In this document: positions 1 to 64,000 of the stretch, piece by piece | How the letters are laid out: each line of letters begins with the position of its first letter | Numbering within the stretch: the stretch's first letter is position 1 | Assembly (NCBI GenBank): GCA_021325275.1 | Contig: JAJPHL010000066.1 | Location: 1-64,000 of the forward strand | DNA length: 64,000 bases | Source: Terriglobia bacterium | Lineage (GTDB): Bacteria > Acidobacteriota > Terriglobia > JAJPHL01 | Reading direction: 5' to 3' | The notes under the pieces: model-generated | Database searches by the model: none | What the model saw: the letters and a program-made list of their open reading frames with translations, nothing else | What the model was told of the DNA's origin: nothing | Translations under genes and position numbers: made by a program

Positions 1-795
1 CAGTAGGCCGAGCTATAGCCCGGCGGCAGGTTGATCGCCGCCAAGCTGACCGGACTGTTGAAGCCGTTCAAGCTCTTTACGGTGACCGTGAACGTGGTGC
101 TTTGCCCTTGCGTGATGGTGCGCGCGGTGCTGTCCACCGAGGTGCTGAAGTCAGCGGCCTTGTTGATGGTGATCACCACCGGGATGTCTTTCGTGGTGTA
201 CCCGCTGGCCGAGGCGCGTAGCGTGGTCGTGAAACTGCCGGTCGAAGTGCCGGTCGTGGTATTGATGGTCAGGGTGCCGGTCACTTGGCCGTTAGCTGAT
301 GGCGTGACCGACGGCGAGTTCCAGTAGGCCGAGCTATAGCCCGGCGGCAGATTGATCGCCGCCAAGCTGACGGGGCTGCTGAAGCCGTTCAGGCTCTTCA
401 CCGTCACCGTGAAGGTGGTGCTTTGTCCCTGCGTGATGGTGCGCGAGGTAGTATCGACCGAAGTGCTGAAATCGGCAGCTTTGTTGATAGTGACGGTTAC
501 CGGGATGTCTTGCGTGGCGTAACCGAATGCGGAGCTGCGGATGGTCGTTGTGAATGTGCCAGTGGAAGTGGTGGGTCCCGTGACAATGTCGAGCGTGGAG
601 GTCGCTTGGCCGTTAGCCGGCGGCGTGATGGACTGCGAGGTCCACGATGCCGACGCACCCGGCGGCAGGTTAATCGCTGCCGGTGTCACCGTGCTGTTGA
701 AGCCGTGTGAGCTACTAATGGTAAGCGTGAAGGTAGTACTCTGACCTTGGGTGATAATGCGCGAACCCCCGTTGATCGTAGCGGAGAATTGAGGC
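1..795. repeat. Tandem 321-bp coding repeats (107-aa Ig-like units)
   Basis: The stretch beginning CAGTAGGCCGAGCTATAGCC at position 1 recurs almost unchanged at 322, a period of 321 bp or 107 codons. A third, more diverged unit starts near 643. They encode the Ig-like repeats of the minus-strand gene covering this region. The near identity of the first two copies suggests recent duplication or gene conversion. Confidence 0.85.
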
Positions 796-2012
796 GCGTA
801 GTTGTACATGAAGATACCGGCGTCTGTTGCTGCGAAGAGACGGTTGCCGCTCGCCTGGAACGTGTTCACTTGCGTCGCGCCAATAGGAAGCGGGACAGAA
901 GACCACGCTGAACCGCCGTTTTGGCTGCCGTAAATTCCGCCTCTTACGACGTTGCAAAAGAGATGCGATGGGTTTTCGTTGTCGATTGCGAGACCAACTA
1001 TTGGAGGGTTGGTGCTCATCCCATCAACAACCGGCAATTTGTCCCAAATCGTTCCGCTTGCGTCGACGCGGAATACTCCTTTTGAGCCGATGATATCTGG
1101 AATTGGTCCAACGAGGATGCCAGCAGCCATCGTCGAGGCAAACGAGGTCCACACACCTTGGGATTGAGTGCTTTCCAGGGCCGAGAAAAAGACGGAGTTC
1201 ACCGGGATGTCAGATATATATGTCAGGTTGACCCAGCTCTTTCCGCCGTCCGATGAAATGGCCGGACCTATAGGAAGCGACCCACTACAGCCAAGAGTGT
1301 CCAATGTGGGAGTGGGAATGGGAACGCACGGCGTGTCGTTGTAGGTTGTGCCGCCTGCCGTCACCAGATTGTAGTTATCAACAAATCGAACGATGTGAAA
1401 GACGTCCGATGCGCCTCCACTGCGGATCTGCTGCCATTGCTGACCGCCGTTGGAGCTCTTGTAAACGCCGGTCGCTAACAAGCCAGCATAGACGATATTG
1501 GCGTTGGTCGGATCAGCCGCCATACTGACAGCGTTGGAAATCTGGGCGTTTCCCCAGAAGTTCACAGGACCGCTGGCGGCGTTCCAGTGCGCTCCTGCAT
1601 CAGATGTCCGGTACACGCTACCACCCAGAGCAGCGTAGGTTCCGATGTATAGCACCGAGGGGTCCTCGGTCGTCGCAATCGTGGTGATCGGTGGGTAGTG
1701 TTGAGAAAACAATCCAACCTGAACGATCCCGGTGTTCTGCGTAGTCCAAGACTGGCCGCCGTCCGTGGACTTGAAGATCCCACAGCCGTTAGCCAAATCC
1801 GAACTACCAAGATAAATCACGTTTGGGTTGCTCGGAGCGATAGCAATCGCTCCGAAGGTTCCGTTGCATGCCGACGACCATGGACCTTTTATCGGCTGCC
1901 ACGGAGAACCTGAGATCACCGTCTGTCCTTGGGCGATCTGTGCGCCAGTGAGGCAGGCGAGGCCGAATAGCGCGATGGCGATGCCTGCAGAAGTAAGACG
2001 AAGCGTTTTCAT
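1..2012 (-). CDS. Secreted BNR/Asp-box beta-propeller protein with Ig-like repeats (3' end outside window)
   Basis: An open frame runs from an ATG at 2012 to the left edge with no stop, so only the first 670 codons are present. AAGGAGG lies about 7 nt upstream of the ATG. The product opens with a signal peptide (MKTLRLTSAGIAIALFGLAC...), so it should be exported. The next 400 or so residues carry Asp-box motifs such as STDGGQSW and TSDAGAHW, as in BNR/sortilin-type beta-propellers. From about residue 407 it switches to Ser/Thr-rich Ig-like repeats of about 107 residues (ARTITQGQSTTFTVTV, INLPPGYSS). Such proteins are usually extracellular or cell-surface; the substrate cannot be told. Its upstream side faces the decayed restriction locus, so it may be the last gene outside the island. 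Confidence 0.85.
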   Translation of the reverse strand, partial: MKTLRLTSAGIAIALFGLACLTGAQIAQGQTVISGSPWQPIKGPWSSACNGTFGAIAIAPSNPNVIYLGSSDLANGCGIFKSTDGGQSWTTQNTGIVQVGLFSQHYPPITTIATTEDPSVLYIGTYAALGGSVYRTSDAGAHWNAASGPVNFWGNAQISNAVSMAADPTNANIVYAGLLATGVYKSSNGGQQWQQIRSGGASDVFHIVRFVDNYNLVTAGGTTYNDTPCVPIPTPTLDTLGCSGSLPIGPAISSDGGKSWVNLTYISDIPVNSVFFSALESTQSQGVWTSFASTMAAGILVGPIPDIIGSKGVFRVDASGTIWDKLPVVDGMSTNPPIVGLAIDNENPSHLFCNVVRGGIYGSQNGGSAWSSVPLPIGATQVNTFQASGNRLFAATDAGIFMYNYAPQFSATINGGSRIITQGQSTTFTLTISSSHGFNSTVTPAAINLPPGASASWTSQSITPPANGQATSTLDIVTGPTTSTGTFTTTIRSSAFGYATQDIPVTVTINKAADFSTSVDTTSRTITQGQSTTFTVTVKSLNGFSSPVSLAAINLPPGYSSAYWNSPSVTPSANGQVTGTLTINTTTGTSTGSFTTTLRASASGYTTKDIPVVITINKAADFSTSVDSTARTITQGQSTTFTVTVKSLNGFNSPVSLAAINLPPGYSSAY

Positions 2013-2264
2013 GTGCTGCCTCCTTGAGTTTTCTTGCCAGAGGTTCAAACTTGATGAACCGTGGCTTCACTAGCTTGAATTGCACGCAGTCGTCCAAACG
2101 CTAAGGCGTGTGGCGAGTACAAGGAGTTAGAAAGGAATCAACAAGTTGTCCAAGGCGGTGTTATCGCGGAATGCGTTCAGATCCGACGGAGGGGGCAACG
2201 TTTGCGAAACGTTTGCGACACGTAGAGAGAATCAACGGTGCGCAGTCAACGGCTCTTGCCAACA

Positions 2265-2830
2265 TCAGAAGTGGAGCTTAGATTGATGCCGCTGCCGGGT
2301 CTTGTCTGTTCTGCAGTCACCAGTGGGTTTCCAGAAGGGTGAGGAGTTGTGCCGCGCGGCTACGATTGCTGGCGTTCGTTCGGTGTTGTCGAGAACTTGC
2401 GTGGTGAGACGATGGCGAAACACCACCTTTGTGCAAAAGTATGCCTGCTTCTTCTTGTCGAAATCGTAGTTCGATGCTGAGCTATTCTTCTTGCGCGTGA
2501 GGACGGCTAAATTGCTCAGCTTGTGGACCCACTGGCATTGCTCGGTAACTCGAACCACTTGCTACCTATTGCCGGGGGGTTCGCGGAAGGGCGTGCTCGA
2601 CCGTAATCGTCTGATAGTCGTGTTTCGCAGCGTCGCCGCTGAGAAGCATATCGACTCGCTGCAGGGTCGTCGCTCGGGCGCGGGCGGCAAACGTCTCCTA
2701 GAGCATGCTGTCGAGCTGGGCATACATATAGCACTGCTCGGTAAACTGCAGGTATGAATCAAGGCTTGGAGATCTATGTCCTTGACGATCGCGCTGGTAA
2801 TTGTATAGTGCGGGCATTTCCACCAGCACG
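2265..2830 (-). pseudogene. Remnant of DUF262/DUF1524 (GmrSD-type) HNH protein, C-terminal part
   Basis: Minus-strand reading in several frames recovers consecutive pieces of a DUF1524 HNH domain. These are [20 protein letters not shown] near 2640 (the TVEH-P motif), [11 protein letters not shown] near 2560, then KLSNLAVLTRKKNSSASNYD at about 2455-2520, and RAAQLLTLLETHW near 2310. They are separated by at least two frameshifts and in-frame stops, so no intact product is made. DUF262/DUF1524 proteins include the modification-dependent endonucleases GmrS/GmrD, which cut foreign modified DNA. The remnant follows the truncated hsdM directly, with no separate start, so it probably reached this position by deletion or recombination in a restriction island. 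Family assignment rests on motif recall only. Confidence 0.65.
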
Positions 2831-3404
2831 CGCACCACGCGCGACGGTGTGTAAAACTGTCCGCCCTTTTTTCCTTCGGCGCTCGCGAATTGCGACAGGA
2901 AATACTCATAGACGCGCCGAGCGTGTCTTTAACACGATCGGCGGGGCTGCCCAGAGCAATATCGCTTACCAGATTGATGAGTCGCCCGAGACGCTGCTTG
3001 TCGAGGCCGGGGCGCGCGTATTCCTTGGGAAGAACGCCTTTCAGTGAGGGATTGTCGCGCTCGATGGCGGTCATGGCGTCGTCCACGATTTTACCGATGG
3101 TTGGCTGTGGCGCATCCGCCTTCAGGTAGGTCCAGCGCGCTTCTTTCGGGACCCAGAAAATCCCGAACGCGCGATATTCGTCGGGGTCTTCGGGGTCCGC
3201 GCCGTCCTTCCTCTTCCCTTCCAACTCGGCGTGCTTAGCTTCGAAGGCGTCAGAGATGTACTTCAGGAAAATCAAGCCGAGGACGACATGCTTGTACTCG
3301 GCGGCGTCCATATTGTTGCGGAGCGCATCGGCAGCGGCCCAGAGTTTCGCCTCGAAACCGAGCTTCGCAGTGGTCTCGCCATTGTTGGCTTGTTTTTTCG
3401 CCAT
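2831..3404 (-). pseudogene. hsdM: Truncated, frameshifted type I methyltransferase subunit (HsdM N-terminus)
   Basis: From the ATG at 3404 the frame encodes a typical HsdM N-terminal helical domain ([20 protein letters not shown], then [13 protein letters not shown]). After DRVKDTLG near 2935 one base is missing. The next frame continues the HsdM sequence as [20 protein letters not shown] and [13 protein letters not shown], the start of the SAM-binding domain. The catalytic NPPF region is absent, because the sequence runs into DUF1524 fragments at about 2830. An intact HsdM has about 500 residues, so this is a dead remnant of a type I restriction-modification locus. The open frame extends upstream to 3653, but that part reads into the divergent gene at 3578 and has no HsdM character. 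Confidence 0.8.
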
Positions 3405-3577
3405 TGGGATTTCAATCTTACCGCGTTTTCCATCTGGGCGGCCTTGTGACAGTTTTTGCAAAGTCGACGTTGTGAGTCGTCTCGCTAATTCCCGAAACAG
3501 GACCGCCATTTTGAGGAGCGGGTCGCCTGTCCCGCTTGACAACTCTGCGATAATCGTCGTGCTCAGGGCCACGATCA

Positions 3578-6004
3578 ATGAGCCATGCACAGGCAGCGAA
3601 AACAAGCTCAAGCGCGACTCTGGCGCCTCTTGACTTGGTGTCCGCGCATCCATGGAGTCATGCCGTTTTCACCACCTATGCGCTAAGCCTTTCGTTCTTT
3701 GAAAGTGTCGTTCTCGATGCGCTGGTCCGCGGCGGCGGGCGAGAATCCCTTATCCTGGCCGACGTTCAGGGTGTGCGGGCGAGCTTGAACGAGCTAGGGG
3801 CCCACCGCGTCGGCAAGGATTATGACGTAGAGCCGGTCGCAGTCTCGGGAGGCGTCTTCCACCCGAAGGTAGCTGTTTTTTGCAGCGGAGAAGAATGTCA
3901 TCTATTGGTCGGTTCAGGCAATCTGACGTTCGGGGGGTGGGGTGGTAACTGTGAGGTGCTTGAACACTTGCATCCAAGCTTCGCCGCTGACGCCATGGAG
4001 GATGCAGCTTCCTTTTTCGAGTCGATCGCGTTGACCGAACGCGTCCGATGCAGTGCAGGTAAGCAATGCACCGCCATAGCAGTGGAACTTCGGAAGTGCG
4101 CCTCCGGCAAACCGCGAAACCGGAATATTCGCTTGTTCCATTCCCTAGGTCGATCGATCGCCGAGCAGATCGCCGAGGTAGTTGCGGAACTTGGGGGAGC
4201 CCAGCGCCTTGTCGCGGCCGCGCCGTTTTGGGATGGCTCCGCCGTCGACCAACTTTGCGCCGCGATTGGGCTCGATCGGCTATTCGTGCATGCTCACCCT
4301 CACGGTTGCGTCGAGGGTTTCGCCGGCTCGAATTGGCCGACAGGCTGCAGGAACAAGGTACAGGCAATTCAGCTCGAATTGTTAAACGCTCAAGGGCAGC
4401 GCCGCTTGCACGGCAAACTCTTCGAGATTATCTGCAAGCGCGGACGGATGATTGTTTCGGGGAGCGCAAATGGTACTGGGGCTGCGCTGAATAGAAATCA
4501 CAACGTTGAAGCATGCATCGTACGGATACAACCGCTTCAGGCCAAGGGCTGGACATTCATCCTCTCGGATCCGCCGGAGTCACAGGCGGCGCGCGATGAG
4601 GATCGGGACACGGAAGGGCAACCCGTCGGAGTGCTTCGCGCCGTTCTCGACGCTGACGAACTGTCGGGTGAGGTATTGGTACCTCGGATGAGTGGCCCCG
4701 TCTCCGTATCCTGTACGACGGGAACAGGTTCCGAGACCATCGGCGAGACTGTTGTTTCCTTAAGCGGCGCATTTCGGATCGCAGCGACCGCTTTGGAAGA
4801 GCGATCTTGGCTTGCGGGGCGTCTTGTCATTCGAGTTACGGATCAGCATCAAAGAATCGCGGAAGGCTTCGTCTCGATCGCGAGCTACGCGGACATCACG
4901 CGACGCGCGGGCGCGATCGGGCGGCGTTTGTTCGCCGTTTTGGCCGGCACGGAAACGCCGGAAGATGTCGCCGCAATCATCACTTGGTTCTACGAAGACG
5001 TGCGAAGGCTATCCGACACCTTGCCGACAAGCGGAAGTAGTGAAACAGGCGAGTCGACCAAATCAGAAGATGAAGCTGTCATCTCGGTTGCGGATCTGGC
5101 TCTGGGCGAAATCGTGACAGTTTCGCCCGAACCCTTCCATCCGAAGCGCGCTCATGGGAATTGGCTGCGCTTCATGAACCACATTTTTTCGGCTTTCCGA
5201 CAAAGGCGGGAACCACTGACTGCGAGATCGAACACGACAGCGACAACTGAAGACGAAGAAGAGGGGGACTCCTCGGAGGCCCCCGGTGATTCGGAAAAGG
5301 AAAATGCGGCGATCGAAAAGGCGTTTACTGCGTTCGATCGCCTTTTCGATCTGCTCCTGTCAAACGAATCGAGCGTGCGCAATTTAATGGTCGCTTTTGA
5401 CTTAACCCACTACATCTGCGGGCGAATGCAACCTGAGGTGAGTCGCGTCAAGGATTGGTTGTCGAGGCTCGTCTCTGTTCTGCTAAAGGCAGGTGTGCCG
5501 GTGGAACGTCAGCGCGACGTTGCAGCTGCCGTTCTCCTTCTCGCGGGAACCAGCACACAGGGCAACGCCTCCCGCGTAGCTCGCGATCGTCTTATTCGGA
5601 TGAAGATGGATTTTCAGGCTGGCATTCCAGCAATGGAGAACGTGCCAGGATTTGTCGCGGCATTGCCGTCCAGCCTGCTGCACACGGAAACATGGCAACG
5701 TATCCTAGAGATACGTACCTTTCCGGAGCAGGCTCGGGCTTACTTGCGTGCCCTCAATAGTGGGGGACCATCGAGTGAATATGCGGAGCTTGTCGGAGCG
5801 GCTGTCAAGGAAAAGCCGGTTCTGGATGATGCTCTCACATCGCCGACAGGCCGCGAGAGAATACTGGAGTTGAATCACTACCAGGAATTCTGCCCACGCT
5901 GCCGGACAGCACTGCCGAAGAGCGAAGTGTCCAAATTGCAAATCTTCTGTGTGGCTACAGCGGAGAATTGCTGCCGCAGGGTAATCGTCTGGCCGGGAGA
6001 CTGA
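3578..6004 (+). CDS. Phospholipase D-like nuclease family protein, first gene of a three-gene cassette
   Basis: An 808-residue protein with two HxK motifs of the PLD superfamily. The first is HPKVAVF (H95, K97) followed by [10 protein letters not shown]; the second is LHGKLFEI (H278, K280) followed by [13 protein letters not shown]-fold enzymes use paired HxK sites for phosphodiester cleavage, and many members in defence loci are nucleases. After the catalytic half there is a long helical part with an acidic linker near residues 545-575. A Cys-rich C-terminus (CPRCRTALP then [11 protein letters not shown]) may bind zinc. There is no signal peptide, so it should be cytoplasmic. The stop is 3 nt from the next ATG, so the two are probably translationally coupled. 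It sits next to decayed restriction genes. I do not recognise a named system with this composition; a role in phage or plasmid defence is inference. Confidence 0.8.
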
Positions 6005-6007
6005 CGA

Positions 6008-7501
6008 ATGGCACGATCCACGCTCGCCGAATTGACCGCCCGGGCAACAGCCGCGACCGAACCGGGATTTACGGCGGCCAGCACACCGAGGCTCGGTGGC
6101 GTCGATCCGCTCGGAATGCGTCAGATTAATTTTGATCTGATGGACCAAGTATTTCCGGGACTCAACAATGTTGCGCGGCACATTCGACCGTTCGTGCTAG
6201 CGACCTGGGCTTGGCGTCGGGCCAATCAAATCGCGCAGAAACAAGGAAAGCGCGAAATCCCCGTTGACCAAATGTCTGACTTCGTCGATCGTATTGACGT
6301 AATTTTCGCATGGTCGCAATTCATGAGCGATCCAGCCACGGATCTTCCGGGCAGTCGCGTACTCGCTAATATCCTGCGGGCAGATCAATGGACGTTTGGT
6401 GGCAGCGCATGGCGCCAGCGCCGAAAAGAGCGCCGCTTTTCGACAGCTTTGACTGCACCGATCAACTACGGACCCGCACTAAGGATGCTGGGTTGGGTTC
6501 AACCCCATTCTGAACACCGAGAGGTTCTCATACCAACACCGGCGGCAGCGTCGGCGCTCGATGCGTTCGAGGCGAAGATCAAAGATCGACTTAATCACGC
6601 GGCGTTTTCGCAATTCGGCTCCGTGACGGTCACTGCTAAAGAAGTGGGTCGATGGTCAGAGGCGTGGGCGCTAGCCAGTCCAACAAGGCCTGAGAAAACA
6701 GCAATGAAGGAAATGCTCTTCGGTCCAAATGCACCTCTGAGCCGGCAACGCGCAGGAGAACTCCTGCTAGCTGCGGCTAAACGGTTTTCAACAAAAGATA
6801 CTGCGGTTCTCCGTGCCGCAATGGCCGGTCGTCCATCGCGCTTTGAACCGCCGACAGACCTGATTGAAATCCGCGATACATGGCGCGTGGTGCAGATGCG
6901 ACAGCTATTTCGGCTGTCACTCGAGGCTTTGTTATGTTGGGCGCTTACGATTGTCAGCGAATCTTCGAAGACGACCGAAGCTCTAATCGCTCTGTTTCTC
7001 GATTGCGTACCAGTGCGCGCTAGGACTGTTCGCGAATGGCTTGCCTCACTCCGGCCGCGAAACGTGGGACCAACGGAGGTGATTGACGAAATCTCAGAAG
7101 CTCTTGCTTCGTCTCCGGACGAAGTGCCAAGAGCGGTCTTGCGTGGAATTGCACTGAGCCTTGCGGAGGCTCCTGAAAAGGATTCTCCCGGCGAGCGCCC
7201 CGACCGGCTACCATTGTCGCGCGCTCGCCGCGAAGCGGCTGCTCGGGGGGCCGCGTCGCCGCGCGAGTTCGTGCGGCACCTGATTGAGTCGTGGGTCTTG
7301 GCGCAACATGTATATTGGTCAGTCGGCAGAGGTCTCGCGGACGCGCGGGCGCAAGGCAAGACTCTGCTAAGGCTGAAGATCGTGCTGGACGAGGGCGGCT
7401 GGTCAGTAGCTCCGGGCGTCTCACCCGGGCCACCACCGCTACCGACTCCGGATCGACTGAAAACGGTCGTGAGCCTCGCGGATGAATGCGGCCTCCTCTA
7501 G
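6008..7501 (+). CDS. Unrecognised 497-aa protein, second gene of the PLD cassette
   Basis: It starts 3 nt after the PLD-like gene stops and has no signal peptide or membrane segment. The N-terminal region contains a distinctive block, DPLGMRQINFDLMDQVFPGL followed by NNVARHIRPFVLATWAWRRA. The middle is helical, and the protein ends in a proline-rich segment and LPTPDRLKTVVSLADECGLL. I cannot assign a family or catalytic motif. The tight spacing suggests it works with the nuclease, for example as an assembly, sensor or specificity subunit, but this is inference from position only. Confidence 0.75.
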   Translation: MARSTLAELTARATAATEPGFTAASTPRLGGVDPLGMRQINFDLMDQVFPGLNNVARHIRPFVLATWAWRRANQIAQKQGKREIPVDQMSDFVDRIDVIFAWSQFMSDPATDLPGSRVLANILRADQWTFGGSAWRQRRKERRFSTALTAPINYGPALRMLGWVQPHSEHREVLIPTPAAASALDAFEAKIKDRLNHAAFSQFGSVTVTAKEVGRWSEAWALASPTRPEKTAMKEMLFGPNAPLSRQRAGELLLAAAKRFSTKDTAVLRAAMAGRPSRFEPPTDLIEIRDTWRVVQMRQLFRLSLEALLCWALTIVSESSKTTEALIALFLDCVPVRARTVREWLASLRPRNVGPTEVIDEISEALASSPDEVPRAVLRGIALSLAEAPEKDSPGERPDRLPLSRARREAAARGAASPREFVRHLIESWVLAQHVYWSVGRGLADARAQGKTLLRLKIVLDEGGWSVAPGVSPGPPPLPTPDRLKTVVSLADECGLL

Positions 7502-7625
7502 TCGCCCATGCGAGGTTCGGACTGACGTTGCTCTGCCCGCTAGAGGCTACAATCCAGGAGTCCTTAGATTTGACGGTTAAGTCTCACCTATTGCTAAACT
7601 GCAATATCGCGAGGAGGTCCACGCA

Positions 7626-9035
7626 ATGACAGACTCTGAACCAGGCCCCGACTCCAAGACGCTCTCCACCAGCGACGAAAATGCATTCGGCCCTTCCGCC
7701 GAGCGGCGTCGCAAACGATCGAGGAAGAAGGGCAGGACGTTCGATGCTAAATCGCTCGACAGATACTTGCGCATTAGCTTTGCGTTTCCCGAAGAGAACC
7801 TCGCAGGGCTGCCCCTTGGCGCGAGTCCAAAGAAAGTCGGAAAGAAAAACAAGCAGACCGATGCCCACAAGGATGATTTCATTCGCGCACACGTCTCAGG
7901 TTTTTTCGAATTTGCGAAGGACTCACACCGGGAGGATGCAGGCGAGTTTCTGAACGAAATTGCGCATCACCCGGCGCTGGCACCGGTGGATGTACCCGGG
8001 AAAATCTCGGCTGCAGCTTACATATTCCAAGCGCGAGTGGCATATCGGCTCAAGACTGATGCAAGATACTGGGTGCTCGACGGACTTGGCAGCGACTATC
8101 CACATCCGTTTGCCCTGCGCGCAGGAGTTTTTCCTAGCTGGAAACGGCAGATCCGTTCACTGGAGACAACCCGACAGCGATTATGGGACAACTTCGCCGA
8201 TGCGGCGAAGGCGGAACACGGCGTCCTGGCGACCCACGACTGGAATAAAATGCCGGCCCAACTGCTCCAGGACGCCCTGAAGATCGTGGAAAGGGTGCTC
8301 GGTTGGATGGAAGCGTTCCCCGATCCAGTAGAACTTCGCAGCAAGTTTCGCGAGATTGTCAGGCCCGACGCTGACCGCGAAACGGTCGGCGTTATGGCTT
8401 ACGTGCTCGACCGAATATACCGGGAACGGGTGAGTATTCCGATGAAAGCCAAAGAGATTGAGTGTCGAATTGCGGAGTTGGAGACGAAGTACCTTGGTGA
8501 GAACATTCACTACGATCCCGATGACGGCTGCGCCGCGGTACGACTACAGATTCGTGCCTTCAAAAGATCGTCGGCGCGTGCGGCCTTGGACGCGAAACTG
8601 ACACGCAGTCTAAGAAAGTCTGAAACAGACTTTCGAAACAACGACCCTAAACGCGGGTTGGATGCGGACATGCGGTTCTGGGCAAGATATGATCGCCACG
8701 TCAAAGCCCACGACAAATGGCGAGACGAGACCACGTCCAGACTAGATCAAGACATGAGACGACTCTTTAAGGCCGCAAACTTCGAAGATCAGCTTGCCGA
8801 GGCGCTCGACAATCGTCACAAGCAAGTAGGTCACTACATCGACTTGGAAAAACGTTGGCTCGCGCAGGAACGCGCCCACCTCGACAAACTGAAAGCGCCG
8901 AACGTCAACGTTAGCAAGTATGGGCAAGAAATGCGCAAGTGGATGAGGCGCTGGGAATCGACATGGGAATTATACGGGAGCGATTCGACAAACGGGAATC
9001 CCTCCACTGCGCCGCATCCCGAATCGTCGTCCTAG
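7626..9035 (+). CDS. Unrecognised 469-aa charged protein, third gene of the PLD cassette
   Basis: The ATG at 7626 is preceded by a strong GAGGAGGT at about 7611. The gap from the previous gene is 124 nt, so it may have its own promoter but lies in the same direction. The N-terminus is basic and low in complexity (SAERRRKRSRKKGR, residues about 26-39), then comes a helical body. Around residues 310-430 it is rich in Arg, Lys, Asp and Glu and may form coiled coil. No transmembrane segment or known catalytic motif is visible. The basic N-terminus would suit nucleic-acid contact, which is inference. Its last codons overlap the stop of the convergent DUF5681 gene by 4 bp. I do not recognise the family. 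Confidence 0.7.
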   Translation: MTDSEPGPDSKTLSTSDENAFGPSAERRRKRSRKKGRTFDAKSLDRYLRISFAFPEENLAGLPLGASPKKVGKKNKQTDAHKDDFIRAHVSGFFEFAKDSHREDAGEFLNEIAHHPALAPVDVPGKISAAAYIFQARVAYRLKTDARYWVLDGLGSDYPHPFALRAGVFPSWKRQIRSLETTRQRLWDNFADAAKAEHGVLATHDWNKMPAQLLQDALKIVERVLGWMEAFPDPVELRSKFREIVRPDADRETVGVMAYVLDRIYRERVSIPMKAKEIECRIAELETKYLGENIHYDPDDGCAAVRLQIRAFKRSSARAALDAKLTRSLRKSETDFRNNDPKRGLDADMRFWARYDRHVKAHDKWRDETTSRLDQDMRRLFKAANFEDQLAEALDNRHKQVGHYIDLEKRWLAQERAHLDKLKAPNVNVSKYGQEMRKWMRRWESTWELYGSDSTNGNPSTAPHPESSS

Positions 9036-9469
9036 TCGGGCATCTCGTCGATCGGCTCTAATCCGAGTTCTTCTAGGATTTTGTTTTTCCTCTCTAGCGA
9101 CACTCGCACGCGACCGTCCTGCGTCCAATTTCCACGGCGAGAGGATTTTTTATCCGTCTCGTTCGGTACGCCTCCAATCCTCTCGACTAGGAACGGCGCT
9201 TGACCAACAAGGCGGTTGGAAATCTCCTTGAGCGCGCCGATGTTGCCCTTCAGGCCCTGATGTATCAAGGCGCGCATGAGCAGTTCGGCGTAGATTCTCC
9301 GCTCCGGATCGGTGGCGCACTCCGTTTCCACCAGTTCGCGGAGCACGTCGACGATGCTGCCCTTCTTCGGCCTGCCCCTCGGGTTTCCGCTCTGCCCTGG
9401 CTTCCAGCGCGTTTCCTCTGGCGGCAATGGACGTCCGCGATTCGTCTTGAGGTCCTTCGGTTGCTCCAT
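9032..9469 (-). CDS. DUF5681 protein, phage-type small DNA-packaging or regulatory protein
   Basis: A 145-residue basic protein with the DUF5681 hallmark RWKPGQSGNPRGRPKKGS near its N-terminus, followed by a helical segment (MRALIHQGLKGNIGALKEIS). Proteins of this type lie in prophages and mobile elements, often beside methyltransferase or terminase genes; their biochemical role is not settled. The start lies 3 nt downstream of the methyltransferase stop, so the two genes form an operon transcribed leftwards, converging on the PLD cassette. Confidence 0.75.
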   Translation of the reverse strand: MEQPKDLKTNRGRPLPPEETRWKPGQSGNPRGRPKKGSIVDVLRELVETECATDPERRIYAELLMRALIHQGLKGNIGALKEISNRLVGQAPFLVERIGGVPNETDKKSSRRGNWTQDGRVRVSLERKNKILEELGLEPIDEMPD

Positions 9470-9472
9470 AAG

Positions 9473-10804
9473 CTACGGGCGAGCGTTTTCCTCCTCGCAT
9501 AATTCCGGCTGGAGTCCCAGCAGACTCAGTCGCTCGAGTGCCACGGCAACGAACGGTGGAGACAGTTCCATCGCGTAGCAGATCCGCCTCAGCTTCTCGG
9601 CAGCCACGAGTTGCGTGCCGCTCCCGGAGAATGGCTCGAAGCAAATATCTCCTGGTTTCGTGTGTTGCCGCATCGGAATGGCGAACAGTTCTATCGGTTT
9701 TTCGGTTGGGTGAACGCTCGGCTCTCCCGGCTTCAGCGTTGGAAAAGACCACACGCTTGGCGGGTAGTCCTCTGAACAGCGCTGCGGCTTCTTTCCCTTT
9801 AGCCAACCGAAAAAGCACGGCTCGTGCTGCCACATATACCAAGAGCGCGTCAGGATCGGGCGATCCTTGGCCCAAATAATTTGCTGATGCACGAACGCGC
9901 CGTGTTGTTCCCACACGGATTCGAGCAACGCTTGTCGCCGGCTCGCATGCCAGCAATACCACGCGGCGTCCTCGGTGATGGCATTCTCGATCGCCACCTT
10001 CACGAATGCATCGTAGAGCGCGTGACCTTTCTCGGGAGAATCAACGTCAGAGTATTTGTCTTTCCAATCCTTGTCGCCAGGATGCTTTCGACCGTGCGAT
10101 TTCGTCCACTTGTGCGGATGATTCGCTCCGTTGTAATCGACCAGGTACGGCGGATCGGTGGCAAACAAACAGGCGCGCTGGCCGTTCATGAGTAAACGTA
10201 CATCCGTTTCCGATGTGCTGTCGCCACAAAGCAAACGATGCTTGCCGACGATCCACAGTTGTCCGAGCGCGGTGTTCCACTTTTTCTGCAGTTCGGCGGC
10301 GCGATCAATCAGGGACGACGGATCATCCGGGGCCAGTTCGAGCTGGCCTTGGTAGACCTCCTCGAAGCCCGTTCCTGCCAATGCGTCCGCTCGCCCGAAC
10401 TCCTCGACAATCTTCTGAAGTTCCCGCTCGTCCCAACCGCCGAGAACCGTAGTCTGGTTGTCGGCCAACAAGTAAGCTTCCGCGTCACGATCATTCGCGA
10501 AAGCGATGCCTCGGACTACCGGGACAAACCAATCGTCCTTTTCCGCCCGGATGCGGTCGGGCGGATCGCGGCCTTCCAACTTGGCTTTCTGAAGCGATTC
10601 CAAGCGTCCGTGGCCGGCGACGAGTCGAGCTGTGCGCTCATCCAAAATCATCGGACTCACGTAGCCGAAGCGACCCATCGAAGCGAGGACCGAATCGATC
10701 CTGTGCTTCTTGGGATTGCGCGTGGCGGGTTGAAGCGAGCCGAGAGGTAAGTATTCGACTCGCAGTTGCGAATGTTCCGGGCGCGGCGTTTTGGGCTTCG
10801 GCAT
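9473..10804 (-). CDS. ParB-domain / N6-adenine or N4-cytosine DNA methyltransferase, phage-like
   Basis: A 443-residue fusion. Residues about 12-130 form a ParB/Srx-like domain (LVAGHGRLESL at 61-71). A DNA methyltransferase follows, with the catalytic DPPY at 217-220 and the SAM-binding motif FEPFSGSGTQ near the C-terminus. DPPY preceding FxGxG puts it in the beta order of amino-methyltransferases. HPTEKPIELF before the SAM motif is typical. Such ParB-MTase fusions are common in phages and integrative elements, where they modify the element's own DNA. No cognate restriction enzyme is visible beside it, so it looks like an orphan. It forms an operon with DUF5681. Confidence 0.88.
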   Translation of the reverse strand: MPKPKTPRPEHSQLRVEYLPLGSLQPATRNPKKHRIDSVLASMGRFGYVSPMILDERTARLVAGHGRLESLQKAKLEGRDPPDRIRAEKDDWFVPVVRGIAFANDRDAEAYLLADNQTTVLGGWDERELQKIVEEFGRADALAGTGFEEVYQGQLELAPDDPSSLIDRAAELQKKWNTALGQLWIVGKHRLLCGDSTSETDVRLLMNGQRACLFATDPPYLVDYNGANHPHKWTKSHGRKHPGDKDWKDKYSDVDSPEKGHALYDAFVKVAIENAITEDAAWYCWHASRRQALLESVWEQHGAFVHQQIIWAKDRPILTRSWYMWQHEPCFFGWLKGKKPQRCSEDYPPSVWSFPTLKPGEPSVHPTEKPIELFAIPMRQHTKPGDICFEPFSGSGTQLVAAEKLRRICYAMELSPPFVAVALERLSLLGLQPELCEEENARP

Positions 10805-11176
10805 CGGTGCTGTTGCCTCCAGAACAAAAAGTAACGGATCTGTTCTGTCGCTTCCACGAAATACCGTGGGCAGATTGCAGGGCGAATCGGACCGGTCCGC
10901 TGCCGCGCCGAAAAGAGGCGGTGTGTTTCGCGAACGGATCAGACCGCGCTGCTACGGAGGAGCAAGATTTTGGTTCGATTCGCACTTCATCACAACCAAG
11001 TTTCTACGCACCTCCATCCGCATTGGGAACCATGCCGTCCATCGCCAGTTCTTCGCCATCGGGAATTTCGCGAAATCACCGGCCTTGTCGAGTGGTGAGC
11101 GGGGCAAAACCAATACTTAAACCTCGCTTTATCTGGCACTTAGAGCAATCATCCCTGGACGAAAGGAGGGGGATCA
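10805..11176. other. Intergenic stretch without supported gene
   Basis: About 370 bp between the methyltransferase start (transcribed left) and the integrase start (transcribed right). Frames here are short or shadow the neighbours and show no recognisable protein. It must hold the promoters of both divergent units. The right end carries the integrase Shine-Dalgarno AGGAGGG at 11164-11170. Confidence 0.5.
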
Positions 11177-12547
11177 TTGGTCCAACATGAGGAACCGAAA
11201 ATGAGGGCCTCGGGCGAGGCGATTCCGCCCGTGTCAAGCGAAACCTTTGTGGTTCCGGCGAACCCTGGAACTGTCCTATTTGGCACGCTCGCTGAAATCT
11301 GGGAGCATGACTATGTTGAGCGCGTTGTCGGCGGCAAGCCGCTGGTGGCGGCGTCGACTCGTGGCAAATACCGGAACCACCTGCACAATCACATCTTGCC
11401 CAAATGGGCTTCGACGCCCATCGGCCAGCTTCGCTCCAAGCTGGTGCTCGATTGGTTGCAACAGGAATCGGGGTCGTGGTTCATGATGACCGACCTGCGC
11501 AACATCATGAGCGGCATCTTCACCAAGGCCCAAGAGTGGGAGATTCTGCCCGACACGTTTGCCAACCCGATCGCACGAGTAAAGCTGCCGAAGAAATGGC
11601 AGGTGTACGAAAAGCGGATTCTCTCGGAACAAGAGACCGTCCGCGTGTTCGATCGTCTTCAAGACCCCAACCGACTCATCTGCGAGATTTGCCTCGGAAC
11701 CGGCGCGCGCATTTCCGAGGTGACCGGCTTGCAGGTGAAGCACATCAATCTCGACAAGGCGTGCATCCGAATCGAGCAGCGGCATTGGCGCGGTGACATC
11801 GACGATCCAAAAACGGAAAGAAGCAAGCGCACGTTGACGTTGGGCAGCTTGGTCGAGCGAATGCGCGATTGGATTGCTGCGTTGCCTGCGTCGTCGCCGG
11901 ATGCGTGGGTGTTCCCTCAGGACAATCGCAAGAAGCCGATGTGGGATTCCGGTGTGCGCAAGGCTCTGAAGGACGCCGCCAAGCTGGAAAGCTGCGATTT
12001 CCCTGGCTTCGGGCTCCACTCCTTGCGCCGCGCCAACATCACGTGGCGACAAGAAGTTGGCGGATCGAGTATCGAGGCGTCGCGCATCGCCGGCCACGCC
12101 AGCACCAGGATGACCGAGGAATACACCGTGGTCCAACTGAACCGCCAAGCGGAACTGACCCGGCGCATCCAAGAGAAAGTATTTGGCGTCATCGCCTCGG
12201 CGCCGCAGCCGACTGCGGTCGCGCAGAATTGCCTTGCTTTGCCTTCCGTTCAGAGCGATGAATCGACCCTCGAAAGGAGCCACACCATGGCGAAGAAACA
12301 AACTGGCAAGCAAGCGAAGCGCAAAAAAGCGCCCGCGATCGAAGTACGTGAAGGAAGCAAGAAAGCGAAAGTGATTCAGATGCTGCAGCGGCCCGACGGC
12401 GCAACGCTCGACGGCCTGATGAAAGCAACAGACTGGCAAGCGCACACCGTTCGTGGATTCCTCAGCGCGACCGTCGGCAAGCAACTGGGGTTGAAAGTTG
12501 ACTCCAGCAAGCGCGACGACGGCCAGCGCGTATACCGCATCGCGTAA
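11177..12547 (+). CDS. int: Tyrosine recombinase (integrase) with C-terminal DUF3489 domain
   Basis: A 456-residue protein starting at TTG 11177, chosen because AGGAGG at 11164-11169 is 7 nt upstream; an ATG at 11201 is the alternative. Residues about 30-140 are the core-binding (SAM-like) domain and 150-330 the catalytic domain. The active-site set is complete: R178 (GTGARISEV), K212 (DPKTERSKR), H281 and R284 (HSLRRAN), H307 (AGHAST) and Y316 (MTEEYT). It should integrate and excise the island; the tRNA-Val-like site lies 150 bp downstream. Residues 371-456 form a separate DUF3489 domain (TDWQAHTVRGFLSATVGKQ). This is unusual for an integrase, and an internal start there may also release it as a separate protein. 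Confidence 0.93.
   Translation: MVQHEEPKMRASGEAIPPVSSETFVVPANPGTVLFGTLAEIWEHDYVERVVGGKPLVAASTRGKYRNHLHNHILPKWASTPIGQLRSKLVLDWLQQESGSWFMMTDLRNIMSGIFTKAQEWEILPDTFANPIARVKLPKKWQVYEKRILSEQETVRVFDRLQDPNRLICEICLGTGARISEVTGLQVKHINLDKACIRIEQRHWRGDIDDPKTERSKRTLTLGSLVERMRDWIAALPASSPDAWVFPQDNRKKPMWDSGVRKALKDAAKLESCDFPGFGLHSLRRANITWRQEVGGSSIEASRIAGHASTRMTEEYTVVQLNRQAELTRRIQEKVFGVIASAPQPTAVAQNCLALPSVQSDESTLERSHTMAKKQTGKQAKRKKAPAIEVREGSKKAKVIQMLQRPDGATLDGLMKATDWQAHTVRGFLSATVGKQLGLKVDSSKRDDGQRVYRIA
12287..12547 (+). CDS. DUF3489 protein from an internal in-frame start within the integrase gene
   Basis: Codon 371 of the integrase is an ATG (12287) preceded at 7 nt by GAAAGGAG (12272-12279), a strong Shine-Dalgarno. 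The 86-residue product would have a basic N-terminus (MAKKQTGKQAKRKKAP) and a helix-turn-helix-like core ending in VYRIA. This matches stand-alone DUF3489 proteins, usually small accessory proteins of mobile elements and possible DNA binders. Two readings are possible: a gene fusion that kept its old start, or deliberate dual expression. The sequence supports initiation here but cannot prove it. Confidence 0.55.
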   Translation: MAKKQTGKQAKRKKAPAIEVREGSKKAKVIQMLQRPDGATLDGLMKATDWQAHTVRGFLSATVGKQLGLKVDSSKRDDGQRVYRIA

Positions 12548-12559
12548 TTCCCCGCCCGC

Positions 12560-12584
12560 GTGGGCTGGCGATTCGCCAGCCCAC
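12560..12584 (+). terminator. Perfect hairpin after the integrase gene
   Basis: GTGGGCTGGCG, loop ATT, CGCCAGCCCAC: an 11-bp perfect GC-rich stem starting 12 nt after the integrase stop. There is no following T tract, so intrinsic termination is likely but not certain; it could also protect the 3' end. Confidence 0.6.
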
Positions 12585-12693
12585 ATCATCGATTCGAATC
12601 GCCTGTTCTACGCCTGATCTTCCAAATCCACATCGCCAAAACGCGCAATTGGCGTGGACTTGGGCTATGCTAAATGGAGGTCAAGCCTGTTTT

Positions 12694-12769
12694 ATGCCTG
12701 TTTATCAGGCATGGCAGGTCCGCCTTGACACGGTAGAGGTCTAGAGTTCGAGTCTCTACAGGCCCACCA
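12694..12769 (+). other. tRNA-Val(GAC)-like sequence, probable island attachment site (attR)
   Basis: The 76-nt span can be laid out as a tRNA ending in CCA. The anticodon loop TTGACAC (12725-12731) gives anticodon GAC. The T arm is TAGAG/TTCGAGT/CTCTA (12742-12758), the acceptor 3' strand CAGGCCC (12759-12765), then A and CCA. The 3' half, from the anticodon loop on, is well formed. The 5' half is not: positions 1 and 2 of the acceptor stem and two of four D-stem pairs do not match. That is the pattern left at the distal end of an element integrated into the 3' half of a tRNA gene. The complete tRNA-Val would then lie at the other end of the island, left of or outside this window. It is probably not a functional tRNA. 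Confidence 0.6.
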
Positions 12770-12854
12770 TTTTTGTTTCAAAGAGATACCGCAGCAGCAA
12801 TCGCGTGATTTTGGGATGCTGATTTAGTAAGGTAGAGGTCCGAGAGAGTTTTCG

Positions 12855-13127
12855 ATGAGCGACCCTCGCCAACACGTTCACGAGCTGATCGATCAGTTGC
12901 CCCCGTCGCAACTCGCCGCCGTCGCCGGGCTGCTCGAGTCCATGCTCGATCCGATGGCCCGCGCAATCAGAAACGCGCCGATCGATGACGAGCCGATCAG
13001 TGACGAGGAAGAGCAAGCCGTGGCCCGGTCTAAAGAATGGTTTAAACACCATGAAGGCTGCTCGCTTGAAGATCTCGCCTCCGATATGGGCATCTCCATG
13101 AACGAGATTCGTAACGCGAAGGGCTAG
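12855..13127 (+). CDS. Putative antitoxin of a RelE/ParE-type pair
   Basis: A 90-residue acidic protein located 2 nt before a RelE/ParE-like toxin gene. It has an N-terminal helical part (LIDQLPPSQLAAVAGLLESM) and an acidic stretch (DDEPISDEEEQAVARSKEWF). The C-terminus (LEDLASDMGISMNEIRN) resembles a small DNA-binding or toxin-wrapping helix pair. The layout (antitoxin first, toxin next, coupled) is typical of type II toxin-antitoxin operons, in which the antitoxin neutralises the toxin and represses the operon. A purine-rich GAGAGAG precedes the ATG. Confidence 0.72.
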   Translation: MSDPRQHVHELIDQLPPSQLAAVAGLLESMLDPMARAIRNAPIDDEPISDEEEQAVARSKEWFKHHEGCSLEDLASDMGISMNEIRNAKG

Positions 13128-13129
13128 GC

Positions 13130-13375
13130 TTGAAGCGAATCCGTATCTCGGAGGAAGCCCAAGCGGATATCCGCACGATCCCCCAGGCCATCGCCATTAA
13201 CATTCTCACAGCCATTCACCGATTGGCCGAAACCGGCGCGGGTGACGTGAAGACGCTGCAGGGTCGCGACGGCGAGAAGCGTCTACGCGTCGGCGATTAC
13301 CGTGTTCGCTTCACGGAAGAAGGCGAGACGCTCCAGGTCCACACCGTCAAGAATCGCAAGGACGCCTACCGCTGA
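13130..13375 (+). CDS. RelE/ParE-family toxin (mRNA interferase or gyrase inhibitor type)
   Basis: An 81-residue protein read from a TTG at 13130, 2 nt after the antitoxin stop. It has the compact RelE/ParE fold signature: ISEEAQADIRTIPQAI at the start, LQGRDGEKRLRVGDYRVRFT in the middle and HTVKNRKDAY at the end. The basic residues of the central strand and the RVGDYRVRF motif are typical of RelE-like enzymes that cut mRNA on the ribosome. ParE-like gyrase inhibition cannot be excluded from sequence alone. Its stop TGA overlaps the ATG of the next gene by 1 nt. Confidence 0.85.
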   Translation: MKRIRISEEAQADIRTIPQAIAINILTAIHRLAETGAGDVKTLQGRDGEKRLRVGDYRVRFTEEGETLQVHTVKNRKDAYR

Positions 13376-13536
13376 TGGGTTACGAAGCCAAGAAGACGGA
13401 ACACTCCGGACCAAAGCGCGGCAGGGGCGCTTACTGGGGCTATCGTTGGGACGCCAAGAAGGAATCCAATCGCATCCGGCGCGAGAATGCCAAACGGCAA
13501 ATTCTAGGCGCGCGCGCCGAGGCGAACGAATCATGA
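13375..13536 (+). CDS. Small 53-aa basic protein in the toxin-antitoxin operon
   Basis: The ATG overlaps the toxin stop (TGATG) and its own stop overlaps the next start (ATGA), so it is translationally coupled on both sides. The product begins MGYEAKKTEHSGPKRGRGAY and is rich in Lys, Arg and Gly (YWGYRWDAKKESNRIRREN). There is no membrane segment. The family is not recognised. The tight coupling argues that it is a real gene, perhaps a nucleic-acid binder serving the same operon. Confidence 0.6.
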   Translation: MGYEAKKTEHSGPKRGRGAYWGYRWDAKKESNRIRRENAKRQILGARAEANES

Positions 13537-13913
13537 AAGGACGTTCCGCACTCTGGCTGCGCAACAAGGCCAAGCGGGGATTTCGCGGCTACCCGATTGC
13601 AACGGTCGCCTTTTACGGGCCCAACACGGACCTCGCTACTAAGGTCGTCGCTTCGATCGTGCCCGGCGAGAACTGCGATCCCGATCCGCTGGAACGCTGG
13701 GTTTCTCAGAACACCGACGTACGCACCGATTCCAAGATTGGCGAACAGGTCATCTCCTTCCTGCGGGCGAACGGCGCTCGTTCCATCGTGGTGACCGACG
13801 GAATCATTGGTTGTCCGCATGAAGAAGGCATCGATTATCCCGATGGTGCCTCTTGTCCAAAGTGTCCGTACTGGGCGGGTCGCGACCGCTTCACTCACGA
13901 ACGCATTCACTGA
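13533..13913 (+). CDS. Unrecognised 126-aa protein, last gene of the toxin-antitoxin operon
   Basis: Starts at ATG 13533 inside an ATGA overlap with the 53-aa gene; upstream in-frame starts would overlap two other genes. The protein has an alpha/beta character (GYPIATVAFYGPNTDLATKV, then GEQVISFLRANGARSIVVTD). It ends with three cysteines and histidines in a metal-binding-like spacing (CPHEEGIDYPDGASCPKCPY). I do not recognise the family. Its fixed place behind a toxin-antitoxin pair is the only functional hint. Confidence 0.65.
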   Translation: MKGRSALWLRNKAKRGFRGYPIATVAFYGPNTDLATKVVASIVPGENCDPDPLERWVSQNTDVRTDSKIGEQVISFLRANGARSIVVTDGIIGCPHEEGIDYPDGASCPKCPYWAGRDRFTHERIH

Positions 13914-14230
13914 GGCCCGATTCGCCGTTCGTGTCGCCGGCCGCGCCGTACACCCGCTCGACGGCAAAAGCTTCCAGCACCAAAACAAATTGATCCGCGA
14001 TGGTTTGTGGGCTCACGATCATCGTCCTAAAACTTCGCGCGAAGCCGCGGACATGAAGCCGCGTGCACGCAAGAATGACTTCATTTGCACGCAAGGTACG
14101 GCCGTGGTCCCGCGATTCGACGTGGAGTTCGTCAGTGGCCTCTGGGCATATCGTCCTTAGAGGTTTTTGTGCAATCCGATGACCGTCCGACTCGCGCGAA
14201 AGGTCCTTCGTTTGCAGGCGTTGAAGTTAC
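13914..14230 (+). other. 317-bp stretch without supported gene
   Basis: A plus-strand frame (13807-14160) overlaps the preceding gene and continues through this stretch, but it has no start of its own with a ribosome site and no recognisable motif. The stretch probably holds the end of the preceding transcript and the promoter of the MscS gene. Confidence 0.4.
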
Positions 14231-15292
14231 ATGGCGCTACTTAGGGACTGGCAGGAACTGCTCTGGATCGCGGGCGAACTGGCCGCGATCGCCGTTTTCG
14301 CCGTGCTTTGTCACGCCGTGATCCTCTTGCTCATCAGACGTCTCGGCCAGCTTAAGCAGACGCGCATGGAGAAGGTCCTGTTTCGCTGCTTCGAGCAGCC
14401 GGTGGCATGGCTCGTGCCCCTGGGCGTGATTTGGTGGATCGTTCCTTCCTGGCCTGCCACGCCGGATTTCGCTCTCGAAGCGAACCTGCTGCGTCATCTT
14501 GTGCTGCTGGCGATCATCGCGTGTTTCAGTTGGATTCTCTTTGAAATCACACGCGCCGTGGAGGGGTGGATCGCCGATCGCTATCGCTTGGGTGCGGAGG
14601 AAACGCTGGCCGCCCGCAAGATTCGCACGCAGATTGTAGTGCTCCGCCGCATTGCAATCATGCTGATTCTGTTCGTCACGGTGGCCGCCGCGCTAATGAC
14701 GTTTCCCAGTATCTGGCATTTGGGAATGGGCTTGCTGGCCTCGGCGGGACTCGCCGGTTTGGCCGCCGGCGCCGCGGCGCGTCCGATGCTCTCCAATATT
14801 TTGGCCGGCATTCAGATCGCCTTCATGGACTTGATTCACGTTGACGACATCGTGTTTGTCGACGGATTGTGGGGACGCATCGAAGAGATCGGCACAACCA
14901 ACGTTTATATCCGCCTGGGAGATTTGCGCCGGCTGATCGTGCCGCTTTCATTCTTCATCGAGAATTCTTTCCAAGATTGGTCGCGCACGCAAACGGACTT
15001 GGCCGGTTTTGTGTTCCTGTACGTGGATTTCACGGCGCCCGTGGAAGACCTACGGCGGGAATTGAGCGCCATCCTGGCGGCCACGCCCTTGTGGAACGGG
15101 CGCACGAGCGTCCTGCAGGTAACCAACATTTCCGAACGCACGATCGAATTACGCGCCACGGTGAGCGCCGACGACGCCGAGAAGTGTTGGGATCTCAGTT
15201 GTGTGGTCCGCGAGGAGTTGATGGCTTTTCTCAACGAACATCACCCTGAGTGTCTGCCGAGGTTCCGGGCGGAGATACCCAGCGGCAGGTAG
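14231..15292 (+). CDS. MscS-family small-conductance mechanosensitive channel
   Basis: A 353-residue inner-membrane protein with four to five hydrophobic helices in the first 190 residues. The pore-lining Gly/Ala-rich helix is LASAGLAGLAAGAAARPMLS, followed by NILAGIQIAF. The beta domain comes next (VDDIVFVDGLWGRIEEIGTT and NVYIRLGDLRRLIVPLSFF), then a C-terminal cytosolic alpha/beta domain. MscS channels open under membrane tension and release solutes on hypo-osmotic shock. The length fits the family. It stands alone, ahead of the outer-membrane assembly operon; no clear Shine-Dalgarno precedes the ATG. Confidence 0.93.
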   Translation: MALLRDWQELLWIAGELAAIAVFAVLCHAVILLLIRRLGQLKQTRMEKVLFRCFEQPVAWLVPLGVIWWIVPSWPATPDFALEANLLRHLVLLAIIACFSWILFEITRAVEGWIADRYRLGAEETLAARKIRTQIVVLRRIAIMLILFVTVAAALMTFPSIWHLGMGLLASAGLAGLAAGAAARPMLSNILAGIQIAFMDLIHVDDIVFVDGLWGRIEEIGTTNVYIRLGDLRRLIVPLSFFIENSFQDWSRTQTDLAGFVFLYVDFTAPVEDLRRELSAILAATPLWNGRTSVLQVTNISERTIELRATVSADDAEKCWDLSCVVREELMAFLNEHHPECLPRFRAEIPSGR

Positions 15293-15425
15293 TGCAAGAA
15301 CTTTCATGCACGGGAAACGGCTTGCATTCGCCGGAAGAGGGGCGTCGCGCCTCAAAGTATTGGATTCCGGCGTTTCGCTGATGGCTTTTAACGTGCCCTA
15401 TGTTCCGTTACTCGAGGGGAATCGC

Positions 15426-18400
15426 GTGACACAACGAATCGCCGCCGGTTTGGTACTGGCAATGGCTTGGTTCTGCCCTGCGTTCGCACAAAACTCTCAC
15501 TACGAAGGACAAATCGTCCGGAAGATTCGCTACGATCCCGCGGCCCAGCCGCTCGCCCAAGCCGATCTCGATCGCGTCCAGCAATTGCACACGGGCGACG
15601 CTTTGCACCGCTCCGAAGTGGCGGCGGCCATCGACGCTATGTTCGCGACGGGCCGCTACACCGACATTCAGGTGGACGCGAGTGAAACGCCCGCGCGCGA
15701 CGGCGTGGTGGTGACGTTCCACACGCAGCGGGCAGGGTTTGTCGGCCACGTCGGCGTGGAAGGAAAAATCACCGCGCCGCCGGACCTGGCGACGATCGTG
15801 AACACCACAAACTTGGATTTGGGTACGCCGTTCCGCCCCGAGGCGCTGGACGGCATCCAGAAAGACCTGGAACAACTCTTCCGCGCCAATGGTCTTTACG
15901 GCGCGAACGTGCACTTGGAGACGCACGAAGATCCTGCCACGCAGGGCGTCGACCTAACAATCGTAGTGAAGCCCGGGAAGCGCGCGCGCTACGAAGAGCC
16001 GGTGATCGAGGGCGACACCAAACTTTCCGAGTCCGCGATCTTCAAAGCCACCGGATGGCGCTGGCCGATCATTCATCGGTGGCGCGAGGTGTCGGCGCAA
16101 TTGACGCAAAAGGGTGTCGACGGCGTGGAGCGAAAGCTGGAATCGCAGGATCGCTTGAGCGAGACGACCACGCTGAAGTCGCTCGATTACGATTCGGAAA
16201 CGCGCCGCGTGCAGCCGACGCTGCAAATCGACGCAGGCCCGAAGATCGAAGTGAAAACGACGGAAGCGAAAGTTTCCAAGCGCCTGCTGAAGCGCTATGT
16301 GCCGATTTATCTCGAAGGCTCGGTCGACCGCGACCTGGAGGTGGAAGGCGCGCGCAACTTACGCGACCATTTTCAGTCGAAGGGATACAGCGATGTGGAT
16401 GTGAGTTTCCGGGAGCTCCCCGCGGAGAACGACGAGCGCACCATCGAGTACGCGATCGCGCGCGGGCCGAAACTGAGACTCACGCACCTCGAGATTCAAG
16501 GCGCTACCAAGTTCCCGCAGGATGAGCTTCGCGACCGCATGTTTCTCCGCGCCAGCTCCTTCCGCTATCGCGGCGGGCGCTATAGCGAAGGCTTTCTTAA
16601 GCGCGACGAGGAAAACATCGCGAGCTACTACCGCGATCACGGATATCGCGACGTGACCGTGAAGTCGACCTCCGAGCGCGGCTACAAGGGAAAGTCCGGC
16701 GATCTGGCGTTGACGATTCACATCGCCGAAGGCGCGCTGTGGACGGTCGAGAATCTCGACATCGCCGGTTTGGACTCCGCGATTCAAGATCACGTGCAGG
16801 CCGAGCTGAAATCGACAGCCGGCAAGCCGTACAGCGATCTGCGCGTGGCGCAGGATCGCGCGGCCATCCTGAACGCTTGCCACGACCAAGGGTTTCTGCA
16901 CGCAGTTTTCAACTACGGCGCCGCGCCGGCCGGAGAACATCGCGTGAATTTGCACTATGTCGTGACGATGGGCCATCAGGAGTTCGTGCGCGCGGTGGTG
17001 GTCACGGGATTACGGCACGCGAAACCGAAACTGGCAACGCAGGATATCCAACTGAACGCCGGCGACCCAATCTCGCTGCCCAAGATTCGCGATTCCCAGC
17101 ACGACCTGTACGGCCGCGGCATTTTCGCCAACGTCAACACCGCGATTCAGAACCACGACGGCGACGAACGGCAGAAAAACGTGCTGTTCGATTTCACGGA
17201 GTCGCATCGCTACAGCTTGACGGTGGGAGTGGGCGCGGAAATCGCGCGGCTCGGCGCGACGGCAGCCAACATCAATGCGCCGCAGCAGAACACCGGATTC
17301 ACTCCGCTGGTGGAAGCGAATCTGAGCCGCCTGGATTGCTTCGGCTTGGCGCAGACCGCCACCGTGAGTACGCGCCTCTCCACGCTCGAACAACGCGGGT
17401 CGCTGACCTACGAGATCCCGCGCGCCTTTGAAGTGACCAACGGCATCCTGACCATCTCGACGCTCTACGATGTGAATCGCGACGTGCTGACGTTCGCCTC
17501 GCGGCGCGAAGAAGCGTCGCTGCAATGGCAGCAAAAATTCTCCAGCAAGTCGCGTCTCCAGGGGCGGTTCGCTTTCCGCCGCGTCAGTACGACCGACGTG
17601 GTGATCCCGTCGCTCTTGGTTCCGCAACTGCTGCAACCGGTGCGCATCGGAATCGTCTCCGGAACGTATTTCCAGGATCATCGCGACAATCCCAGCGATC
17701 CGCATTCCGGCTTTTACAACACCGTGGATGCGGGAATCGCCAACGGCATTTTCGGCTCGCAGCGCAACTTCGGGCGAATCCTCGGAAGAAACTCAACCTA
17801 TCACCGCCTCTCGAAGAATCTGATTTTGGCGCGCCAAACCACCATCGGGCTGATCAAGCCCTTCCATACGCCCACGAACTTCACGGAAAGCGAAGCGATT
17901 CCACTTCCGGAGCGTTTCTTCGGCGGCGGCAGTCTTTCCGATCGGGCGTTTCCGGAAAATCAAGCGGGCCCGCGCGACATTGGAACGCCCGCGGGTCCCG
18001 GTGCGACGGCCACCGATCCGACGGGATTTCCGCTGGGCGGCAACGCGGAGTTTTTCAATAACGTGGAGCTGCGATTTCCGCTGATTGGCGACAACATCGG
18101 CGGTGTGCTTTTCTGGGATGCCGGCAACGTCTACGACACCATCAGCGACATCTCCTTTCGTTTTCACCAGCGCAATCCGCGCGATTTCGATTACATGGTC
18201 CACTCGGTGGGCTTCGGCTTGCGTTACCGGACGCCCGTGGGACCGATCCGCGCAGATTTCGCGTACAGCATCAATCCGCCGCGCTATGTGGGTTTCAGCG
18301 GAACACTGCAACAGCTTCTGGCCTGCAATCCGAATTTGCCGTCGAGCGCGTTGCCTTCGGTGTGCATGCCCTCCATGCAGGGCGTAAGCCATTTTCAATT

Positions 18401-18428
18401 CTTCTTTTCAATTGGACAAACATTTTAA
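15426..18428 (+). CDS. Omp85-family outer-membrane assembly protein, TamA/BamA-like
   Basis: Start GTG 15426 is chosen because GAGGGG lies just upstream and the frame then opens with a clean signal peptide ending in PAFA before QNSHYEG. Product about 1000 residues. The N-terminal two thirds contain several POTRA-like repeats (for example IQGATKFPQDELRDRMFLRA). The last 400 or so form the Omp85 beta-barrel, ending HFQFFFSIGQTF with the C-terminal Phe expected of a beta-signal. GGNAEFFNNVELRFPL resembles the conserved barrel motif. It inserts or exports proteins at the outer membrane. The immediate downstream SurA-N and TamB genes suggest a TamA-like role in a TamAB complex. It is longer than E. 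coli TamA (577 aa) because of extra POTRA domains. Confidence 0.92.
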   Translation: MTQRIAAGLVLAMAWFCPAFAQNSHYEGQIVRKIRYDPAAQPLAQADLDRVQQLHTGDALHRSEVAAAIDAMFATGRYTDIQVDASETPARDGVVVTFHTQRAGFVGHVGVEGKITAPPDLATIVNTTNLDLGTPFRPEALDGIQKDLEQLFRANGLYGANVHLETHEDPATQGVDLTIVVKPGKRARYEEPVIEGDTKLSESAIFKATGWRWPIIHRWREVSAQLTQKGVDGVERKLESQDRLSETTTLKSLDYDSETRRVQPTLQIDAGPKIEVKTTEAKVSKRLLKRYVPIYLEGSVDRDLEVEGARNLRDHFQSKGYSDVDVSFRELPAENDERTIEYAIARGPKLRLTHLEIQGATKFPQDELRDRMFLRASSFRYRGGRYSEGFLKRDEENIASYYRDHGYRDVTVKSTSERGYKGKSGDLALTIHIAEGALWTVENLDIAGLDSAIQDHVQAELKSTAGKPYSDLRVAQDRAAILNACHDQGFLHAVFNYGAAPAGEHRVNLHYVVTMGHQEFVRAVVVTGLRHAKPKLATQDIQLNAGDPISLPKIRDSQHDLYGRGIFANVNTAIQNHDGDERQKNVLFDFTESHRYSLTVGVGAEIARLGATAANINAPQQNTGFTPLVEANLSRLDCFGLAQTATVSTRLSTLEQRGSLTYEIPRAFEVTNGILTISTLYDVNRDVLTFASRREEASLQWQQKFSSKSRLQGRFAFRRVSTTDVVIPSLLVPQLLQPVRIGIVSGTYFQDHRDNPSDPHSGFYNTVDAGIANGIFGSQRNFGRILGRNSTYHRLSKNLILARQTTIGLIKPFHTPTNFTESEAIPLPERFFGGGSLSDRAFPENQAGPRDIGTPAGPGATATDPTGFPLGGNAEFFNNVELRFPLIGDNIGGVLFWDAGNVYDTISDISFRFHQRNPRDFDYMVHSVGFGLRYRTPVGPIRADFAYSINPPRYVGFSGTLQQLLACNPNLPSSALPSVCMPSMQGVSHFQFFFSIGQTF

Positions 18429-18432
18429 GCTC

Positions 18433-18993
18433 ATGGCGACGCGCCCCCAACTCGTGATCTTTTTTCTGGCCGCCGCCACTGTGTGTTTCAGCGCCGCGGC
18501 GGAAATCATCGACCGCGTCGCGGTGGTGGTGGGCCAAGACGTCATCAAGTGGAGCGACATCGACCGCGACATTCGCGTCACCGATTTCCTGAACGAAGCG
18601 GCGCTCGATTTCGGCGCGAGCGCGCGCAAGCAATCCGCCAGCCGCCTGATCGACCAAGCGCTGATTCGCCAGCAGATTCGCTCGGGTGAGTATCCACCGG
18701 CGTCGCTCGACGATGCCGGACGCCTGCTGGCGTCGCTGCGGAGCGATCGCTTCCATAGCGACGCCGCGTACCATGCGGCTCTCTCACGTTATGGGATCAC
18801 AGAAGAGGAATTGCGCGACGCCCTGCTCTGGCAACTCACGGTTTTGCGTTTCATCGAGGCGCGCTTTCATCCCGAAACGCCGGCGAGCGATGGAAATCAG
18901 CGGAACACACAGGTCGACGAAATGCTGAACGACTGGCTGCAACAAAGCCGGAAGGATGCGCGCATCGTGTATCCGGACAAGTCACTCCAATGA
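18433..18993 (+). CDS. SurA N-terminal-domain periplasmic chaperone-like protein
   Basis: A 186-residue product from ATG 18433, 4 nt after the Omp85 stop. It has a signal peptide (LVIFFLAAATVCFSAAA) followed by the SurA-N pattern EIIDRVAVVVGQDVIKWSDI and a helical body (ASRLIDQALIRQQI, YGITEEELRDALLWQL). The parvulin peptidyl-prolyl isomerase domain of full SurA is missing, so it would act as a chaperone only. Its position between TamA-like and TamB genes suggests it hands outer-membrane substrates to this assembly module. Its stop overlaps the TamB start (ATGA). Confidence 0.82.
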   Translation: MATRPQLVIFFLAAATVCFSAAAEIIDRVAVVVGQDVIKWSDIDRDIRVTDFLNEAALDFGASARKQSASRLIDQALIRQQIRSGEYPPASLDDAGRLLASLRSDRFHSDAAYHAALSRYGITEEELRDALLWQLTVLRFIEARFHPETPASDGNQRNTQVDEMLNDWLQQSRKDARIVYPDKSLQ

Positions 18994-21900
18994 AAACCGC
19001 ACTCAAAATCATCGCTCTTGTGGCGGCGCTGGCGATCGCCGCCGTCATCGCCGCGTATTTCGCCGTGCGCACGCCGTGGTTTCAGGATTACGGGCGAGCC
19101 AAAGTCATCACAGGAATTGAAAAGTCCACGGGCGGGCGTGTCGATCTGCACGGCTTGCAACTCGACTTGGCGACGCTGACCATCCGTCTCGATGGCTTGA
19201 CGATTCATGGGACCGAACCGTCCGGCCAGCCGCCGTTATTGTGGATTCGTTCGGGCGTCGCGCGATTGCAATGGTCGACGGGCGGCATGTTCGGCGGTGT
19301 TCTCGACTTGAAGTCGCTGCGCGTGGAAGATCCTGAAGTCAACGTGATAGTTTTTCCCGACGGCCACAACAATATCCCCACGCCCGCGAATCCTACGGCG
19401 CCATCGACATCGCCGAAGACGATTCTCAATCTGGTGTCTCACGACATCGATATTCGCGACGGAAAGCTGCAACTCGTCGAGCAACAAATGTCTTTCAGCA
19501 TTCACGGACAGAACCTGCGCGCGGCCGTCGCATACAATCCGCAAGCGAGACGCTACGACGGCGAGATTTCCCTCGATCCCATTTCCGTGAACTCCGCACA
19601 CCGCCTCCCGGTGCGTGCCAGGATCGCGATTCCGCTGACACTGGGAAAGAACGGCGCGCAAATCTCCAATGCGCGGATCGAAACACCCTCGTCCCTGGCG
19701 ATCGTAAACGCGCGCCTGGAGAGCGTCAGCCCGCCGGCGATCACAGGCGGTTTCAGCGTTCATTTGTCACTCGAGGAAATGCAGCGCGCTTTCGATGTGG
19801 GCGTTCATCCCGGGAAGAACACACCGCAGTTTCTCGATGCGGCGGCGGGAATTCAGATGAACGGTGGCGAGATTCAAGTGCAGAACTCGCGCCTTACGCT
19901 GGGCGATAGTTTTCTGAACGTCGACAAGATCGTCGTTGGAACCGTCGAGCACGGCCCCGCAGACATTCATGGCCGCCTGGCGCTCGCCGAATTGGCCCGG
20001 CTCTTGCGCATTCCCGACGATCCGCGCGGCGTGCTCACACTTGCCGGCAACGTGACATTTCAGAGTGCTGACGATTACGTGATCACGGGCGACGCCGAGT
20101 CGAGCGACTTATCGTTTCAACCGGGCGATTCGCGCGTGGCGGTCTCCCACATCCACGTTCCCGTGCGGATCGATCCACAAACGATCGAGGCGAAAGGCCT
20201 GCGTGTCGCGATGCTCGGCGGCGAAGCCGACTTCGACGCGCGATTGGAGCACTTCGCCAAACTCTCGCTCTCGGGAAAACTGCGCGGCTTCCGCGTACAA
20301 ACGGTGGCGGCGCAACTTCTCGGCAAGCGCACCGGCTACGACGGCACGGTCGGCGGCACTTTCGAAGCACATGGAAACGTGAAGTCCACAACTCCGGACG
20401 CGTTGCGCGCGCAACTGCACTTGGGCGTCGCGCCCACCGGCGACGGAATCCCGCTGCGCGGCGAAATGAACGCCGGCGTGCGCGGGCCGTTCGCGGCTCC
20501 GCAAGTCACCGGCAACGTGAGTCTCGCGAGCTTGGCGATCGGCGGGCGATCATTCGATCGCGTGGGCGCGGACTTCGAGCTTTCGCCGTCGCACGCTGAA
20601 ATTCGAAACGGCGTGATCACCGGAAAATCGGTGGAAGCGCGTTTCTCCGCGTCAGCGAACCTTCACCACTGGAGTCCCGCGCCGAGCGACGCGATCGCCG
20701 CAACGGCCACGATTCCGCGCGCCGATCTGGCCGACGTTCTGGCGTTGGCCGATGAAACGCAAGTTCCGGCGCGCGGCGTTCTGGCCGCCGAATTGTACAT
20801 CACCGGCACGTACGGCAATCCGCTGGGCAATGCGCAGTTCACCGTGTCGAAGGGCGTCATCGACGGCCAACCCTTCGACCAACTCGCGGCGGCGGCTACG
20901 CTCACCGATCAGCTCGTCACGCTGAAGTCTGCTCACGCGACCCTGGGCGCCGCGGCGATCGACGCGCAGGGATCGTTTTCTCACCCACGGGACTCTTTCA
21001 CGACGGGCCGCTTGCAATTACATTCCGCCAGCAACGAGATTGCTCTGAAACAAATCAAGGCGCTGGAAGACCGCCGCGCGAATCTTGATGGCACGGCCGT
21101 GCTGCGCGGCGACATTGCAGCGGACGTGCGCCAGTCGAACGGAGAAACCGAATTCAGCGTCACCAACGCTAGTGCCGATGTGCGGGCCAACGACATCCAC
21201 GACCAGACCGAGCACTACGGAAACATTACCGCGACCGCTCGCACGTCTGGATCGCAACCGGGATCGCAACTCGTTACCACCATCGACTCGGACTTTGCGA
21301 AGTCGCGAATCCACATGACCGCGCAAACTCAATTGACTCGTGAGTATCCGACCACATGGCAGGCGTCGGTGGAAAACTTGCCCATCCAGGACGCCGCGCG
21401 GCTCGCCGGCTGGGATCAGCACGACCAGGGTCTGCTCTCGGCCACCGCGCACGCCAGCGGAACACTGCGCAATCCCTCGGGCGAAGCGAATTTCCGCATC
21501 ACGCATGCCGTGATCTCCGATGAAGCGATCGACAGCATGACCGGCTCCGCGCAATACACGCATGACACCGTTACGCTTTCCTCGCTCGACGTTTCCGCTC
21601 CCGCGGGACGGATTCAGGCCCACGGCTCGGTGACGCATAACGGATTCGATTTCGACAACGAGCGCGCCGAAATGCATATCGAGACTGCCGGCCTCGATTT
21701 ACGCCGCGTGGAAAATATCACCCGGCGCGAGCCCGGCGTTGCCGGATCGTTACATGCCACCGCGGACATGGCGGTGGCGCTGCGCCGCGAGCCAGGAAAG
21801 CTGGAAGTCCGGCCATCGCGCGCCGAATTCGACGGCGGCATTTCCGCTCTTCAAGCGAACAACCATCCATTGGGAAATCTGACGGTTGCGGGACACACCG

Positions 21901-23654
21901 CCGGCACGGCGCTGACAATGAAAGTGGATTCCGACTTGGGCAAGAGCGCGATTCACGGTAACGGCCGCGTAAATCTCTCCGGCGATTATCAAACCGATGC
22001 GACGCTCACATTCGACAACGTCACCTACTCCGGTTTCAAGGACTTTTTCGGCGGCGACACGCTATTCGCGCGCGACTTCGACGCGTTAGCGGAGGGACGG
22101 GTACATGTGTCCGGTCCGGCACTGGAGCCGGAAAAGATGACGGGTGAGTTCACGCTGAATCGCGCGCAAGTCATGACCAACCGCGTGGCGCGGGGATCGC
22201 AAAACGTTAGCCGAAGTCCCGTGCTGCAAAATGACGGACCCATCGTCGCCAAGCTCGACCATTCCGTGCTGCGCATCGAACGCGCGCACATCACCGGCCG
22301 CTTCACCGATCTCGCGGCGTCGGGGACCGTGGCGCTCAATCAACCGCGCACGCTGAACCTCACGCTGCAAGGCACCGCCGACCTGAAACCGGTCAACGAT
22401 ATTTATCCCGACCTCTACGCGGGCGGCGTCATCACGCTCGACTCAACGGTGCGCGGCGCGCCGGACTCGCCCAACATCCAAGGAAAAATCGATTTGAAGA
22501 ATGTTTCGCTCAGCATCCCGGATCAATCCAATGGGATCGACTACGCCAACGGAGAAATCGTGCTGAGTGGCCATAGTGCGAGCATTCAGTCGCTCACCGC
22601 TGGATCGGGCGGGGGAAAAGTCACCGTGACCGGCTCGGCGAGTTACGTCAACGGGTCGCTTCAGCCGGATTTCAAGGCCGCGATCAGTCACGTGCGAGTT
22701 CGTTACAGCGGCGCGTCGCTGACCGGCAGCGGGTCGGTGCAACTGACCGGAACCGCGGCGCGCAGCGCCATCACCGGCAACATTTCCATCGAGAAGGTGG
22801 CCTACAATTCGCAGAGCGACGTGGGATCGATTCTCGCGCAGGCATTTGGTTCGACGCCCAAGGAAATCACCGAGCCTACGACGGCGGAGGGATTTCTCGG
22901 CAATTGCCATCTCAATGTCGGTATCAAGACGCAATCCGACACGCGCTATCGCACCTCGCTGGCGCAGGACTTGGCGGGAACCGCCGCGGTCACGCTGCGA
23001 GGCACGCTCTTACAACCGGGAATGACGGGCCGCGCCAACATTATCAGCGGAAGCATGGTCTTTTTCGGTCACACCTACACGGTGAACCGCGGCTCGGTTT
23101 CTTTCTATCGCACCGATCGAATTGAGCCGGAGCTCGACCTTCAGTTGCAAACCGTAGCCGACAGCGTGAAGGTCACGGTCGGTTTCTCTGGTCCCATCGA
23201 CAATTTGAAAATGTCCTACAGCTCCGATCCGCCGCTGCAGTTTTCCGACCTCACGGCGCTCTTGACCACGAACGCGACGCCAAACGACGCCACCATCGCC
23301 GCGCACACGCCCCAGGCTCCCGCGCAAACCACGGCGCAAATGGGCGAATCGGCGGTGCTCGGCCAGGCCATCGCGAATCCCGCAGCCAGCCGCTTACAGC
23401 GAGTCTTCGGCGTCACGCAATTCAAGGTGGATCCGTCGTTCACCAACGGCAGCACGCTGCCTTCGGCGCGCGTCACGTTTCAACAGCAAATCAACGGCGC
23501 GATCACTTTCACCTACACGGAAGATCTTTCGCAGGCGAACTCGGAGCTGGTGCGCGTAGAGTGGGCCATCAATCCGCGTTTCTCGGCGGTCGCTACGCGC
23601 GATGAATACGGGATCTTCGGCGTAAATTTCGTTTACAAAAAGCAATTTCGCTAA
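18990..23654 (+). CDS. tamB: TamB/DUF490 translocation and assembly module protein
   Basis: A 1554-residue protein with an N-terminal membrane anchor (IIALVAALAIAAVIAAYFAV), an AsmA-like start (VDLHGLQLDLATLTIRLDGL) and a very long beta-rich periplasmic body. The C-terminal DUF490 domain covers roughly the last 380 residues (MVFFGHTYTVNRGSVSFY, NPRFSAVATRDEYGIFGVNF). TamB spans the periplasm as a hydrophobic-groove protein and works with TamA in outer-membrane protein insertion or lipid transport. ATGA overlap with the SurA-N-like gene and the Omp85 gene upstream give a complete module. Length is slightly above the E. coli protein (1259 aa). Confidence 0.93.
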   Translation: MKTALKIIALVAALAIAAVIAAYFAVRTPWFQDYGRAKVITGIEKSTGGRVDLHGLQLDLATLTIRLDGLTIHGTEPSGQPPLLWIRSGVARLQWSTGGMFGGVLDLKSLRVEDPEVNVIVFPDGHNNIPTPANPTAPSTSPKTILNLVSHDIDIRDGKLQLVEQQMSFSIHGQNLRAAVAYNPQARRYDGEISLDPISVNSAHRLPVRARIAIPLTLGKNGAQISNARIETPSSLAIVNARLESVSPPAITGGFSVHLSLEEMQRAFDVGVHPGKNTPQFLDAAAGIQMNGGEIQVQNSRLTLGDSFLNVDKIVVGTVEHGPADIHGRLALAELARLLRIPDDPRGVLTLAGNVTFQSADDYVITGDAESSDLSFQPGDSRVAVSHIHVPVRIDPQTIEAKGLRVAMLGGEADFDARLEHFAKLSLSGKLRGFRVQTVAAQLLGKRTGYDGTVGGTFEAHGNVKSTTPDALRAQLHLGVAPTGDGIPLRGEMNAGVRGPFAAPQVTGNVSLASLAIGGRSFDRVGADFELSPSHAEIRNGVITGKSVEARFSASANLHHWSPAPSDAIAATATIPRADLADVLALADETQVPARGVLAAELYITGTYGNPLGNAQFTVSKGVIDGQPFDQLAAAATLTDQLVTLKSAHATLGAAAIDAQGSFSHPRDSFTTGRLQLHSASNEIALKQIKALEDRRANLDGTAVLRGDIAADVRQSNGETEFSVTNASADVRANDIHDQTEHYGNITATARTSGSQPGSQLVTTIDSDFAKSRIHMTAQTQLTREYPTTWQASVENLPIQDAARLAGWDQHDQGLLSATAHASGTLRNPSGEANFRITHAVISDEAIDSMTGSAQYTHDTVTLSSLDVSAPAGRIQAHGSVTHNGFDFDNERAEMHIETAGLDLRRVENITRREPGVAGSLHATADMAVALRREPGKLEVRPSRAEFDGGISALQANNHPLGNLTVAGHTAGTALTMKVDSDLGKSAIHGNGRVNLSGDYQTDATLTFDNVTYSGFKDFFGGDTLFARDFDALAEGRVHVSGPALEPEKMTGEFTLNRAQVMTNRVARGSQNVSRSPVLQNDGPIVAKLDHSVLRIERAHITGRFTDLAASGTVALNQPRTLNLTLQGTADLKPVNDIYPDLYAGGVITLDSTVRGAPDSPNIQGKIDLKNVSLSIPDQSNGIDYANGEIVLSGHSASIQSLTAGSGGGKVTVTGSASYVNGSLQPDFKAAISHVRVRYSGASLTGSGSVQLTGTAARSAITGNISIEKVAYNSQSDVGSILAQAFGSTPKEITEPTTAEGFLGNCHLNVGIKTQSDTRYRTSLAQDLAGTAAVTLRGTLLQPGMTGRANIISGSMVFFGHTYTVNRGSVSFYRTDRIEPELDLQLQTVADSVKVTVGFSGPIDNLKMSYSSDPPLQFSDLTALLTTNATPNDATIAAHTPQAPAQTTAQMGESAVLGQAIANPAASRLQRVFGVTQFKVDPSFTNGSTLPSARVTFQQQINGAITFTYTEDLSQANSELVRVEWAINPRFSAVATRDEYGIFGVNFVYKKQFR

Positions 23655-23765
23655 ACCGAGCGATCAGGAGCTTGCCTCCCCCGGTTGGCCTCAGCCAATA
23701 AGGGTCTTGACTCGATTCCCGTTCTGGCGTTAGAAAAAATAGGAAACCCTTTTTCGGAGCGCGCC

Positions 23766-23945
23766 ATGACTCTAGGAGTACCCGAGAGCCTGCCACTCTC
23801 TCTGACGGAGTACGACTGCCCGAATTGCAAGAAAGTTTATTGCCGAGCGTTTGACGGCAAGGAAGTCCATTGCCGCGCTTGCGGCGCTACTCTCGTGCCC
23901 AGGGATTCTCCCCAACTGAGCAAGAAGAAATCCGCCGGATCATAG
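23766..23945 (+). CDS. Small zinc-ribbon protein
   Basis: A 59-residue protein with two CxxC-type knuckles, CPNCKKVYC and CRACG, that should bind one zinc ion. The ATG at 23766 has CGGAGC upstream; a longer frame to 23685 lacks ribosome-site support. It has no membrane segment. Small zinc ribbons of this type may bind nucleic acid or proteins; no specific role can be given. It follows tamB by about 110 bp and precedes a strong hairpin. Confidence 0.6.
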   Translation: MTLGVPESLPLSLTEYDCPNCKKVYCRAFDGKEVHCRACGATLVPRDSPQLSKKKSAGS

Positions 23946-24027
23946 GAAGGTTCACGCCAAGCTTCACCCCGGCAATGCATCAGCGAGAGGCCGCAAGGAA
24001 TCTCCTGAAGAGCGCGAAGCACGGCTA

Positions 24028-24072
24028 CTAGGGCGTGTTCACGCTATTAAACAATAGTGTGAACACGCCTAG
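24028..24072. terminator. Long near-perfect hairpin, probable bidirectional terminator
   Basis: GGCGTGTTCACGCTATT (24032-24048), loop AAAC, AATAGTGTGAACACGCC (24053-24069): a 17-bp stem with one G.U pair, flanked by further complementarity (CTAG on both sides). It lies between a plus-strand gene and the 3' end of a minus-strand gene, as expected for a shared terminator. Such a perfect stem could also be a repeat-derived element. Confidence 0.65.
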
Positions 24073-24094
24073 GCTTCCTGAGAGGCTGTCGCCT

Positions 24095-26149
24095 CTAGTG
24101 GACCGCTAGCGCTACCGCTGCCGTCGCAGTGCCCCCGACGTTCAGCGTCAACGGTTGATCGCCGGCCGAGAGTCCTACCGGCACCACGAAGTTGACCTGA
24201 AATAATCCAGCGAATCCCGGCGCCAGACCGGAGAAACTCACTTGGGCGTTGGTTCCTCCTACCGTGATCGTGGTATTCCCACTGGTATTGATCAATGTCC
24301 CGATCGGCGCCAGTTGTCCGCTGGCGATCGATCCGTTCACCGATCCCATGCCCGTGGCGTACAACGATAGGTTGTCGCCCGCCTTAGCTGGATTGCTCGC
24401 GGTGATCTGCGCGCCTGTGGTGCTCAAAATGGCGGCCCGCCCGTTCGCCATAAAGATCCCGGGATCTGTCGCGCGCAGCGAGAGCGTTGAAGGCGCGCCC
24501 GTCACGCCATTCGCAGTCACCTGCACCGTTGTGGAGGATTTTCCATTCAGCTCGAAAGGCACCTGAATGTTGATCTGGTTGCTGCCGGCAAAGAAGAGAG
24601 GCGCGGCTTGACCATCGAACGTAACGGAGACACCTCCCAAGGCCTTGGGCAAGAATCCGCCGGAAGCGGTAGCGTTCACTCCCGCCGAAGGACCGAGATT
24701 GACGCCGAACGCCGATGCAATCTCGCCCGGCGCAACCGACACCGACGCGAAACTCGCTCCGTTCACGATCCCGCCCACATTCACGGTCGGCAACGCGACG
24801 CTCACTCCAAGAGTCACCGTGATGACTTGCGACGCCGCGCCGGGCACGTTCACCGTAACGGTTCCCGTGTAAGTCCCGGCAGCTATCCCAGAGCCATTCG
24901 CGGTTATCGTCAACGTAGCCGGAGTGGTGCTCGACGTCGACGACACTGACAACCAGTTCCCGCCGGAACTGGCGCTGGCGGAAGTTGTGAAGCTCAGTTG
25001 CGCGCCGCCGCTGCTGGTTACTCCCACCGTCGTAGAAGATTGCAGCGACGTGCTGGGCGACACCGATAGCGACACGCTGTTGCTTCCCAGCGAAAGGCTG
25101 CCGCTTCCGGAAGCCTGCACGTTGAGCGTCACCGGCACCGAGACCGGCGAGTTGGAGGCCGTCGCATCCGTGATGGTGACCGTGCCGTTATAAGTACCCG
25201 CCGATAGACCACCGGCATTCGCAGTGACGGTAGCCGTGGCACTGCCCCCAACGCCAATCCCAGTGTTCATCGAAGCACTCAACCAGCCGCCACCGTTCGA
25301 TGTTGCGGCCGAAGCGCTGGCGGTGATGCTTCCGGTCCCGCTGTTGTTAACCGTCAGTGTTGTGGACACGGTTGAGCCGGTCGACGCGGATGCGTTGAAC
25401 GATACCGATCCGGGGCTTATTGTAAGCATCGGTCCGGAAGCTGACCCAGAGACGTTCAGCGTGACGTTAGCGCTGGCGGAAGCCGCGCCCGGTCCCGTAG
25501 CGGTAATCACTCCGGTGTAGGTGCCAGCCGCCAGCGAGGCATTCTGGAATGTCGCCTGCGCGTTCCAACTCATGCTCGCCGACGCGGAGGCTTGCGGCGC
25601 GCTCAAAGTGAGCCAGTTGCCGCCCGTCGTGGTCACAGTTAAGGTCGGTGCAGCAGCGGCGCCGCCTTGCGCCGTCACCGTGATGACCTGGCCGTTGGCG
25701 TTGGCGCCCACCGTGGCGTTCGCTTGAACCGACGACGGCCCGATCATATAGGAAACGCCAGGAACCAACACTTGCAGTTGAACCGATACATTGGCCGATC
25801 CCGCGCCGGTGGCTGAAATCGTAAGCTGTCCTGAGTAGTTGCCGGCCGGCAGGTTCTGACTGTTCACTTGCGCCGTGACCATCGTCGACGTGGTTCCGGC
25901 CGACATGGAAGCACTGAGCCAGTTACCGCCCGTGCTGGTCGTAGCGCTCACCGTTGGACTCACGAGCGTCGCGGAACCACTCGCTGTCGCACTGAACGAT
26001 TGTGACGCCGGATTGCTGCCCAGCGTCGCGGTGAAGGAAAGACTGGTGGCTCCGGAAATCATAGTCGCAGCACTTGATGGTGCTGCGAGAACAACGATTG
26101 CGAGGGCCAGCGAGATCAAGAACGTCTTGCGCACGTAAATTGGAATCAT
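24095..26149 (-). CDS. Secreted TIGR03437-domain protein with BACON/Ig-like repeats
   Basis: A 684-residue Ser/Thr/Gly/Ala-rich exported protein with GAGGAG 8 nt before its ATG and a signal peptide (FLISLALAIVVLAAPSSAA). Residues about 28-450 are BACON-like repeats of about 100 residues, each with a GGNWL or GGGWL motif followed by LSAGTYNGTVTI-like strands. From about residue 455 comes the TIGR03437 C-terminal domain (GGIVNGASFASVSVAPGEIA, NQINIQVPFEL, GLAPGFAGLFQVNFVVP). TIGR03437 proteins are largely confined to Solibacter-type Acidobacteria; the function is unknown, probably surface or extracellular adhesion or carbohydrate contact. Confidence 0.9.
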   Translation of the reverse strand: MIPIYVRKTFLISLALAIVVLAAPSSAATMISGATSLSFTATLGSNPASQSFSATASGSATLVSPTVSATTSTGGNWLSASMSAGTTSTMVTAQVNSQNLPAGNYSGQLTISATGAGSANVSVQLQVLVPGVSYMIGPSSVQANATVGANANGQVITVTAQGGAAAAPTLTVTTTGGNWLTLSAPQASASASMSWNAQATFQNASLAAGTYTGVITATGPGAASASANVTLNVSGSASGPMLTISPGSVSFNASASTGSTVSTTLTVNNSGTGSITASASAATSNGGGWLSASMNTGIGVGGSATATVTANAGGLSAGTYNGTVTITDATASNSPVSVPVTLNVQASGSGSLSLGSNSVSLSVSPSTSLQSSTTVGVTSSGGAQLSFTTSASASSGGNWLSVSSTSSTTPATLTITANGSGIAAGTYTGTVTVNVPGAASQVITVTLGVSVALPTVNVGGIVNGASFASVSVAPGEIASAFGVNLGPSAGVNATASGGFLPKALGGVSVTFDGQAAPLFFAGSNQINIQVPFELNGKSSTTVQVTANGVTGAPSTLSLRATDPGIFMANGRAAILSTTGAQITASNPAKAGDNLSLYATGMGSVNGSIASGQLAPIGTLINTSGNTTITVGGTNAQVSFSGLAPGFAGLFQVNFVVPVGLSAGDQPLTLNVGGTATAAVALAVH

Positions 26150-26545
26150 GGTATTCTCCTCGTCCTTTTTGGTGAGGCCATCGTGGGAAGCGCCGGCTGA
26201 CGGCGCCGTGAGACGAAGAGCGCAATTTGACGCAGAGCCGCGACCGGCGATTCGCCGCAGTGTAAGCGGCCTGCCCGGTTTCCCAAAGGTTGCCTCGTAA
26301 TCAATTTGAAAAGCACACTGTGTTCCCGGTCACCGCGCGGTTGGTGATACTTTGAGCGTAACGTCGTCTCTATGAAAATGTCACTGGCGCATTGGTCCTT
26401 AAGGCCATCGTTCAAATGAGCTTAGGAAAACTACCGAAAAATGGCTGGAAAACTCGTGGCGAGGCTAGGTGAATTCGCGCAAATCGCCGCCGATTTTGAA
26501 AGACAGAATCGCTGCTGAGTTTGACGCTCTACAGGCGCGCGATAG
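26150..26545 (-). other. About 400 bp without supported gene
   Basis: It lies between the start of the TIGR03437 gene and the stop of the metallopeptidase-like gene. Frames are short, without ribosome sites or motifs. It should carry the promoter of the TIGR03437 gene. Confidence 0.4.
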
Positions 26546-27445
26546 CTAGCGATGCGCACCCGGCGTAGGCTGACTTCTAGCATCTTGGCTCGGCTCCTGT
26601 GCTGGGCTGCCGCCTCTTCCAATGCGGTACAACTCAGCATGCCGGTCGTCAAAGCATCCGGTTGGCAGGAGTTTCACCATAAACCGCTCGATCGCCGGCT
26701 CGCCGCATGCGGCGTAGCCGACGTAGTTCTCCCAAGGTATCGGTTGCGTCCTCAGCGTGATCGCTTCCAACGCCTGGATATCGCGGCTGCTGGGCTGGCC
26801 TTCGCCGCGATCTTCGAATCCGTCTTCCACCGGCTGCTGTGATTTCAAGAATGCTCGCACTCGGGTCCAATCCTGTGCGATCACCGCCGTGCGGATCGAC
26901 GCGGGAAGAGTCGCCAAGTGCGCTTCTTCGTCCGCCGCTTCGTAGTTGTGAAATTGCGGCGTGTAGGAACGCAAATAGACGAGCGGCGGGCGCGGACCAT
27001 TCCATCGGTCGCCCAGGCGATCGAGCACTTCGTAGGAAATCGTTGTGCACAGCGTCTCGATGACCGCCGTGGTTCGCCGCGGATTCAGCATCACGTGACC
27101 TAATTCGTGGCCCATCTGATACGCAAATTGGTCGTATTGCGATCCGAGCGTGGTGATGCGAACGTGGATCGCGCGCGGCTCGGCCTCGTTGTCAAGGGAA
27201 GTCAGTGGCATCGGACCGCCGTACTCGACGACGATCGGCAACGGCAACGGCGGAGCTTCGCCGTGAAACATCTCCTGGATCACCGCCCAAACTTCGTCGG
27301 CGACAAACTGAAGTGTGCGGTGCAGCCCCGGCTCGGTCCAAGACGATTCATCCAAAACCGGAGTTTGCGCGGCAGCACTGGGTGTGTACGACAGGAAAAG
27401 CAGGAATATGCAGGCGGACGCGAGTGTACGCACAAGTCCCTCCAT
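26546..27445 (-). CDS. Exported HExxH-motif protein, putative metallopeptidase
   Basis: A 299-residue product from ATG 27445 with a signal peptide (LVRTLASACIFLLFLSYTPSAAAQ). The frame reaches 27532 but only this start gives a proper leader. The mid-region contains YQMGHELGHVMLNPRR, an HELGH zinc-site motif, followed by a Glu (IETLCTTISYEVLDRLG) at a distance that could supply the third ligand. It is probably a periplasmic or secreted zinc hydrolase; the family is not recognised and the substrate is unknown. It is divergent from the TonB-dependent receptor gene, sharing a 257-bp intergenic region. Confidence 0.7.
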   Translation of the reverse strand: MEGLVRTLASACIFLLFLSYTPSAAAQTPVLDESSWTEPGLHRTLQFVADEVWAVIQEMFHGEAPPLPLPIVVEYGGPMPLTSLDNEAEPRAIHVRITTLGSQYDQFAYQMGHELGHVMLNPRRTTAVIETLCTTISYEVLDRLGDRWNGPRPPLVYLRSYTPQFHNYEAADEEAHLATLPASIRTAVIAQDWTRVRAFLKSQQPVEDGFEDRGEGQPSSRDIQALEAITLRTQPIPWENYVGYAACGEPAIERFMVKLLPTGCFDDRHAELYRIGRGGSPAQEPSQDARSQPTPGAHR

Positions 27446-27632
27446 GCGACGAAAGGCTGTCGACGAAGGGCTTGCACTTGAAATGGTACGAAAGCTGCCA
27501 GTGAACGGTCTATTCCATTCTGACCATCGCACAAATGGACTAATTCGCGTTTTAAGAAGCGACCGTTGGGGAGCGAGATTGTCCGCCTCAGGATTGCGCC
27601 GCGTCGACTACGACCCTGCAGCGTGATTCCTC

Positions 27633-27687
27633 TTGACAACGCCGCGGCCTTCACCTTACTCTCTGACCAAGCGTGAAAGCGTTTTCA
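27633..27687 (+). promoter_or_regulatory. Promoter and LacI/CcpA-type operator upstream of the TonB-dependent receptor
   Basis: TTGACA at 27633-27638, an 18-nt spacer and TACTCT at 27657-27662 form a sigma-70-like promoter. Just after it, TGAAAGCGTTTTCA (27674-27687) matches the LacI-family/cre consensus TGWAANCGNTNWCA at every position. It would sit at the transcription start, where a bound repressor blocks initiation. A ribosome site (AGAGGGGG, about 27690) follows, then ATG 27703. No LacI-type regulator gene is in the window. Confidence 0.6.
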
Positions 27688-27702
27688 TAGAGGGGGTTTG
27701 GG

Positions 27703-30700
27703 ATGCGAATCAAAGCACTGACAGTCTTGCTGGTTCTCTCTTCCTGCGCCGTGTTCAGCGCGACAGTGTTCGGGCAAGAGTTCCGCGGCGGAATCAGCGG
27801 CAGCGTTACGGATTCCAGCGGCGCGGCTGTGCCAAAAGTCAAAGTGGTCGCCACGGAAGTGAAGACCGGCGTGAAATCGTCGGCCGTCTCGGAAAGCTCC
27901 GGCGGGTACACCATCCCTTATCTCATACCCGGCGAGTACGAAGTCACCGCCGAGGCCTCGGGATTCAAGCGATTCGTCCGCACCGGGATCACGCTCAGCA
28001 CCGGCGAACACCCGGTCATCGATATCCGGATGGAGGTTGGCGCGGTCACCGAGTCTGTGACCGTCCACGCGGAGACGCCGTTGCTGGTGTCGGGCAACGC
28101 CTCGGTGGGGCAAATTATCACCACGGCCGAGGTGGAGGACTTTCCGGTGAACGGACGTACGCCGGCAATGCTGGCGAATCTCGCGTTCGGTGTGGTTTCG
28201 ACGTTCGAGCCCGGACCGGTGCGTCCGTTCGACAATGGCGCGCCCAATGCGATTAGCGTGGGCGGCTCGCCTTCGGGAACCAGCGAAATGCTGTTCAATG
28301 GCGCGCCCAACGGTGGATTCCAAAACCAAATGGCGTACAGCCCGCCGCAGGATGCGGTGATGGAGGTTCGCATCAGCACCTTCGAAGTGGACGCCGCGCA
28401 GGGACACACCGATGGCGGCTCGGTCAATGTGGTGAGCCGCGGCGGTACGAACCAGTTCCACGGGTCGGCGTACGACTTCAATCAGTCGTCGGTGATGGAC
28501 GCCAACGGGTTCTTCAACAACTTGCATGGAGTGCCGCGTCCGGCGTATCACTACAACCAGTTCGGCATGTCGGCGGGAGGTCCGGTTTGGATTCCGAAAG
28601 TGTTCAACGGCCGCAATAAGGTCTTTTGGTTTTTCGCCTACGAAGGCCTACGCGACGCCGATCCGGCGACTTCGCCTCTGGAAACCGGGAGCCCGGTGAA
28701 CTACGCCACAGTCCCAACCGCGGCGGAACGCAAGGGCGACTTTTCCGCTCTGCTGGGGCTCGGATCGTCCTATCAGTTGTACGACCCATCCACGGGAGTC
28801 GCCACGACCTCGGGCAGTACGACCACCATCACGCGCCAGCCGTTCCCGAATAACATCATTCCAGCAGGACGCCTGGACAAGATCGCCCAGAGCTACTTGC
28901 AGTTCTTTCCGCAGCCGAATGCCCCGGGCCAAGCCAACGGCTTCCGCAACTACATCGTCAACGCCACCGACAAGGATACTTACGACAACGAATTCGGCCG
29001 CCTCGATTTCAACATCAGCGATCGTCAGCGCTTGTCGGTGAACGCTTGGCACAATTATCGCGCCCAAGACAAGAACAACTATTTCGGCAACATCGCCACC
29101 GGCACGTTCCTTTATCGCATCAACCAAGGATTCGGCCTGGACGATGTGTACACGATCACGCCGCGGACGGTGATGGACGTTCACGCCAATTGGACTCGTT
29201 ACATGGAGAACCGCGGTATGCCCAGCGACGGTTTCAATCCGGCGACGCTGGGTTTCCCGTCCTACGTCGCGGGAACTTCCGAAGGCCTGCAACTGCCGGC
29301 GATCACGTTTACCAGCACCAGCGTCGTTTCGGGCAGCCAGAACAGTTTTCAATCGCTCTCCGGGAACGGCGACGGCGCCCAAGCCTACGACAGTTACCAG
29401 ATCTTCGGCGACGTCACCATGATCCGAGGCAACCACGTGTTGAAGGCGGGCGGCGACGCGCGCGAGTATCGCTGGAGCGCGTTCACGCAAGGCAACTCCG
29501 CGGGCGCTTACACGTTCGGGTCCTCGACGGCGTCCAACAACTTCACCAACGGCCCGACGGCATCCACCGGGGTGGCGCCCTTGGGTGGAGACTTCGCGGC
29601 GTTTCTATTGGGTCAGCCGAGCAGCGGAAGCTTCGACCTCAACACGCAGAGCACGTCGAAGTCAAAATACTTCGCAATGTTCCTGCAGGATGACTGGCGC
29701 ATGAGGCCGAATCTCACGATCAACCTGGGCCTTCGTTGGGAGCACGAAACCCCGACGAGCGAGCGGTTCAATCGCGCCGTCGACGGCTTCGATCCCACGG
29801 CAGTGAACTCGATTTCAGCGGCCGCTGCCGCTGCGTACGCCAAAACACCTAATGCATTGCTTCCCGCCAGCCAGTTCACGGCTCTCGGCGGCCCAACCTT
29901 CGCCTCGGCCAGCAATCCGAACCTGTACAGCACGGCCGTTTCGCTCATCAGTCCGCACGTCGGCTTGGCTTGGACTCCCGCCAAGCTCAAAAAGACCGTG
30001 ATTCGAGGTGGATTTGGAGTCTTCATCGCGCCGATCGAGATTCTCGGCAACGGACAAACGGCCAGCGCGGTCAGCCTCAATCAACAAGGCTTTAGTCAAA
30101 CCACTTCCTACGTGGCCACCAATAACAATTTCCAGACGCCCGCCAATGCGGTTGGCTGGGACGATCCATTCCCCACGATTTTCCGTCCGGTTGGATCGTC
30201 GAATGGACCGAGCACGTATCTGGGTCAAGCCCTCGCTTTTTACACGCCCCAGGCGATGAACTCCTACTCGATGCGCTGGAACTTCGGAATACAGCGCGAG
30301 CTGCCTGGCCAGATCGTGGTGGAAGTCGCCTACATCGGCAATCACGCGGTCCATTTGCCGATCACTGGAATCCAACTGAATTACGTCCCGCGGAAGTATC
30401 TCAGCAACACGCCGTACGATTCGACGAATGTGACTCTGCTGCAGGGTTCGGTAACGAATCCACTCGTGGGTTTGCTGCCGAACGGCGGCAGTCTCAACGG
30501 AAAAACGGTGGCCCTCGATCAGATTCTGACACCGTATCCGCAATATCCCCTCGGAACCGGAACCTCCAGCGGTTTGCAAGAGCAAGGCCCGGGAGCAGGA
30601 GAGTCTTATTACCACAGCCTGAACGTGCGTGTTCAGAAGCGATTCACCAACGGGCTGGTGCTGCTGAGCAACTTCGTGTACGACCGCCTCACCGAACGCG

Positions 30701-31281
30701 TCTCGTACTTGAACGACTCCGATTCCGCGCCCGAGAAACGCATTGGCTCCGATTCCCGCCCCTTGCGCGAGGTTCTGGCACTGACCTACAAAATTCCGGC
30801 TCCGTACAACAGCCGCTGGGCCAAGTCCGTCTTCGGCGGATGGGCGATCAACTCGCTGGCCACTTTCCAATCGGGACCGGTGATCGGCTGGGGAAATCTC
30901 AACTATCTTGGCGGCCCGCTGAACTACAACGCGCATCAACCGAACGGCACGGCATTCGACATCAGCCAGTTCACCAACTCCGTGAACGTTCCAACCGGTC
31001 AGAAAGCGCCGAATCAACCGACGCTGAACATCCGCGCGTTCGATACGCAGTTCAACGATCTGCGCCGCGATCCCACCAAGCAGTGGGACGCGTCCCTGCT
31101 GAAAGACATTCACTTCGGCGAACAGCGTTACCTGCAACTCCGCTTTGAGGCTTTCAACGTCACCAATCGCGTGGGCTTCGGCGCGCCCAGCACCACGGCG
31201 ACGTCGACGAGTTTCGGGCAGATCACCACGCAGGCCAGCACGCCTCGCCGTTTGCAGATCGGCGCGCGGTTGGTTTGGTAA
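27703..31281 (+). CDS. Oar-like TonB-dependent outer-membrane receptor
   Basis: A 1192-residue outer-membrane protein. It has a signal peptide (LTVLLVLSSCAVFSATVFG), then a carboxypeptidase-regulatory-like domain at about 29-115 (GGISGSVTDSSGAAVPKVKV, GGYTIPYLIPGEYEVTAEA). A plug domain follows (FPVNGRTPAMLANLAFG, GGSVNVVSRGGTNQFHGSAY), then a long beta-barrel ending in RRLQIGARLVW. This is the Oar/Cna-B receptor type that is strongly expanded in Solibacter-like Acidobacteria, thought to import oligosaccharides or peptides using TonB energy. No TonB or ExbBD genes are adjacent. A LacI-type operator at its promoter points to carbohydrate-dependent control. Confidence 0.92.
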   Translation: MRIKALTVLLVLSSCAVFSATVFGQEFRGGISGSVTDSSGAAVPKVKVVATEVKTGVKSSAVSESSGGYTIPYLIPGEYEVTAEASGFKRFVRTGITLSTGEHPVIDIRMEVGAVTESVTVHAETPLLVSGNASVGQIITTAEVEDFPVNGRTPAMLANLAFGVVSTFEPGPVRPFDNGAPNAISVGGSPSGTSEMLFNGAPNGGFQNQMAYSPPQDAVMEVRISTFEVDAAQGHTDGGSVNVVSRGGTNQFHGSAYDFNQSSVMDANGFFNNLHGVPRPAYHYNQFGMSAGGPVWIPKVFNGRNKVFWFFAYEGLRDADPATSPLETGSPVNYATVPTAAERKGDFSALLGLGSSYQLYDPSTGVATTSGSTTTITRQPFPNNIIPAGRLDKIAQSYLQFFPQPNAPGQANGFRNYIVNATDKDTYDNEFGRLDFNISDRQRLSVNAWHNYRAQDKNNYFGNIATGTFLYRINQGFGLDDVYTITPRTVMDVHANWTRYMENRGMPSDGFNPATLGFPSYVAGTSEGLQLPAITFTSTSVVSGSQNSFQSLSGNGDGAQAYDSYQIFGDVTMIRGNHVLKAGGDAREYRWSAFTQGNSAGAYTFGSSTASNNFTNGPTASTGVAPLGGDFAAFLLGQPSSGSFDLNTQSTSKSKYFAMFLQDDWRMRPNLTINLGLRWEHETPTSERFNRAVDGFDPTAVNSISAAAAAAYAKTPNALLPASQFTALGGPTFASASNPNLYSTAVSLISPHVGLAWTPAKLKKTVIRGGFGVFIAPIEILGNGQTASAVSLNQQGFSQTTSYVATNNNFQTPANAVGWDDPFPTIFRPVGSSNGPSTYLGQALAFYTPQAMNSYSMRWNFGIQRELPGQIVVEVAYIGNHAVHLPITGIQLNYVPRKYLSNTPYDSTNVTLLQGSVTNPLVGLLPNGGSLNGKTVALDQILTPYPQYPLGTGTSSGLQEQGPGAGESYYHSLNVRVQKRFTNGLVLLSNFVYDRLTERVSYLNDSDSAPEKRIGSDSRPLREVLALTYKIPAPYNSRWAKSVFGGWAINSLATFQSGPVIGWGNLNYLGGPLNYNAHQPNGTAFDISQFTNSVNVPTGQKAPNQPTLNIRAFDTQFNDLRRDPTKQWDASLLKDIHFGEQRYLQLRFEAFNVTNRVGFGAPSTTATSTSFGQITTQASTPRRLQIGARLVW

Positions 31282-31302
31282 CGGAGAATTCCGGGAATCG
31301 AT

Positions 31303-32574
31303 CTACGGCAATGCGTCGCGTTTCAGGATCGCGCGATACAACACCTCGGCGCCGTTGGCGACGTCCTGCCAATCGCTGCGCTCGGCGGGCGAGTGGCTGA
31401 TGCCGCCGATGCTGGGAATGAAGATCATGCCGATCGGTGCATAGTGCGCCACCGATTGCGCGTCGTGTCCCGCGCCGCTGGGCATCGACATGGTTGAAAA
31501 TCCGGCCTCCGACGCCGACTCTTGAATCATGCGCCGCAACGACGGGTCGGTGAGTGCCGGCGCATCTTCACTGAGTGGCGCACACGCGATCTTCACGCCT
31601 TCCTCTTGTTCGATGCGCTTCAAGCCATCCATCACGCGACCCGCGATGCGGTTCACTTTCGCCATGTCGAGGTCGCGGATCTCGATTGGAAATTCAGCGC
31701 GACCCGGCACGATGTTGCGCGCGCCCGGCTCGGCGTGCATGTATCCAACCGTACCGACTTGCGTACCCGACTCGGCGCGGACTTCTTGCCGCACCAGCAA
31801 CGCCGCGCGCGATGCGGCGAGCAACGCGTCGTGACGATCGGGCATGGGCGTGGTGCCGGCGTGATTCGCAAATCCCGTAACGTTGCACGTCCAGCGGCGG
31901 ATGCCGACGATACCTTCCACCACGCCGATTTGTTTCTTCTCGCGTTCCAAACGTCCGCCTTGTTCGATGTGCAACTCGAAGTACGCGGCGACATCGCCCT
32001 TCTTGCGAATCGCGTCACCGATCCGCGCGGGATCCTGACCGTAACGGCGTAACCATTCCCCCTGCGTGATTCCCTGCTCGTCCTTGCGATCCAACTCGCC
32101 GGGATCGAGCAATCCCGCCGATGCGCGACTACCGAATAGTCCTTTGCCGAAGTGATGGCCCTCCTCATCGGTCCACACGACCACTTCAAGGGGATGGCGC
32201 GTGCTCACGCCCGCGTCGTTCATGGCGCGGATTACTTCAATCGCGCCCATGCTGCCGACGTCGCCATCGAAATTTCCTCCGTGCGGAACGGAATCGGTGT
32301 GGGAACCGAACAGGATTACCGGTAGTTGCTCGCGACCGTCGCGGGGTCCATGCACGTTCCCGGCGGGATCGACCGTCACCGTGAGTCCCGCGTCGCGCAT
32401 GAGCCGCTTGACGTACTCGAGTCCCGCGAGGTCGGCGTCGGAAAATCCGATGCGACTCACGCCGCCATCGGGATTACGCCCGAACTTCGACAATTCCTCG
32501 AGCGTCGAGCGCAGACGGTCGCGCTGAATCGGTGTTGCAGCGAGCAAGGCCAGCAGGAATAATTTCGTGAGCAT
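31303..32574 (-). CDS. M20-family Zn amidohydrolase (hydantoinase/carbamoylase type), exported
   Basis: A 423-residue member of the N-carbamoyl-amino-acid/allantoate amidohydrolase branch of M20. Metal ligands are visible in order: H and D in GSHTDSVPHGGNFDG, E in TDEEGHHFG, H in FELHIEQGG and H in SGAGHDAQSV. The lid-domain motif FANHAGTTPMPDRHDALLAA is typical of carbamoylases. A short hydrophobic N-terminus (LTKLFLLALLAATPI) suggests export, uncommon for this family. CGGAG precedes the ATG. It is divergent from a creatininase-family gene with only 29 bp between starts, so the two probably act on related ureido or amide compounds. Confidence 0.9.
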   Translation of the reverse strand: MLTKLFLLALLAATPIQRDRLRSTLEELSKFGRNPDGGVSRIGFSDADLAGLEYVKRLMRDAGLTVTVDPAGNVHGPRDGREQLPVILFGSHTDSVPHGGNFDGDVGSMGAIEVIRAMNDAGVSTRHPLEVVVWTDEEGHHFGKGLFGSRASAGLLDPGELDRKDEQGITQGEWLRRYGQDPARIGDAIRKKGDVAAYFELHIEQGGRLEREKKQIGVVEGIVGIRRWTCNVTGFANHAGTTPMPDRHDALLAASRAALLVRQEVRAESGTQVGTVGYMHAEPGARNIVPGRAEFPIEIRDLDMAKVNRIAGRVMDGLKRIEQEEGVKIACAPLSEDAPALTDPSLRRMIQESASEAGFSTMSMPSGAGHDAQSVAHYAPIGMIFIPSIGGISHSPAERSDWQDVANGAEVLYRAILKRDALP

Positions 32575-32603
32575 AGAATCTCCGTCTGTGGAAGGATACC
32601 ATC

Positions 32604-33464
32604 ATGAAACAACTCGCCTCGATCGCCATCACTGTGTGCGCAACTCTTGCTTCTGCTCAAAACCTATCGGTGAAGTGGGAGGAACTCACCGCCGCCGACT
32701 TTCAGCAAGCCATGCAGAAGGCGCAGGACACCTGCGTGCTTCCCTTCGGCATCATCGAAAAACATGGACCACATTTGCCGCTGGGCACGGACCTAATCAA
32801 TGTCCGCTACGCGTCCGTGCATGGCGCGCAGCAGGAATATGCGATCGTTTTTCCGGAGTACTACTTCGGACAAATCTTCGAGGCGAAGCACGAACCGGGA
32901 ACCATGGCATACAGCGCCAAGATGCAACTCGAGCTGCTGCAGGAAACCACCGACGAAATGGGCCGCAATGGATGCAAGAAGATCGTGATTGTGAACGGGC
33001 ACGGAGGAAACAACCATCTCCTTCCGTTTTTCGCACAAGCACAGATGGTCACGCCGCACGACTACGTGGTGTACGTCTTCAATCGCGGGGCGTATCCTCC
33101 GGGCCGTCCGCCCATGAAAGACAAGGTCGATTCGCATGCCGGCGAGTCGGAGACAGCGCACGTGATGGTTTCGCGTCCCGACCTTGTGCATCAGGATCGC
33201 GTCAAAACGGAATCGGGCGCGGATCAGAATCGATTGAATCTTCCCGCGGGCGTGTACACGGGAATCTGGTGGTATGCGAGATTTCCAGACCACTATGCCG
33301 GAGACGGATCCGAGGCGAACACGGCTTTAGGAGAATTCGATATGAAGGCGTGGTCCGACAGCGTGGCCGGCGCGATTCGCGCCATCAAAGCGGATCAGGT
33401 GTCGCCGCGTCTGCAAAATGAGTTTTACGAGGGATCGCGGCAACCGATTCGCACGAAGCAGTGA
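32604..33464 (+). CDS. Creatininase-family amidohydrolase, exported
   Basis: A 286-residue protein with a signal peptide (MKQLASIAITVCATLASAQ) and the creatininase metal-site motifs: GIIEKHGPHLPLGTDL, VNGHGGNNHLLPFF and HAGESETAH. Members hydrolyse creatinine, mycofactocin precursor peptides or formamidopyrimidine-type amides; the substrate here cannot be fixed. A signal peptide is common in the Acidobacteria versions. GGAAGGAT precedes the ATG. Together with the divergent M20 hydrolase it suggests a small periplasmic amide-degrading unit. Confidence 0.9.
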   Translation: MKQLASIAITVCATLASAQNLSVKWEELTAADFQQAMQKAQDTCVLPFGIIEKHGPHLPLGTDLINVRYASVHGAQQEYAIVFPEYYFGQIFEAKHEPGTMAYSAKMQLELLQETTDEMGRNGCKKIVIVNGHGGNNHLLPFFAQAQMVTPHDYVVYVFNRGAYPPGRPPMKDKVDSHAGESETAHVMVSRPDLVHQDRVKTESGADQNRLNLPAGVYTGIWWYARFPDHYAGDGSEANTALGEFDMKAWSDSVAGAIRAIKADQVSPRLQNEFYEGSRQPIRTKQ

Positions 33465-33626
33465 ACGCGGATCAAACTTGCGGGGGATGCTGGCGTTTTC
33501 TATCGCGAGGCTCCGGTCGCGTCGTCATGCGGCTGTCCCCCACATTCAAGAGGCAGACCGGCTCTGTGTACTATGGCTCCCGCCATTTTGAAAGCTTGTG
33601 TTTTTTCGTGAAAACGACTTGCGCGG

Positions 33627-33656
33627 ATCAGGATGACCTGATTTCGGCCGTATACT
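33627..33656 (+). promoter_or_regulatory. Putative leaderless promoter with upstream inverted repeat
   Basis: TATACT (33651-33656) lies 6 nt before the ATG at 33663 and no Shine-Dalgarno is present, so transcription would start at or next to the start codon. A perfect 6-bp inverted repeat, ATCAGG-ATGA-CCTGAT (33627-33642), overlaps the expected -35 area and could be an operator. Confidence 0.5.
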
Positions 33657-33662
33657 TCCGGC

Positions 33663-34610
33663 ATGCGCAAGGCTTACTTTTTCCTTTGCCTCTCGGGTTT
33701 GCTTGCTCTGCCGCTCCACGCCCAAGACGACCGGCAGTATCAAGAATGGATGCGCTCAATGTTCCCGTCGCTCGGAGCTATCCGCAACGCTCCAGACAAC
33801 GCCGCCGCGGCGGCTGCGGCCGGCAAACTCGCTGATACGTTCGATCAAGTGGCTGCCTATTGGACCTCGAAGCAAAGCCCCGACGCCCTCGGTTTCGCCG
33901 AAGTAGCGCGCGATGCGGCCAGAGCGATCGCCGCGGGCAGCGATAAGACCTCCAACCTGCGCAAGATCCAGGCGCAGTGCAACGGATGTCATATGGCGCA
34001 CCGCGGCGACGATGACCCGGACCGTCCGATCAAGGGTGGAAAATTTCCCGCGGGTTGGAGTGTGATTCCGGACCGTGGCACCGTCGACCAGATCAGCTAT
34101 GTTTTGTCCGGAAACCTGTACCGCTTCGCCATGGGACCTGCCGGAACCTTTTACTCGAACAGTTGGACGAAGTTGGGAAACTACGAGTTTTCGGCACGCC
34201 TGACGCAAAAGGAAGCGCCTTCTCATCCCATTTCTTATGGACTGATGATTGGCGGCAGCAGTCTGGGGACACCCAACGAGACGTACTCCTATTTCCTGGT
34301 GCGCAACCGGGGCGAATACTACATCGCCAACCGCGAGGGTGACCGCACTTGGTTTTCACCGCGCATTTATTCAACCAAACTGGCGGTGACGGTCGCGGAG
34401 TGGACGGCGCATCCGGCAATCGTCAAACAAGGGACTGACGGCCGGCAGATCAACACGCTGGGCGTCCAGGTCACGGATGACCAAGTGATCTTCAAGGTCA
34501 ACGGGACGGAAGTAACGCGGTTGCCGAAGGGCAAGCTTCATACGGACGGAATGTACGGGTTTAGGATCGGACACAATCTCGACGTTGATGTGGACCAGGT
34601 CACGCGCTGA
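33663..34610 (+). CDS. Exported cytochrome c-like protein with LamG/DUF1080-like C-terminal domain
   Basis: A 315-residue product with a signal peptide (AYFFLCLSGLLALPLHAQ). Residues about 22-120 are helical and end in CNGCHMAHRG, a CxxCH haem-binding site, as in class II or small monohaem cytochromes c. Residues about 130-315 are beta-rich (NSWTKLGNYEFSARLTQKEA, MYGFRIGHNLDVDVDQV), similar to the DUF1080/concanavalin-like sheet domains. Joining the two in one periplasmic polypeptide is uncommon. The function is unknown; electron transfer coupled to ligand binding is inference. Confidence 0.75.
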   Translation: MRKAYFFLCLSGLLALPLHAQDDRQYQEWMRSMFPSLGAIRNAPDNAAAAAAAGKLADTFDQVAAYWTSKQSPDALGFAEVARDAARAIAAGSDKTSNLRKIQAQCNGCHMAHRGDDDPDRPIKGGKFPAGWSVIPDRGTVDQISYVLSGNLYRFAMGPAGTFYSNSWTKLGNYEFSARLTQKEAPSHPISYGLMIGGSSLGTPNETYSYFLVRNRGEYYIANREGDRTWFSPRIYSTKLAVTVAEWTAHPAIVKQGTDGRQINTLGVQVTDDQVIFKVNGTEVTRLPKGKLHTDGMYGFRIGHNLDVDVDQVTR

Positions 34611-34614
34611 GAGC

Positions 34615-35757
34615 TTAATTGTCTTTCACGGCCGCCACGATCCTTTGGACCATGCCGTCCATGGCGCGATTCTCATACCAGTGCCAAGCCAGCACGATAT
34701 CGTGATCGGGATCGATCCAGATGCAGTTCGATCCGTTGCCCAACGCCGCGAAGCTCGACGCCGGACCGCTGGGCCATTGCTTCTGTTTCGTGTTCAGCCA
34801 CCACAAGTATCCGTAGTCGGGACCGTTCGCGCTAGGTGTTGTCGCGGCCTTTAGCCATGAGGCGGACACCAGTTGCTTGCTACCCCATTTCCCGTGATTC
34901 AAAATCAGTAATCCGAAGCGCGCCAGATCTTCCGAGTTGATCCACAACCCGCCGCCCCAGCGAGTTCCGCCGCTCACCGATTCAATCTTTTTTCCGGCGA
35001 TCTCCACCGTCGACTTTTCACCGTAGCCGTGCCACGACCATTCATGCGACGCGCCGATCGGGTCCATGATGCTTTCTTTCAGCACTTGCGGCAGGCTTTG
35101 TTTGAACACGCGCGCCAACGAAAGCGCCAAGCGATTGATGCGCACGTCGTTGTATTCGTAAAACGTACCGGGATCGTGAATTTCACGCGGCGGGCGCATG
35201 CCGCGGCCGAATTGCCCTTCTCCCACGAAATCGGCGTTCTTGCCCCACAGCGTTCCTTCCCACTCGCTCTCCTGTTGAAAATGATTCTTCCACGCGATTT
35301 TCGCGTTGTGCGGCGAATCGTAGCCGCCATCGTGAATGTAGTTGGCCACCGGCTCGTCGATGTTTTTAATCAGCCCACGGTCAAAGGCCAAACTACCGGT
35401 CGTCGAGAGAAAACTCTTCGCGACGCTGTAGACCGGATCGTTCGATTTGGTGTCGCCGAATGTCGCCACGATGTAGCCATGGCGCAGGATCACGCCGTTG
35501 GTCGTCGAGCGTTGCTTTGGCAGCGCGCCGAGAACCATGCCGAAGGTTCGCACTTGATCCTTCTCGAAATCCCAACTGCTGCCGTGCGCCAACGCCCAAT
35601 CGACGGCGGCTTGAAGCTTCACGGGATCGAGGCCGGCTTCAGCAGGCGTTTTTTTCTGCCACGAATCCGCCGGTGGAAAATAAGGTGCGGATTTCTGAGC
35701 GGGCAAGGAGGCGGTCAGCAACACGCCGAGCAGCAGAGCGAGGAGCGTACGTTTCAT
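34615..35757 (-). CDS. Exported serine hydrolase of the beta-lactamase class C family
   Basis: A 380-residue protein from ATG 35757 with a signal peptide (TLLALLLGVLLTASLPAQ). The SxxK active site is seen in YSVAKSFLSTTG and the Tyr-site in FYEYNDVRINRL. A Gly-rich strand (SGGTRWGGGLWIN) and a His-Gly-Lys (LNHGKWG) lie further on. These fit the class C beta-lactamase/esterase/D-aminopeptidase group. Most environmental members are esterases or peptidases rather than antibiotic-resistance enzymes. The stop is 4 nt from the convergent cytochrome-like gene's stop. Confidence 0.88.
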   Translation of the reverse strand: MKRTLLALLLGVLLTASLPAQKSAPYFPPADSWQKKTPAEAGLDPVKLQAAVDWALAHGSSWDFEKDQVRTFGMVLGALPKQRSTTNGVILRHGYIVATFGDTKSNDPVYSVAKSFLSTTGSLAFDRGLIKNIDEPVANYIHDGGYDSPHNAKIAWKNHFQQESEWEGTLWGKNADFVGEGQFGRGMRPPREIHDPGTFYEYNDVRINRLALSLARVFKQSLPQVLKESIMDPIGASHEWSWHGYGEKSTVEIAGKKIESVSGGTRWGGGLWINSEDLARFGLLILNHGKWGSKQLVSASWLKAATTPSANGPDYGYLWWLNTKQKQWPSGPASSFAALGNGSNCIWIDPDHDIVLAWHWYENRAMDGMVQRIVAAVKDN

Positions 35758-35931
35758 GGCAAGAAGTTTCCCACATTCTGCGCCTTCAGGAGGTACTCGT
35801 ATGGCGGGCCGCCATTTATTTTTCAAGCGGCCGCTGTCGCCGGCAAATGTTATCCGGGATATCTCAGTTCTGCCCTTGCACTTCCTTCGAGGACCCGATA
35901 GATTTACAAGTTGCCATCGAGGAGGTATCCA

Positions 35932-36483
35932 ATGAATCGCTTAGCTGCCTGCTGGATTGTGTTGCTGATCGCGGTAAGCGCGATCGCCGCTCCTGTCGCG
36001 TTTCAATCAAGGACGCGCGGCTCCGACCCCGAACATGCCCGCCTCATTGCGATGTGCGGGACATGGGACGTAGAGGTGACTTTCCGGTTCCAACCCGGCA
36101 GCGCCGGCATCACCAGCAAAGGCACGTCGACCATCCGTCCGCTGTTCGACGGCCTGTTCGTTGAGGAGAAGATCGAAGGCACTTTGAACGGCACGCCGTT
36201 CACGACGCTCTCCTGGACCGGTTTCAATACGTCCACGCATCAATACGAAGCCACGCGGATCGCCAGTACGAATACCATTCGCATCGCCGAATCCGGCAAC
36301 TACGACGACAAGACAAAGAAGTTGGAGTTGAAAGCAGACTACCCGATGGCCGGCGACACCTGGCATCAGCGCACCGTCATCGAAACGACCTCGCCCGACG
36401 CGATGTTGGTAGCCAGCTACCTGAGTTTCGGTACTGTGCCGGAGTGGAAAGGCGTTGAGATCAAGTACACGCGCAAGAAATAG
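35932..36483 (+). CDS. Exported DUF1579 protein
   Basis: A 183-residue product from ATG 35932, preceded by the strong Shine-Dalgarno GAGGAGGT. Signal peptide AACWIVLLIAVSAIAAPVA. The DUF1579 pattern is visible: an initial MCGTWDVEVTFRFQPG, then STIRPLFDGLFVEEKIEG and a closing antiparallel sheet (WHQRTVIETTSPDAMLVASY). This family of lipocalin-like small beta-barrels is common in Acidobacteria and other soil bacteria; its function is unknown. It is convergent with the pilin operon, 23 bp between stops. Confidence 0.85.
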   Translation: MNRLAACWIVLLIAVSAIAAPVAFQSRTRGSDPEHARLIAMCGTWDVEVTFRFQPGSAGITSKGTSTIRPLFDGLFVEEKIEGTLNGTPFTTLSWTGFNTSTHQYEATRIASTNTIRIAESGNYDDKTKKLELKADYPMAGDTWHQRTVIETTSPDAMLVASYLSFGTVPEWKGVEIKYTRKK

Positions 36484-36506
36484 CCGGCCCTCAATCTCCC
36501 CCCTGC

Positions 36507-37952
36507 CTATTGCGGCACTTCCCGAAACGCCAAGACCTTGAAGAGTTGACTGCCGCCGGCGTTGGCAGCCTTGGAAATCCAGCAGGTGTCGTAGAGAATC
36601 CCGTTGCCGCCGCCGCCCGACCAATTCACACTCGGCGATCCGAGACTGCCAAGAAGATTGCCGTTGACGTCGCGCGTCTTCGCGACCAAGATCGCGCCGT
36701 TGTAGGAATTGTTTCCGCCGCCGGCGTTCGTAATCGAGCCTTGGCCGACTACCAACACGACGCCGTTCCATCCGGTGTTGCCGCCGAAGTTGAGCGTGCC
36801 GGTAACGACCAGAATTCCGTAGCCCGTGTTGTTGCCGGCGCAAGTCAAGTTTCCGTTTTGTTGTCCGGTGATCACCGTGATCGTGGGATTCGCAAGCGTG
36901 CCCCACGCAGCCGCCGGCATGCACCCGGAAGGTCCGGCGATTACGTTGTTGGCGACGGCCTGAATGTTGGAAACCAGTGTGTCGAGCCCGCCCACCGTCT
37001 GAAACGACGTCGCTAGTTGCGCCGAGATGTTGGCTGTGCTGGGTGACGCGCCGGCACCCGTGTAATTGCCGGATCGATTGTTGCCGCCATTGCCGTATTG
37101 AAAGAAGTTGCCGGCGTTGGTGACATCGCCGATCGCCGGCACCGACGCTTGATTCGCCGTTCCGCACGCGCCCGTGGACGTCGCGGCATGATCGTTGCCG
37201 TTCACAACGAAGGGAGCCGAGTTCGGTCCGTTGTAGCTGGCGTTAGGACCATCGAGCGTCAGCGCCGAGGGAAAATTCAGCGGTATCAGACTCACCGTGG
37301 CCACTTCGTAAAGCAGCAGCCTGCGCGCGCCGCTCGGCAACACGGCGAGCGCGGTGAGCCGATAGACCGGCAGCCCGGTGGCCGTGAGGTTTTGATTCGA
37401 ACCGTCGTAATAGAGCTGCGTGGTGGAGTCCAGCGTGCCATCGCCGTTGACATCGATTCCGCTGGATTTTTCGGTGTTCGCCGTAATCCGAACCCATTTG
37501 TAGAGCGGTCCCGGCAGCGAAGGGGAACATCCGGCACATCCCGACACCGACGTAACCGTCTTGACGTTTGCACTGGCGACGGCCGAGGCGTCGGTGCCGA
37601 ATTCACCCTTGTACCACTTGTCGTAGTAAGTGTTGGTGGCAGTCGTCGGCGCTACGGTTTCACCCGTCGCGGGATTCAGAATGTAGCGCAGTTGAGCCGG
37701 CGCCAGCGCGCCCGAAATGAATGTCGATGCAAAAACGTTGGGATTGTCGCCGCAGAGGCGTCCGCGTGCTTCTTCCAATCCCGACATCGAAGCATAAAAC
37801 GCTTGCGTCGACGCGCGATAGTTGGCGGAGAGCGTGCGTTCCTCGCCGGTCGACGTGATGAGTCCCAGGGCAATCCCGCTCAGCAGCAGCAAACAGAACA
37901 ACGCGATTAACAGAGCTGCGCCTCGCTGCGAGTTTTTTCGTGCTCGAGTCAT
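36507..37952 (-). CDS. PilX-type minor pilin, last gene of the pilin operon
   Basis: A 481-residue protein with a short basic leader ending QRG and then ALLIALFCLLLLSGIALGLI, the PilX N-terminal hydrophobic helix. As usual for PilX/GspK types, the Glu at mature position 5 is absent. The long soluble part is Gly/Asn-rich (NNRSGNYTG, NAGGGNNSYNGAILV) and much longer than typical PilX. It would be processed by a prepilin peptidase and cap or prime a type IV pilus. The ATG follows the pilW-like stop by 2 nt. No pilus ATPase or PilE gene is nearby. Confidence 0.82.
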   Translation of the reverse strand: MTRARKNSQRGAALLIALFCLLLLSGIALGLITSTGEERTLSANYRASTQAFYASMSGLEEARGRLCGDNPNVFASTFISGALAPAQLRYILNPATGETVAPTTATNTYYDKWYKGEFGTDASAVASANVKTVTSVSGCAGCSPSLPGPLYKWVRITANTEKSSGIDVNGDGTLDSTTQLYYDGSNQNLTATGLPVYRLTALAVLPSGARRLLLYEVATVSLIPLNFPSALTLDGPNASYNGPNSAPFVVNGNDHAATSTGACGTANQASVPAIGDVTNAGNFFQYGNGGNNRSGNYTGAGASPSTANISAQLATSFQTVGGLDTLVSNIQAVANNVIAGPSGCMPAAAWGTLANPTITVITGQQNGNLTCAGNNTGYGILVVTGTLNFGGNTGWNGVVLVVGQGSITNAGGGNNSYNGAILVAKTRDVNGNLLGSLGSPSVNWSGGGGNGILYDTCWISKAANAGGSQLFKVLAFREVPQ

Positions 37953-37954
37953 AT

Positions 37955-38719
37955 TTACTTCCTTGGATTTTCGCGGCGCGCCTGCCCGGTCAGAGCGACC
38001 ATCCGTTTTTGATTCGTGCTGGAATCGGCGAAAGGCGCTTGCAAGATCAGCGTGATGTTCACTTCGCGGATGTTCGTCGGATCGCTGTTGGCGCCCGAGT
38101 CGATCGTGTACGTGAAAACGGGAACGGCAACATTTCCGGGAAAGAGCGTCGGATAGACTTTTTGAATCGCGGTAATCGTGGAAGCGCCGGGATTGTTCAT
38201 GACGTTCTCGACGAACGTGGTCATCACCGCGCCCGTGTCGGTCACCGGATCATGCCCGGCGGCCAGATTCTTCGTCGCCTGTCCGCGTTCCAGTGTCGTT
38301 CCGTTCAGGCGATAGCGCACCCACTCCACCGAAGAACTACTCTGCGGATCGACGTTGGTTTCCACGATGATGTCGAAACCCGTGGGCGACGTGCAGTTGC
38401 TCGCGAGCGTGCATGGCGTGGCAGGATAGTTCGGCATCCACGCAAACGGCATCGCCACCAACTGAGGAGTCGCGTTCCCGGTCGCCGGCGTGAAGAGATT
38501 CGCCGGCGGATATCCGGCGTTGTGGACGTCGCGAATCATCTGATCGAGCGCGGTGCGTCCGCTCTGAAAAGTGTCCTCGAAGCCGGACTCCGCGGTGAAA
38601 CGGGTTTGCGAGATCGAGATCAGGCTGAAAATCGCCGAACCGATCACCAGGAAGATCGCCACGGCGACCAACATTTCCAACAACGAAAACCCCCGTATTG
38701 TTCCTCGCCTATTTCTCAT
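37955..38719 (-). CDS. PilW-type minor pilin
   Basis: A 254-residue pilin-like protein starting at ATG 38719 within an ATGA overlap with the pilV-like gene; a start at 38737 is the alternative. Leader RNRRGTIRG, then mature FSLLEMLVAVAIFLVIGSAI with Glu5 present. The soluble domain contains a short Cys loop (ATPCTLASNC). PilW proteins are minor pilins required for pilus assembly and function. Operon position 4 of 5. Confidence 0.85.
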   Translation of the reverse strand: MRNRRGTIRGFSLLEMLVAVAIFLVIGSAIFSLISISQTRFTAESGFEDTFQSGRTALDQMIRDVHNAGYPPANLFTPATGNATPQLVAMPFAWMPNYPATPCTLASNCTSPTGFDIIVETNVDPQSSSSVEWVRYRLNGTTLERGQATKNLAAGHDPVTDTGAVMTTFVENVMNNPGASTITAIQKVYPTLFPGNVAVPVFTYTIDSGANSDPTNIREVNITLILQAPFADSSTNQKRMVALTGQARRENPRK

Positions 38720-39246
38720 TTGTACTTGTTTTCCCAATCGTCAATGGTCACCGGCGGCACGTACTGCCGCGCATTGGTCTTCCAAACTCCGACGATAAAT
38801 CTCCGAGCGACGGCGTTATTTGTGCTGTCCACCGTCGTGACCACGGCCCAACGCACGTCGTAGGTCGGTTTCATCGGATCGTTGGGATCGCCGCGAGTAA
38901 CGTTGTATCCGGCCACCTTGGCGGCCGAAAAATCCACCTGCACGCTGGTTCCGCGGATGATCACGGCATTGCCGATAATCTTGTTCGGCTGCGTGGGATC
39001 GCCGAGATTGATGGTGTTTCCGTCTGAGTCGGTGAACGAATTCACGGTCATCGGTTGATTGATCATTTGGTCAAGCTCGCGCTGCGCCGTCACCACCGCG
39101 GTGGACTCGAAGCGCGACGTGAGGTTCGACATCACAGCGAACGGAATCGCCTGCATCACCGCGACCGCGCCGCACATGAGGATCAGCGTCGCGATGGTTA
39201 CTTCGATAATCGAAAACCCGCGTTCGTGTTTCTTGATACCGCTCAT
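38716..39246 (-). CDS. PilV-type minor pilin (type IV pilus modification protein)
   Basis: A 176-residue protein with leader IKKHERG and mature FSIIEVTIATLILMCGAVAV, Glu5 present. The region after the helix (ALMSNLTSR-like, AQRELDQM) matches the PilV family, the minor pilins that help nucleate the pilus. ATGA overlaps with the genes on both sides. Operon position 3 of 5. Confidence 0.85.
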   Translation of the reverse strand: MSGIKKHERGFSIIEVTIATLILMCGAVAVMQAIPFAVMSNLTSRFESTAVVTAQRELDQMINQPMTVNSFTDSDGNTINLGDPTQPNKIIGNAVIIRGTSVQVDFSAAKVAGYNVTRGDPNDPMKPTYDVRWAVVTTVDSTNNAVARRFIVGVWKTNARQYVPPVTIDDWENKYK

Positions 39247-39785
39247 GGGAAAATCCAGCTACTTGGAGTGGCGCGCCAAATCTTGGTCTTCCCCATCGCG
39301 TTCACGGCGACGGCGCGATAGCCATCCTTGGGATTGACGTGCGTGAGGTGATAAACGTAAACCGTACTGAAGGTCGGGACGCCGCGCTGATCGAAAGTGA
39401 TCGCTGTGGTTGACGCGGCCGTGGTGGTCGAGGAATATCCCATCGTCGAGTCGAGCGGATAGCCGCTGGTAACCAGCGACACTCCCGCGGGAATATACGC
39501 CACCGGCTCGGTCGACTGCCACGCGCCATCGCCGTTCAGGTCCACGTAGAATGCCGGCTGGCCGTTGATCGTCGTTTGTAGGCAGGAGAGCGGCGTGTTC
39601 GCCTTAATCGCTTCATAGCGCGTGCGGGCGAAGATGTTCGACATGCTCGTCGCGGCGGAATTCAACTGTACGCCGTGCAGAGTGTGCAGAGTTTGCGGAA
39701 CGGCCACCGCGGCCAGTGTGGAAACGCCCACCACTGTGATCAGCAACTCCACTAGGCTCACGCCGCGTTGGTTTTCTGTTCTCAT
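39243..39785 (-). CDS. GspH/FimT-like minor pilin
   Basis: A 180-residue pilin-like protein from ATG 39785 (RTENQRG leader, then VSLVELLITVVGVSTLAAVA with Glu5). The first mature residue is Val rather than Phe. The C-terminal domain is a beta-rich pseudopilin head (AFYVDLNGDGAWQSTEPVAY). A TAATG overlap links it to the upstream gene and an ATGA overlap to the pilV-like gene. Starts further upstream in the frame lie inside the preceding gene and are not used. Confidence 0.83.
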   Translation of the reverse strand: MRTENQRGVSLVELLITVVGVSTLAAVAVPQTLHTLHGVQLNSAATSMSNIFARTRYEAIKANTPLSCLQTTINGQPAFYVDLNGDGAWQSTEPVAYIPAGVSLVTSGYPLDSTMGYSSTTTAASTTAITFDQRGVPTFSTVYVYHLTHVNPKDGYRAVAVNAMGKTKIWRATPSSWIFP

Positions 39786-40333
39786 TACAGCGCGCGCCAA
39801 CCTTGAGGAGTCATCTGCCAAGCCGCCGCCTGAGCGGTGTGAGCGATGCCGACTGCGGTGATCGATTGCACGGGCGTATTCTTGCCGTAGTCGAGATAAA
39901 TGAGTCGTTGCCCGACGGGTCCGAACGCAAAACCGCCGCGCGGATTGAAGACCGCCAACGCGCTCTTCGGCGCGGCGGCATTTGCAGGAATCGCACTCGA
40001 GTTCACCGGGGTGTCGGGCTGCACCGTGGTCAATTCCATTCCGTAGGGAAGCACGAGGCGCGGCTTGCGAGATTGCAAGCGGCCCTTGGGATCCACGTCC
40101 ATCCACACGACAGTCCACGGCCCTTTTTTCTCGACGCGACAAATCACCGGCGTGTCATGCGACATCGAGCGATGACGGGCATCGTCGAGGAATGCGGCGA
40201 GATCGGTGGCGGTAGTGCGAAGCTCGTGGTCGCGCCAGGAGGGTACGGCCTTGCCAGCAGTAATTCCAGCCAGTGTAACGACAGAGAGCAATGCCAACAC
40301 AGTGGTGATGCTAAAGCCTTTAGAATTCGTCAT
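39785..40333 (-). CDS. GspH/FimT-like minor pilin lacking Glu5, first gene of the pilin operon
   Basis: A 182-residue protein from ATG 40333 with AAGGAAC upstream. The leader TNSKG is followed by FSITTVLALLSVVTLAGITA. The processing site is normal, but position 5, almost always Glu in pilins that pair with a neighbour's N-terminus, is Thr. Pilins without Glu5 are typically tip or priming subunits. The head domain (ARHRSMSHDTPVICRVEKKG, AVFNPRGGFAFGPVGQRLIY) fits FimT/GspH. It should set the transcription start for the five-gene operon. Confidence 0.8.
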   Translation of the reverse strand: MTNSKGFSITTVLALLSVVTLAGITAGKAVPSWRDHELRTTATDLAAFLDDARHRSMSHDTPVICRVEKKGPWTVVWMDVDPKGRLQSRKPRLVLPYGMELTTVQPDTPVNSSAIPANAAAPKSALAVFNPRGGFAFGPVGQRLIYLDYGKNTPVQSITAVGIAHTAQAAAWQMTPQGWRAL

Positions 40334-40420
40334 AGTAGTTCCTTCAATTCCCATATCGGCAAGCTACGACGCAAACCGTAGACCTAGTTCTGTAAACAAA
40401 TGAGACCCCTGCGCGATGTT

Positions 40421-40448
40421 TTGACTACGAGGCGAATAGGTCTACACT
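40421..40448 (+). promoter_or_regulatory. Sigma-70-type promoter of a leaderless gene
   Basis: TTGACT (40421-40426), 16-nt spacer, TACACT (40443-40448), then 7 nt to ATG 40456. No Shine-Dalgarno is present. The spacing puts the transcription start on or beside the A of the start codon. Confidence 0.7.
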
Positions 40449-40455
40449 GGATTCA

Positions 40456-41544
40456 ATGCATCCGTTGGCAACCCTTCTCCTCGTAGCCGCGACCTCCTTC
40501 ACAGGATCCCTGGAGAGAGTCGGTGCGGGATCGATTTCCATCCGCCTTTCCGATCGCCGGATCATCGATGCGATGCTGCCGAACGTGCCGCCGCTGGAAG
40601 CCGAAGCGATTGCCTCGCAATACAAGTGGGGCGACGTCGTCGACGTGGAATGCACGCCGGTTCCGCCGGTGTGGGAAGAAGGCACGTCGCGATACCAGTC
40701 GTTGCAAGTGAACGGGATGCGCCTGGTGCGCCATCCTTCTACCGAGGAGCTCGCGAAAATGCTCGAATCGATCCCGTTTCGCGAAGGGAAAAACCTGCTC
40801 AAGCGCCCGGAGGCCGCGGCGACCGCGCGTCCGCTCGACGTGGACTTGAATGCGCCCGGCGCGCGCGAGTTGGAGCAGGCGCGGCGCGTAAATCTGGAAT
40901 ACGCCGCGAACATGCCGAACTTTGTGGCCGACGAAATCGCCAAGCGCTATCGCATGAGTCCGCGATCGCAAAGTTGGAGCGACTTCGATGTCGTGGAGTC
41001 GGAGATTACCTTTCGAGGAAATCGAGCGGTTCGCCAGCAAATCCGCCGCAACGGAAAACTGTGGGAGCAGCCGTTCGACGCGCTTCCCGGTTACAAATGG
41101 TATGAAGGATTCGGCCCCGAGATTACGCCGCTGTTCGATCCGAAGTGTCCCACCACGCTCAAGTACGGCGGCCGTTCCGAGTCGCACGGGCGCCCGCTAC
41201 ACGAGTACAAATTCTCGTCGCCGGTGGACGGATGCTTCCCCTACTTCTTTTTCAATTATCAACGCTTCAATCCCGCGCGAACGGGACGCGTCCTCGTCGA
41301 CGGCGCCGCCGGCAACGTGATGCGCCTTGAGGAAGAAGAGAGCGGATTCCCCTCGGAGATCGAGTTTTCCGGCCGCAAAGTGGAGATTGTCTGGGATTAC
41401 GTGAAGATCGGCGAGGAGTCGCACCTGCTACCGGTGCGTTCGCACTTTGAGGTGCGATATTACGACGGCACGCGCTATCGCGTGGAAGTGGAGTACAAGA
41501 ATCACCGCCACTTCGAAGCGTCGTCGCACGTCATTTATCAGTGA
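40456..41544 (+). CDS. Exported protein of unknown function (Acidobacteria-type)
   Basis: A 362-residue protein with a short hydrophobic N-terminus (LATLLLVAATSFTGSLE), probably a signal peptide. The first 130 residues resemble a small beta-domain. The rest contains NLEYAANMPNFVADEIAKRY, then VVESEITFRGNRAVRQQIR, LPGYKWYEGFGPEITPLF and paired Cys (DPKCPT, DGCFPYFFF). This pattern looks like the exported proteins at 53588 and 54948, which have a related opening (LPRYMCTQTIDR). Family function is not known. The 3' end overlaps the convergent gene by 14 bp. Expression is predicted to be leaderless from a good promoter. Confidence 0.7.
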   Translation: MHPLATLLLVAATSFTGSLERVGAGSISIRLSDRRIIDAMLPNVPPLEAEAIASQYKWGDVVDVECTPVPPVWEEGTSRYQSLQVNGMRLVRHPSTEELAKMLESIPFREGKNLLKRPEAAATARPLDVDLNAPGARELEQARRVNLEYAANMPNFVADEIAKRYRMSPRSQSWSDFDVVESEITFRGNRAVRQQIRRNGKLWEQPFDALPGYKWYEGFGPEITPLFDPKCPTTLKYGGRSESHGRPLHEYKFSSPVDGCFPYFFFNYQRFNPARTGRVLVDGAAGNVMRLEEEESGFPSEIEFSGRKVEIVWDYVKIGEESHLLPVRSHFEVRYYDGTRYRVEVEYKNHRHFEASSHVIYQ

Positions 41545-42619
41545 CAAATTTCTCGAGCACGAAAACAAAGTGCTGTTCGGGCGGCGCGCCCTCGGCCGTC
41601 ATCGCTGCAAAGTTGATCGAGCGCGCGTCTTTCACCGCGGCGTCGCTGTTGGGATCCGACGGCTGCAAGGAATGAGCCTCGACGAGTTGTCCTGCCGAAT
41701 TCACCAGGCCGAAAACACACACCGGCCGCACGATTGCCGCCGAGGTGGAACCGCCGGGAATGATTCGGGTGATTCGCTGCAACGATGCCATGGCCGGCAT
41801 CTGCGCCGACATCATTCGGGTGGTGGGAACGAAGAGACTTTCCTCGACGGACGCTCCTCCCTCGAGACTCTCGACCACGATCTTGGAAACCACTCGACCA
41901 CCTTCGCTCACGGTGACGCTGCCCGGCATCCGGCGATCGCCCAATCGAACAGCGTTCGAATAATCGTAAACGACATAGCGTCCCGGCGCGTCGGAATGGA
42001 GCATCAGCAATCCCGATTGGGTGTCGATGCAATCCTCGCTCTCTTCCCATCCACGCCCGCTCGCGGGATTCTGCACGTTGCGCGCGTGCGCCAGCAAAAT
42101 GCAGGTGACATCTAGGCCGCGAAAGTTAGCGGAGAAGGTGCGAATCGATCCGCTGCCCGCGTAGGAAACGGACGGCAGCGGATTGTAGAGTACCGCGCGC
42201 GCCTCTTGCAGTCGCAACGGCACACCGGATATGGAGGCCTCGGCGTACGTCTCTTTCGGCGCAAAAATTCCGGCGGCAGAATAGCCGGCGGAAGATTGGG
42301 CGGTCCAATGGAGTCCGCGCCCGGGGACAAAACGATCTTCCATGGTCCAAGCGCCATCGAAGTTTGTCGCCCCGCGCGAGTCCACCGCGAAGCGAACCTT
42401 GAGATCCCACGCTTGACCCGCATTTCGCAATTGATAATTGCTGCGGGCGCGCTCCAAAAGTTGAAGCGCCGAGGCACGGACCGGCGTGCCGGCCGTTTGA
42501 ATCGGCCCGACGGCTAGTTCCAGCGGATCGGCCGGTACAGACGCAATCGCGAGTGCTTGTCCGAAAGCGGCTGCGCTTAGCGTCAAGCACAACATTCCGT
42601 ATTTCAATCCGGATGTCAT
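41531..42619 (-). CDS. Exported protein with TonB-like C-terminal domain
   Basis: A 362-residue protein with a signal peptide (YGMLCLTLSAAAFGQALA) and GAGGTG before the ATG. The middle contains SNYQLRNAGQAWDLKVRFAV and a Cys pair (LDVTCILLAHA, ESEDCIDTQSG). The C-terminal 80 residues read VRPVCVFGLVNSAGQLVEAH and DPNSDAAVKDARSINFA, resembling the TonB C-terminal fold often found in Acidobacteria exported proteins without a TonB anchor. It is not a classical TonB, because no Pro-rich linker or membrane anchor is visible. The exact role is unknown. Confidence 0.65.
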   Translation of the reverse strand: MTSGLKYGMLCLTLSAAAFGQALAIASVPADPLELAVGPIQTAGTPVRASALQLLERARSNYQLRNAGQAWDLKVRFAVDSRGATNFDGAWTMEDRFVPGRGLHWTAQSSAGYSAAGIFAPKETYAEASISGVPLRLQEARAVLYNPLPSVSYAGSGSIRTFSANFRGLDVTCILLAHARNVQNPASGRGWEESEDCIDTQSGLLMLHSDAPGRYVVYDYSNAVRLGDRRMPGSVTVSEGGRVVSKIVVESLEGGASVEESLFVPTTRMMSAQMPAMASLQRITRIIPGGSTSAAIVRPVCVFGLVNSAGQLVEAHSLQPSDPNSDAAVKDARSINFAAMTAEGAPPEQHFVFVLEKFVTDK

Positions 42620-42637
42620 GGGAAATCACCTCATCTG

Positions 42638-43807
42638 CTAGAGACCGCCGTCACCACCGTCGCCGCCTCCGTCACCGCCGCCATCGCCGCCGCCGTCACC
42701 GGTGCCGCCGCCGTCGCTGCCGCCGTCACCCATCGAGCCGCCGTCGCCGGTCGAGCCGCCATCGCCCATCGATCCCCCGTCGCCGGTCGAGCCGCCATCG
42801 CCGATGCCGGTGCTGCCGTCGCCGGGCATGCCGGCATTGTCGAAAGCGACGCATCCTTGCGTGGACGACGCGAATGAACCTTGCAGCGAAAGCAGTAAGT
42901 TCGGCTGCGTCGGCAATCCGCCGACGTAAGCTTGAATCGAAACGTCGCCGACTCCGATTCCCGGCGGAATCACAACATTCACTTGATAGAGGCCGGCGGC
43001 GGAGAGTCCAACGAACGAGGGACTCACAACAACGCCGTTGATCGTGAGGCTGAACGGCTCGGTGATGGGCGCGGCACCCGAAAACAATTGGCCCGACTTC
43101 ACCACAGGACTCGTTGGTCCGAAACCGACGCCGAACAGTTCCACGATATCGCCGGCTTTCGCGGCCACCGATGCAAAGCCAAAGCAGTTTCCGGTAGGTC
43201 CCAAAATGTCGTACGATCCGTTGCCGAACGCGCCCGTGCCGTTCCGCATGATGATGGCAGCCACGTGCCGCGAGTCGCGCAGCAGGAACGCCGGCGAAGC
43301 AGGGTTCAGTTTCACCTGCGCCGTCGCTTGACCGCCGCTCGTGGTGACGACGACCTGCACCATACCCAACGCGGTGTCATCGGGCGCCTGCAAATTGATT
43401 TGCGTGGGGCTTACATAAGAAAGATACGCGGCTCTTCCGTTGATCGTGACACTGGTGCCGCCCATCTGCGTAGGAAAATCACCGTTCCAGAAAGCTGTGG
43501 CCCCGGCGAGGTTCGTACCGAAAATCGATACCCACTCACCCGGCTGGATCATGTTCGTGGTGCTATACACGGGGACCACGCCACCCGCGTTGATCACAGG
43601 ACCGCTCGCCATAGCCGCAACATGATGAGAAGTGGGGCCGGCCATCGACGCACGAACCGCACGAATGACGGGAGCACTTTGGGGAACTTGGTGAGGAAGC
43701 GGAGCCGCCGTGAGAGAGAAGGCGGAACTGGTGATCGCAGCGTAGAGCGGCCACTGGCTGGCCCTCGCGAGCCGTGCTTCAAGGCGGTTTTTTCTCGCCC
43801 TGCTCAT
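42638..43807 (-). CDS. TIGR03437-domain protein with long Gly/Asp-rich tail
   Basis: A 389-residue protein preceded by AGGAGGT. After a basic N-terminus and a signal-like helix (LYAAITSSAFSLTAA), residues about 70-320 form one TIGR03437 domain (STTNMIQPGEWVSIFGTNLA, SPTQINLQAPDD, LSAAGLYQVNVVIPPG). The last 65 or so residues are a GDGGSTGDGGSM-type repeat that becomes GDGGGDGGG, low in complexity and acidic. Asp/Gly-rich repeats of this kind may bind calcium, which is inference. The fold and tail both suggest an extracellular or surface role. Confidence 0.85.
   Translation of the reverse strand: MSRARKNRLEARLARASQWPLYAAITSSAFSLTAAPLPHQVPQSAPVIRAVRASMAGPTSHHVAAMASGPVINAGGVVPVYSTTNMIQPGEWVSIFGTNLAGATAFWNGDFPTQMGGTSVTINGRAAYLSYVSPTQINLQAPDDTALGMVQVVVTTSGGQATAQVKLNPASPAFLLRDSRHVAAIIMRNGTGAFGNGSYDILGPTGNCFGFASVAAKAGDIVELFGVGFGPTSPVVKSGQLFSGAAPITEPFSLTINGVVVSPSFVGLSAAGLYQVNVVIPPGIGVGDVSIQAYVGGLPTQPNLLLSLQGSFASSTQGCVAFDNAGMPGDGSTGIGDGGSTGDGGSMGDGGSTGDGGSMGDGGSDGGGTGDGGGDGGGDGGGDGGDGGL
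42641..42830. repeat. Low-complexity Gly-Asp-rich coding repeat
   Basis: The plus strand reads as irregular runs of GCCGCCGTCACC and GCCGCCATCGCC units. On the minus strand these encode GDGG/STGDGGS repeats at the end of the TIGR03437 gene. Copy number in such tracts is often variable between strains. Confidence 0.8.
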
Positions 43808-43833
43808 CGCAACCTCCTACCGATAGACCTAGG

Positions 43834-46101
43834 CTATATCTTTTGATCGGCCTTGTCAATATCTTTTGATCGCTTCAGGGCAAAAAGTTCGTTAAGATAG
43901 GTTAAGGCGTAGAAATCGCCGGTTTCAACGTTATAGGTAAGCGCGTTGGTCACTGCGTCGGGGAGCTGGTGGGTCCCGGTGATTTCGTCGGTGACGCGAT
44001 CGATTTCATACACGATGCCGTTGCAAGCGCCAAAATAAATGCGCCCTTCGAGCAATCGCGGCGGACCAAACACCTTCGATGCCGCGAAAATCTTGCGTTT
44101 CAGCACGCGCCGCGCGAGGTCGAGCACATAAAGATATTTGTCCGTTGATCCAACGTACGCTTTATCGTCGACAACCAGCGGCACCGTGTAAATCGTGTTG
44201 TCCGTTTTCAACGACCACACTTCCCTGCCCGTCTCCACGTCGATCACATAGATGCAGCCGTCGGCACAACCGGTGACGACATGTCCGCGCTGCACATCAA
44301 ACGCCGGCGCGTGGCGAATCGACCCTTTGGTTTCGAAGCGCCACTTCACGCCACCTGTCGATGCGTCAAAAAGCCACATCTCGTTGTCGTTGCTGCCGCA
44401 CGCGACTAATTGACGCTCCGGCCAATACGCGGGAGACGCATGGGTGTAGCGTTTCGTCATGTGCTCCCAAACTTTTTCGCCGGAGTCCATGCGCAGCGCG
44501 GCGATGCTGCCGCGTTTTCCCTCCACCGCGAACTCCAGGCCGATAAAGAGCATGCCCAACTCCGGGGCGAGAGCAGGAGAGGACCCGACCCAATCGGCGC
44601 CGATAAATCGCCACAGTTCGCATCCGGTTTCGGCATCAAGGCAATAAACGTTGCCATCGTAACTGCCGAAATAGACTTTTCCTTCACGCAACGCGGGACT
44701 CGACCAGAGATTCTTGTGTCCCTTGGAGTGAACCGTGAATTTCCAGACAGGCGTCCCGTCCCGAGCATCGAGGCACCAGAAGATTCCGGAATCGCTGCCG
44801 AAATAGACGCGCTTTCCGTCGGTGGCCGGAAAGGATTTCGGAACGCGATGAAAGAAATTAGGATCGGGCGAAGCGAAGCGCCAGCGATTTTCGAACGTCG
44901 CCAGGGGCCGCGGCGCCGCTTTCTCCACGGAGAGCCCAAATTCATCGAGACGAAACGCCGCGCGAACGGGAATCGCGCGCCTTGCTCGCCACAGCCGGCC
45001 CTCGGCGCTCTCGTAATCGATCAGCACGAACACCGACGAAATCGCTTGACCTGACTGCTCCAGCACCACGCGAGCTTTTTCCATGCTGCGTCCGGAATTC
45101 AGCAGATCGTCGACCATCACGATTGGCTCGGGCGTCAGCGATCCTTCGATGGAGCCGCCGGCGCCGTAGGTCTTGCGCTCCTTGCGAATCAAAAAACCGT
45201 TCACGGGTGTGCCTCGCCCGAGCGACTTCAGTAGAATCGCCGACAGCAGCGGAATCGCGGCGGTTTCAAGCGCACCCACTTGAAACGGCAGCATTCCGGC
45301 ACACTCCTGCCAGAAAAGTTCGGCGGCGGCGTCAAGAAGTCTCGCATCCATGAAAACGCGCCGCAGATCGATGAGCCAATCGTAGTTGTTTCCGCTGGGA
45401 GAAATCAGGCGTTGCTTCTCGCCTCGCAGAATCGCGCGCTCGCGAATCGCCGACGCGATCAGATCGCGCGGAGAAGAAGCCGGCGAAGCCGAAGGCGGCG
45501 CGGGCTTCGGAGACTTCACAGCCGCCGTCGCCGGCAAAAGAATCGCGTTCACCGCGACGTCGCGGTATTCTTCCGGCAGCAGATCGAAAATGTAGTGGAT
45601 GCGCCACTGGTCCGATTCGTTGTAAGCCTCGTGATACTGCTTGTTGTCGAACCACCACAGTTCGCCTTCCTTCATGCGCACCGTTTCGCCGCCGCTCATC
45701 AGCACGCTTCCGGTGGCGCTTCGCAGCACCAAATGAAAGCGGTCGCGCAAAAAGTAATACGATCCCTGATCGATGTGGCGGAAAACCTGGGTCTGCGGCT
45801 TCAATCGCACGATCGTGGCGCGAGAAAGATGGCAATGCATTTCCTGTGCGAACTCGGTCATGAACGCCAACGCTTTGGGAAAGGATTGCGCCACCGGAGT
45901 GAGCCGGCATTCCTGATTCTCGTTGACCGGCAAGTCGGGCCGCGGAACCGCGGAGCTCAAGAAAATGGTATTGGTATCGCGCTGAACGCGAATCTTCTCC
46001 TGGCGGCTGGTGTCGATCAGCCACGCTTGTTCGTTGGAATCGATTTCCGCCAGCAGCGGAGCCACATCGACGCCGGAACGGATGAGTTTGAAGTAGTTCA
46101 A
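43834..46101 (-). CDS. Three-domain fusion: Asp/Asn beta-hydroxylase, OPRT-like phosphoribosyltransferase, PQQ-type propeller
   Basis: A 755-residue protein from TTG 46101 (TAAGG 7 nt upstream). Residues 1-180 are an aspartyl/asparaginyl beta-hydroxylase domain with the iron facial triad visible: H109 and D111 (FRHIDQGSYY), H157 (QYHEAYNES) and R167 for 2-oxoglutarate. A Pro/Ala linker follows at about 195-212. Residues 212-390 are an orotate-phosphoribosyltransferase-like domain with LIRKERKTYGAGGSIEG (304-320) and the PRPP loop IVMVDDLLNSGRS (327-339). From about 405 to 745 it is a PQQ-type beta-propeller with repeats such as GKVYFGSYDGNVYCLDAETG. It has no signal peptide, so it is cytoplasmic. 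The joint function is unknown; hydroxylation plus ribosylation of a peptide is one possibility. It starts 9 nt after the neighbouring propeller gene ends. Confidence 0.85.
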   Translation of the reverse strand: MNYFKLIRSGVDVAPLLAEIDSNEQAWLIDTSRQEKIRVQRDTNTIFLSSAVPRPDLPVNENQECRLTPVAQSFPKALAFMTEFAQEMHCHLSRATIVRLKPQTQVFRHIDQGSYYFLRDRFHLVLRSATGSVLMSGGETVRMKEGELWWFDNKQYHEAYNESDQWRIHYIFDLLPEEYRDVAVNAILLPATAAVKSPKPAPPSASPASSPRDLIASAIRERAILRGEKQRLISPSGNNYDWLIDLRRVFMDARLLDAAAELFWQECAGMLPFQVGALETAAIPLLSAILLKSLGRGTPVNGFLIRKERKTYGAGGSIEGSLTPEPIVMVDDLLNSGRSMEKARVVLEQSGQAISSVFVLIDYESAEGRLWRARRAIPVRAAFRLDEFGLSVEKAAPRPLATFENRWRFASPDPNFFHRVPKSFPATDGKRVYFGSDSGIFWCLDARDGTPVWKFTVHSKGHKNLWSSPALREGKVYFGSYDGNVYCLDAETGCELWRFIGADWVGSSPALAPELGMLFIGLEFAVEGKRGSIAALRMDSGEKVWEHMTKRYTHASPAYWPERQLVACGSNDNEMWLFDASTGGVKWRFETKGSIRHAPAFDVQRGHVVTGCADGCIYVIDVETGREVWSLKTDNTIYTVPLVVDDKAYVGSTDKYLYVLDLARRVLKRKIFAASKVFGPPRLLEGRIYFGACNGIVYEIDRVTDEITGTHQLPDAVTNALTYNVETGDFYALTYLNELFALKRSKDIDKADQKI

Positions 46102-46110
46102 CGGAAAACC

Positions 46111-47229
46111 TTAGTAATCGACGGCGTTGGCGCGCACTCCCATCCCAAAGTCGCTGTAATAGTCGCCGGCCTCGTCGACCCTTTGCAATCCGCTGCCGAC
46201 CCAATCGCGCGAGATGTGCGCGAGTTGGCACGTGCTCAGTTCGGTGACATACCAGCCGTGCTTCGCCGGAAGCACGCGATGACTCTTACACGCCACGGTG
46301 GGAAGCGCAGCCGAGGCCTCGGTGTTCACAGCGGAAAACGAGGGATCGAACGTCACGCGAATCACGGCGTCGATGGTGGATGGAGAAACGATGGATGACG
46401 CGAGCAGCAGCAAGCTCGGCGTTTGTTCCGGCTCCCCGCATTCCCAAGCGAGATGCAGCAGTCCCGCGTTTTTCCACGCGCTCGCCGCGAGATGATACCA
46501 ATCGATAGTGGGTGTGCCCGTCTTATCGACGCGAATCCGCCCGAAAGTCCCCGTGCCGGACGCTCCGCCGATCAGCACGAACCACACATTGCCGTCGGGA
46601 CCTGCGACCATGCCTACCGGTGTCGAACCCATATTCGCGGGAATCGCGATTTGTCCCGTTTCGCCCTTGGTTGGATTGATCCACATGATGTTGGAAGAAG
46701 AATCCTCGGTCGCGAAGATCAGTCCTCCGCTCTTGTGCACCGCCGTAAAGATCGGCCGCCGTAAAGCGGGATACACGGCGAACGGCTGCGCGGCCGCGGT
46801 ATCGATCCGGACAACCTGACATCCATCTTTCACGGAAACCCAAAGCGTCGACCCGTCTTCGATGACTCCATGCGGTCCATGCGCCGCGACCGGCAGTGTG
46901 TACGTTTTCTTGACAACCGGAGCGCTGTCGACGTTTTTTGCGACGGGATCGATCAGGACGATTTGCGAAGTGAATTGCAGCGTGGCCCAAACCATTCCGG
47001 GATGTTCACGCGACGCAAAGAGTCCGTGGAGACCGTCGCCCGGATTCCCGATGAGATGCGCGGCGGCGCGCACGGGCGCCCCGGTGGCGGGATCAAGCGA
47101 CACTTTGACGAGTTTGCTGTTGGTCTGTTGAGAAATCACCAGCATGTTAGCGCCGGGAATCTCCACAATCTCGTGAGTCTGCGCCGCGGCAGGCAACGGG
47201 TATTCGCGAACCAGTTTGGTTGGGGTCAT
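46111..47229 (-). CDS. Vgb/SMP-30-like beta-propeller protein, partner of the three-domain fusion
   Basis: A 372-residue protein with no signal peptide. Repeated strands such as HEIVEIPGANMLVISQQTNS, GPHGVIEDGSTLWVSVKDG and PVGMVAGPDGNVWFVLIGG are typical of virginiamycin-B-lyase-like or SMP-30-type propellers. No lyase metal ligands can be confirmed by eye, and antibiotic inactivation should not be assumed. Its stop is 9 nt from the start of the three-domain fusion, so both are made from one transcript and may form a complex. A TACAAT box 6 nt before the ATG predicts a leaderless mRNA. Confidence 0.78.
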   Translation of the reverse strand: MTPTKLVREYPLPAAAQTHEIVEIPGANMLVISQQTNSKLVKVSLDPATGAPVRAAAHLIGNPGDGLHGLFASREHPGMVWATLQFTSQIVLIDPVAKNVDSAPVVKKTYTLPVAAHGPHGVIEDGSTLWVSVKDGCQVVRIDTAAAQPFAVYPALRRPIFTAVHKSGGLIFATEDSSSNIMWINPTKGETGQIAIPANMGSTPVGMVAGPDGNVWFVLIGGASGTGTFGRIRVDKTGTPTIDWYHLAASAWKNAGLLHLAWECGEPEQTPSLLLLASSIVSPSTIDAVIRVTFDPSFSAVNTEASAALPTVACKSHRVLPAKHGWYVTELSTCQLAHISRDWVGSGLQRVDEAGDYYSDFGMGVRANAVDY

Positions 47230-47235
47230 TCGGCG

Positions 47236-47241
47236 ATTGTA
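47236..47241 (-). promoter_or_regulatory. -10 box of a predicted leaderless transcript
   Basis: On the minus strand TACAAT lies 6 nt before the ATG at 47229, with no Shine-Dalgarno. Transcription would start at or near the start codon of the propeller gene and continue into the three-domain fusion. Confidence 0.5.
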
Positions 47242-47289
47242 CTACCGGAAAATCGCTGCCGAAAGGCGATTGCGCGTTTTGACGCAGGA

Positions 47290-47658
47290 CTAGTGAATGA
47301 AGACGTGCTCGATGTTGCTTCCGCGCAAATAGAGCTTGTCGACGTGCGCAATTCCGTCCGCGCCAATGGAAGTCTCAAGACGCGTGACCGGAGACTCGAG
47401 CGCCATTTCCCGGCCTTCGCAAATTTGCGCCAGATCCAAAACGTCGCCGGAGACGCTGGTGATGCGAATGACGACATGGTCGCAGTCGATGGTGTACTTC
47501 CCTGCTTTCAACAAAGTGGTGCCGAACATCGTATCGGAGCTCAAGACGATCTCCGTGTGCACTTTCTTGTGATGAAGAACGGGATGTTCGGGTTGCTCTT
47601 GCGCAAATGCAGGCGCGGCGAGAATCAACAGAGCGATGGCGAGAATTGCTTTTGGCAT
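47290..47658 (-). CDS. Small exported beta-rich protein, function unknown
   Basis: A 122-residue product from ATG 47658, preceded by AGGAGGCGG. Signal peptide AILAIALLILAAPAFAQE. The mature part contains MFGTTLLKAGKYTIDCDHVV, close to the LPAGKYTVEC pattern of many small exported Acidobacteria proteins, and a His-rich start (HPVLHHKKVH). Function unknown. It is divergent from the 47744 gene. Confidence 0.7.
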   Translation of the reverse strand: MPKAILAIALLILAAPAFAQEQPEHPVLHHKKVHTEIVLSSDTMFGTTLLKAGKYTIDCDHVVIRITSVSGDVLDLAQICEGREMALESPVTRLETSIGADGIAHVDKLYLRGSNIEHVFIH

Positions 47659-47743
47659 ACTCCGCCTCCTGTGTCTGACTAGGCACGCGACGTGCCAGAG
47701 CTTGCGGCACGCGAATTGCATCAGCAACCGTGGAGGTGTTGCA

Positions 47744-48190
47744 ATGAGACGATTCTTATCCTTGTTCGTTTTGTTGGTGTTGGCGATGCCGTTGGTGTCG
47801 CAATCCAACAAGCCTTCCCTCGATCAGCTCATGGCGAGCAAGAAACAAGCGGAAAAAGCCGCAATCATCATGCGTGAAATCACGCAGGTCGACTACCGCG
47901 CCGCAATGGACATTCCCGCCGGCGATGGACTCTTCATCTACGACGGTCAAGTGTTGGCGTCCACGTATCACGCCGCAGCCAAGAGCGGAATTGCGGTGAA
48001 GGCCGGCCAAAGTGTGAAGGTCACGCAAATCCGCCTGCTTGACTTCGGTGTCCAAATTTACGTCGGCGACAATTGCGCCATGATCGGCTACACCGACAAG
48101 TTCGTGACCACGGAAAAGACGGACGCGGAAATCACGTTGCTCGTGAAAAAGACCTTGGCCGCGATGTTCGAAGCGGTCCCGAGATCGTAG
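47744..48190 (+). CDS. Exported protein of unknown function
   Basis: A 148-residue product from ATG 47744 with GTGGAGGTG upstream. Signal peptide FLSLFVLLVLAMPLVSQS. The mature protein contains VDYRAAMDIPAGDGLFIYDG and KVTQIRLLDFGVQIYVGDNC, suggesting a small SH3-like or beta-barrel domain. No family recognised. A pair of hairpins follows its stop. Confidence 0.65.
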   Translation: MRRFLSLFVLLVLAMPLVSQSNKPSLDQLMASKKQAEKAAIIMREITQVDYRAAMDIPAGDGLFIYDGQVLASTYHAAAKSGIAVKAGQSVKVTQIRLLDFGVQIYVGDNCAMIGYTDKFVTTEKTDAEITLLVKKTLAAMFEAVPRS

Positions 48191-48217
48191 GAAAGGAGAC
48201 TCCTCCACGCTCGAAAC

Positions 48218-48297
48218 GCATGGGCGGGCCAGTTGGGGGCAACGGGCCGCCCATGCCGCGGGCGTTCCGCTGCCTGCCGGCAACGTCTCTGGCAGGC
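48218..48297 (+). terminator. Two consecutive hairpins after the 47744 gene
   Basis: GCATGGGCGG (48218-48227) pairs with CCGCCCATGC (48247-48256), and GCCTGCC (48272-48278) pairs with GGCAGGC (48291-48297). They lie between the stop at 48190 and the promoter of the next gene. No T tract follows, so termination is likely but not proven. Confidence 0.5.
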
Positions 48298-48317
48298 GAT
48301 CGATTTCGGATCGGTGG

Positions 48318-48323
48318 TATAGT
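48318..48323 (+). promoter_or_regulatory. -10 box of the TPR/C39 gene
   Basis: TATAGT lies 9 nt before the ATG at 48333. There is no Shine-Dalgarno, so a leaderless or near-leaderless transcript is expected. No clear -35 box is seen. Confidence 0.45.
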
Positions 48324-48332
48324 CCCGCTCTG

Positions 48333-51300
48333 ATGCCCTCGCCGCAGAAAACGGAGTCCCTGCGAGATCTTGCACGGTGGCAAGACCTCTATCGCAGAAA
48401 CCGCTTCCTGGAGCTTTATCAAGCGACGCAGGAATACTGGCGCGCCACCACTGCCATCGACGAACTTTCGGTTGAAGAGCTGATTTTCGGTGCGCGGCTC
48501 GCGCATCGCCTTGGCGGTCACAAACTCGGGCGATTCTTGTTTCGCCACGCGCGCCGGCGCGATCCCAACAAACCGATAGTCCGATACTTCACGCGGGACG
48601 TCGTGCATCCGCGCCGTCACACACTCGATCAACTGGCGGAGTTTGAGGCGTGCCCCGATCTCGGCGGCGACGACGTCGCCCTTCGAGCCTCGTGGTTCGC
48701 GGTGCAAGCCACTGCCTGGGCAGAACTACGGGATTTCACGCGGGCCTTTCAGTGGATCGATCGCGCGTTGGCGCTGAATCCCGACGACGATTGGATCCTC
48801 TCGTGCCAGTCGGCCGTGCTGGCGCAGGCGGATCGCCGCGAAGAAGCGTTGGCCACGGCGGAACGCGCGCACGCGATTCACGTTTCGTTCTATTCCGCCG
48901 CGGCGTTGGGACAGTCTCTGCTCGCCTTGGGACGCATCGAGGAAGCCGCGCAGCGCGTGGGCGCGGCCGCCGGCGACGGCTGCGAATCCCAGGAGATTGC
49001 CAGCGCGGCGGCGTGGTACGCATGCGCATACGCGGAGCTGCTGGAAGGACCGGCGAGAAACGCCCAGCTTGCTCGCGCGGAGGAGCTCGTCACCGCCGCG
49101 GAACGCTATGCGCCGCTCGCCGATCGCTACGTGAAAACGCAGTTCGCGCGAATGCGCGTGGACCTCGCGGAACTCTCCAACGATCACGCCGCGATGGACA
49201 GGTGGTTGCGTGAAGCGCGCGCGCCATATTACGGCAAAATCCTGGCCAACTTGCGGGAACGTCCCGGGCGAAAACGCATTCTTCTGCCGTATCGGCGTGA
49301 AGTTCAAACCTACATGACGTGTCTGCCGACGAGCATGTCGTCGGCGCTCTCCGCGCAAGGCATCGAGTTGAGCTCGCGCGAGATGGCCGACGACGTCACC
49401 GCCGGTGGAACCTACGGATGGGCGGCCGCCGATTGGCTGCGCGGCCGCGGCTTTGCGACGCGATTTTTTCAAGTCACGCCGGATGTCGCGGCGACCCTCG
49501 TTCGCCGCGGCCTTTCCTTCGTGATGAGCTGGGAAGGCGACGATTTCGCGCACGCCGTCGCAGTCGTGGGAGTGGATGAAGGCGAAGGAACGCTGTTGAT
49601 CCACGACCCCGGGCATTTCCGCATGTCGGCGTGTTTGCTGGAGAGTCTGGAGGATGGACAAGCGCCCGAAGGTCCGCGTGGATTGATCGCGGTGCCGCAG
49701 GAGCAACGCGCATTGCTCGACGAGTTGCTGCCGGCGGACGCGGCGGCCTCCGACTTGCTGGAGGGCCGCTACAAAGCCATGCAACTCGGCGGCCCCTCGG
49801 CGGCGCGGCCGATCACCGCGGAAGCAGTCGCGCGTTTTCCTCAACATCCGCTCACGCGCTTGATGCAAGCGCTGCAAGACGACGCCGAAGGCCGCTCGGG
49901 TGACGCGCTGCAGGGATATCAGGCCTTGCTCGCGGAGTTTCCGAATTGCGCATCGATCCGCGCCAAACTCATGAGCTCATGCCACGCGACGGGCAACACC
50001 ACGCTCGTGGTTCAGGCGTTGCGCGACGTCGTGGAGCGCGGAGTCCTTCCCGGCGTCAGCGCCGCGCAGCAATGGATCTATCCGCCGGATCGCTACGTTT
50101 GCGAGTACGCGGACATGCTGCGACAGTCGAAGGCCACGCGCGACGAGGCGCGTTCGCTGCTCAACGGCGTGCTGCGAAGAAGTCCGACATCGGCCTCGGC
50201 GTGGCACGTCCTGGGCGATCTTCTCTGGGATGAAAACAATCGCGAGCTGGCCGCGACGTGTTATCGCCTGGCGTGCTGCAACGCGCCCAACAACGAACAC
50301 TATGCACGCACGTACTGCAACACGCTCGCCACTGCCGGAAAGGAAGCGGAGGGATTTCAATACCTGGAAGATCGCGCCACGCAATCGGCGACGTCGCCCT
50401 TGGCCGCGCCTCTGTGGATCACGTGGATCAGCGCGCTCGAAGACTTCGGTCATCCCGAGCGTGCGATCACGGCGTGCAATTGCGCGCTCGATCTGTACGG
50501 CGACGAAGTGAATCTGCTGCAATTCGCGGTGCCATTCTTCGCGCGCATGGGCGATTGGGAGCGCGCGGAATCGACGCTCGCGCATTTGGAATCGGCGGGT
50601 AACGCCGCATCGTTTCATTTTGCGGCGTCGCATTTTCACGGAATGCGCGCCGATCTTCCGGCGGCGCTCGAACACGCCGAAGCGTGGCTTCAGGAATCGC
50701 CGCAAAGCATGTCGGCACGCCGCCGCGTGTTGGAATTGATTCTCCAACGCGACGGATCGAAGGCGTCGGTGGCGCTGAAATCGAAATGGCTGGCGGAACA
50801 TCCGCATCATTCCGAATTCGAGGAGCTTTTCTGCTCGACTGAAGGCGACAACGTCGACTTGTGGAGAAAGTATCTCCTCTTGCGGCGCCGCGTGCGCCGC
50901 AATCGCGAAGACGGTTGGGCGTGGCGCGAAATGGGGTTGCTGATGATCGGGCATTTCAAGACGTCCACCGACCGCCGGCGCTCCCGGATGCGCGAAATGA
51001 TCCGCCGATGCCTGGAAGAGTGCGACCGCACGTCCGCGGGCATGGGAATCACGATTCGCCTGCAGGCCTACTGGCAAACCGTGCAGGGGGAGTGGCAAAA
51101 CGCGCTTCTTCTGTGGCTCGAAGCGATCGAACGCGAACCGGACAATCTGTGGGCGTACCAGGAAGCCTGGAATTGCAGCTCGCGAGGCCAGCGTTCCGAT
51201 CAGGAGCAGGCGTGGCAACGCATGGAGCGCGCGTTGTTCACCAATGCTGGTCATCTTTGGCAGGCCGCTGAACTGATCGACGCTTACTCGGCAAGATTTG

Positions 51301-53522
51301 GCGCCGAAGCCGCTGAGCAAGTCCTCGATCGCTGGCGCGAACGCCGCCCCGACGACCCGGAGATTCTACGAGCCGCCGCGCAAATGCTTCTCGACCGCGG
51401 CCAGGGACGTTCCGACGCATTGCGCGCGGTGGAAATGTTGGAACCGGCCGTCCGCCGGTTCCCTTATCATCTCGGTTTGCGCACCCTGCTCCCGCCGGCG
51501 TATCGAGTCCTCGAGCGGGAATCGGATCAAGAAGGCGTGTTGTTCGAGACTCTGCGCCGCCACCCCGCGAACGTTCGCGTCGCGAGCGCGGTGATCAATC
51601 TACATCAGCACGCGGGACGTTTCGCCGAGGCGGACGCGCTGCTGAAAAAAGCGCTGGCTTTCGCGCCGCACGATCCGGGACTTTGGAGAATCCGCGTGCG
51701 CATGTTGATGGAACGCGAACTTTTTCAAGACGCGCGTGGCGCGATTGAAGAAGGTCTGCGCGAAACGCCCGAGGGCATCGCGTTCCGCGTCGAGGCCGTC
51801 GATTTTCTTCTGCAACTGGGCGCCGAAGATCGCGCCGTGGAAGTCGCGCGGGAAGGCGTTCGTATCTACCCGGACGGAGCGTATCTTTGGCTGATCTTGG
51901 GCCGCACGCTCAAACGCGCCGCGAGCGAGGCTGCGCCGGGGGAAATCGAAAAATGTTTGCGCCGCAGCGTGGAGTTGAATCCTTCCTTGTACGAGCCGGC
52001 CGATTGGTTGGCGATGCTGCTCGTGGCGCAGCGCCGCTATGACGAGGCCGCCGACGTGATTCGCCGCACGGAATCACGCGAGGCTCACAACAGTCCCCTG
52101 CGCGGACGCTTGGCATGGATCGCGCGCGCCCGCGGGGAGAAGAAACAGGCTCGCGACGATCTGGCCGAGGTGGTGGCCGGCGATCCCGCGTACTCCTGGG
52201 GATGGTCCGTGCTGCTCGCGTGGTTGGAAGAAGACAAGGCGTGGGAAGAAGTGCGGCGCTTGCTGGCCGAAGTCCCGGCGCCGCAACGTGCAAATTTGGA
52301 ATTTCGCACGACGCGCTTGAAATTGCTTCTTGAGGCCGGCGGTATGAGCGCCGAAACCGTCGATCGCGAATGGAACGAAATCCTCGCCGATTTCCCGCGG
52401 AACGAGCCACTGCATATCGACCGCTACGACGCGTTGAAAGAAGCGCGGCGCAGGGACGAGGCAGACACGTTCTTGGAAACGATCCGGAAGGCGTTTCCGA
52501 AAAACCCGTACTTGGCGGCGCGCTACGCCGACAAACTGGAGAAGGAAAAAAAGTACGACGAACTGCTCGAGTGCGCACTGGAGATTTGGTTTGCGCCGGC
52601 GGAAGAATCCACCTGGCCCGCAACCACCGCACGCGACGCGTGCCGTCGCGCGGGAATCTCGCGGCGCTTGTACGACGCCGCGCGTAGGCGGTTGACGAGC
52701 GGCCAAGCACCAACGCGCACCGCCGTTCGCATGATGGCCAGCTACGCGGCGGAAGTCGACGATCCACCGGTGAAGCGCGCGCTGCGCTTCGGCCGTCCCA
52801 GCGGCAGTGAGGCTTTGGCGCTCCTGAATGCGATCGATGGACTCGCCGATCGCTCGAGCGGCAGCCGGTCGGAGGTCCTGCGGGAGCTGAACAGCCACCA
52901 GCTCCACGGCGTCGTGGTGCGGTATTGGAAAAGCCACAAAGAAGCGATCGACAGCGAGACCGATAGCTGGGCGCAAGTCGGCTTAGCGCTCATCCGAGCG
53001 AAACAAAAACGCCAAGCGTGCGAGTTGATGTCGGGATGGCGCCGGCGCAAGGGCGTCGCGATGTGGATGGTGACGAACTACGTTGTCGCGCTGCCACGTG
53101 AGAAGACAGGACTGCTCGAAACCGTTGCGACTTGCCGCGACGCGCTCGCCACGCTGCCGCACGATCATTGCGCGAGATTCCTGGTGGTCGCGCGGGCGGA
53201 AGCGCAGGTGCTTCTGGGCGACACAAGTGGTTTCCTCGAGACCTGGAAGTCGCAGCGCAGCTACTTCGAGGGCCAGCCTGGATCGCAGGAATTCTGGCCG
53301 CGCAAAGAACTCCTGGGAGACATGTTCACATTGGCGCGCCTGCTGGAGCAGGGCGACACGAAGCAGTACCGCAGCAAAGTCCGCGGCATGAAGTGGAACC
53401 GATTCTGGGGCCGCGTCGAACGGCCATCGCCGTCGAATGCGACGACGGGGAATTGGCGCCTCGTCTTCCTTGCCGTCTGGGTCCTGTTACTACTCTTGCG
53501 CGCGTGCAATAAGGAATTGTAG
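48333..53522 (+). CDS. Giant TPR protein with embedded C39-like cysteine peptidase and C-terminal membrane anchor
   Basis: A 1729-residue protein. Residues 1-310 are TPR-like helical repeats. Residues about 318-455 form a peptidase C39-like domain: oxyanion-hole Q325 and nucleophile C330 (VQTYMTCLPTSM), H407 (HAVAVVGVDEGEG) and D425 (LLIHDPGH). Residues about 500-1690 are a long series of TPRs (for example DPEILRAAAQMLLDRGQGRS). It ends with a single membrane helix (WRLVFLAVWVLLLLLRACN) and no N-terminal signal, so it is probably tail-anchored with most of the chain in the cytoplasm. C39 peptidases usually cut double-Gly leader peptides during export; here there is no ABC transporter. A role in processing or trapping an unknown substrate is inference. 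Confidence 0.88.
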   Translation: MPSPQKTESLRDLARWQDLYRRNRFLELYQATQEYWRATTAIDELSVEELIFGARLAHRLGGHKLGRFLFRHARRRDPNKPIVRYFTRDVVHPRRHTLDQLAEFEACPDLGGDDVALRASWFAVQATAWAELRDFTRAFQWIDRALALNPDDDWILSCQSAVLAQADRREEALATAERAHAIHVSFYSAAALGQSLLALGRIEEAAQRVGAAAGDGCESQEIASAAAWYACAYAELLEGPARNAQLARAEELVTAAERYAPLADRYVKTQFARMRVDLAELSNDHAAMDRWLREARAPYYGKILANLRERPGRKRILLPYRREVQTYMTCLPTSMSSALSAQGIELSSREMADDVTAGGTYGWAAADWLRGRGFATRFFQVTPDVAATLVRRGLSFVMSWEGDDFAHAVAVVGVDEGEGTLLIHDPGHFRMSACLLESLEDGQAPEGPRGLIAVPQEQRALLDELLPADAAASDLLEGRYKAMQLGGPSAARPITAEAVARFPQHPLTRLMQALQDDAEGRSGDALQGYQALLAEFPNCASIRAKLMSSCHATGNTTLVVQALRDVVERGVLPGVSAAQQWIYPPDRYVCEYADMLRQSKATRDEARSLLNGVLRRSPTSASAWHVLGDLLWDENNRELAATCYRLACCNAPNNEHYARTYCNTLATAGKEAEGFQYLEDRATQSATSPLAAPLWITWISALEDFGHPERAITACNCALDLYGDEVNLLQFAVPFFARMGDWERAESTLAHLESAGNAASFHFAASHFHGMRADLPAALEHAEAWLQESPQSMSARRRVLELILQRDGSKASVALKSKWLAEHPHHSEFEELFCSTEGDNVDLWRKYLLLRRRVRRNREDGWAWREMGLLMIGHFKTSTDRRRSRMREMIRRCLEECDRTSAGMGITIRLQAYWQTVQGEWQNALLLWLEAIEREPDNLWAYQEAWNCSSRGQRSDQEQAWQRMERALFTNAGHLWQAAELIDAYSARFGAEAAEQVLDRWRERRPDDPEILRAAAQMLLDRGQGRSDALRAVEMLEPAVRRFPYHLGLRTLLPPAYRVLERESDQEGVLFETLRRHPANVRVASAVINLHQHAGRFAEADALLKKALAFAPHDPGLWRIRVRMLMERELFQDARGAIEEGLRETPEGIAFRVEAVDFLLQLGAEDRAVEVAREGVRIYPDGAYLWLILGRTLKRAASEAAPGEIEKCLRRSVELNPSLYEPADWLAMLLVAQRRYDEAADVIRRTESREAHNSPLRGRLAWIARARGEKKQARDDLAEVVAGDPAYSWGWSVLLAWLEEDKAWEEVRRLLAEVPAPQRANLEFRTTRLKLLLEAGGMSAETVDREWNEILADFPRNEPLHIDRYDALKEARRRDEADTFLETIRKAFPKNPYLAARYADKLEKEKKYDELLECALEIWFAPAEESTWPATTARDACRRAGISRRLYDAARRRLTSGQAPTRTAVRMMASYAAEVDDPPVKRALRFGRPSGSEALALLNAIDGLADRSSGSRSEVLRELNSHQLHGVVVRYWKSHKEAIDSETDSWAQVGLALIRAKQKRQACELMSGWRRRKGVAMWMVTNYVVALPREKTGLLETVATCRDALATLPHDHCARFLVVARAEAQVLLGDTSGFLETWKSQRSYFEGQPGSQEFWPRKELLGDMFTLARLLEQGDTKQYRSKVRGMKWNRFWGRVERPSPSNATTGNWRLVFLAVWVLLLLLRACNKEL

Positions 53523-53574
53523 TTCGCGCAGCCGCTAAAACCGAAATCGGCCAGCGCCAAGCCCTGACGCGGAG

Positions 53575-53580
53575 TACACT
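53575..53580 (+). promoter_or_regulatory. -10 box of a predicted leaderless gene
   Basis: TACACT lies 7 nt before ATG 53588, with no Shine-Dalgarno and no good -35 box. Confidence 0.45.
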
Positions 53581-53587
53581 CAATTTG

Positions 53588-54880
53588 ATGTGCCGGCGAA
53601 TTCTCGTCGTCTGTTTCTTATCGGGCTGCGTGTTGCACGCTCAGCCAGAAGCACCGCAAGATCCCAAGGATCTTTTGATGCGCGCCACCGCGATGGCGCG
53701 AGAGTCCACCAAGAAATTGCCGCGCTATATGTGCACGCAGACCATCGACCGCCGGCAGTTTGAAGACACCACGCGCCGCAATAGTCAGTGCGAAGAAGAC
53801 CCCAGGAGCCGCCGCGCCGAACTCCGCACCTCGGATCGCTTACGCCTGGACGTCGCGATGGCCGTGGGCCGCGAAATGTACACTTGGGTGGGCGAAGAGA
53901 AATTTGGCGATACCGAATTGCTCGACATGATTCAGGAAGGCGCCATTTCCACCGGCGCCTACTCCGACTTCCTGGCCGGAATCTTCGGGAACAATGACAC
54001 CCTTTTCACTTACAACGGCGACACCACGGTAGACGGCCGCGATCTCTCGGAATTCGGTTATCGCATACCGGCGAACCGAAGCGGTTATCGCTGGGGCCGT
54101 CCGGGATCGCAAGTCACGATCGGCCACGACGGCGACTTTTTGGTGGATCGCAAGAGCGGCGAGATGGTCCGCTTGGTCGTCCGCACCGAGCGGCTGCCCG
54201 CGGACACCGGAGCGTGCTACGCCACGACCACGCTGGACTATCAGCGCGTCTTAATCCGCGGCGAGTACTTCCTTCTCCCCAAGCAAACCAACCTTCACAT
54301 CGTCACGCCGCAAGGCGCCGACGAGAATCGTACCGTTTTTTCGGCATGCCATGAGTTTCAGGGAAAATCCACACTGAGTTTCGGCGATCCGGAAGAGACC
54401 GACGCGCGCGCACCCGTGACTCTTCACGAGCGTACGACGATTCCACCGGGCCTCAACTTTCGCGTCTCGTTGACGCAAGGTTTTGACACGGCGATCTCCG
54501 CCGGCGGCGATGCGGTGAAGGCGAAATTACTTTCGCCCATCAAGGATCATGACAAGGTAATCGCTCCCGCGGGGGCGATCGTCAACGCGCGAATCTCGCG
54601 CATTCGTCTGTACTACGGAAAGGCGCCCAAGGTGACGTTGGAAATCAAACTCGAGAGCGTGGAGGTGGCAGGCGGCGCGATCCCGCTGGTCGCGACGCCT
54701 TTCAAGGGACGCAACTTTCAAGACAAGTCGCAGCAGACGGTTCTGAAGAATCGCGTGGAGTTGGGCACGCTCCGCAACTTGGAAGAACACTCGTTGACCT
54801 ACGAGTTCGACTTGAACCACATTCCGTTTGTGATCAAGAGTGGACTGGAGTCGGTTTGGGTGACGGTCGCGCCGAACTGA
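53588..54880 (+). CDS. Exported protein of unknown function, first of two tandem paralogs
   Basis: A 430-residue product from ATG 53588 (a TTG sits one codon earlier). Signal peptide ILVVCFLSGCVLHAQ. The N-terminal half contains KLPRYMCTQTIDRRQFEDTT, a second Cys in RNSQCEED, then DRLRLDVAMAVGREMYTWVG and MIQEGAISTGAYSDFLAGIF. The C-terminal third has TTIPPGLNFRVSLTQGFDTA and a beta-rich VIAPAGAIVNARISRIRLYY domain. The next gene has the same order of motifs, so the two arose by duplication. Such proteins are frequent in Acidobacteria genomes without a known function. Confidence 0.75.
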   Translation: MCRRILVVCFLSGCVLHAQPEAPQDPKDLLMRATAMARESTKKLPRYMCTQTIDRRQFEDTTRRNSQCEEDPRSRRAELRTSDRLRLDVAMAVGREMYTWVGEEKFGDTELLDMIQEGAISTGAYSDFLAGIFGNNDTLFTYNGDTTVDGRDLSEFGYRIPANRSGYRWGRPGSQVTIGHDGDFLVDRKSGEMVRLVVRTERLPADTGACYATTTLDYQRVLIRGEYFLLPKQTNLHIVTPQGADENRTVFSACHEFQGKSTLSFGDPEETDARAPVTLHERTTIPPGLNFRVSLTQGFDTAISAGGDAVKAKLLSPIKDHDKVIAPAGAIVNARISRIRLYYGKAPKVTLEIKLESVEVAGGAIPLVATPFKGRNFQDKSQQTVLKNRVELGTLRNLEEHSLTYEFDLNHIPFVIKSGLESVWVTVAPN

Positions 54881-54934
54881 AAAAGTTCACCAACGGCAAC
54901 GCCGGATCGCGTCTGCGGACCCACCGGCCAGAGG

Positions 54935-54940
54935 TACACT
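54935..54940 (+). promoter_or_regulatory. -10 box of a predicted leaderless gene
   Basis: TACACT lies 7 nt before ATG 54948, exactly the spacing found before the paralogous gene at 53588. No Shine-Dalgarno. Confidence 0.5.
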
Positions 54941-54947
54941 GGTTCTC

Positions 54948-56201
54948 ATGCGCGCCCGGTGGCTCACCTCGATCGGCCTCTCGCTGGTGGCGCTCCATCT
55001 GCCGGCCCAGTCATCCTCGCCGCCCGAAGATCCAGTTTTGGCGCAAACGCGCACGAATGTCGCCGAAACGGTGCGCCGGTTGACGCATTATCTTTGCTCG
55101 GAAACCATCGAGCGCACTGTGTACGAGCCCGCGCCAGGCGCCAGGCGCGTTTCCTGCGACAAGCTTCCCAACACGCAAATCGCCGATCGCGACCGCCTGC
55201 ACCTGGATGTCTCGCTTGGCGCTCACGGCGAAATGTACGCCTGGTCGAAGGCGCGCAAATTCAGCGATCGTGAATTGTTCGATCTGGTCCGCGAGGGCGC
55301 CATCTCGACCGGGTCGTTTGGAGGTTTCCTGGCTTCCATTTTCTTGACCGGCTCCGCCAGTTTCACGCTGCACGGTCCATACGGCGACGGACTCTTGGAA
55401 TACGCCTTCAAAGTGCCTCTCGAGAAAAGCAACTACATGCACGGCGACCGCGATCATCGCATCGCCGCCGGCTACGACGGCACGTTTCTGATCGAAGCGT
55501 CAACCGGCGACATGAAACAACTGGTGATTCGCGCCGACCATTTGCCGCCTGACACAGCAGCGTGCTCCTCCAACACGACGCTGAGTTACTCGCGCGTCCG
55601 TTTGAAGGGCAACTCTTTCCTTCTTCCCATCGAATCCCGCCTGACCATTCAGAGCATCGACGGCTCGCGATCGTTCAACCGCGCGACGTTTTCCGATTGT
55701 CGCGAGTTTGTCGGCGAGACCGCGCTGCGCTTCGACGACGTTCCCGATTCGACGACACCGGCGCCGCTCGTCAAACCGATTGTCATCCCGCCGGGACTCT
55801 CGTTCACGGTGGTTCTTACTGAGGAAATCCACGCGCAGACGGCCGCCGCCGGAGACATCGTTGCCGGAAGACTGCTCACGCCGATTGCGGACAAAACGCA
55901 CGTCCTCGCGCCTACGGACTCGGCCGTCACGGCGCGACTGCTCCGCATGAGAGAGTCTTTCGATCCGCCCGGCCTTTCGCTGGCGTTCCAGTTACGCTCG
56001 GTGGAAATCGGCGGCGTTCCCGTGGACCTGATCGCGGTGCCCGATCACGGCAAGAACTTGGTGATAAACCCTCGGCCCACGATTCCTCTCGGCGCGCTCT
56101 ATGGTCTGGAAAATCGCGCGGTGGTTTTCAATTTCCGATTCTCGGGCGGCGCGCACCGGATTCCGGCGCTAAAATCGACCTGGGTCACTGCGAATCCCTG
56201 A
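54948..56201 (+). CDS. Exported protein of unknown function, second of two tandem paralogs
   Basis: A 417-residue product with an N-terminal leader (WLTSIGLSLVALHLPAQ). The motif order matches the preceding gene: LTHYLCSETIERTVYEPAPG with a second Cys in RRVSCDKL, RDRLHLDVSLGAHGEMYAWS, DLVREGAISTGSFGGFLASI, and the C-terminal IVIPPGLSFTVVLTEEI. Sequence identity looks low but the architecture is the same. Conserved cysteines may form a disulfide. It has its own leaderless-type promoter, so the copies can be expressed separately. Confidence 0.75.
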   Translation: MRARWLTSIGLSLVALHLPAQSSSPPEDPVLAQTRTNVAETVRRLTHYLCSETIERTVYEPAPGARRVSCDKLPNTQIADRDRLHLDVSLGAHGEMYAWSKARKFSDRELFDLVREGAISTGSFGGFLASIFLTGSASFTLHGPYGDGLLEYAFKVPLEKSNYMHGDRDHRIAAGYDGTFLIEASTGDMKQLVIRADHLPPDTAACSSNTTLSYSRVRLKGNSFLLPIESRLTIQSIDGSRSFNRATFSDCREFVGETALRFDDVPDSTTPAPLVKPIVIPPGLSFTVVLTEEIHAQTAAAGDIVAGRLLTPIADKTHVLAPTDSAVTARLLRMRESFDPPGLSLAFQLRSVEIGGVPVDLIAVPDHGKNLVINPRPTIPLGALYGLENRAVVFNFRFSGGAHRIPALKSTWVTANP

Positions 56202-56388
56202 TATGTCGGCGACATAACGATCCAGTGCCGTGAGATCGGTTTGCGCGCAGATCTGCAGCGAAACTGAGAACGAGCGCGATGCGCACCTTGATTTTCAGGG
56301 CAGCCATTGTAGCGCAGGAGGCGATCTACTCCTGCGGCGCTTGCACCACACAGCGCCGAGTGAGCGCGAAAACTCAAGCGGACCTCGT

Positions 56389-56790
56389 CTATTTCGCCTT
56401 TTTCTTCTTCACCGCTGCCGCGATCATTTTTTTCAGCGCCGGGACACTGACATCCGAAAGCCGCTTGATGTAAAGGCAGCCTTTGCCGGTGTCGTGCTTG
56501 CCAAGATCCGCCATGAGATCGCACTGAATGTCCAGGCCGTACACCGCGATGTTCTGCTTGCGCGGCGAGAATCCCATGATCATCCAGTCGAGTTCGCGAC
56601 CATTGGGATAGACCATCTTGTATTCGCCAAAGCCGGCGATGGCCGAGCCCCACATTTTACCCTTCGATTTCGTCGCGGCCTCCATCATCGCGGCGATCGC
56701 TTCACAGTCGGCGCGCTTTTGCGCGTCGGGAATCTTCTCCAGAAAACCTTCGAGTGATTTTTGCATCGCTTTCGTCTTCATTGCTGCCAT
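56389..56790 (-). CDS. DUF1801 (YdhG-like) protein
   Basis: A 133-residue protein with CAGGAGAA before the ATG. The DUF1801 pattern is visible: FLEKIPDAQKRADCEAIAAM, KMWGSAIAGFGEYKMVYPNG, IMGFSPRKQNIAVYGLD and a closing KGCLYIKRLSDVSVPALKKM with a Lys-rich C-terminus. These small cytoplasmic proteins bear some likeness to frataxin-type folds; the role is unknown. Confidence 0.85.
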   Translation of the reverse strand: MAAMKTKAMQKSLEGFLEKIPDAQKRADCEAIAAMMEAATKSKGKMWGSAIAGFGEYKMVYPNGRELDWMIMGFSPRKQNIAVYGLDIQCDLMADLGKHDTGKGCLYIKRLSDVSVPALKKMIAAAVKKKKAK

Positions 56791-56809
56791 GGAATTCTCC
56801 TGTTTGCCG

Positions 56810-56974
56810 TCAAGGAAGTACGCCGGTTGCGTATCCGCTGTAGAGCATCAGCCGGTGCCAATTGTTGGCGCTCAAAGCGACGGCGCGCACCGGAATCGAG
56901 AGCGCCAGGGCGCCGGGGGCACCGGCCGGTCCGGGCGGCGCGAAGAGTGCGGCGAGGGCGAGAAGCGCAAACAT
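56810..56974 (-). CDS. Possible small exported peptide, weakly supported
   Basis: A 54-codon frame that begins 8 nt after the HEAT-repeat gene stops. The N-terminus looks like a leader (FALLALAALFAPPGPAGAPG) and the rest has no family resemblance. No Shine-Dalgarno is evident. It could equally be chance coding in GC-rich sequence. Confidence 0.25.
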   Translation of the reverse strand: MFALLALAALFAPPGPAGAPGALALSIPVRAVALSANNWHRLMLYSGYATGVLP

Positions 56975-56981
56975 GCGCGAA

Positions 56982-57503
56982 TCAGTATACGCCATCGAGG
57001 CGACGAAGAAGTTTCCGGCCACGTGCTTTCATCGCTGGCGTACCGGTTCGCGTGAGTCGCTCGATCAGGGGAAAAATCGCGTCGCGCAATTCGGGATCGT
57101 CAACGGAAAGGTCCACTAGCGCCTGCATGCTGAAGGTGCGGACGATGCTGCTTTTGTCTTCCAAGTAATCGTGCAGGATGGTCACGGCCTGACGTTTTTC
57201 GGCGGCCGACATTCTCAGGCGAGGCAAAAGTTGCGCGACGTGCCAACGCAATTCCTGTTCCTGGCGACAGGCAATGTCGTCGAGCAAGCAGCGTTTCCAC
57301 GGTTGTAGCCACTCGGGATGCTCGCGCGTGACTTTCTCGACCGCGTCGGCGGCGCGCATCCGAACGAGGCGATCGCCGTGCAGCAGGCAGATGAACAAGT
57401 CGCTGAAGAGCCGCGGGGCCTTGATCACGCGTCGCGCGATTTGGTTGGAAATTCCAATCGAGCGAAGGTCGCCGCCGCCGAGAATTGCGGGGAGTTTGCT
57501 CAT
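56982..57503 (-). CDS. HEAT-repeat protein
   Basis: A 173-residue all-helical protein with HEAT/armadillo-like repeats (DRLVRMRAADAVEKVTREHP, SIVRTFSMQALVDLSVDDPE, TGTPAMKARGRKLLRRLDG). No signal peptide, so it is cytoplasmic. HEAT proteins of this size include DNA-glycosylase-like and scaffold proteins; no catalytic residue can be named. It lies upstream of the DUF1801 gene in the same direction. Confidence 0.72.
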   Translation of the reverse strand: MSKLPAILGGGDLRSIGISNQIARRVIKAPRLFSDLFICLLHGDRLVRMRAADAVEKVTREHPEWLQPWKRCLLDDIACRQEQELRWHVAQLLPRLRMSAAEKRQAVTILHDYLEDKSSIVRTFSMQALVDLSVDDPELRDAIFPLIERLTRTGTPAMKARGRKLLRRLDGVY

Positions 57504-57595
57504 GCGACTCTCGACGGGATCACCTGACTGTCGTAAAGGTAGGAATCGCGTCGAGCAGACAAGTTACGCGGGGTCTACTCGCCCGGCCATCTCGC

Positions 57596-59032
57596 TCAGT
57601 GCTTTTCCTTTTGAATCTTCTGCGCGACCTTTTCCACTTCGCCCCACACGCGCAGCAGATTGCCGCTCCACATTTGGCCGATTTGCTTTTCGGTGTAGCC
57701 GCGACGCACCAGTTCCAGGGTCACGTTGAAGGCTTCCGCCGAACTGTTCCAGCCGTCGATTCCGCCGCCGCCATCGAAGTCCGAAGAAATACCGACATGA
57801 TCGATGCCGATCTTCTTCACGGCGTAGTCGATGTGATTCACGAAGTCCTGGACGTTGGCGCGGGCCGCCGCGGGATACTTCGCGTCGATCTCGGCCATCC
57901 GCTTTTCATACTCCGCGCGCTTTTCTTCCGGCAGCGCGTCGAGACCAAACGCCCCGCGACCGCGACCACCACCGCCGCCTCGGCGACCCGCCGGCGCCGC
58001 GCCGTCCGCGCTTTCCACCGGGCACGCGCGCGCCGCAGCTTCGCTGCCGCGACCACCGCCTGCGCCGCGACCCGCCCCGCCGGCGCCGCCGCGTCCTCCG
58101 CGTCCGCCGCCGTTGAGTCCAAACTCTTCACGCAGTTTGGCGAGCGCTTCGGTTCGCTCCTTGGAATCCGTCTTGACGTACGACGCGAAGCCGACCACCT
58201 GAATCACGCCGCCGTTTTTCTTGAGCGCCAGCAATTGTTCGTCGTCCATGTTGCGGCTCACGTTGGCCAGCGCGCGCACGCCCGAGTGCGACGCGATCAC
58301 GGGCGCTTTCGACAACCGGATCGCCTCGAGATTCGCGCCCTTCGAGGGATGCGAGAGATCGACCATCATCCCCAAACGATTCATTTCGGCGATCACCTCG
58401 CGGCCCAGCGGAGAGAGTCCATTGTTGTAAAGGTAGCCTGTCTGTTCGCCGGTGTTGGAATCCGCGAGTTGACTGTTGCCGTTGTGCGCCAGCGACATGT
58501 AACGTCCACCGCGATCGTAAAATTCCTGCATGCGTTTGATGTCGGTGCCGATCGGATAGCCGTTCTCGATGCCGATCACCGCGATGCGTTTGCCTTCTTT
58601 GTGTAGTTTCAGAACATCCGCGGGCGTCAACGCTAGACCGATTTTGTCGGGCGCGATTTTTTCGGTCAAGCGATGGACCGCGTCGAATTTCGCGACCGCC
58701 TGCTTGTAGGCATTGTCGTATCCTTCGGGAGTCAGCGGGCCTTGGCCGACGTAAGCGATCATGAACGAGACGTCCATGCCGCCTTCGATCATCTTCGGAA
58801 TGTTCACCTGCGTCGTCAAGCGCATGGTGTAGTTGCAGTCCGCGGTGAAATTCGCAGGCTCGATATCGTTGTGCGTGTCGAGTTTCAGAACGCGGCTGTG
58901 AATGGCTTTCGCCTTCGCCACGAGCGCGGCATCGTCTTGCGCGGCGCCGGCAACGGGCTGAATCGCAACAAGGACGACGGCGGCCAGAGCCGTCAAAGAG
59001 ACCAAGAGGAAGTTTCGGTTAAGTTTTTTCAC
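57596..59032 (-). CDS. Membrane dipeptidase (M19 family) with Gly/Arg-rich insertion, exported
   Basis: Start GTG 59032 is preferred: GGAG lies 9 nt upstream and it gives a leader LLVSLTALAAVVLVAIQPVA; a GTG at 59065 is the alternative. The product has 478 residues with the M19 zinc-site motifs: LDTHNDIEP, IGIENGYP, SLAHNGNSQLADS, DLSHPSKG and GISSDFDGGGG. M19 enzymes cleave dipeptides, including D-amino-acid ones. Between the core segments lies an unusual insert of about 60 residues rich in Gly and Arg (about 57945-58120, for example GGGRGGRGGAGGAGRGAGGG), containing one Cys. Confidence 0.88.
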   Translation of the reverse strand: MKKLNRNFLLVSLTALAAVVLVAIQPVAGAAQDDAALVAKAKAIHSRVLKLDTHNDIEPANFTADCNYTMRLTTQVNIPKMIEGGMDVSFMIAYVGQGPLTPEGYDNAYKQAVAKFDAVHRLTEKIAPDKIGLALTPADVLKLHKEGKRIAVIGIENGYPIGTDIKRMQEFYDRGGRYMSLAHNGNSQLADSNTGEQTGYLYNNGLSPLGREVIAEMNRLGMMVDLSHPSKGANLEAIRLSKAPVIASHSGVRALANVSRNMDDEQLLALKKNGGVIQVVGFASYVKTDSKERTEALAKLREEFGLNGGGRGGRGGAGGAGRGAGGGRGSEAAARACPVESADGAAPAGRRGGGGGRGRGAFGLDALPEEKRAEYEKRMAEIDAKYPAAARANVQDFVNHIDYAVKKIGIDHVGISSDFDGGGGIDGWNSSAEAFNVTLELVRRGYTEKQIGQMWSGNLLRVWGEVEKVAQKIQKEKH

Positions 59033-59075
59033 GGTGGTTGTCTCCGAAAGTCGGAAGCTTATCACACGAACGGCG

Positions 59076-59081
59076 TAGACT
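59076..59081 (+). promoter_or_regulatory. -10 box of the TPR gene at 59091
   Basis: TAGACT lies 9 nt before the ATG with no Shine-Dalgarno, so a leaderless or very short leader is predicted. Confidence 0.4.
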
Positions 59082-59090
59082 GAAAATCAC

Positions 59091-60155
59091 ATGGACCGGA
59101 TCGACCAAGCGTGCCGCCTGCACGATCGCGCCGACCGCGATTTCACCGCCGGCCGCCTGACTTCGGCTGAACGTGCATGCCGCACGGCCCTGGTGCTGAT
59201 GCGGCGCAGTGCGGGACTCCGCCATCCCGACTCCGTCAATATCGCCAACACGCTGGCCGCGATCCTCGAAGCGCGTGGGCGTTACAGCGAGGCTTTGGAA
59301 ATCCGGAGGCAGAGTGTTCGCGATGCACCGGACGGCCAGGAAATCGAATTGCGCATGATTCGTGTGCAGTCGTGGGAAGGCCTGGGCAATTTGCTGCGCG
59401 TGATGGGACGATATCGCGAAGCCCGGCCGGTGCTGCGGCGCGGATTGGAGCTGTCGGAACGCACCTTGGGCCCGCGACACCAACAGACGGCGGCGTGTCT
59501 GAACGATCTCGGCGTCCTCGACAAGTACACTGGACGTTTTTCCGAAGGCATGAAGTTCTACCAGCGCGCGCTGCGCATCGCTCGAGCCGCCGGGGACCAG
59601 CAACTGATCGCCACGATTTACCACAACATCGGCGGACTCGAGCATGCACGCGGCCGCTTCGCGGCAGGCGTCGCGCCATCGCGACGCGCGTTGGAATTGC
59701 GGCGCAATGCGCTCGGCGCAAATCATCCGGCTGTCGCCGCCGACGCCGCGGCGCTGGCCGGCGTGCTCGACGGGCTGCGGCGATACGGCGAGTCGCGGCG
59801 GCTTTACGCCATGGCACTGCGTGTCTTCCGCCGCTGCTACGGACCGGTGAACTACGACGTCGCGGTGAATCTCAATAATCTGGCGTGCATCGAAAGCGAC
59901 TGCGGACGCCACGCGCAAGCCGAAGCGTTGTTCCGCGAGTCGCTGGCGATGAAGGAAAAACTGCTGGGAAAGAATCATCCCGACACCGCGCTCAGCCTGC
60001 ACAATCTCTCCACTTGCCTGCGCGACCAAGAGCGATACGGGGAAGCTCGGGCGTGTGCGCGGCGCGCCCTGCGTGCTTTGTCGCGACGTCTTCCAGAGAG
60101 CAACCCGAAGGTACAAGCTGTAAAAAATGTCTTGAAGTCTCTCGAAAACCGCTAG
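59091..60155 (+). CDS. TPR (kinesin-light-chain-like) protein
   Basis: A 354-residue cytoplasmic protein of about eight TPR units of the TPR_12 type, each with a pattern such as HPDTALSLHNLSTCLRDQER and YGEARACARRALRAL. No enzymatic domain or membrane segment. It is a protein-protein interaction scaffold; the partner is unknown. It is divergent from the M19 dipeptidase gene. Confidence 0.83.
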   Translation: MDRIDQACRLHDRADRDFTAGRLTSAERACRTALVLMRRSAGLRHPDSVNIANTLAAILEARGRYSEALEIRRQSVRDAPDGQEIELRMIRVQSWEGLGNLLRVMGRYREARPVLRRGLELSERTLGPRHQQTAACLNDLGVLDKYTGRFSEGMKFYQRALRIARAAGDQQLIATIYHNIGGLEHARGRFAAGVAPSRRALELRRNALGANHPAVAADAAALAGVLDGLRRYGESRRLYAMALRVFRRCYGPVNYDVAVNLNNLACIESDCGRHAQAEALFRESLAMKEKLLGKNHPDTALSLHNLSTCLRDQERYGEARACARRALRALSRRLPESNPKVQAVKNVLKSLENR

Positions 60156-60227
60156 CGGCGGGACGGGCTGAGCGTCCAGGACTTGACTGAGGCGCCGGAG
60201 GACCAGACGTTGTTGGTGCGCGCTGGA

Positions 60228-62210
60228 TTACCTGCGAAAACCGACGCTCTCCCACAACCGTCGTGAGTCGAAGAGACGGCCATTGGCCACCACTTTCGAC
60301 ACTTTGCGGAGATCGCTGATGTTGGCCACAGGATCGCCGTCCAGCAAAATCATGTCGGCGCGTTTACCGGGCTCGATCGTACCCGACTCTTTGTCCAGCT
60401 TCATCGCCCGCGCCGAGACGATCGTTGCAGATTGAATCGCTTCCATCGGCGTCATTCCCGCTTGAACGTACAGCTCGAGCTCGCGATGAAGGCCGTAGCC
60501 GACGAGTCCCGTGTCGGTGCCGGGAACGATGGGAATGCCCGCCTTGAAGAGCGCGCCGATCACCGCTACAGTTTGCGCCATGCGCGACTTCATTTGTTCC
60601 GCCGTTGTCGTGCCGCCCATTGTTCGAAATTTCGATTCCAGCGTGAACGGCGCGAGCTCAACGCCCGGTTCGAACGTCGCGGCGTCGACTTCTTTAGAAT
60701 GTCCCGCCATCTCGCCCCATCCCGCGGTGGGATCGACAACTGTGCCGTGCTCTTTGAAGAAGGCGATCGCTTTGCGCGATGCGTCGGAATTGACATCAAT
60801 CGCGCCGCCCCGTCCCGCACTTGGCTCGCGCATCATATTTGAGACGTAATTCAAATGGTTGATCTGATCCATGCCCGCCTCGACGCCTTGAAACGCATTG
60901 AGCGCTTGCGGCACGTGGCCGGTAACCGTCATTCCCAAGCGATGCGCTTCGGCGGTGATCGCCGCGATCACGTCGGGCGTGAGAAACGTGTACAACTTGA
61001 TCTGTTGAAATCCGGCGTCGTGATATTTCTGCACGACGGCTCGACCTTCGTCGGGAGTTTCCGCGGTGACGTGACCAAACGCCTTCAAGCCGCCGGCATC
61101 CACGAGTCCAGCCAGCAGCAAACGCGGCCCGAGCGCGCGGCGTTTTTCGATGGCGTCGCGCTGCGCGACCAAGTATTCGAATTCGCCGCCGCAATCGCGC
61201 GCTGTGGTGATTCCCGCAGCGAGCAGCGCGGGTCCGAATTCGACGCCCGAGTAATGCGTGTGCATCTCCCACAATCCCGGCAGCAGCGTTTTACCAGGGG
61301 CCTTGATTGGCGTGACGCCGGGCGGAATGGCGACCTTGCCGCGCGGACCGGCAGCAAAAATACGTCCGTTGCGTACGACTACGGCGGAATCAGGTACGGG
61401 CGGCGCGCCCGTGCCGTCGACGAGTGTCGCGCCCACGATCGCGAAGTCTCCCAAGCGCTCGGCCGGTGCTTGTTTTCCGAGCGTGGTGAGATCGCCCATC
61501 TCCTGCAGGACGCCCGAACTATAGAGTTGCGGAAACGCCGGCTGATAGTCGCTGCGCACGGCTTCCATGGGGAGTCCACCGGCAAAGGTCATGGCGGCGA
61601 CGAGTTGGCCATCGAGGGTGGTCCACAGAACTTCGCGGCCGAACATGAGATTCGCCACGGTGTAGCAATCGAGGGTGACGGGCTTGCCGCTGAGCGTAAC
61701 GGAATCGCGGCCTGCAAACTCGATCCGGATGGGATCGGGCCGATGCTGGCCGGAGTTCGCGCGCAGAACCGGCAATTCGGCCGGTTTGCCATGCGCGATC
61801 CAGTAGCGCATCATCGCCATCTGCACCGCGAAAGGCGATGGTCCGTAAATCGTGAAGTATTTCGCCGGCACTCCGATCGAATGCTGGTTCTGATCTTCCT
61901 GAACGCTGGCCGTTGAATTCGTGATGACAACGGATCGCCCCGCGCCGGGCACTGCTCCTGAAGCCGCGGTTTTCAGATCCAGCGCCAGAGGCGTGTAGTC
62001 GCCCCTCATTTTCAGCACGGCGGTTGTCGAGCGCTTCGTTCCGCGATCTGAGTATTCGAACGTGGAGTTAAGCGTGAGCGCGCCCGCCGGATCGGTGGCG
62101 ATCTCGTAGTGCTCCTCCCCGATTTCATGGAGGATCATGTGGATCTTGAAGTTGCCGCTTTGCGCATGCAGAGTGGCGGCAATCAGCAAACCGAGGGTTT
62201 TGGTACGCAT
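60228..62210 (-). CDS. Exported amidohydrolase-family metal-dependent hydrolase
   Basis: A 660-residue protein from ATG 62210 with a short leader (KTLGLLIAATLHAQ). The first 230 or so residues form an extra N-terminal beta domain. Then the amidohydrolase fold begins (IVGATLVDGTGAPPVPDSAV) with metal ligands: HxH in EMHTHYSG, His residues in EAHRLGMTVTGHVPQAL, and Asp in IVPGTDTGLVGYG. The end GTIEPGKRADMILLDGDP is the usual composite beta-sandwich. Likely an imidazolonepropionase/prolidase-type periplasmic hydrolase; the substrate is unknown. A TGTAGAAT extended -10 box lies 13 nt before the ATG. Confidence 0.88.
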   Translation of the reverse strand: MRTKTLGLLIAATLHAQSGNFKIHMILHEIGEEHYEIATDPAGALTLNSTFEYSDRGTKRSTTAVLKMRGDYTPLALDLKTAASGAVPGAGRSVVITNSTASVQEDQNQHSIGVPAKYFTIYGPSPFAVQMAMMRYWIAHGKPAELPVLRANSGQHRPDPIRIEFAGRDSVTLSGKPVTLDCYTVANLMFGREVLWTTLDGQLVAAMTFAGGLPMEAVRSDYQPAFPQLYSSGVLQEMGDLTTLGKQAPAERLGDFAIVGATLVDGTGAPPVPDSAVVVRNGRIFAAGPRGKVAIPPGVTPIKAPGKTLLPGLWEMHTHYSGVEFGPALLAAGITTARDCGGEFEYLVAQRDAIEKRRALGPRLLLAGLVDAGGLKAFGHVTAETPDEGRAVVQKYHDAGFQQIKLYTFLTPDVIAAITAEAHRLGMTVTGHVPQALNAFQGVEAGMDQINHLNYVSNMMREPSAGRGGAIDVNSDASRKAIAFFKEHGTVVDPTAGWGEMAGHSKEVDAATFEPGVELAPFTLESKFRTMGGTTTAEQMKSRMAQTVAVIGALFKAGIPIVPGTDTGLVGYGLHRELELYVQAGMTPMEAIQSATIVSARAMKLDKESGTIEPGKRADMILLDGDPVANISDLRKVSKVVANGRLFDSRRLWESVGFRR

Positions 62211-62341
62211 AGTCGAGAACCGCATTCTACACTGAAGCGACTACTTCGACCTCACGGCGCATGATCGTGACCCTCTATCGAGCTAACGTAAAGTGAGCCT
62301 ACCTTAGTCTCCGCGGCTGAAAAAGCATACCGCGACCGCGT

Positions 62342-62372
62342 GAGCTGCTTCACCGTTTCGGTGACGCAGCTC
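62342..62372 (-). terminator. Imperfect hairpin after the selenoprotein gene
   Basis: GAGCTGC (62342-62348) pairs with GCAGCTC (62366-62372), with an inner TCACC/GGTGA pairing and a GTTTC loop. It lies 17 nt beyond the stop of the peroxiredoxin gene, the right place for a terminator, but without a T run. Confidence 0.45.
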
Positions 62373-62388
62373 AGGCTGTCGTGACAAA

Positions 62389-62928
<540 letters not shown>

Positions 62929-62983
62929 GTGTGTTGTACTACCTCCAACAAAAGATACTACCTCATTTTGGACCCGCGTGGCG

Positions 62984-62992
62984 TGCTAGCAT
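62984..62992 (+). promoter_or_regulatory. Extended -10 promoter of the PaiB-like gene
   Basis: TGCTAGCAT (extended -10, TGN-TAGCAT) ends 6 nt before ATG 62999, with no Shine-Dalgarno. It predicts a leaderless transcript. Confidence 0.45.
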
Positions 62993-62998
62993 GTGCGC

Positions 62999-63733
62999 AT
63001 GAACCGCCGCGAACTACTTCTTTCTCTGACCGCCGGCGCCCTGAACGCACAAGCGCCCGCCCAAGCGCACGATCCGCAATCGTATGCCGCGTCCGTCTAC
63101 ATTCCCAAGGCGCAACGCTACGAAGACCTCCAACTCCTCCAGGACTTTATGGAGGAATTCGCATTCGTCGAACTGGTCACCACGCACCCCGAACTTCGGA
63201 TCACGCACATTCCGGTGCTCGTCGACCGGTCCGCCGGAAAATACGGAACGATCCACGGCCACATCTCGCGACAGAACGATCAAATGAAAGCTTTCGACGG
63301 CAAACAGAAGGCGGTGATCGTCTTTCGTGGACCGCAAGGCTACATCTCGCCCACGTGGTACGACACGAAACTCGCCGTGCCCACATGGAATTTCGCAGTG
63401 GTGCACGCGTCCGGCCTGCTGAATCCTGTGACGAAGCTCGTCGAGCTGCGCGAGTTTCTCGCACGGCTCATTGCAAAATTCGAGAAGTATCAATCTGAGA
63501 AAAACCAGGGCGCCGGCTTTGACTTCGCCAAGCTTCCGAACGATTATGTGGAGGGGCTGGTCCAAGGCATCATCGGATTCCAGATGCCCATTGAATTGCT
63601 GGAAGGAAAATTCAAACTCGGCCAAGACCGCAGCGCGGCGGACCGTGCTGGAATCCTCGAACATCTGCCGAAAGCGCGCGGCGAGCGGTCGCTCGCCGAA
63701 TTCACCGCGAGTTTCTATCGCCGGCCGAGTTAG
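62999..63733 (+). CDS. PaiB-family FMN-binding split-barrel protein with Tat-like leader
   Basis: A 244-residue protein starting MNRRELLLSLTAGA, an RR-containing leader that suggests Tat export and so a folded cofactor. The PaiB pattern is visible: YIPKAQRYEDLQLLQDFMEE, FVELVTTHPELRITHIPVLV, YGTIHGHISRQNDQMKAF, VIVFRGPQGYISPTWYDTK and VPTWNFAVVHASG. In Bacillus, PaiB is a flavin-binding protein linked to sporulation and protease control. Exported versions in Acidobacteria probably act as FMN oxidoreductases rather than regulators, which is inference. Confidence 0.88.
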   Translation: MNRRELLLSLTAGALNAQAPAQAHDPQSYAASVYIPKAQRYEDLQLLQDFMEEFAFVELVTTHPELRITHIPVLVDRSAGKYGTIHGHISRQNDQMKAFDGKQKAVIVFRGPQGYISPTWYDTKLAVPTWNFAVVHASGLLNPVTKLVELREFLARLIAKFEKYQSEKNQGAGFDFAKLPNDYVEGLVQGIIGFQMPIELLEGKFKLGQDRSAADRAGILEHLPKARGERSLAEFTASFYRRPS

Positions 63734-63751
63734 GCCTTAAGCGTTCCAAGC

Positions 63752-63910
63752 CTAGCTCTTCCCGGTGCGCATCGGAAAGTGCCGGCGGATCAGCCATCCC
63801 GTCGCGACAAAAGCGGATCCCACCAGGAAAAGCGGGAACGGCGGCGCGCCGGTAACAGGAGAAATCACCGACAAAACGGCGGATATCAGAACGAGGGCGC
63901 TGGTAGACAT
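63752..63910 (-). CDS. Small two-helix membrane protein
   Basis: A 52-residue product with a strong GAGGTGAAG ribosome site 5 to 8 nt before its ATG at 63910. It has two hydrophobic helices (ALVLISAVLSVISPVTGA and FPLFLVGSAFVATGWLI) followed by a basic C-terminus (RRHFPMRTGKS). A small inner-membrane protein of unknown function. The good ribosome site and hydrophobic pattern argue that it is real. It is convergent with the PaiB-like gene. Confidence 0.6.
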   Translation of the reverse strand: MSTSALVLISAVLSVISPVTGAPPFPLFLVGSAFVATGWLIRRHFPMRTGKS

Positions 63911-64000
63911 GTCACTTCACCTCGACGATGTATTTCCGGTCAGAATCACAGAATCCATTTGTACACGGCGCGGGAAGCGTTGTCAGTTCACTACCGTCCG

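Follow-up and report, generated by a model that had tools for sequence, protein, structure and literature searches.

Two adjacent genes of the window (the whole stretch of 64,000 nucleotides analysed here), referred to as gene 1 and gene 2, are proposed to form a portable two-gene defence module in which a PLD DNA nuclease would act together with a recognition or control partner, a reading to which a probability of about 60% is assigned. The conserved unit consists of these two genes and not of three, as the first-pass annotation had suggested when it joined them with gene 3 in a single cassette and offered the trio as a candidate new defence system. For genes 1 and 2 the candidacy as a defence system has good support, since they show obligate adjacency, co-evolution, a defence-island context and a patchy horizontal distribution, and it was abandoned for the trio because gene 3 is an orphan neighbour. 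The defence activity of the pair, its target and its self-protection are inferred.

The three genes are intact open reading frames on the forward strand, with the boundaries originally described. Gene 1 (3578..6004) encodes a two-motif protein of the PLD superfamily of 808 aa, gene 2 (6008..7501) a partner protein of 497 aa and gene 3 (7626..9035) a basic orphan protein of 469 aa that lies outside the conserved module. Gene 2 starts 3 nt past the stop of gene 1, and a spacer of 124 nt precedes gene 3. The GC3 of the three genes (0.57-0.63 vs 0.66-0.76 in most host genes from ~14 kb on) fits an acquired island. Profile searches recovered all the flanking features that had been claimed. Upstream, on the reverse strand, a decayed N-terminal fragment of a type I RM HsdM (2562..3653; HsdM_N PF12161, 1.8e-28, covering only residues 101-228), whose true start is likely near 3402, and a GmrSD/DUF1524 nuclease remnant (GmrSD_C, 2265..2558; PF07510, 6.3e-11) justify the description of the surroundings as a restriction graveyard. 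Downstream are a phage-type ParB-N6/N4 methyltransferase (9473..10804, reverse strand; PHROG 498, 1e-98), a DUF5681 gene and a tyrosine integrase (11177..12547, forward strand; PF00589, 1e-18) related to island mobility, which carries a DUF3489 domain fused at its C-terminus (PF11994, 3e-26). Just past the integrase, two small adjoining ORFs (12855-13375, forward strand) resemble by eye an antitoxin and a RelE/ParE-type toxin (RIRISEEAQADIRTIPQAIAINIL...).

The product of gene 1 comprises a catalytic pseudo-dimer (residues ~15-340) with the half-sites H95/K97/N115/E126 and H278/K280/N298/E311, a beta domain (~350-436), an acidic low-confidence linker (~481-570), a helical domain (~571-760) and a C-terminal Cys cluster (CPRC...CC, ~760-808) that is common to most relatives (motif table) and may constitute a zinc ribbon; both HxK motifs and the Cys-rich tail had been noticed at first reading. 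Pfam PLDc_2 matches the protein at 9e-6, and the HxK...GSxN half-sites and the fold of this superfamily are both present. The eight half-site positions (H, K, N and E, twice) are invariant in every relative retaining the half-site concerned (motif table), the Glu partners being located in gene 1 at +11 and +13 after each Asn. The position of the Asp of the classical HKD motif is variable across the family, and gene 1 lacks this residue, as do Tdp1 and BfiI. In the AF2 model (pLDDT 79) residues 9-342 fit Tdp1 (VIA Z 21.4, 3.9 A over 311 residues), and bacterial and lipid PLDs rank behind with Z ~17; a sequence search of solved structures produced no match at E<=0.01. Based on the invariant half-sites, the Tdp1 fold and the absence of the HKD Asp as in Tdp1 and BfiI, the natural reading of gene 1 is that of a putative DNA phosphodiesterase that needs no metal and forms one active site in each chain.

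Gene 2 encodes a basic protein (pI 9.9) in which the family alignment reveals two conserved blocks, NNVARHIRPF...W and a C-terminal W..QH..W...RGLADAR...EGGW...PTPDRL. The first of these had been singled out as distinctive and it is in fact the strongest signature of the family. The AF2 model (pLDDT 82) is mostly helical. Its top two VIA rows, over chain residues 2-251, both belong to the nicking endonuclease Nt.BspD6I (Z 6.9 and 6.5), a weak match (6.1 A rmsd over 200 residues for the better row) below the Z of 8 that the tool considers safe. These rows stand ~2 Z units above those of membrane proteins, with one DtxR row in between (Z 5.0). Foldseek searches against the PDB and viral models gave nothing at E<=0.001, a null result that does not amount to proof of a new fold, and the sequence search of solved structures returned chance-level matches only (best E 0.05). 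The basic charge together with the weak match to a restriction/nicking enzyme led to the proposal that gene 2 may be a DNA-recognition or control subunit. In public records, gene 2 homologs (L040, 8926-10419; L064, 11352-12845) are named 'septum formation inhibitor-activating ATPase', a name for which no support was found here.

The association between genes 1 and 2 was evidenced by their adjacency in every relative locus with intact flanks (~35 loci), distributed among alphaproteobacteria, betaproteobacteria, Actinomycetota, Bacteroidota and the class of the window itself. When 84,980 genomes were scanned with gene 2, 13 loci were retrieved. In 11 of them a complete homolog of gene 1 (37-47% identity) immediately precedes the gene 2 match; the other two are a locus beginning within gene 1 at a contig edge (L003) and a short partial match (L015). 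Plasmids contribute additional pairs in Sphingopyxis, Novosphingobium, Sphingomonas and Rhizobium. Decaying copies were observed on the Rhizobium plasmids, with a truncated PLD gene (L043), without the PLD gene (L044) or without the first half-site (L046). A second, unnamed family of pairs, in which the partner comes first and the PLD gene second (L035-L037, L056-L063 and L080-L085), was reached by searching the class of the window with PADLOC ZacA and includes members in Streptomyces, Miltoncostaea, Undibacterium, Polaromonas, Myroides and Roseovarius. Gene 2 aligns with the partner of this family over its full length (hhalign 4.6e-14, 443 columns), and gene 1 with the PLD protein over 403 columns (1.8e-29), a homology that extends past the motifs; a partner profile built without the window recovers gene 2 when run on the genome of the window (6e-5).

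Recovery of one gene led to the other in both directions. The Streptomyces and Miltoncostaea loci were found by the PLD protein alone and the adjoining gene then matched the partner profile, and the loci L080-L085 were found via the partner alone with a PLD gene adjoining in 6/6. The distances among PLD proteins correlate with those among partners (r=0.95 over 27 loci and 0.98 over 15; 0/2000 permutations as high), and full-length gene 1 homologs are present in six whole genomes only within such pairs. The two genes overlap or lie <=9 nt apart, and since either of them can come first, this linkage cannot be attributed to one frozen inheritance. The distribution is patchy and partly plasmid-borne, and no close relatives of the pair were detected in viral contigs or phages.

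The defence context of the relatives is strong when read locus by locus, and the pair is found repeatedly beside or within Zorya, BREX, Hma, type I and type IIG RM, Septu and Mokosh loci. Zorya I is encoded directly upstream of the pair in L006 and BREX downstream in L004, and in L035 the two genes extend a BREX operon beyond brxL; Hma (L038), type I RM (L037 and L063), Septu and Mokosh (L042) and an OLD-type ATPase (L084) are neighbours elsewhere. In the Myroides plasmid pFM-G13 (L062, 2430-16278) the pair separates hsdS from hsdR within a type I RM operon, with a WYL regulator upstream, and in L085 (1411-18001) a Tn7-like element with a TnsB-like protein carries the pair and a type IIG restriction-methyltransferase. 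A SIR2 protein, a small protein and a RecF/SMC-like ATPase are encoded in identical order beside the pair in two loci (L080, 10062-14404; L082, 14549-18000), one of the SIR2 genes being accompanied by an LmuB-like ATPase; this set is possibly a recurrent companion system.

Altogether, a mechanism can be hypothesized in which the two half-sites of gene 1, which sequence and model show, would come together as a single-chain active site and cleave DNA independently of metals. Gene 2, an obligate partner in terms of pairing, would contribute recognition; most likely it would bind DNA, position gene 1 on foreign DNA and otherwise restrain it. As the module encodes neither an ATPase nor a methyltransferase, it is probably ATP-independent and would cut without translocation, and it would either recognise some modification or structure in the invading DNA or back up a neighbouring RM, BREX, Zorya or Hma system. 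A broader proposal, which falls somewhat short of even odds, is that the pair represents a widespread, stand-alone and undescribed two-gene defence system. In it, an ATP-independent PLD nuclease of the Tdp1/BfiI type would be governed by a dedicated recognition subunit that resembles no PDB structure clearly, and the pair could join BREX, Zorya, Hma or RM loci with either gene first.

A different, rather unlikely arrangement would be that of a toxin and its restrainer, gene 1 being a non-specific suicidal DNase that gene 2 keeps inactive and sets free once it detects an infection or the breakdown of an RM or BREX system next to it, leading to abortive infection. The obligate stoichiometric linkage, the overlapping genes and the frequent location beside or within larger defence operons are in line with this possibility, for which there are precedents in the pAgo-associated PLD protein AgaP, toxic alone and neutralised by its partner (PMC11442185), and in the back-up nucleases carried by BREX loci (PMC12839542). 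However, gene 2 (497 aa and basic, with strong conservation throughout) exceeds the usual antitoxin in both size and conservation, and in the window's clade it is the PLD gene that is encoded first, a position often taken by the antitoxin. The participation of gene 1 in DNA repair, as a Tdp1-like phosphodiesterase that gene 2 would load and that would clear DNA ends of attached protein or other adducts, seems improbable: although no structure matches better than Tdp1 (Z 21.4 vs ~17 for lipid PLDs), which likewise lacks the HKD Asp, Tdp1 also ranks first because it is a single-chain pseudo-dimer, gene 1 keeps a Glu at +11/+13 after each Asn, and the distribution is patchy, plasmid-borne and defence-linked rather than that of a housekeeping function. 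Still less probable is a functional operon of all three genes in this organism with gene 3 as a lineage-specific third subunit. Gene 3 shares the strand and the low GC3 of gene 1 and has a strong ribosome-binding site; nevertheless, this GAGGAGG site is its own and follows a gap of 124 nt, gene 3 relatives are missing from every locus of the gene 1/gene 2 relatives, so that the expected co-occurrence of the trio across genomes failed while that of the pair held, and homologs were detected neither in 399 genomes of its class nor in plasmids, phages or viral contigs. The solved-structure sequence search with gene 3 gave nothing at E<=1, and matches to HEPN-AbiV (E 0.23) and to a PHROG (E 0.005) were treated as chance.

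The possibility that the pair is a remnant of ZacABC, a candidate system of PADLOC (PDLC03828-03830), was largely refuted and is regarded as the most remote of these explanations. As defined here by the PADLOC models and the loci examined, ZacABC resembles the pair in that a PLD protein with two half-sites (ZacB) adjoins a partner (ZacA), the genes often overlapping, and gene 2 and ZacA have in common a short N-terminal RxRxF...PW block; unlike the window pair, ZacABC includes a third gene, encoding the SNF2-type helicase ZacC. Gene 1 matches ZacB (PADLOC 9.6e-16, residues 87-329; profile-profile 4.8e-15 over the PLD part), which together with the short ZacA match of gene 2 would agree with a Zac system that has lost its helicase. 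Yet gene 2 is not a full-length homolog of ZacA, as only ~48 N-terminal columns match (E 0.006), and gene 2 and its kin share these 48 residues with ZacA vs 443 columns with the other pair family. Pairs without a helicase are the rule in the gene 1/gene 2 family, no ZacC is encoded in the window, and the whole genome contains only a 44-residue match interrupted by a stop. The earlier view that no named system has this gene content thus stands in part: PADLOC already includes distant relatives (ZacB/ZacA and PDC-M27B), and the window pair fails the Zac definition. Nothing on Zac, PDC-M27 or DUF6361 was found in the literature searched.

PLD nucleases appear time and again in the immune systems of bacteria, for the most part as components of machines driven by helicases. 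If the module proposed here is correct, a minimal pair of PLD nuclease and partner that moves among many systems would be a simple model of ATP-free nuclease targeting and safekeeping, as well as a new part of defence islands amenable to annotation.

Among the systems already described, BfiI, R.NgoAVII and R.CglI resemble the pair in combining PLD nuclease chemistry with a separate DNA-recognition function, and the spacing of BfiI H105/K107/N125/E136 equals that of the first half-site of gene 1 (95/97/115/126). These enzymes have a fused B3 recognition domain and dimerise, and NgoAVII and CglI need an ATPase (PMC4267653); in contrast, gene 1 holds both half-sites in one chain, the partner is separate, and the searches run gave no sign of a B3 domain in the pair. 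No cognate methyltransferase travelling with the pair is conserved among the relatives, which argues against its assignment to the RM systems; that of the window is of phage type, unlinked to the pair and absent from the relatives. Mokosh (MkoB), DISARM (DrmC) and Pbe (PbeA) also contain PLD nucleases within defence operons, but these work with large helicases/ATPases and their full-length similarity to gene 1 is weak or null (DrmC equivalog, 14.6 bits vs a cut-off of 133). In a survey of BREX loci, PLD-type (HKD) nucleases occur chiefly as BrxL fusions (PMC12839542), whereas the L035 pair is separate and follows brxL. The pAgo-AgaP (APAP) system likewise combines a PLD nuclease with a nucleic-acid-binding partner (PMC11442185); however, that partner is an Argonaute, to which gene 2 has no similarity. 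Searches of Pfam, NCBIfam, PHROGs and PADLOC gave no known-system label above curated cut-offs for gene 1 or gene 2, and the pair is named as a system in no catalogue or paper among those searched. Since no paper naming it was found and gene 2 has no strong counterpart among the PADLOC models, the pair is called a putative PLD-nuclease defence in two-gene form, with no helicase.

Follow-up and report, generated by a model that had tools for sequence, protein, structure and literature searches.

The 64,000-nucleotide stretch analysed here (the window) encodes a protein in which a hydroxylase domain, an orotate phosphoribosyltransferase (OPRT)-like PRTase domain and a propeller are joined in one chain, followed by the gene of a partner protein with a Gly/Asp tail (Table 1). 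Since every one of the ten loci found for its subfamily pairs the hydroxylase with such a tail or tract, the tail is the probable target of the enzyme, and the best overall explanation, to which we give about an even chance, is that the fusion would be a dedicated tailoring enzyme for the adjoining secreted Gly/Asp-repeat protein, with the partner tail as its putative substrate.

Table 1. Coordinates of features in the window and on related contigs (contig handle before the colon).
Feature	Coordinates	Strand	Basis or content
Three-domain fusion protein, 755 aa, TTG start	43834..46101	-	ORF call and profile matches
Hydroxylase domain, residues 1-190	45532..46101	-	PF05118, 1.9e-16; HxD at 45769-45777
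OPRT-like PRTase domain, residues 210-395	44917..45474	-	TIGR00336, 3.9e-17; PDB OPRTs, 5.8e-11
PRPP motif of the PRTase domain	45082-45123	-	
Flexible loop of the PRTase domain	45142-45186	-	
BamB-type propeller, residues 403-745	43867..44895	-	PF13570, 1.6e-48; TM-score to Cake8
Vgb-lyase-like propeller upstream of the fusion	46111..47229	-	Profile matches; 9 bp from the fusion
Partner with a TIG module, a signal-like N-terminus and a Gly/Asp tail; proposed substrate	42638..43807	-	
Gly/Asp tail of 53 residues, GDGGSTGDGGSM...DGGGDGGGDGGDGG	42644..42802	-	Partner C-terminus
Third gene, 362 aa, exported-looking N-terminus	41531..42619	-	52% identity to the same-position gene in L039
TPR-repeat protein, 1729 aa	48333-53522	+	Central Peptidase_C39-like domain (PF13529, 2.3e-5)
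Several ORFs with prepilin-like N-termini	36507-40354	-	By eye
Toroid-like ORF	L043:9344-11137	-	
Toroid-like ORF	L044:7105-9129		
Toroid-like ORF	L145:5719-7461		
Toroid-like ORF	L147:1247-2812		
Toroid-like ORF	L150:7555-9297		
TonB-dependent-receptor-like ORF	L146:8175-10511	-	By eye
Granulicella tract-bearing ORF	L040:7353-8243	-	
Sulfitobacter plasmid hydroxylase	L111:9001-9573		47% identity

The union of the hydroxylase, PRTase-like and propeller domains in one ORF, as claimed in the earlier note, is real and due neither to chance nor to assembly. PF05118, TIGR00336 (below its curated cut-off) and PF13570 all match, and an assembly error is excluded by a second genome: a contig from a Bryobacteraceae MAG (L039) encodes the identical three-way architecture, with residues 1-745 at 75% identity. 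The fusion is under purifying selection: comparison of the window with L039 gives a Ka/Ks of 0.12 in the hydroxylase and of 0.20 in the PRTase domain; for the propeller the ratio is limited by saturated synonymous sites. It is also rare, the PRTase-propeller part being found in two of 399 genomes of the class, that of the window and Granulicella rosea. In the AlphaFold model (mean pLDDT 85.6) each domain is confidently folded and the linker at residues 184-206 is disordered, but the placement of the domains relative to each other is not reliable because pTM is 0.58. The N-terminus has neither signal peptide nor lipobox, and the protein looks cytoplasmic. PADLOC gave no match that would make it part of a defence system. 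A literature text search, with subscription papers mostly outside its scope, returned no match for DUF6065, for Gly-Asp repeats together with hydroxylases, or for the fusion, and this silence is weak evidence of novelty.

By profile and residues, the N-terminal domain is a member of the Asp_Arg_Hydrox family (PF05118; best stretch residues 65-174, 60.8 bits against a gathering score of 22.6), for which beta-hydroxylation of Asp or Asn in a polypeptide is predicted. Human AspH was matched at 6.5e-4 (phmmer against PDB), and the metal-binding pair H109/H157 and the 2-oxoglutarate-binding R167, which follows the second His, align with it. None of the 22 aligned hydroxylases departs from H109-x-D111, H157, R121 or R167; judged from this alignment, the active-site residues are intact. 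By analogy with AspH, Asp beta-hydroxylation is expected. The two differ in that AspH has Gly at the position of D111, which here completes an HxD...H triad, and that AspH goes with EGF-like domains, whereas the bacterial fusion is linked to Gly/Asp repeats and joined to a PRTase and a propeller. PF05118 also includes members other than Asp hydroxylases, such as LpxO and further non-peptide hydroxylases. Distant PF05118 hydroxylases are encoded on 56 IMG/VR contigs (L055-L110) and in several phage genomes.

The middle domain has the fold of a type I PRTase, as indicated by the PRPP-binding motif VMVDDLLNSGRS with its acidic pair D331-D332, and resembles PyrE in fold by sequence, in this motif and in a K-x-x-K-x-[HY]-G-like loop. 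It matches TIGR00336 (NCBIfam pyrE) at residues 233-370 with 62.5 bits, below the curated cut-off of 106.8, phmmer finds OPRTs in PDB at 5.8e-11, and the Pfam Pribosyltran profile reaches only E 0.12 on this region. Two observations set it apart from PyrE besides its place inside a fusion: the cut-off is not reached, and the Arg of the OPRT 'DR' pair, after the last-strand Asp, is replaced by Tyr (window and L039) or Phe (Granulicella), while most aligned OPRTs have Arg. This Arg contacts orotate in known OPRT structures, and its loss makes orotate an improbable substrate of the domain. The key residues that the earlier note had listed for all three parts were recovered as far as the HxD...H site, the Arg, the PRPP motif and the propeller are concerned, with the OPRT signature only partly kept: the loop still has K310 and G313, but its first Lys, K307, is K, N or R across the three family members. 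The same loss of Arg, and the PRTase-propeller without hydroxylase in Granulicella, leave the proposed multi-step chemistry with PRPP conjectural, and a nucleobase substrate found no support. The domain may add phosphoribose or merely sense PRPP. A non-catalytic PRPP sensor, making the three domains a hydroxylase regulated by the PRPP level, is a possible if not a favoured reading; it fits the loss of the Arg with retention of the PRPP motif and has precedents among PRTase folds that serve as regulators (PyrR, PurR), but K310 and G313 are still present and the Granulicella protein has PRTase and propeller without the hydroxylase. Such sensing can be combined with a tail-tailoring role of the fusion.

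The C-terminal domain is an eight-bladed propeller of the kind shared by BamB and BAAT-type (ACSF4) proteins. Besides PF13570 it matches PF13360 (1.9e-32), and Foldseek placed it close to the designed eight-bladed Cake8 (TM-score 0.91, target length) and to BamB; Foldseek was uninformative on the other two domains because propellers filled its match list. The earlier label of a PQQ propeller found no support, either as a PQQ site or as a match to the PQQ enzyme model TIGR03075, which gave 57.8 bits against a cut-off of 480; by the profiles tested, a PQQ enzyme is unsupported. The domain differs from BamB-type proteins as the C-terminal part of a cytoplasmic-looking fusion. The Vgb-like propeller upstream is probably co-transcribed with the fusion in the window, as had been proposed, but in L039 a different gene occupies that position, which argues against a conserved role in the system.

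The partner, which the earlier note did not mention, lies just beyond the fusion gene; its start is 26 bp downstream and is preceded by an AGGAGG site. It contains a TIG module (PF01833, 9.3e-5), and its counterpart at the same place in L039 (60% identity) has a Gly/Asp tail too. A search with the partner against the window's genome gave 67 TIG-module matches, itself counted. The exact pattern DGGDGGDG has no occurrence in this genome, because the partner tail is of the DGGG type; scanned with DGGGDGG instead, the 6.86-Mb genome contains the tract solely in the partner tail. The third gene is likewise conserved, a homolog following the partner in L039, and its window copy has no Pfam match.

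Hydroxylases about 45-50% identical to that of the window were found in two other Acidobacteriota families, giving ten subfamily loci (window, L039, G184, G310, G322, two in G342, two in G400, and G401). The Gly/Asp tract lies in the same ORF at six of them, with the hydroxylase in frame behind it, and within 160 bp at the other four, in an adjacent gene at the G322 locus and one G400 locus, so that in-frame fusion, tandem and convergent arrangements are all represented. Three of the loci (both from G400, and G401) came from a family search made after the hypothesis had been formed, and all have the tract. Conversely, at least 30 (DG)4 hits, counted as the DNA pattern (GAYGGN)4, occur in four of 396 genomes of the phylum, and these are exactly the four other hydroxylase carriers in that set, G184, G310, G322 and G342; the next-highest counts are 21 (G152) and 7 (G294). 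In G342, two copies of the hydroxylase go with two arrays. The hypergeometric probability of this co-occurrence, about 1e-9, is uncorrected for relatedness and overstates independence: the independent events are fewer because G184, G310 and G342 share one genus, with about four lineages in all. Even at a looser threshold, no tract turned up in a further 93 loci (666 kb), among them those of distant hydroxylases, of PRTases and of propellers. The DNA units of long tracts vary solely at third codon positions (80 differences in 87 units at the G400 locus L146, one giving Asp to Glu), an argument that rests on tract length and variation jointly, since only unbroken DG units counted as a tract and this definition itself favours variation at third positions. 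The short G152 tract consists of nine identical units with no such variation, as a simple DNA repeat would. A TonB-dependent-receptor-like ORF adjoins the second G400 hydroxylase with its Gly-Asp gene.

If the fusion is a tailoring enzyme, its Fe(II)/2-oxoglutarate domain would hydroxylate the beta-carbon of tail Asp residues in the cytoplasm before export, a step that we consider to have at least an even chance. On weaker grounds, the propeller would bind the tail or position the domains, the PRTase would use PRPP to attach phosphoribose to the tail or gate the reaction by PRPP sensing, and the exported tail would form a dense hydroxy-acid and carboxylate polymer binding metal or mineral. The earlier proposal of a peptide substrate thus has strong circumstantial support from the Gly/Asp linkage, its multi-step part being unproven. 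Several points weaken the tail as substrate: a hydroxylase homolog on a Sulfitobacter conjugative plasmid, adjoining a TIGR02466 protein, has no Gly/Asp tract nearby and possibly acts on another substrate; Granulicella has a neighbour with a DGGG tract but no hydroxylase; short (GD)n tracts exist without hydroxylase in G152 and G294; and not all PF05118 members hydroxylate Asp. At the six in-frame ORFs, which have signal-like N-termini (among them the f49 genus), export would in addition separate the enzyme from 2-oxoglutarate. The in-frame ORFs, the Sulfitobacter homolog and Granulicella weigh most among these objections.

An alternative is a single system in which the tail is no substrate but only a metal binder or surface feature, while the hydroxylase makes or modifies some other protein or a small molecule. 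The non-peptide hydroxylases of PF05118, the Sulfitobacter homolog and the fact that small molecules are the usual PRTase targets favour this, but the single ORFs combining tract and hydroxylase, and the failure of any other partner to recur in all lineages at the subfamily loci, make it unlikely in our judgement. That a surface repeat gene and a hydroxylase merely travel on one mobile cassette with no mutual action would agree with the patchy distribution and the small number of lineages, but is very doubtful given that the association persists in three arrangements and is conserved under purifying selection in two Bryobacterales genomes.

The tail-tailoring explanation recalls the tailoring of RiPPs, among which cinnamycin has a hydroxylase acting on Asp, in that an enzyme gene lies beside a repetitive, ribosomally made candidate substrate. 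It differs in that this candidate, in place of a short precursor, is a tailed secreted protein of full size, and a conserved protease or transporter was not seen at the loci. In its fullest form, poly(Gly-Asp) tails of secreted proteins would be beta-hydroxylated and then phosphoribosylated by one enzyme, yielding a decorated surface polymer able to bind metal or mineral and amounting to a new protein-tail modification system; this we regard as quite improbable. Were the tail a target of the PRTase as well, phosphoribosylation of a protein at the expense of PRPP would be a new kind of modification. For one subfamily of bacterial Asp-hydroxylases the analysis thus names a likely substrate class, and it connects these enzymes with the long Gly/Asp tracts that some secreted proteins bear.

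Several neighbouring genes deserve mention. At five Gly-Asp loci of two families, the gene of an alpha/alpha-toroid-like protein converges on that of the hydroxylase; its f49/G322 representative has no Pfam or PDB sequence match, its low-confidence model (pLDDT 55) matched no fold at E<0.001 (nearest GH76-like), and with its absence from the second G400 locus we did not retain it as part of the system. In Granulicella rosea, the PRTase-propeller gene follows a DUF6065 gene, from which an ORF with a signal-like N-terminus, CPSCPGCPG/CPAPPS repeats and a DGGGDGGGDGGG tract diverges. In the window, the TPR-repeat protein gene lies upstream of the operon and divergent from it, and the ORFs with prepilin-like N-termini (GFSLLEM, GFSIIEV, GVSLVEL) probably form a type IV minor-pilin cluster.
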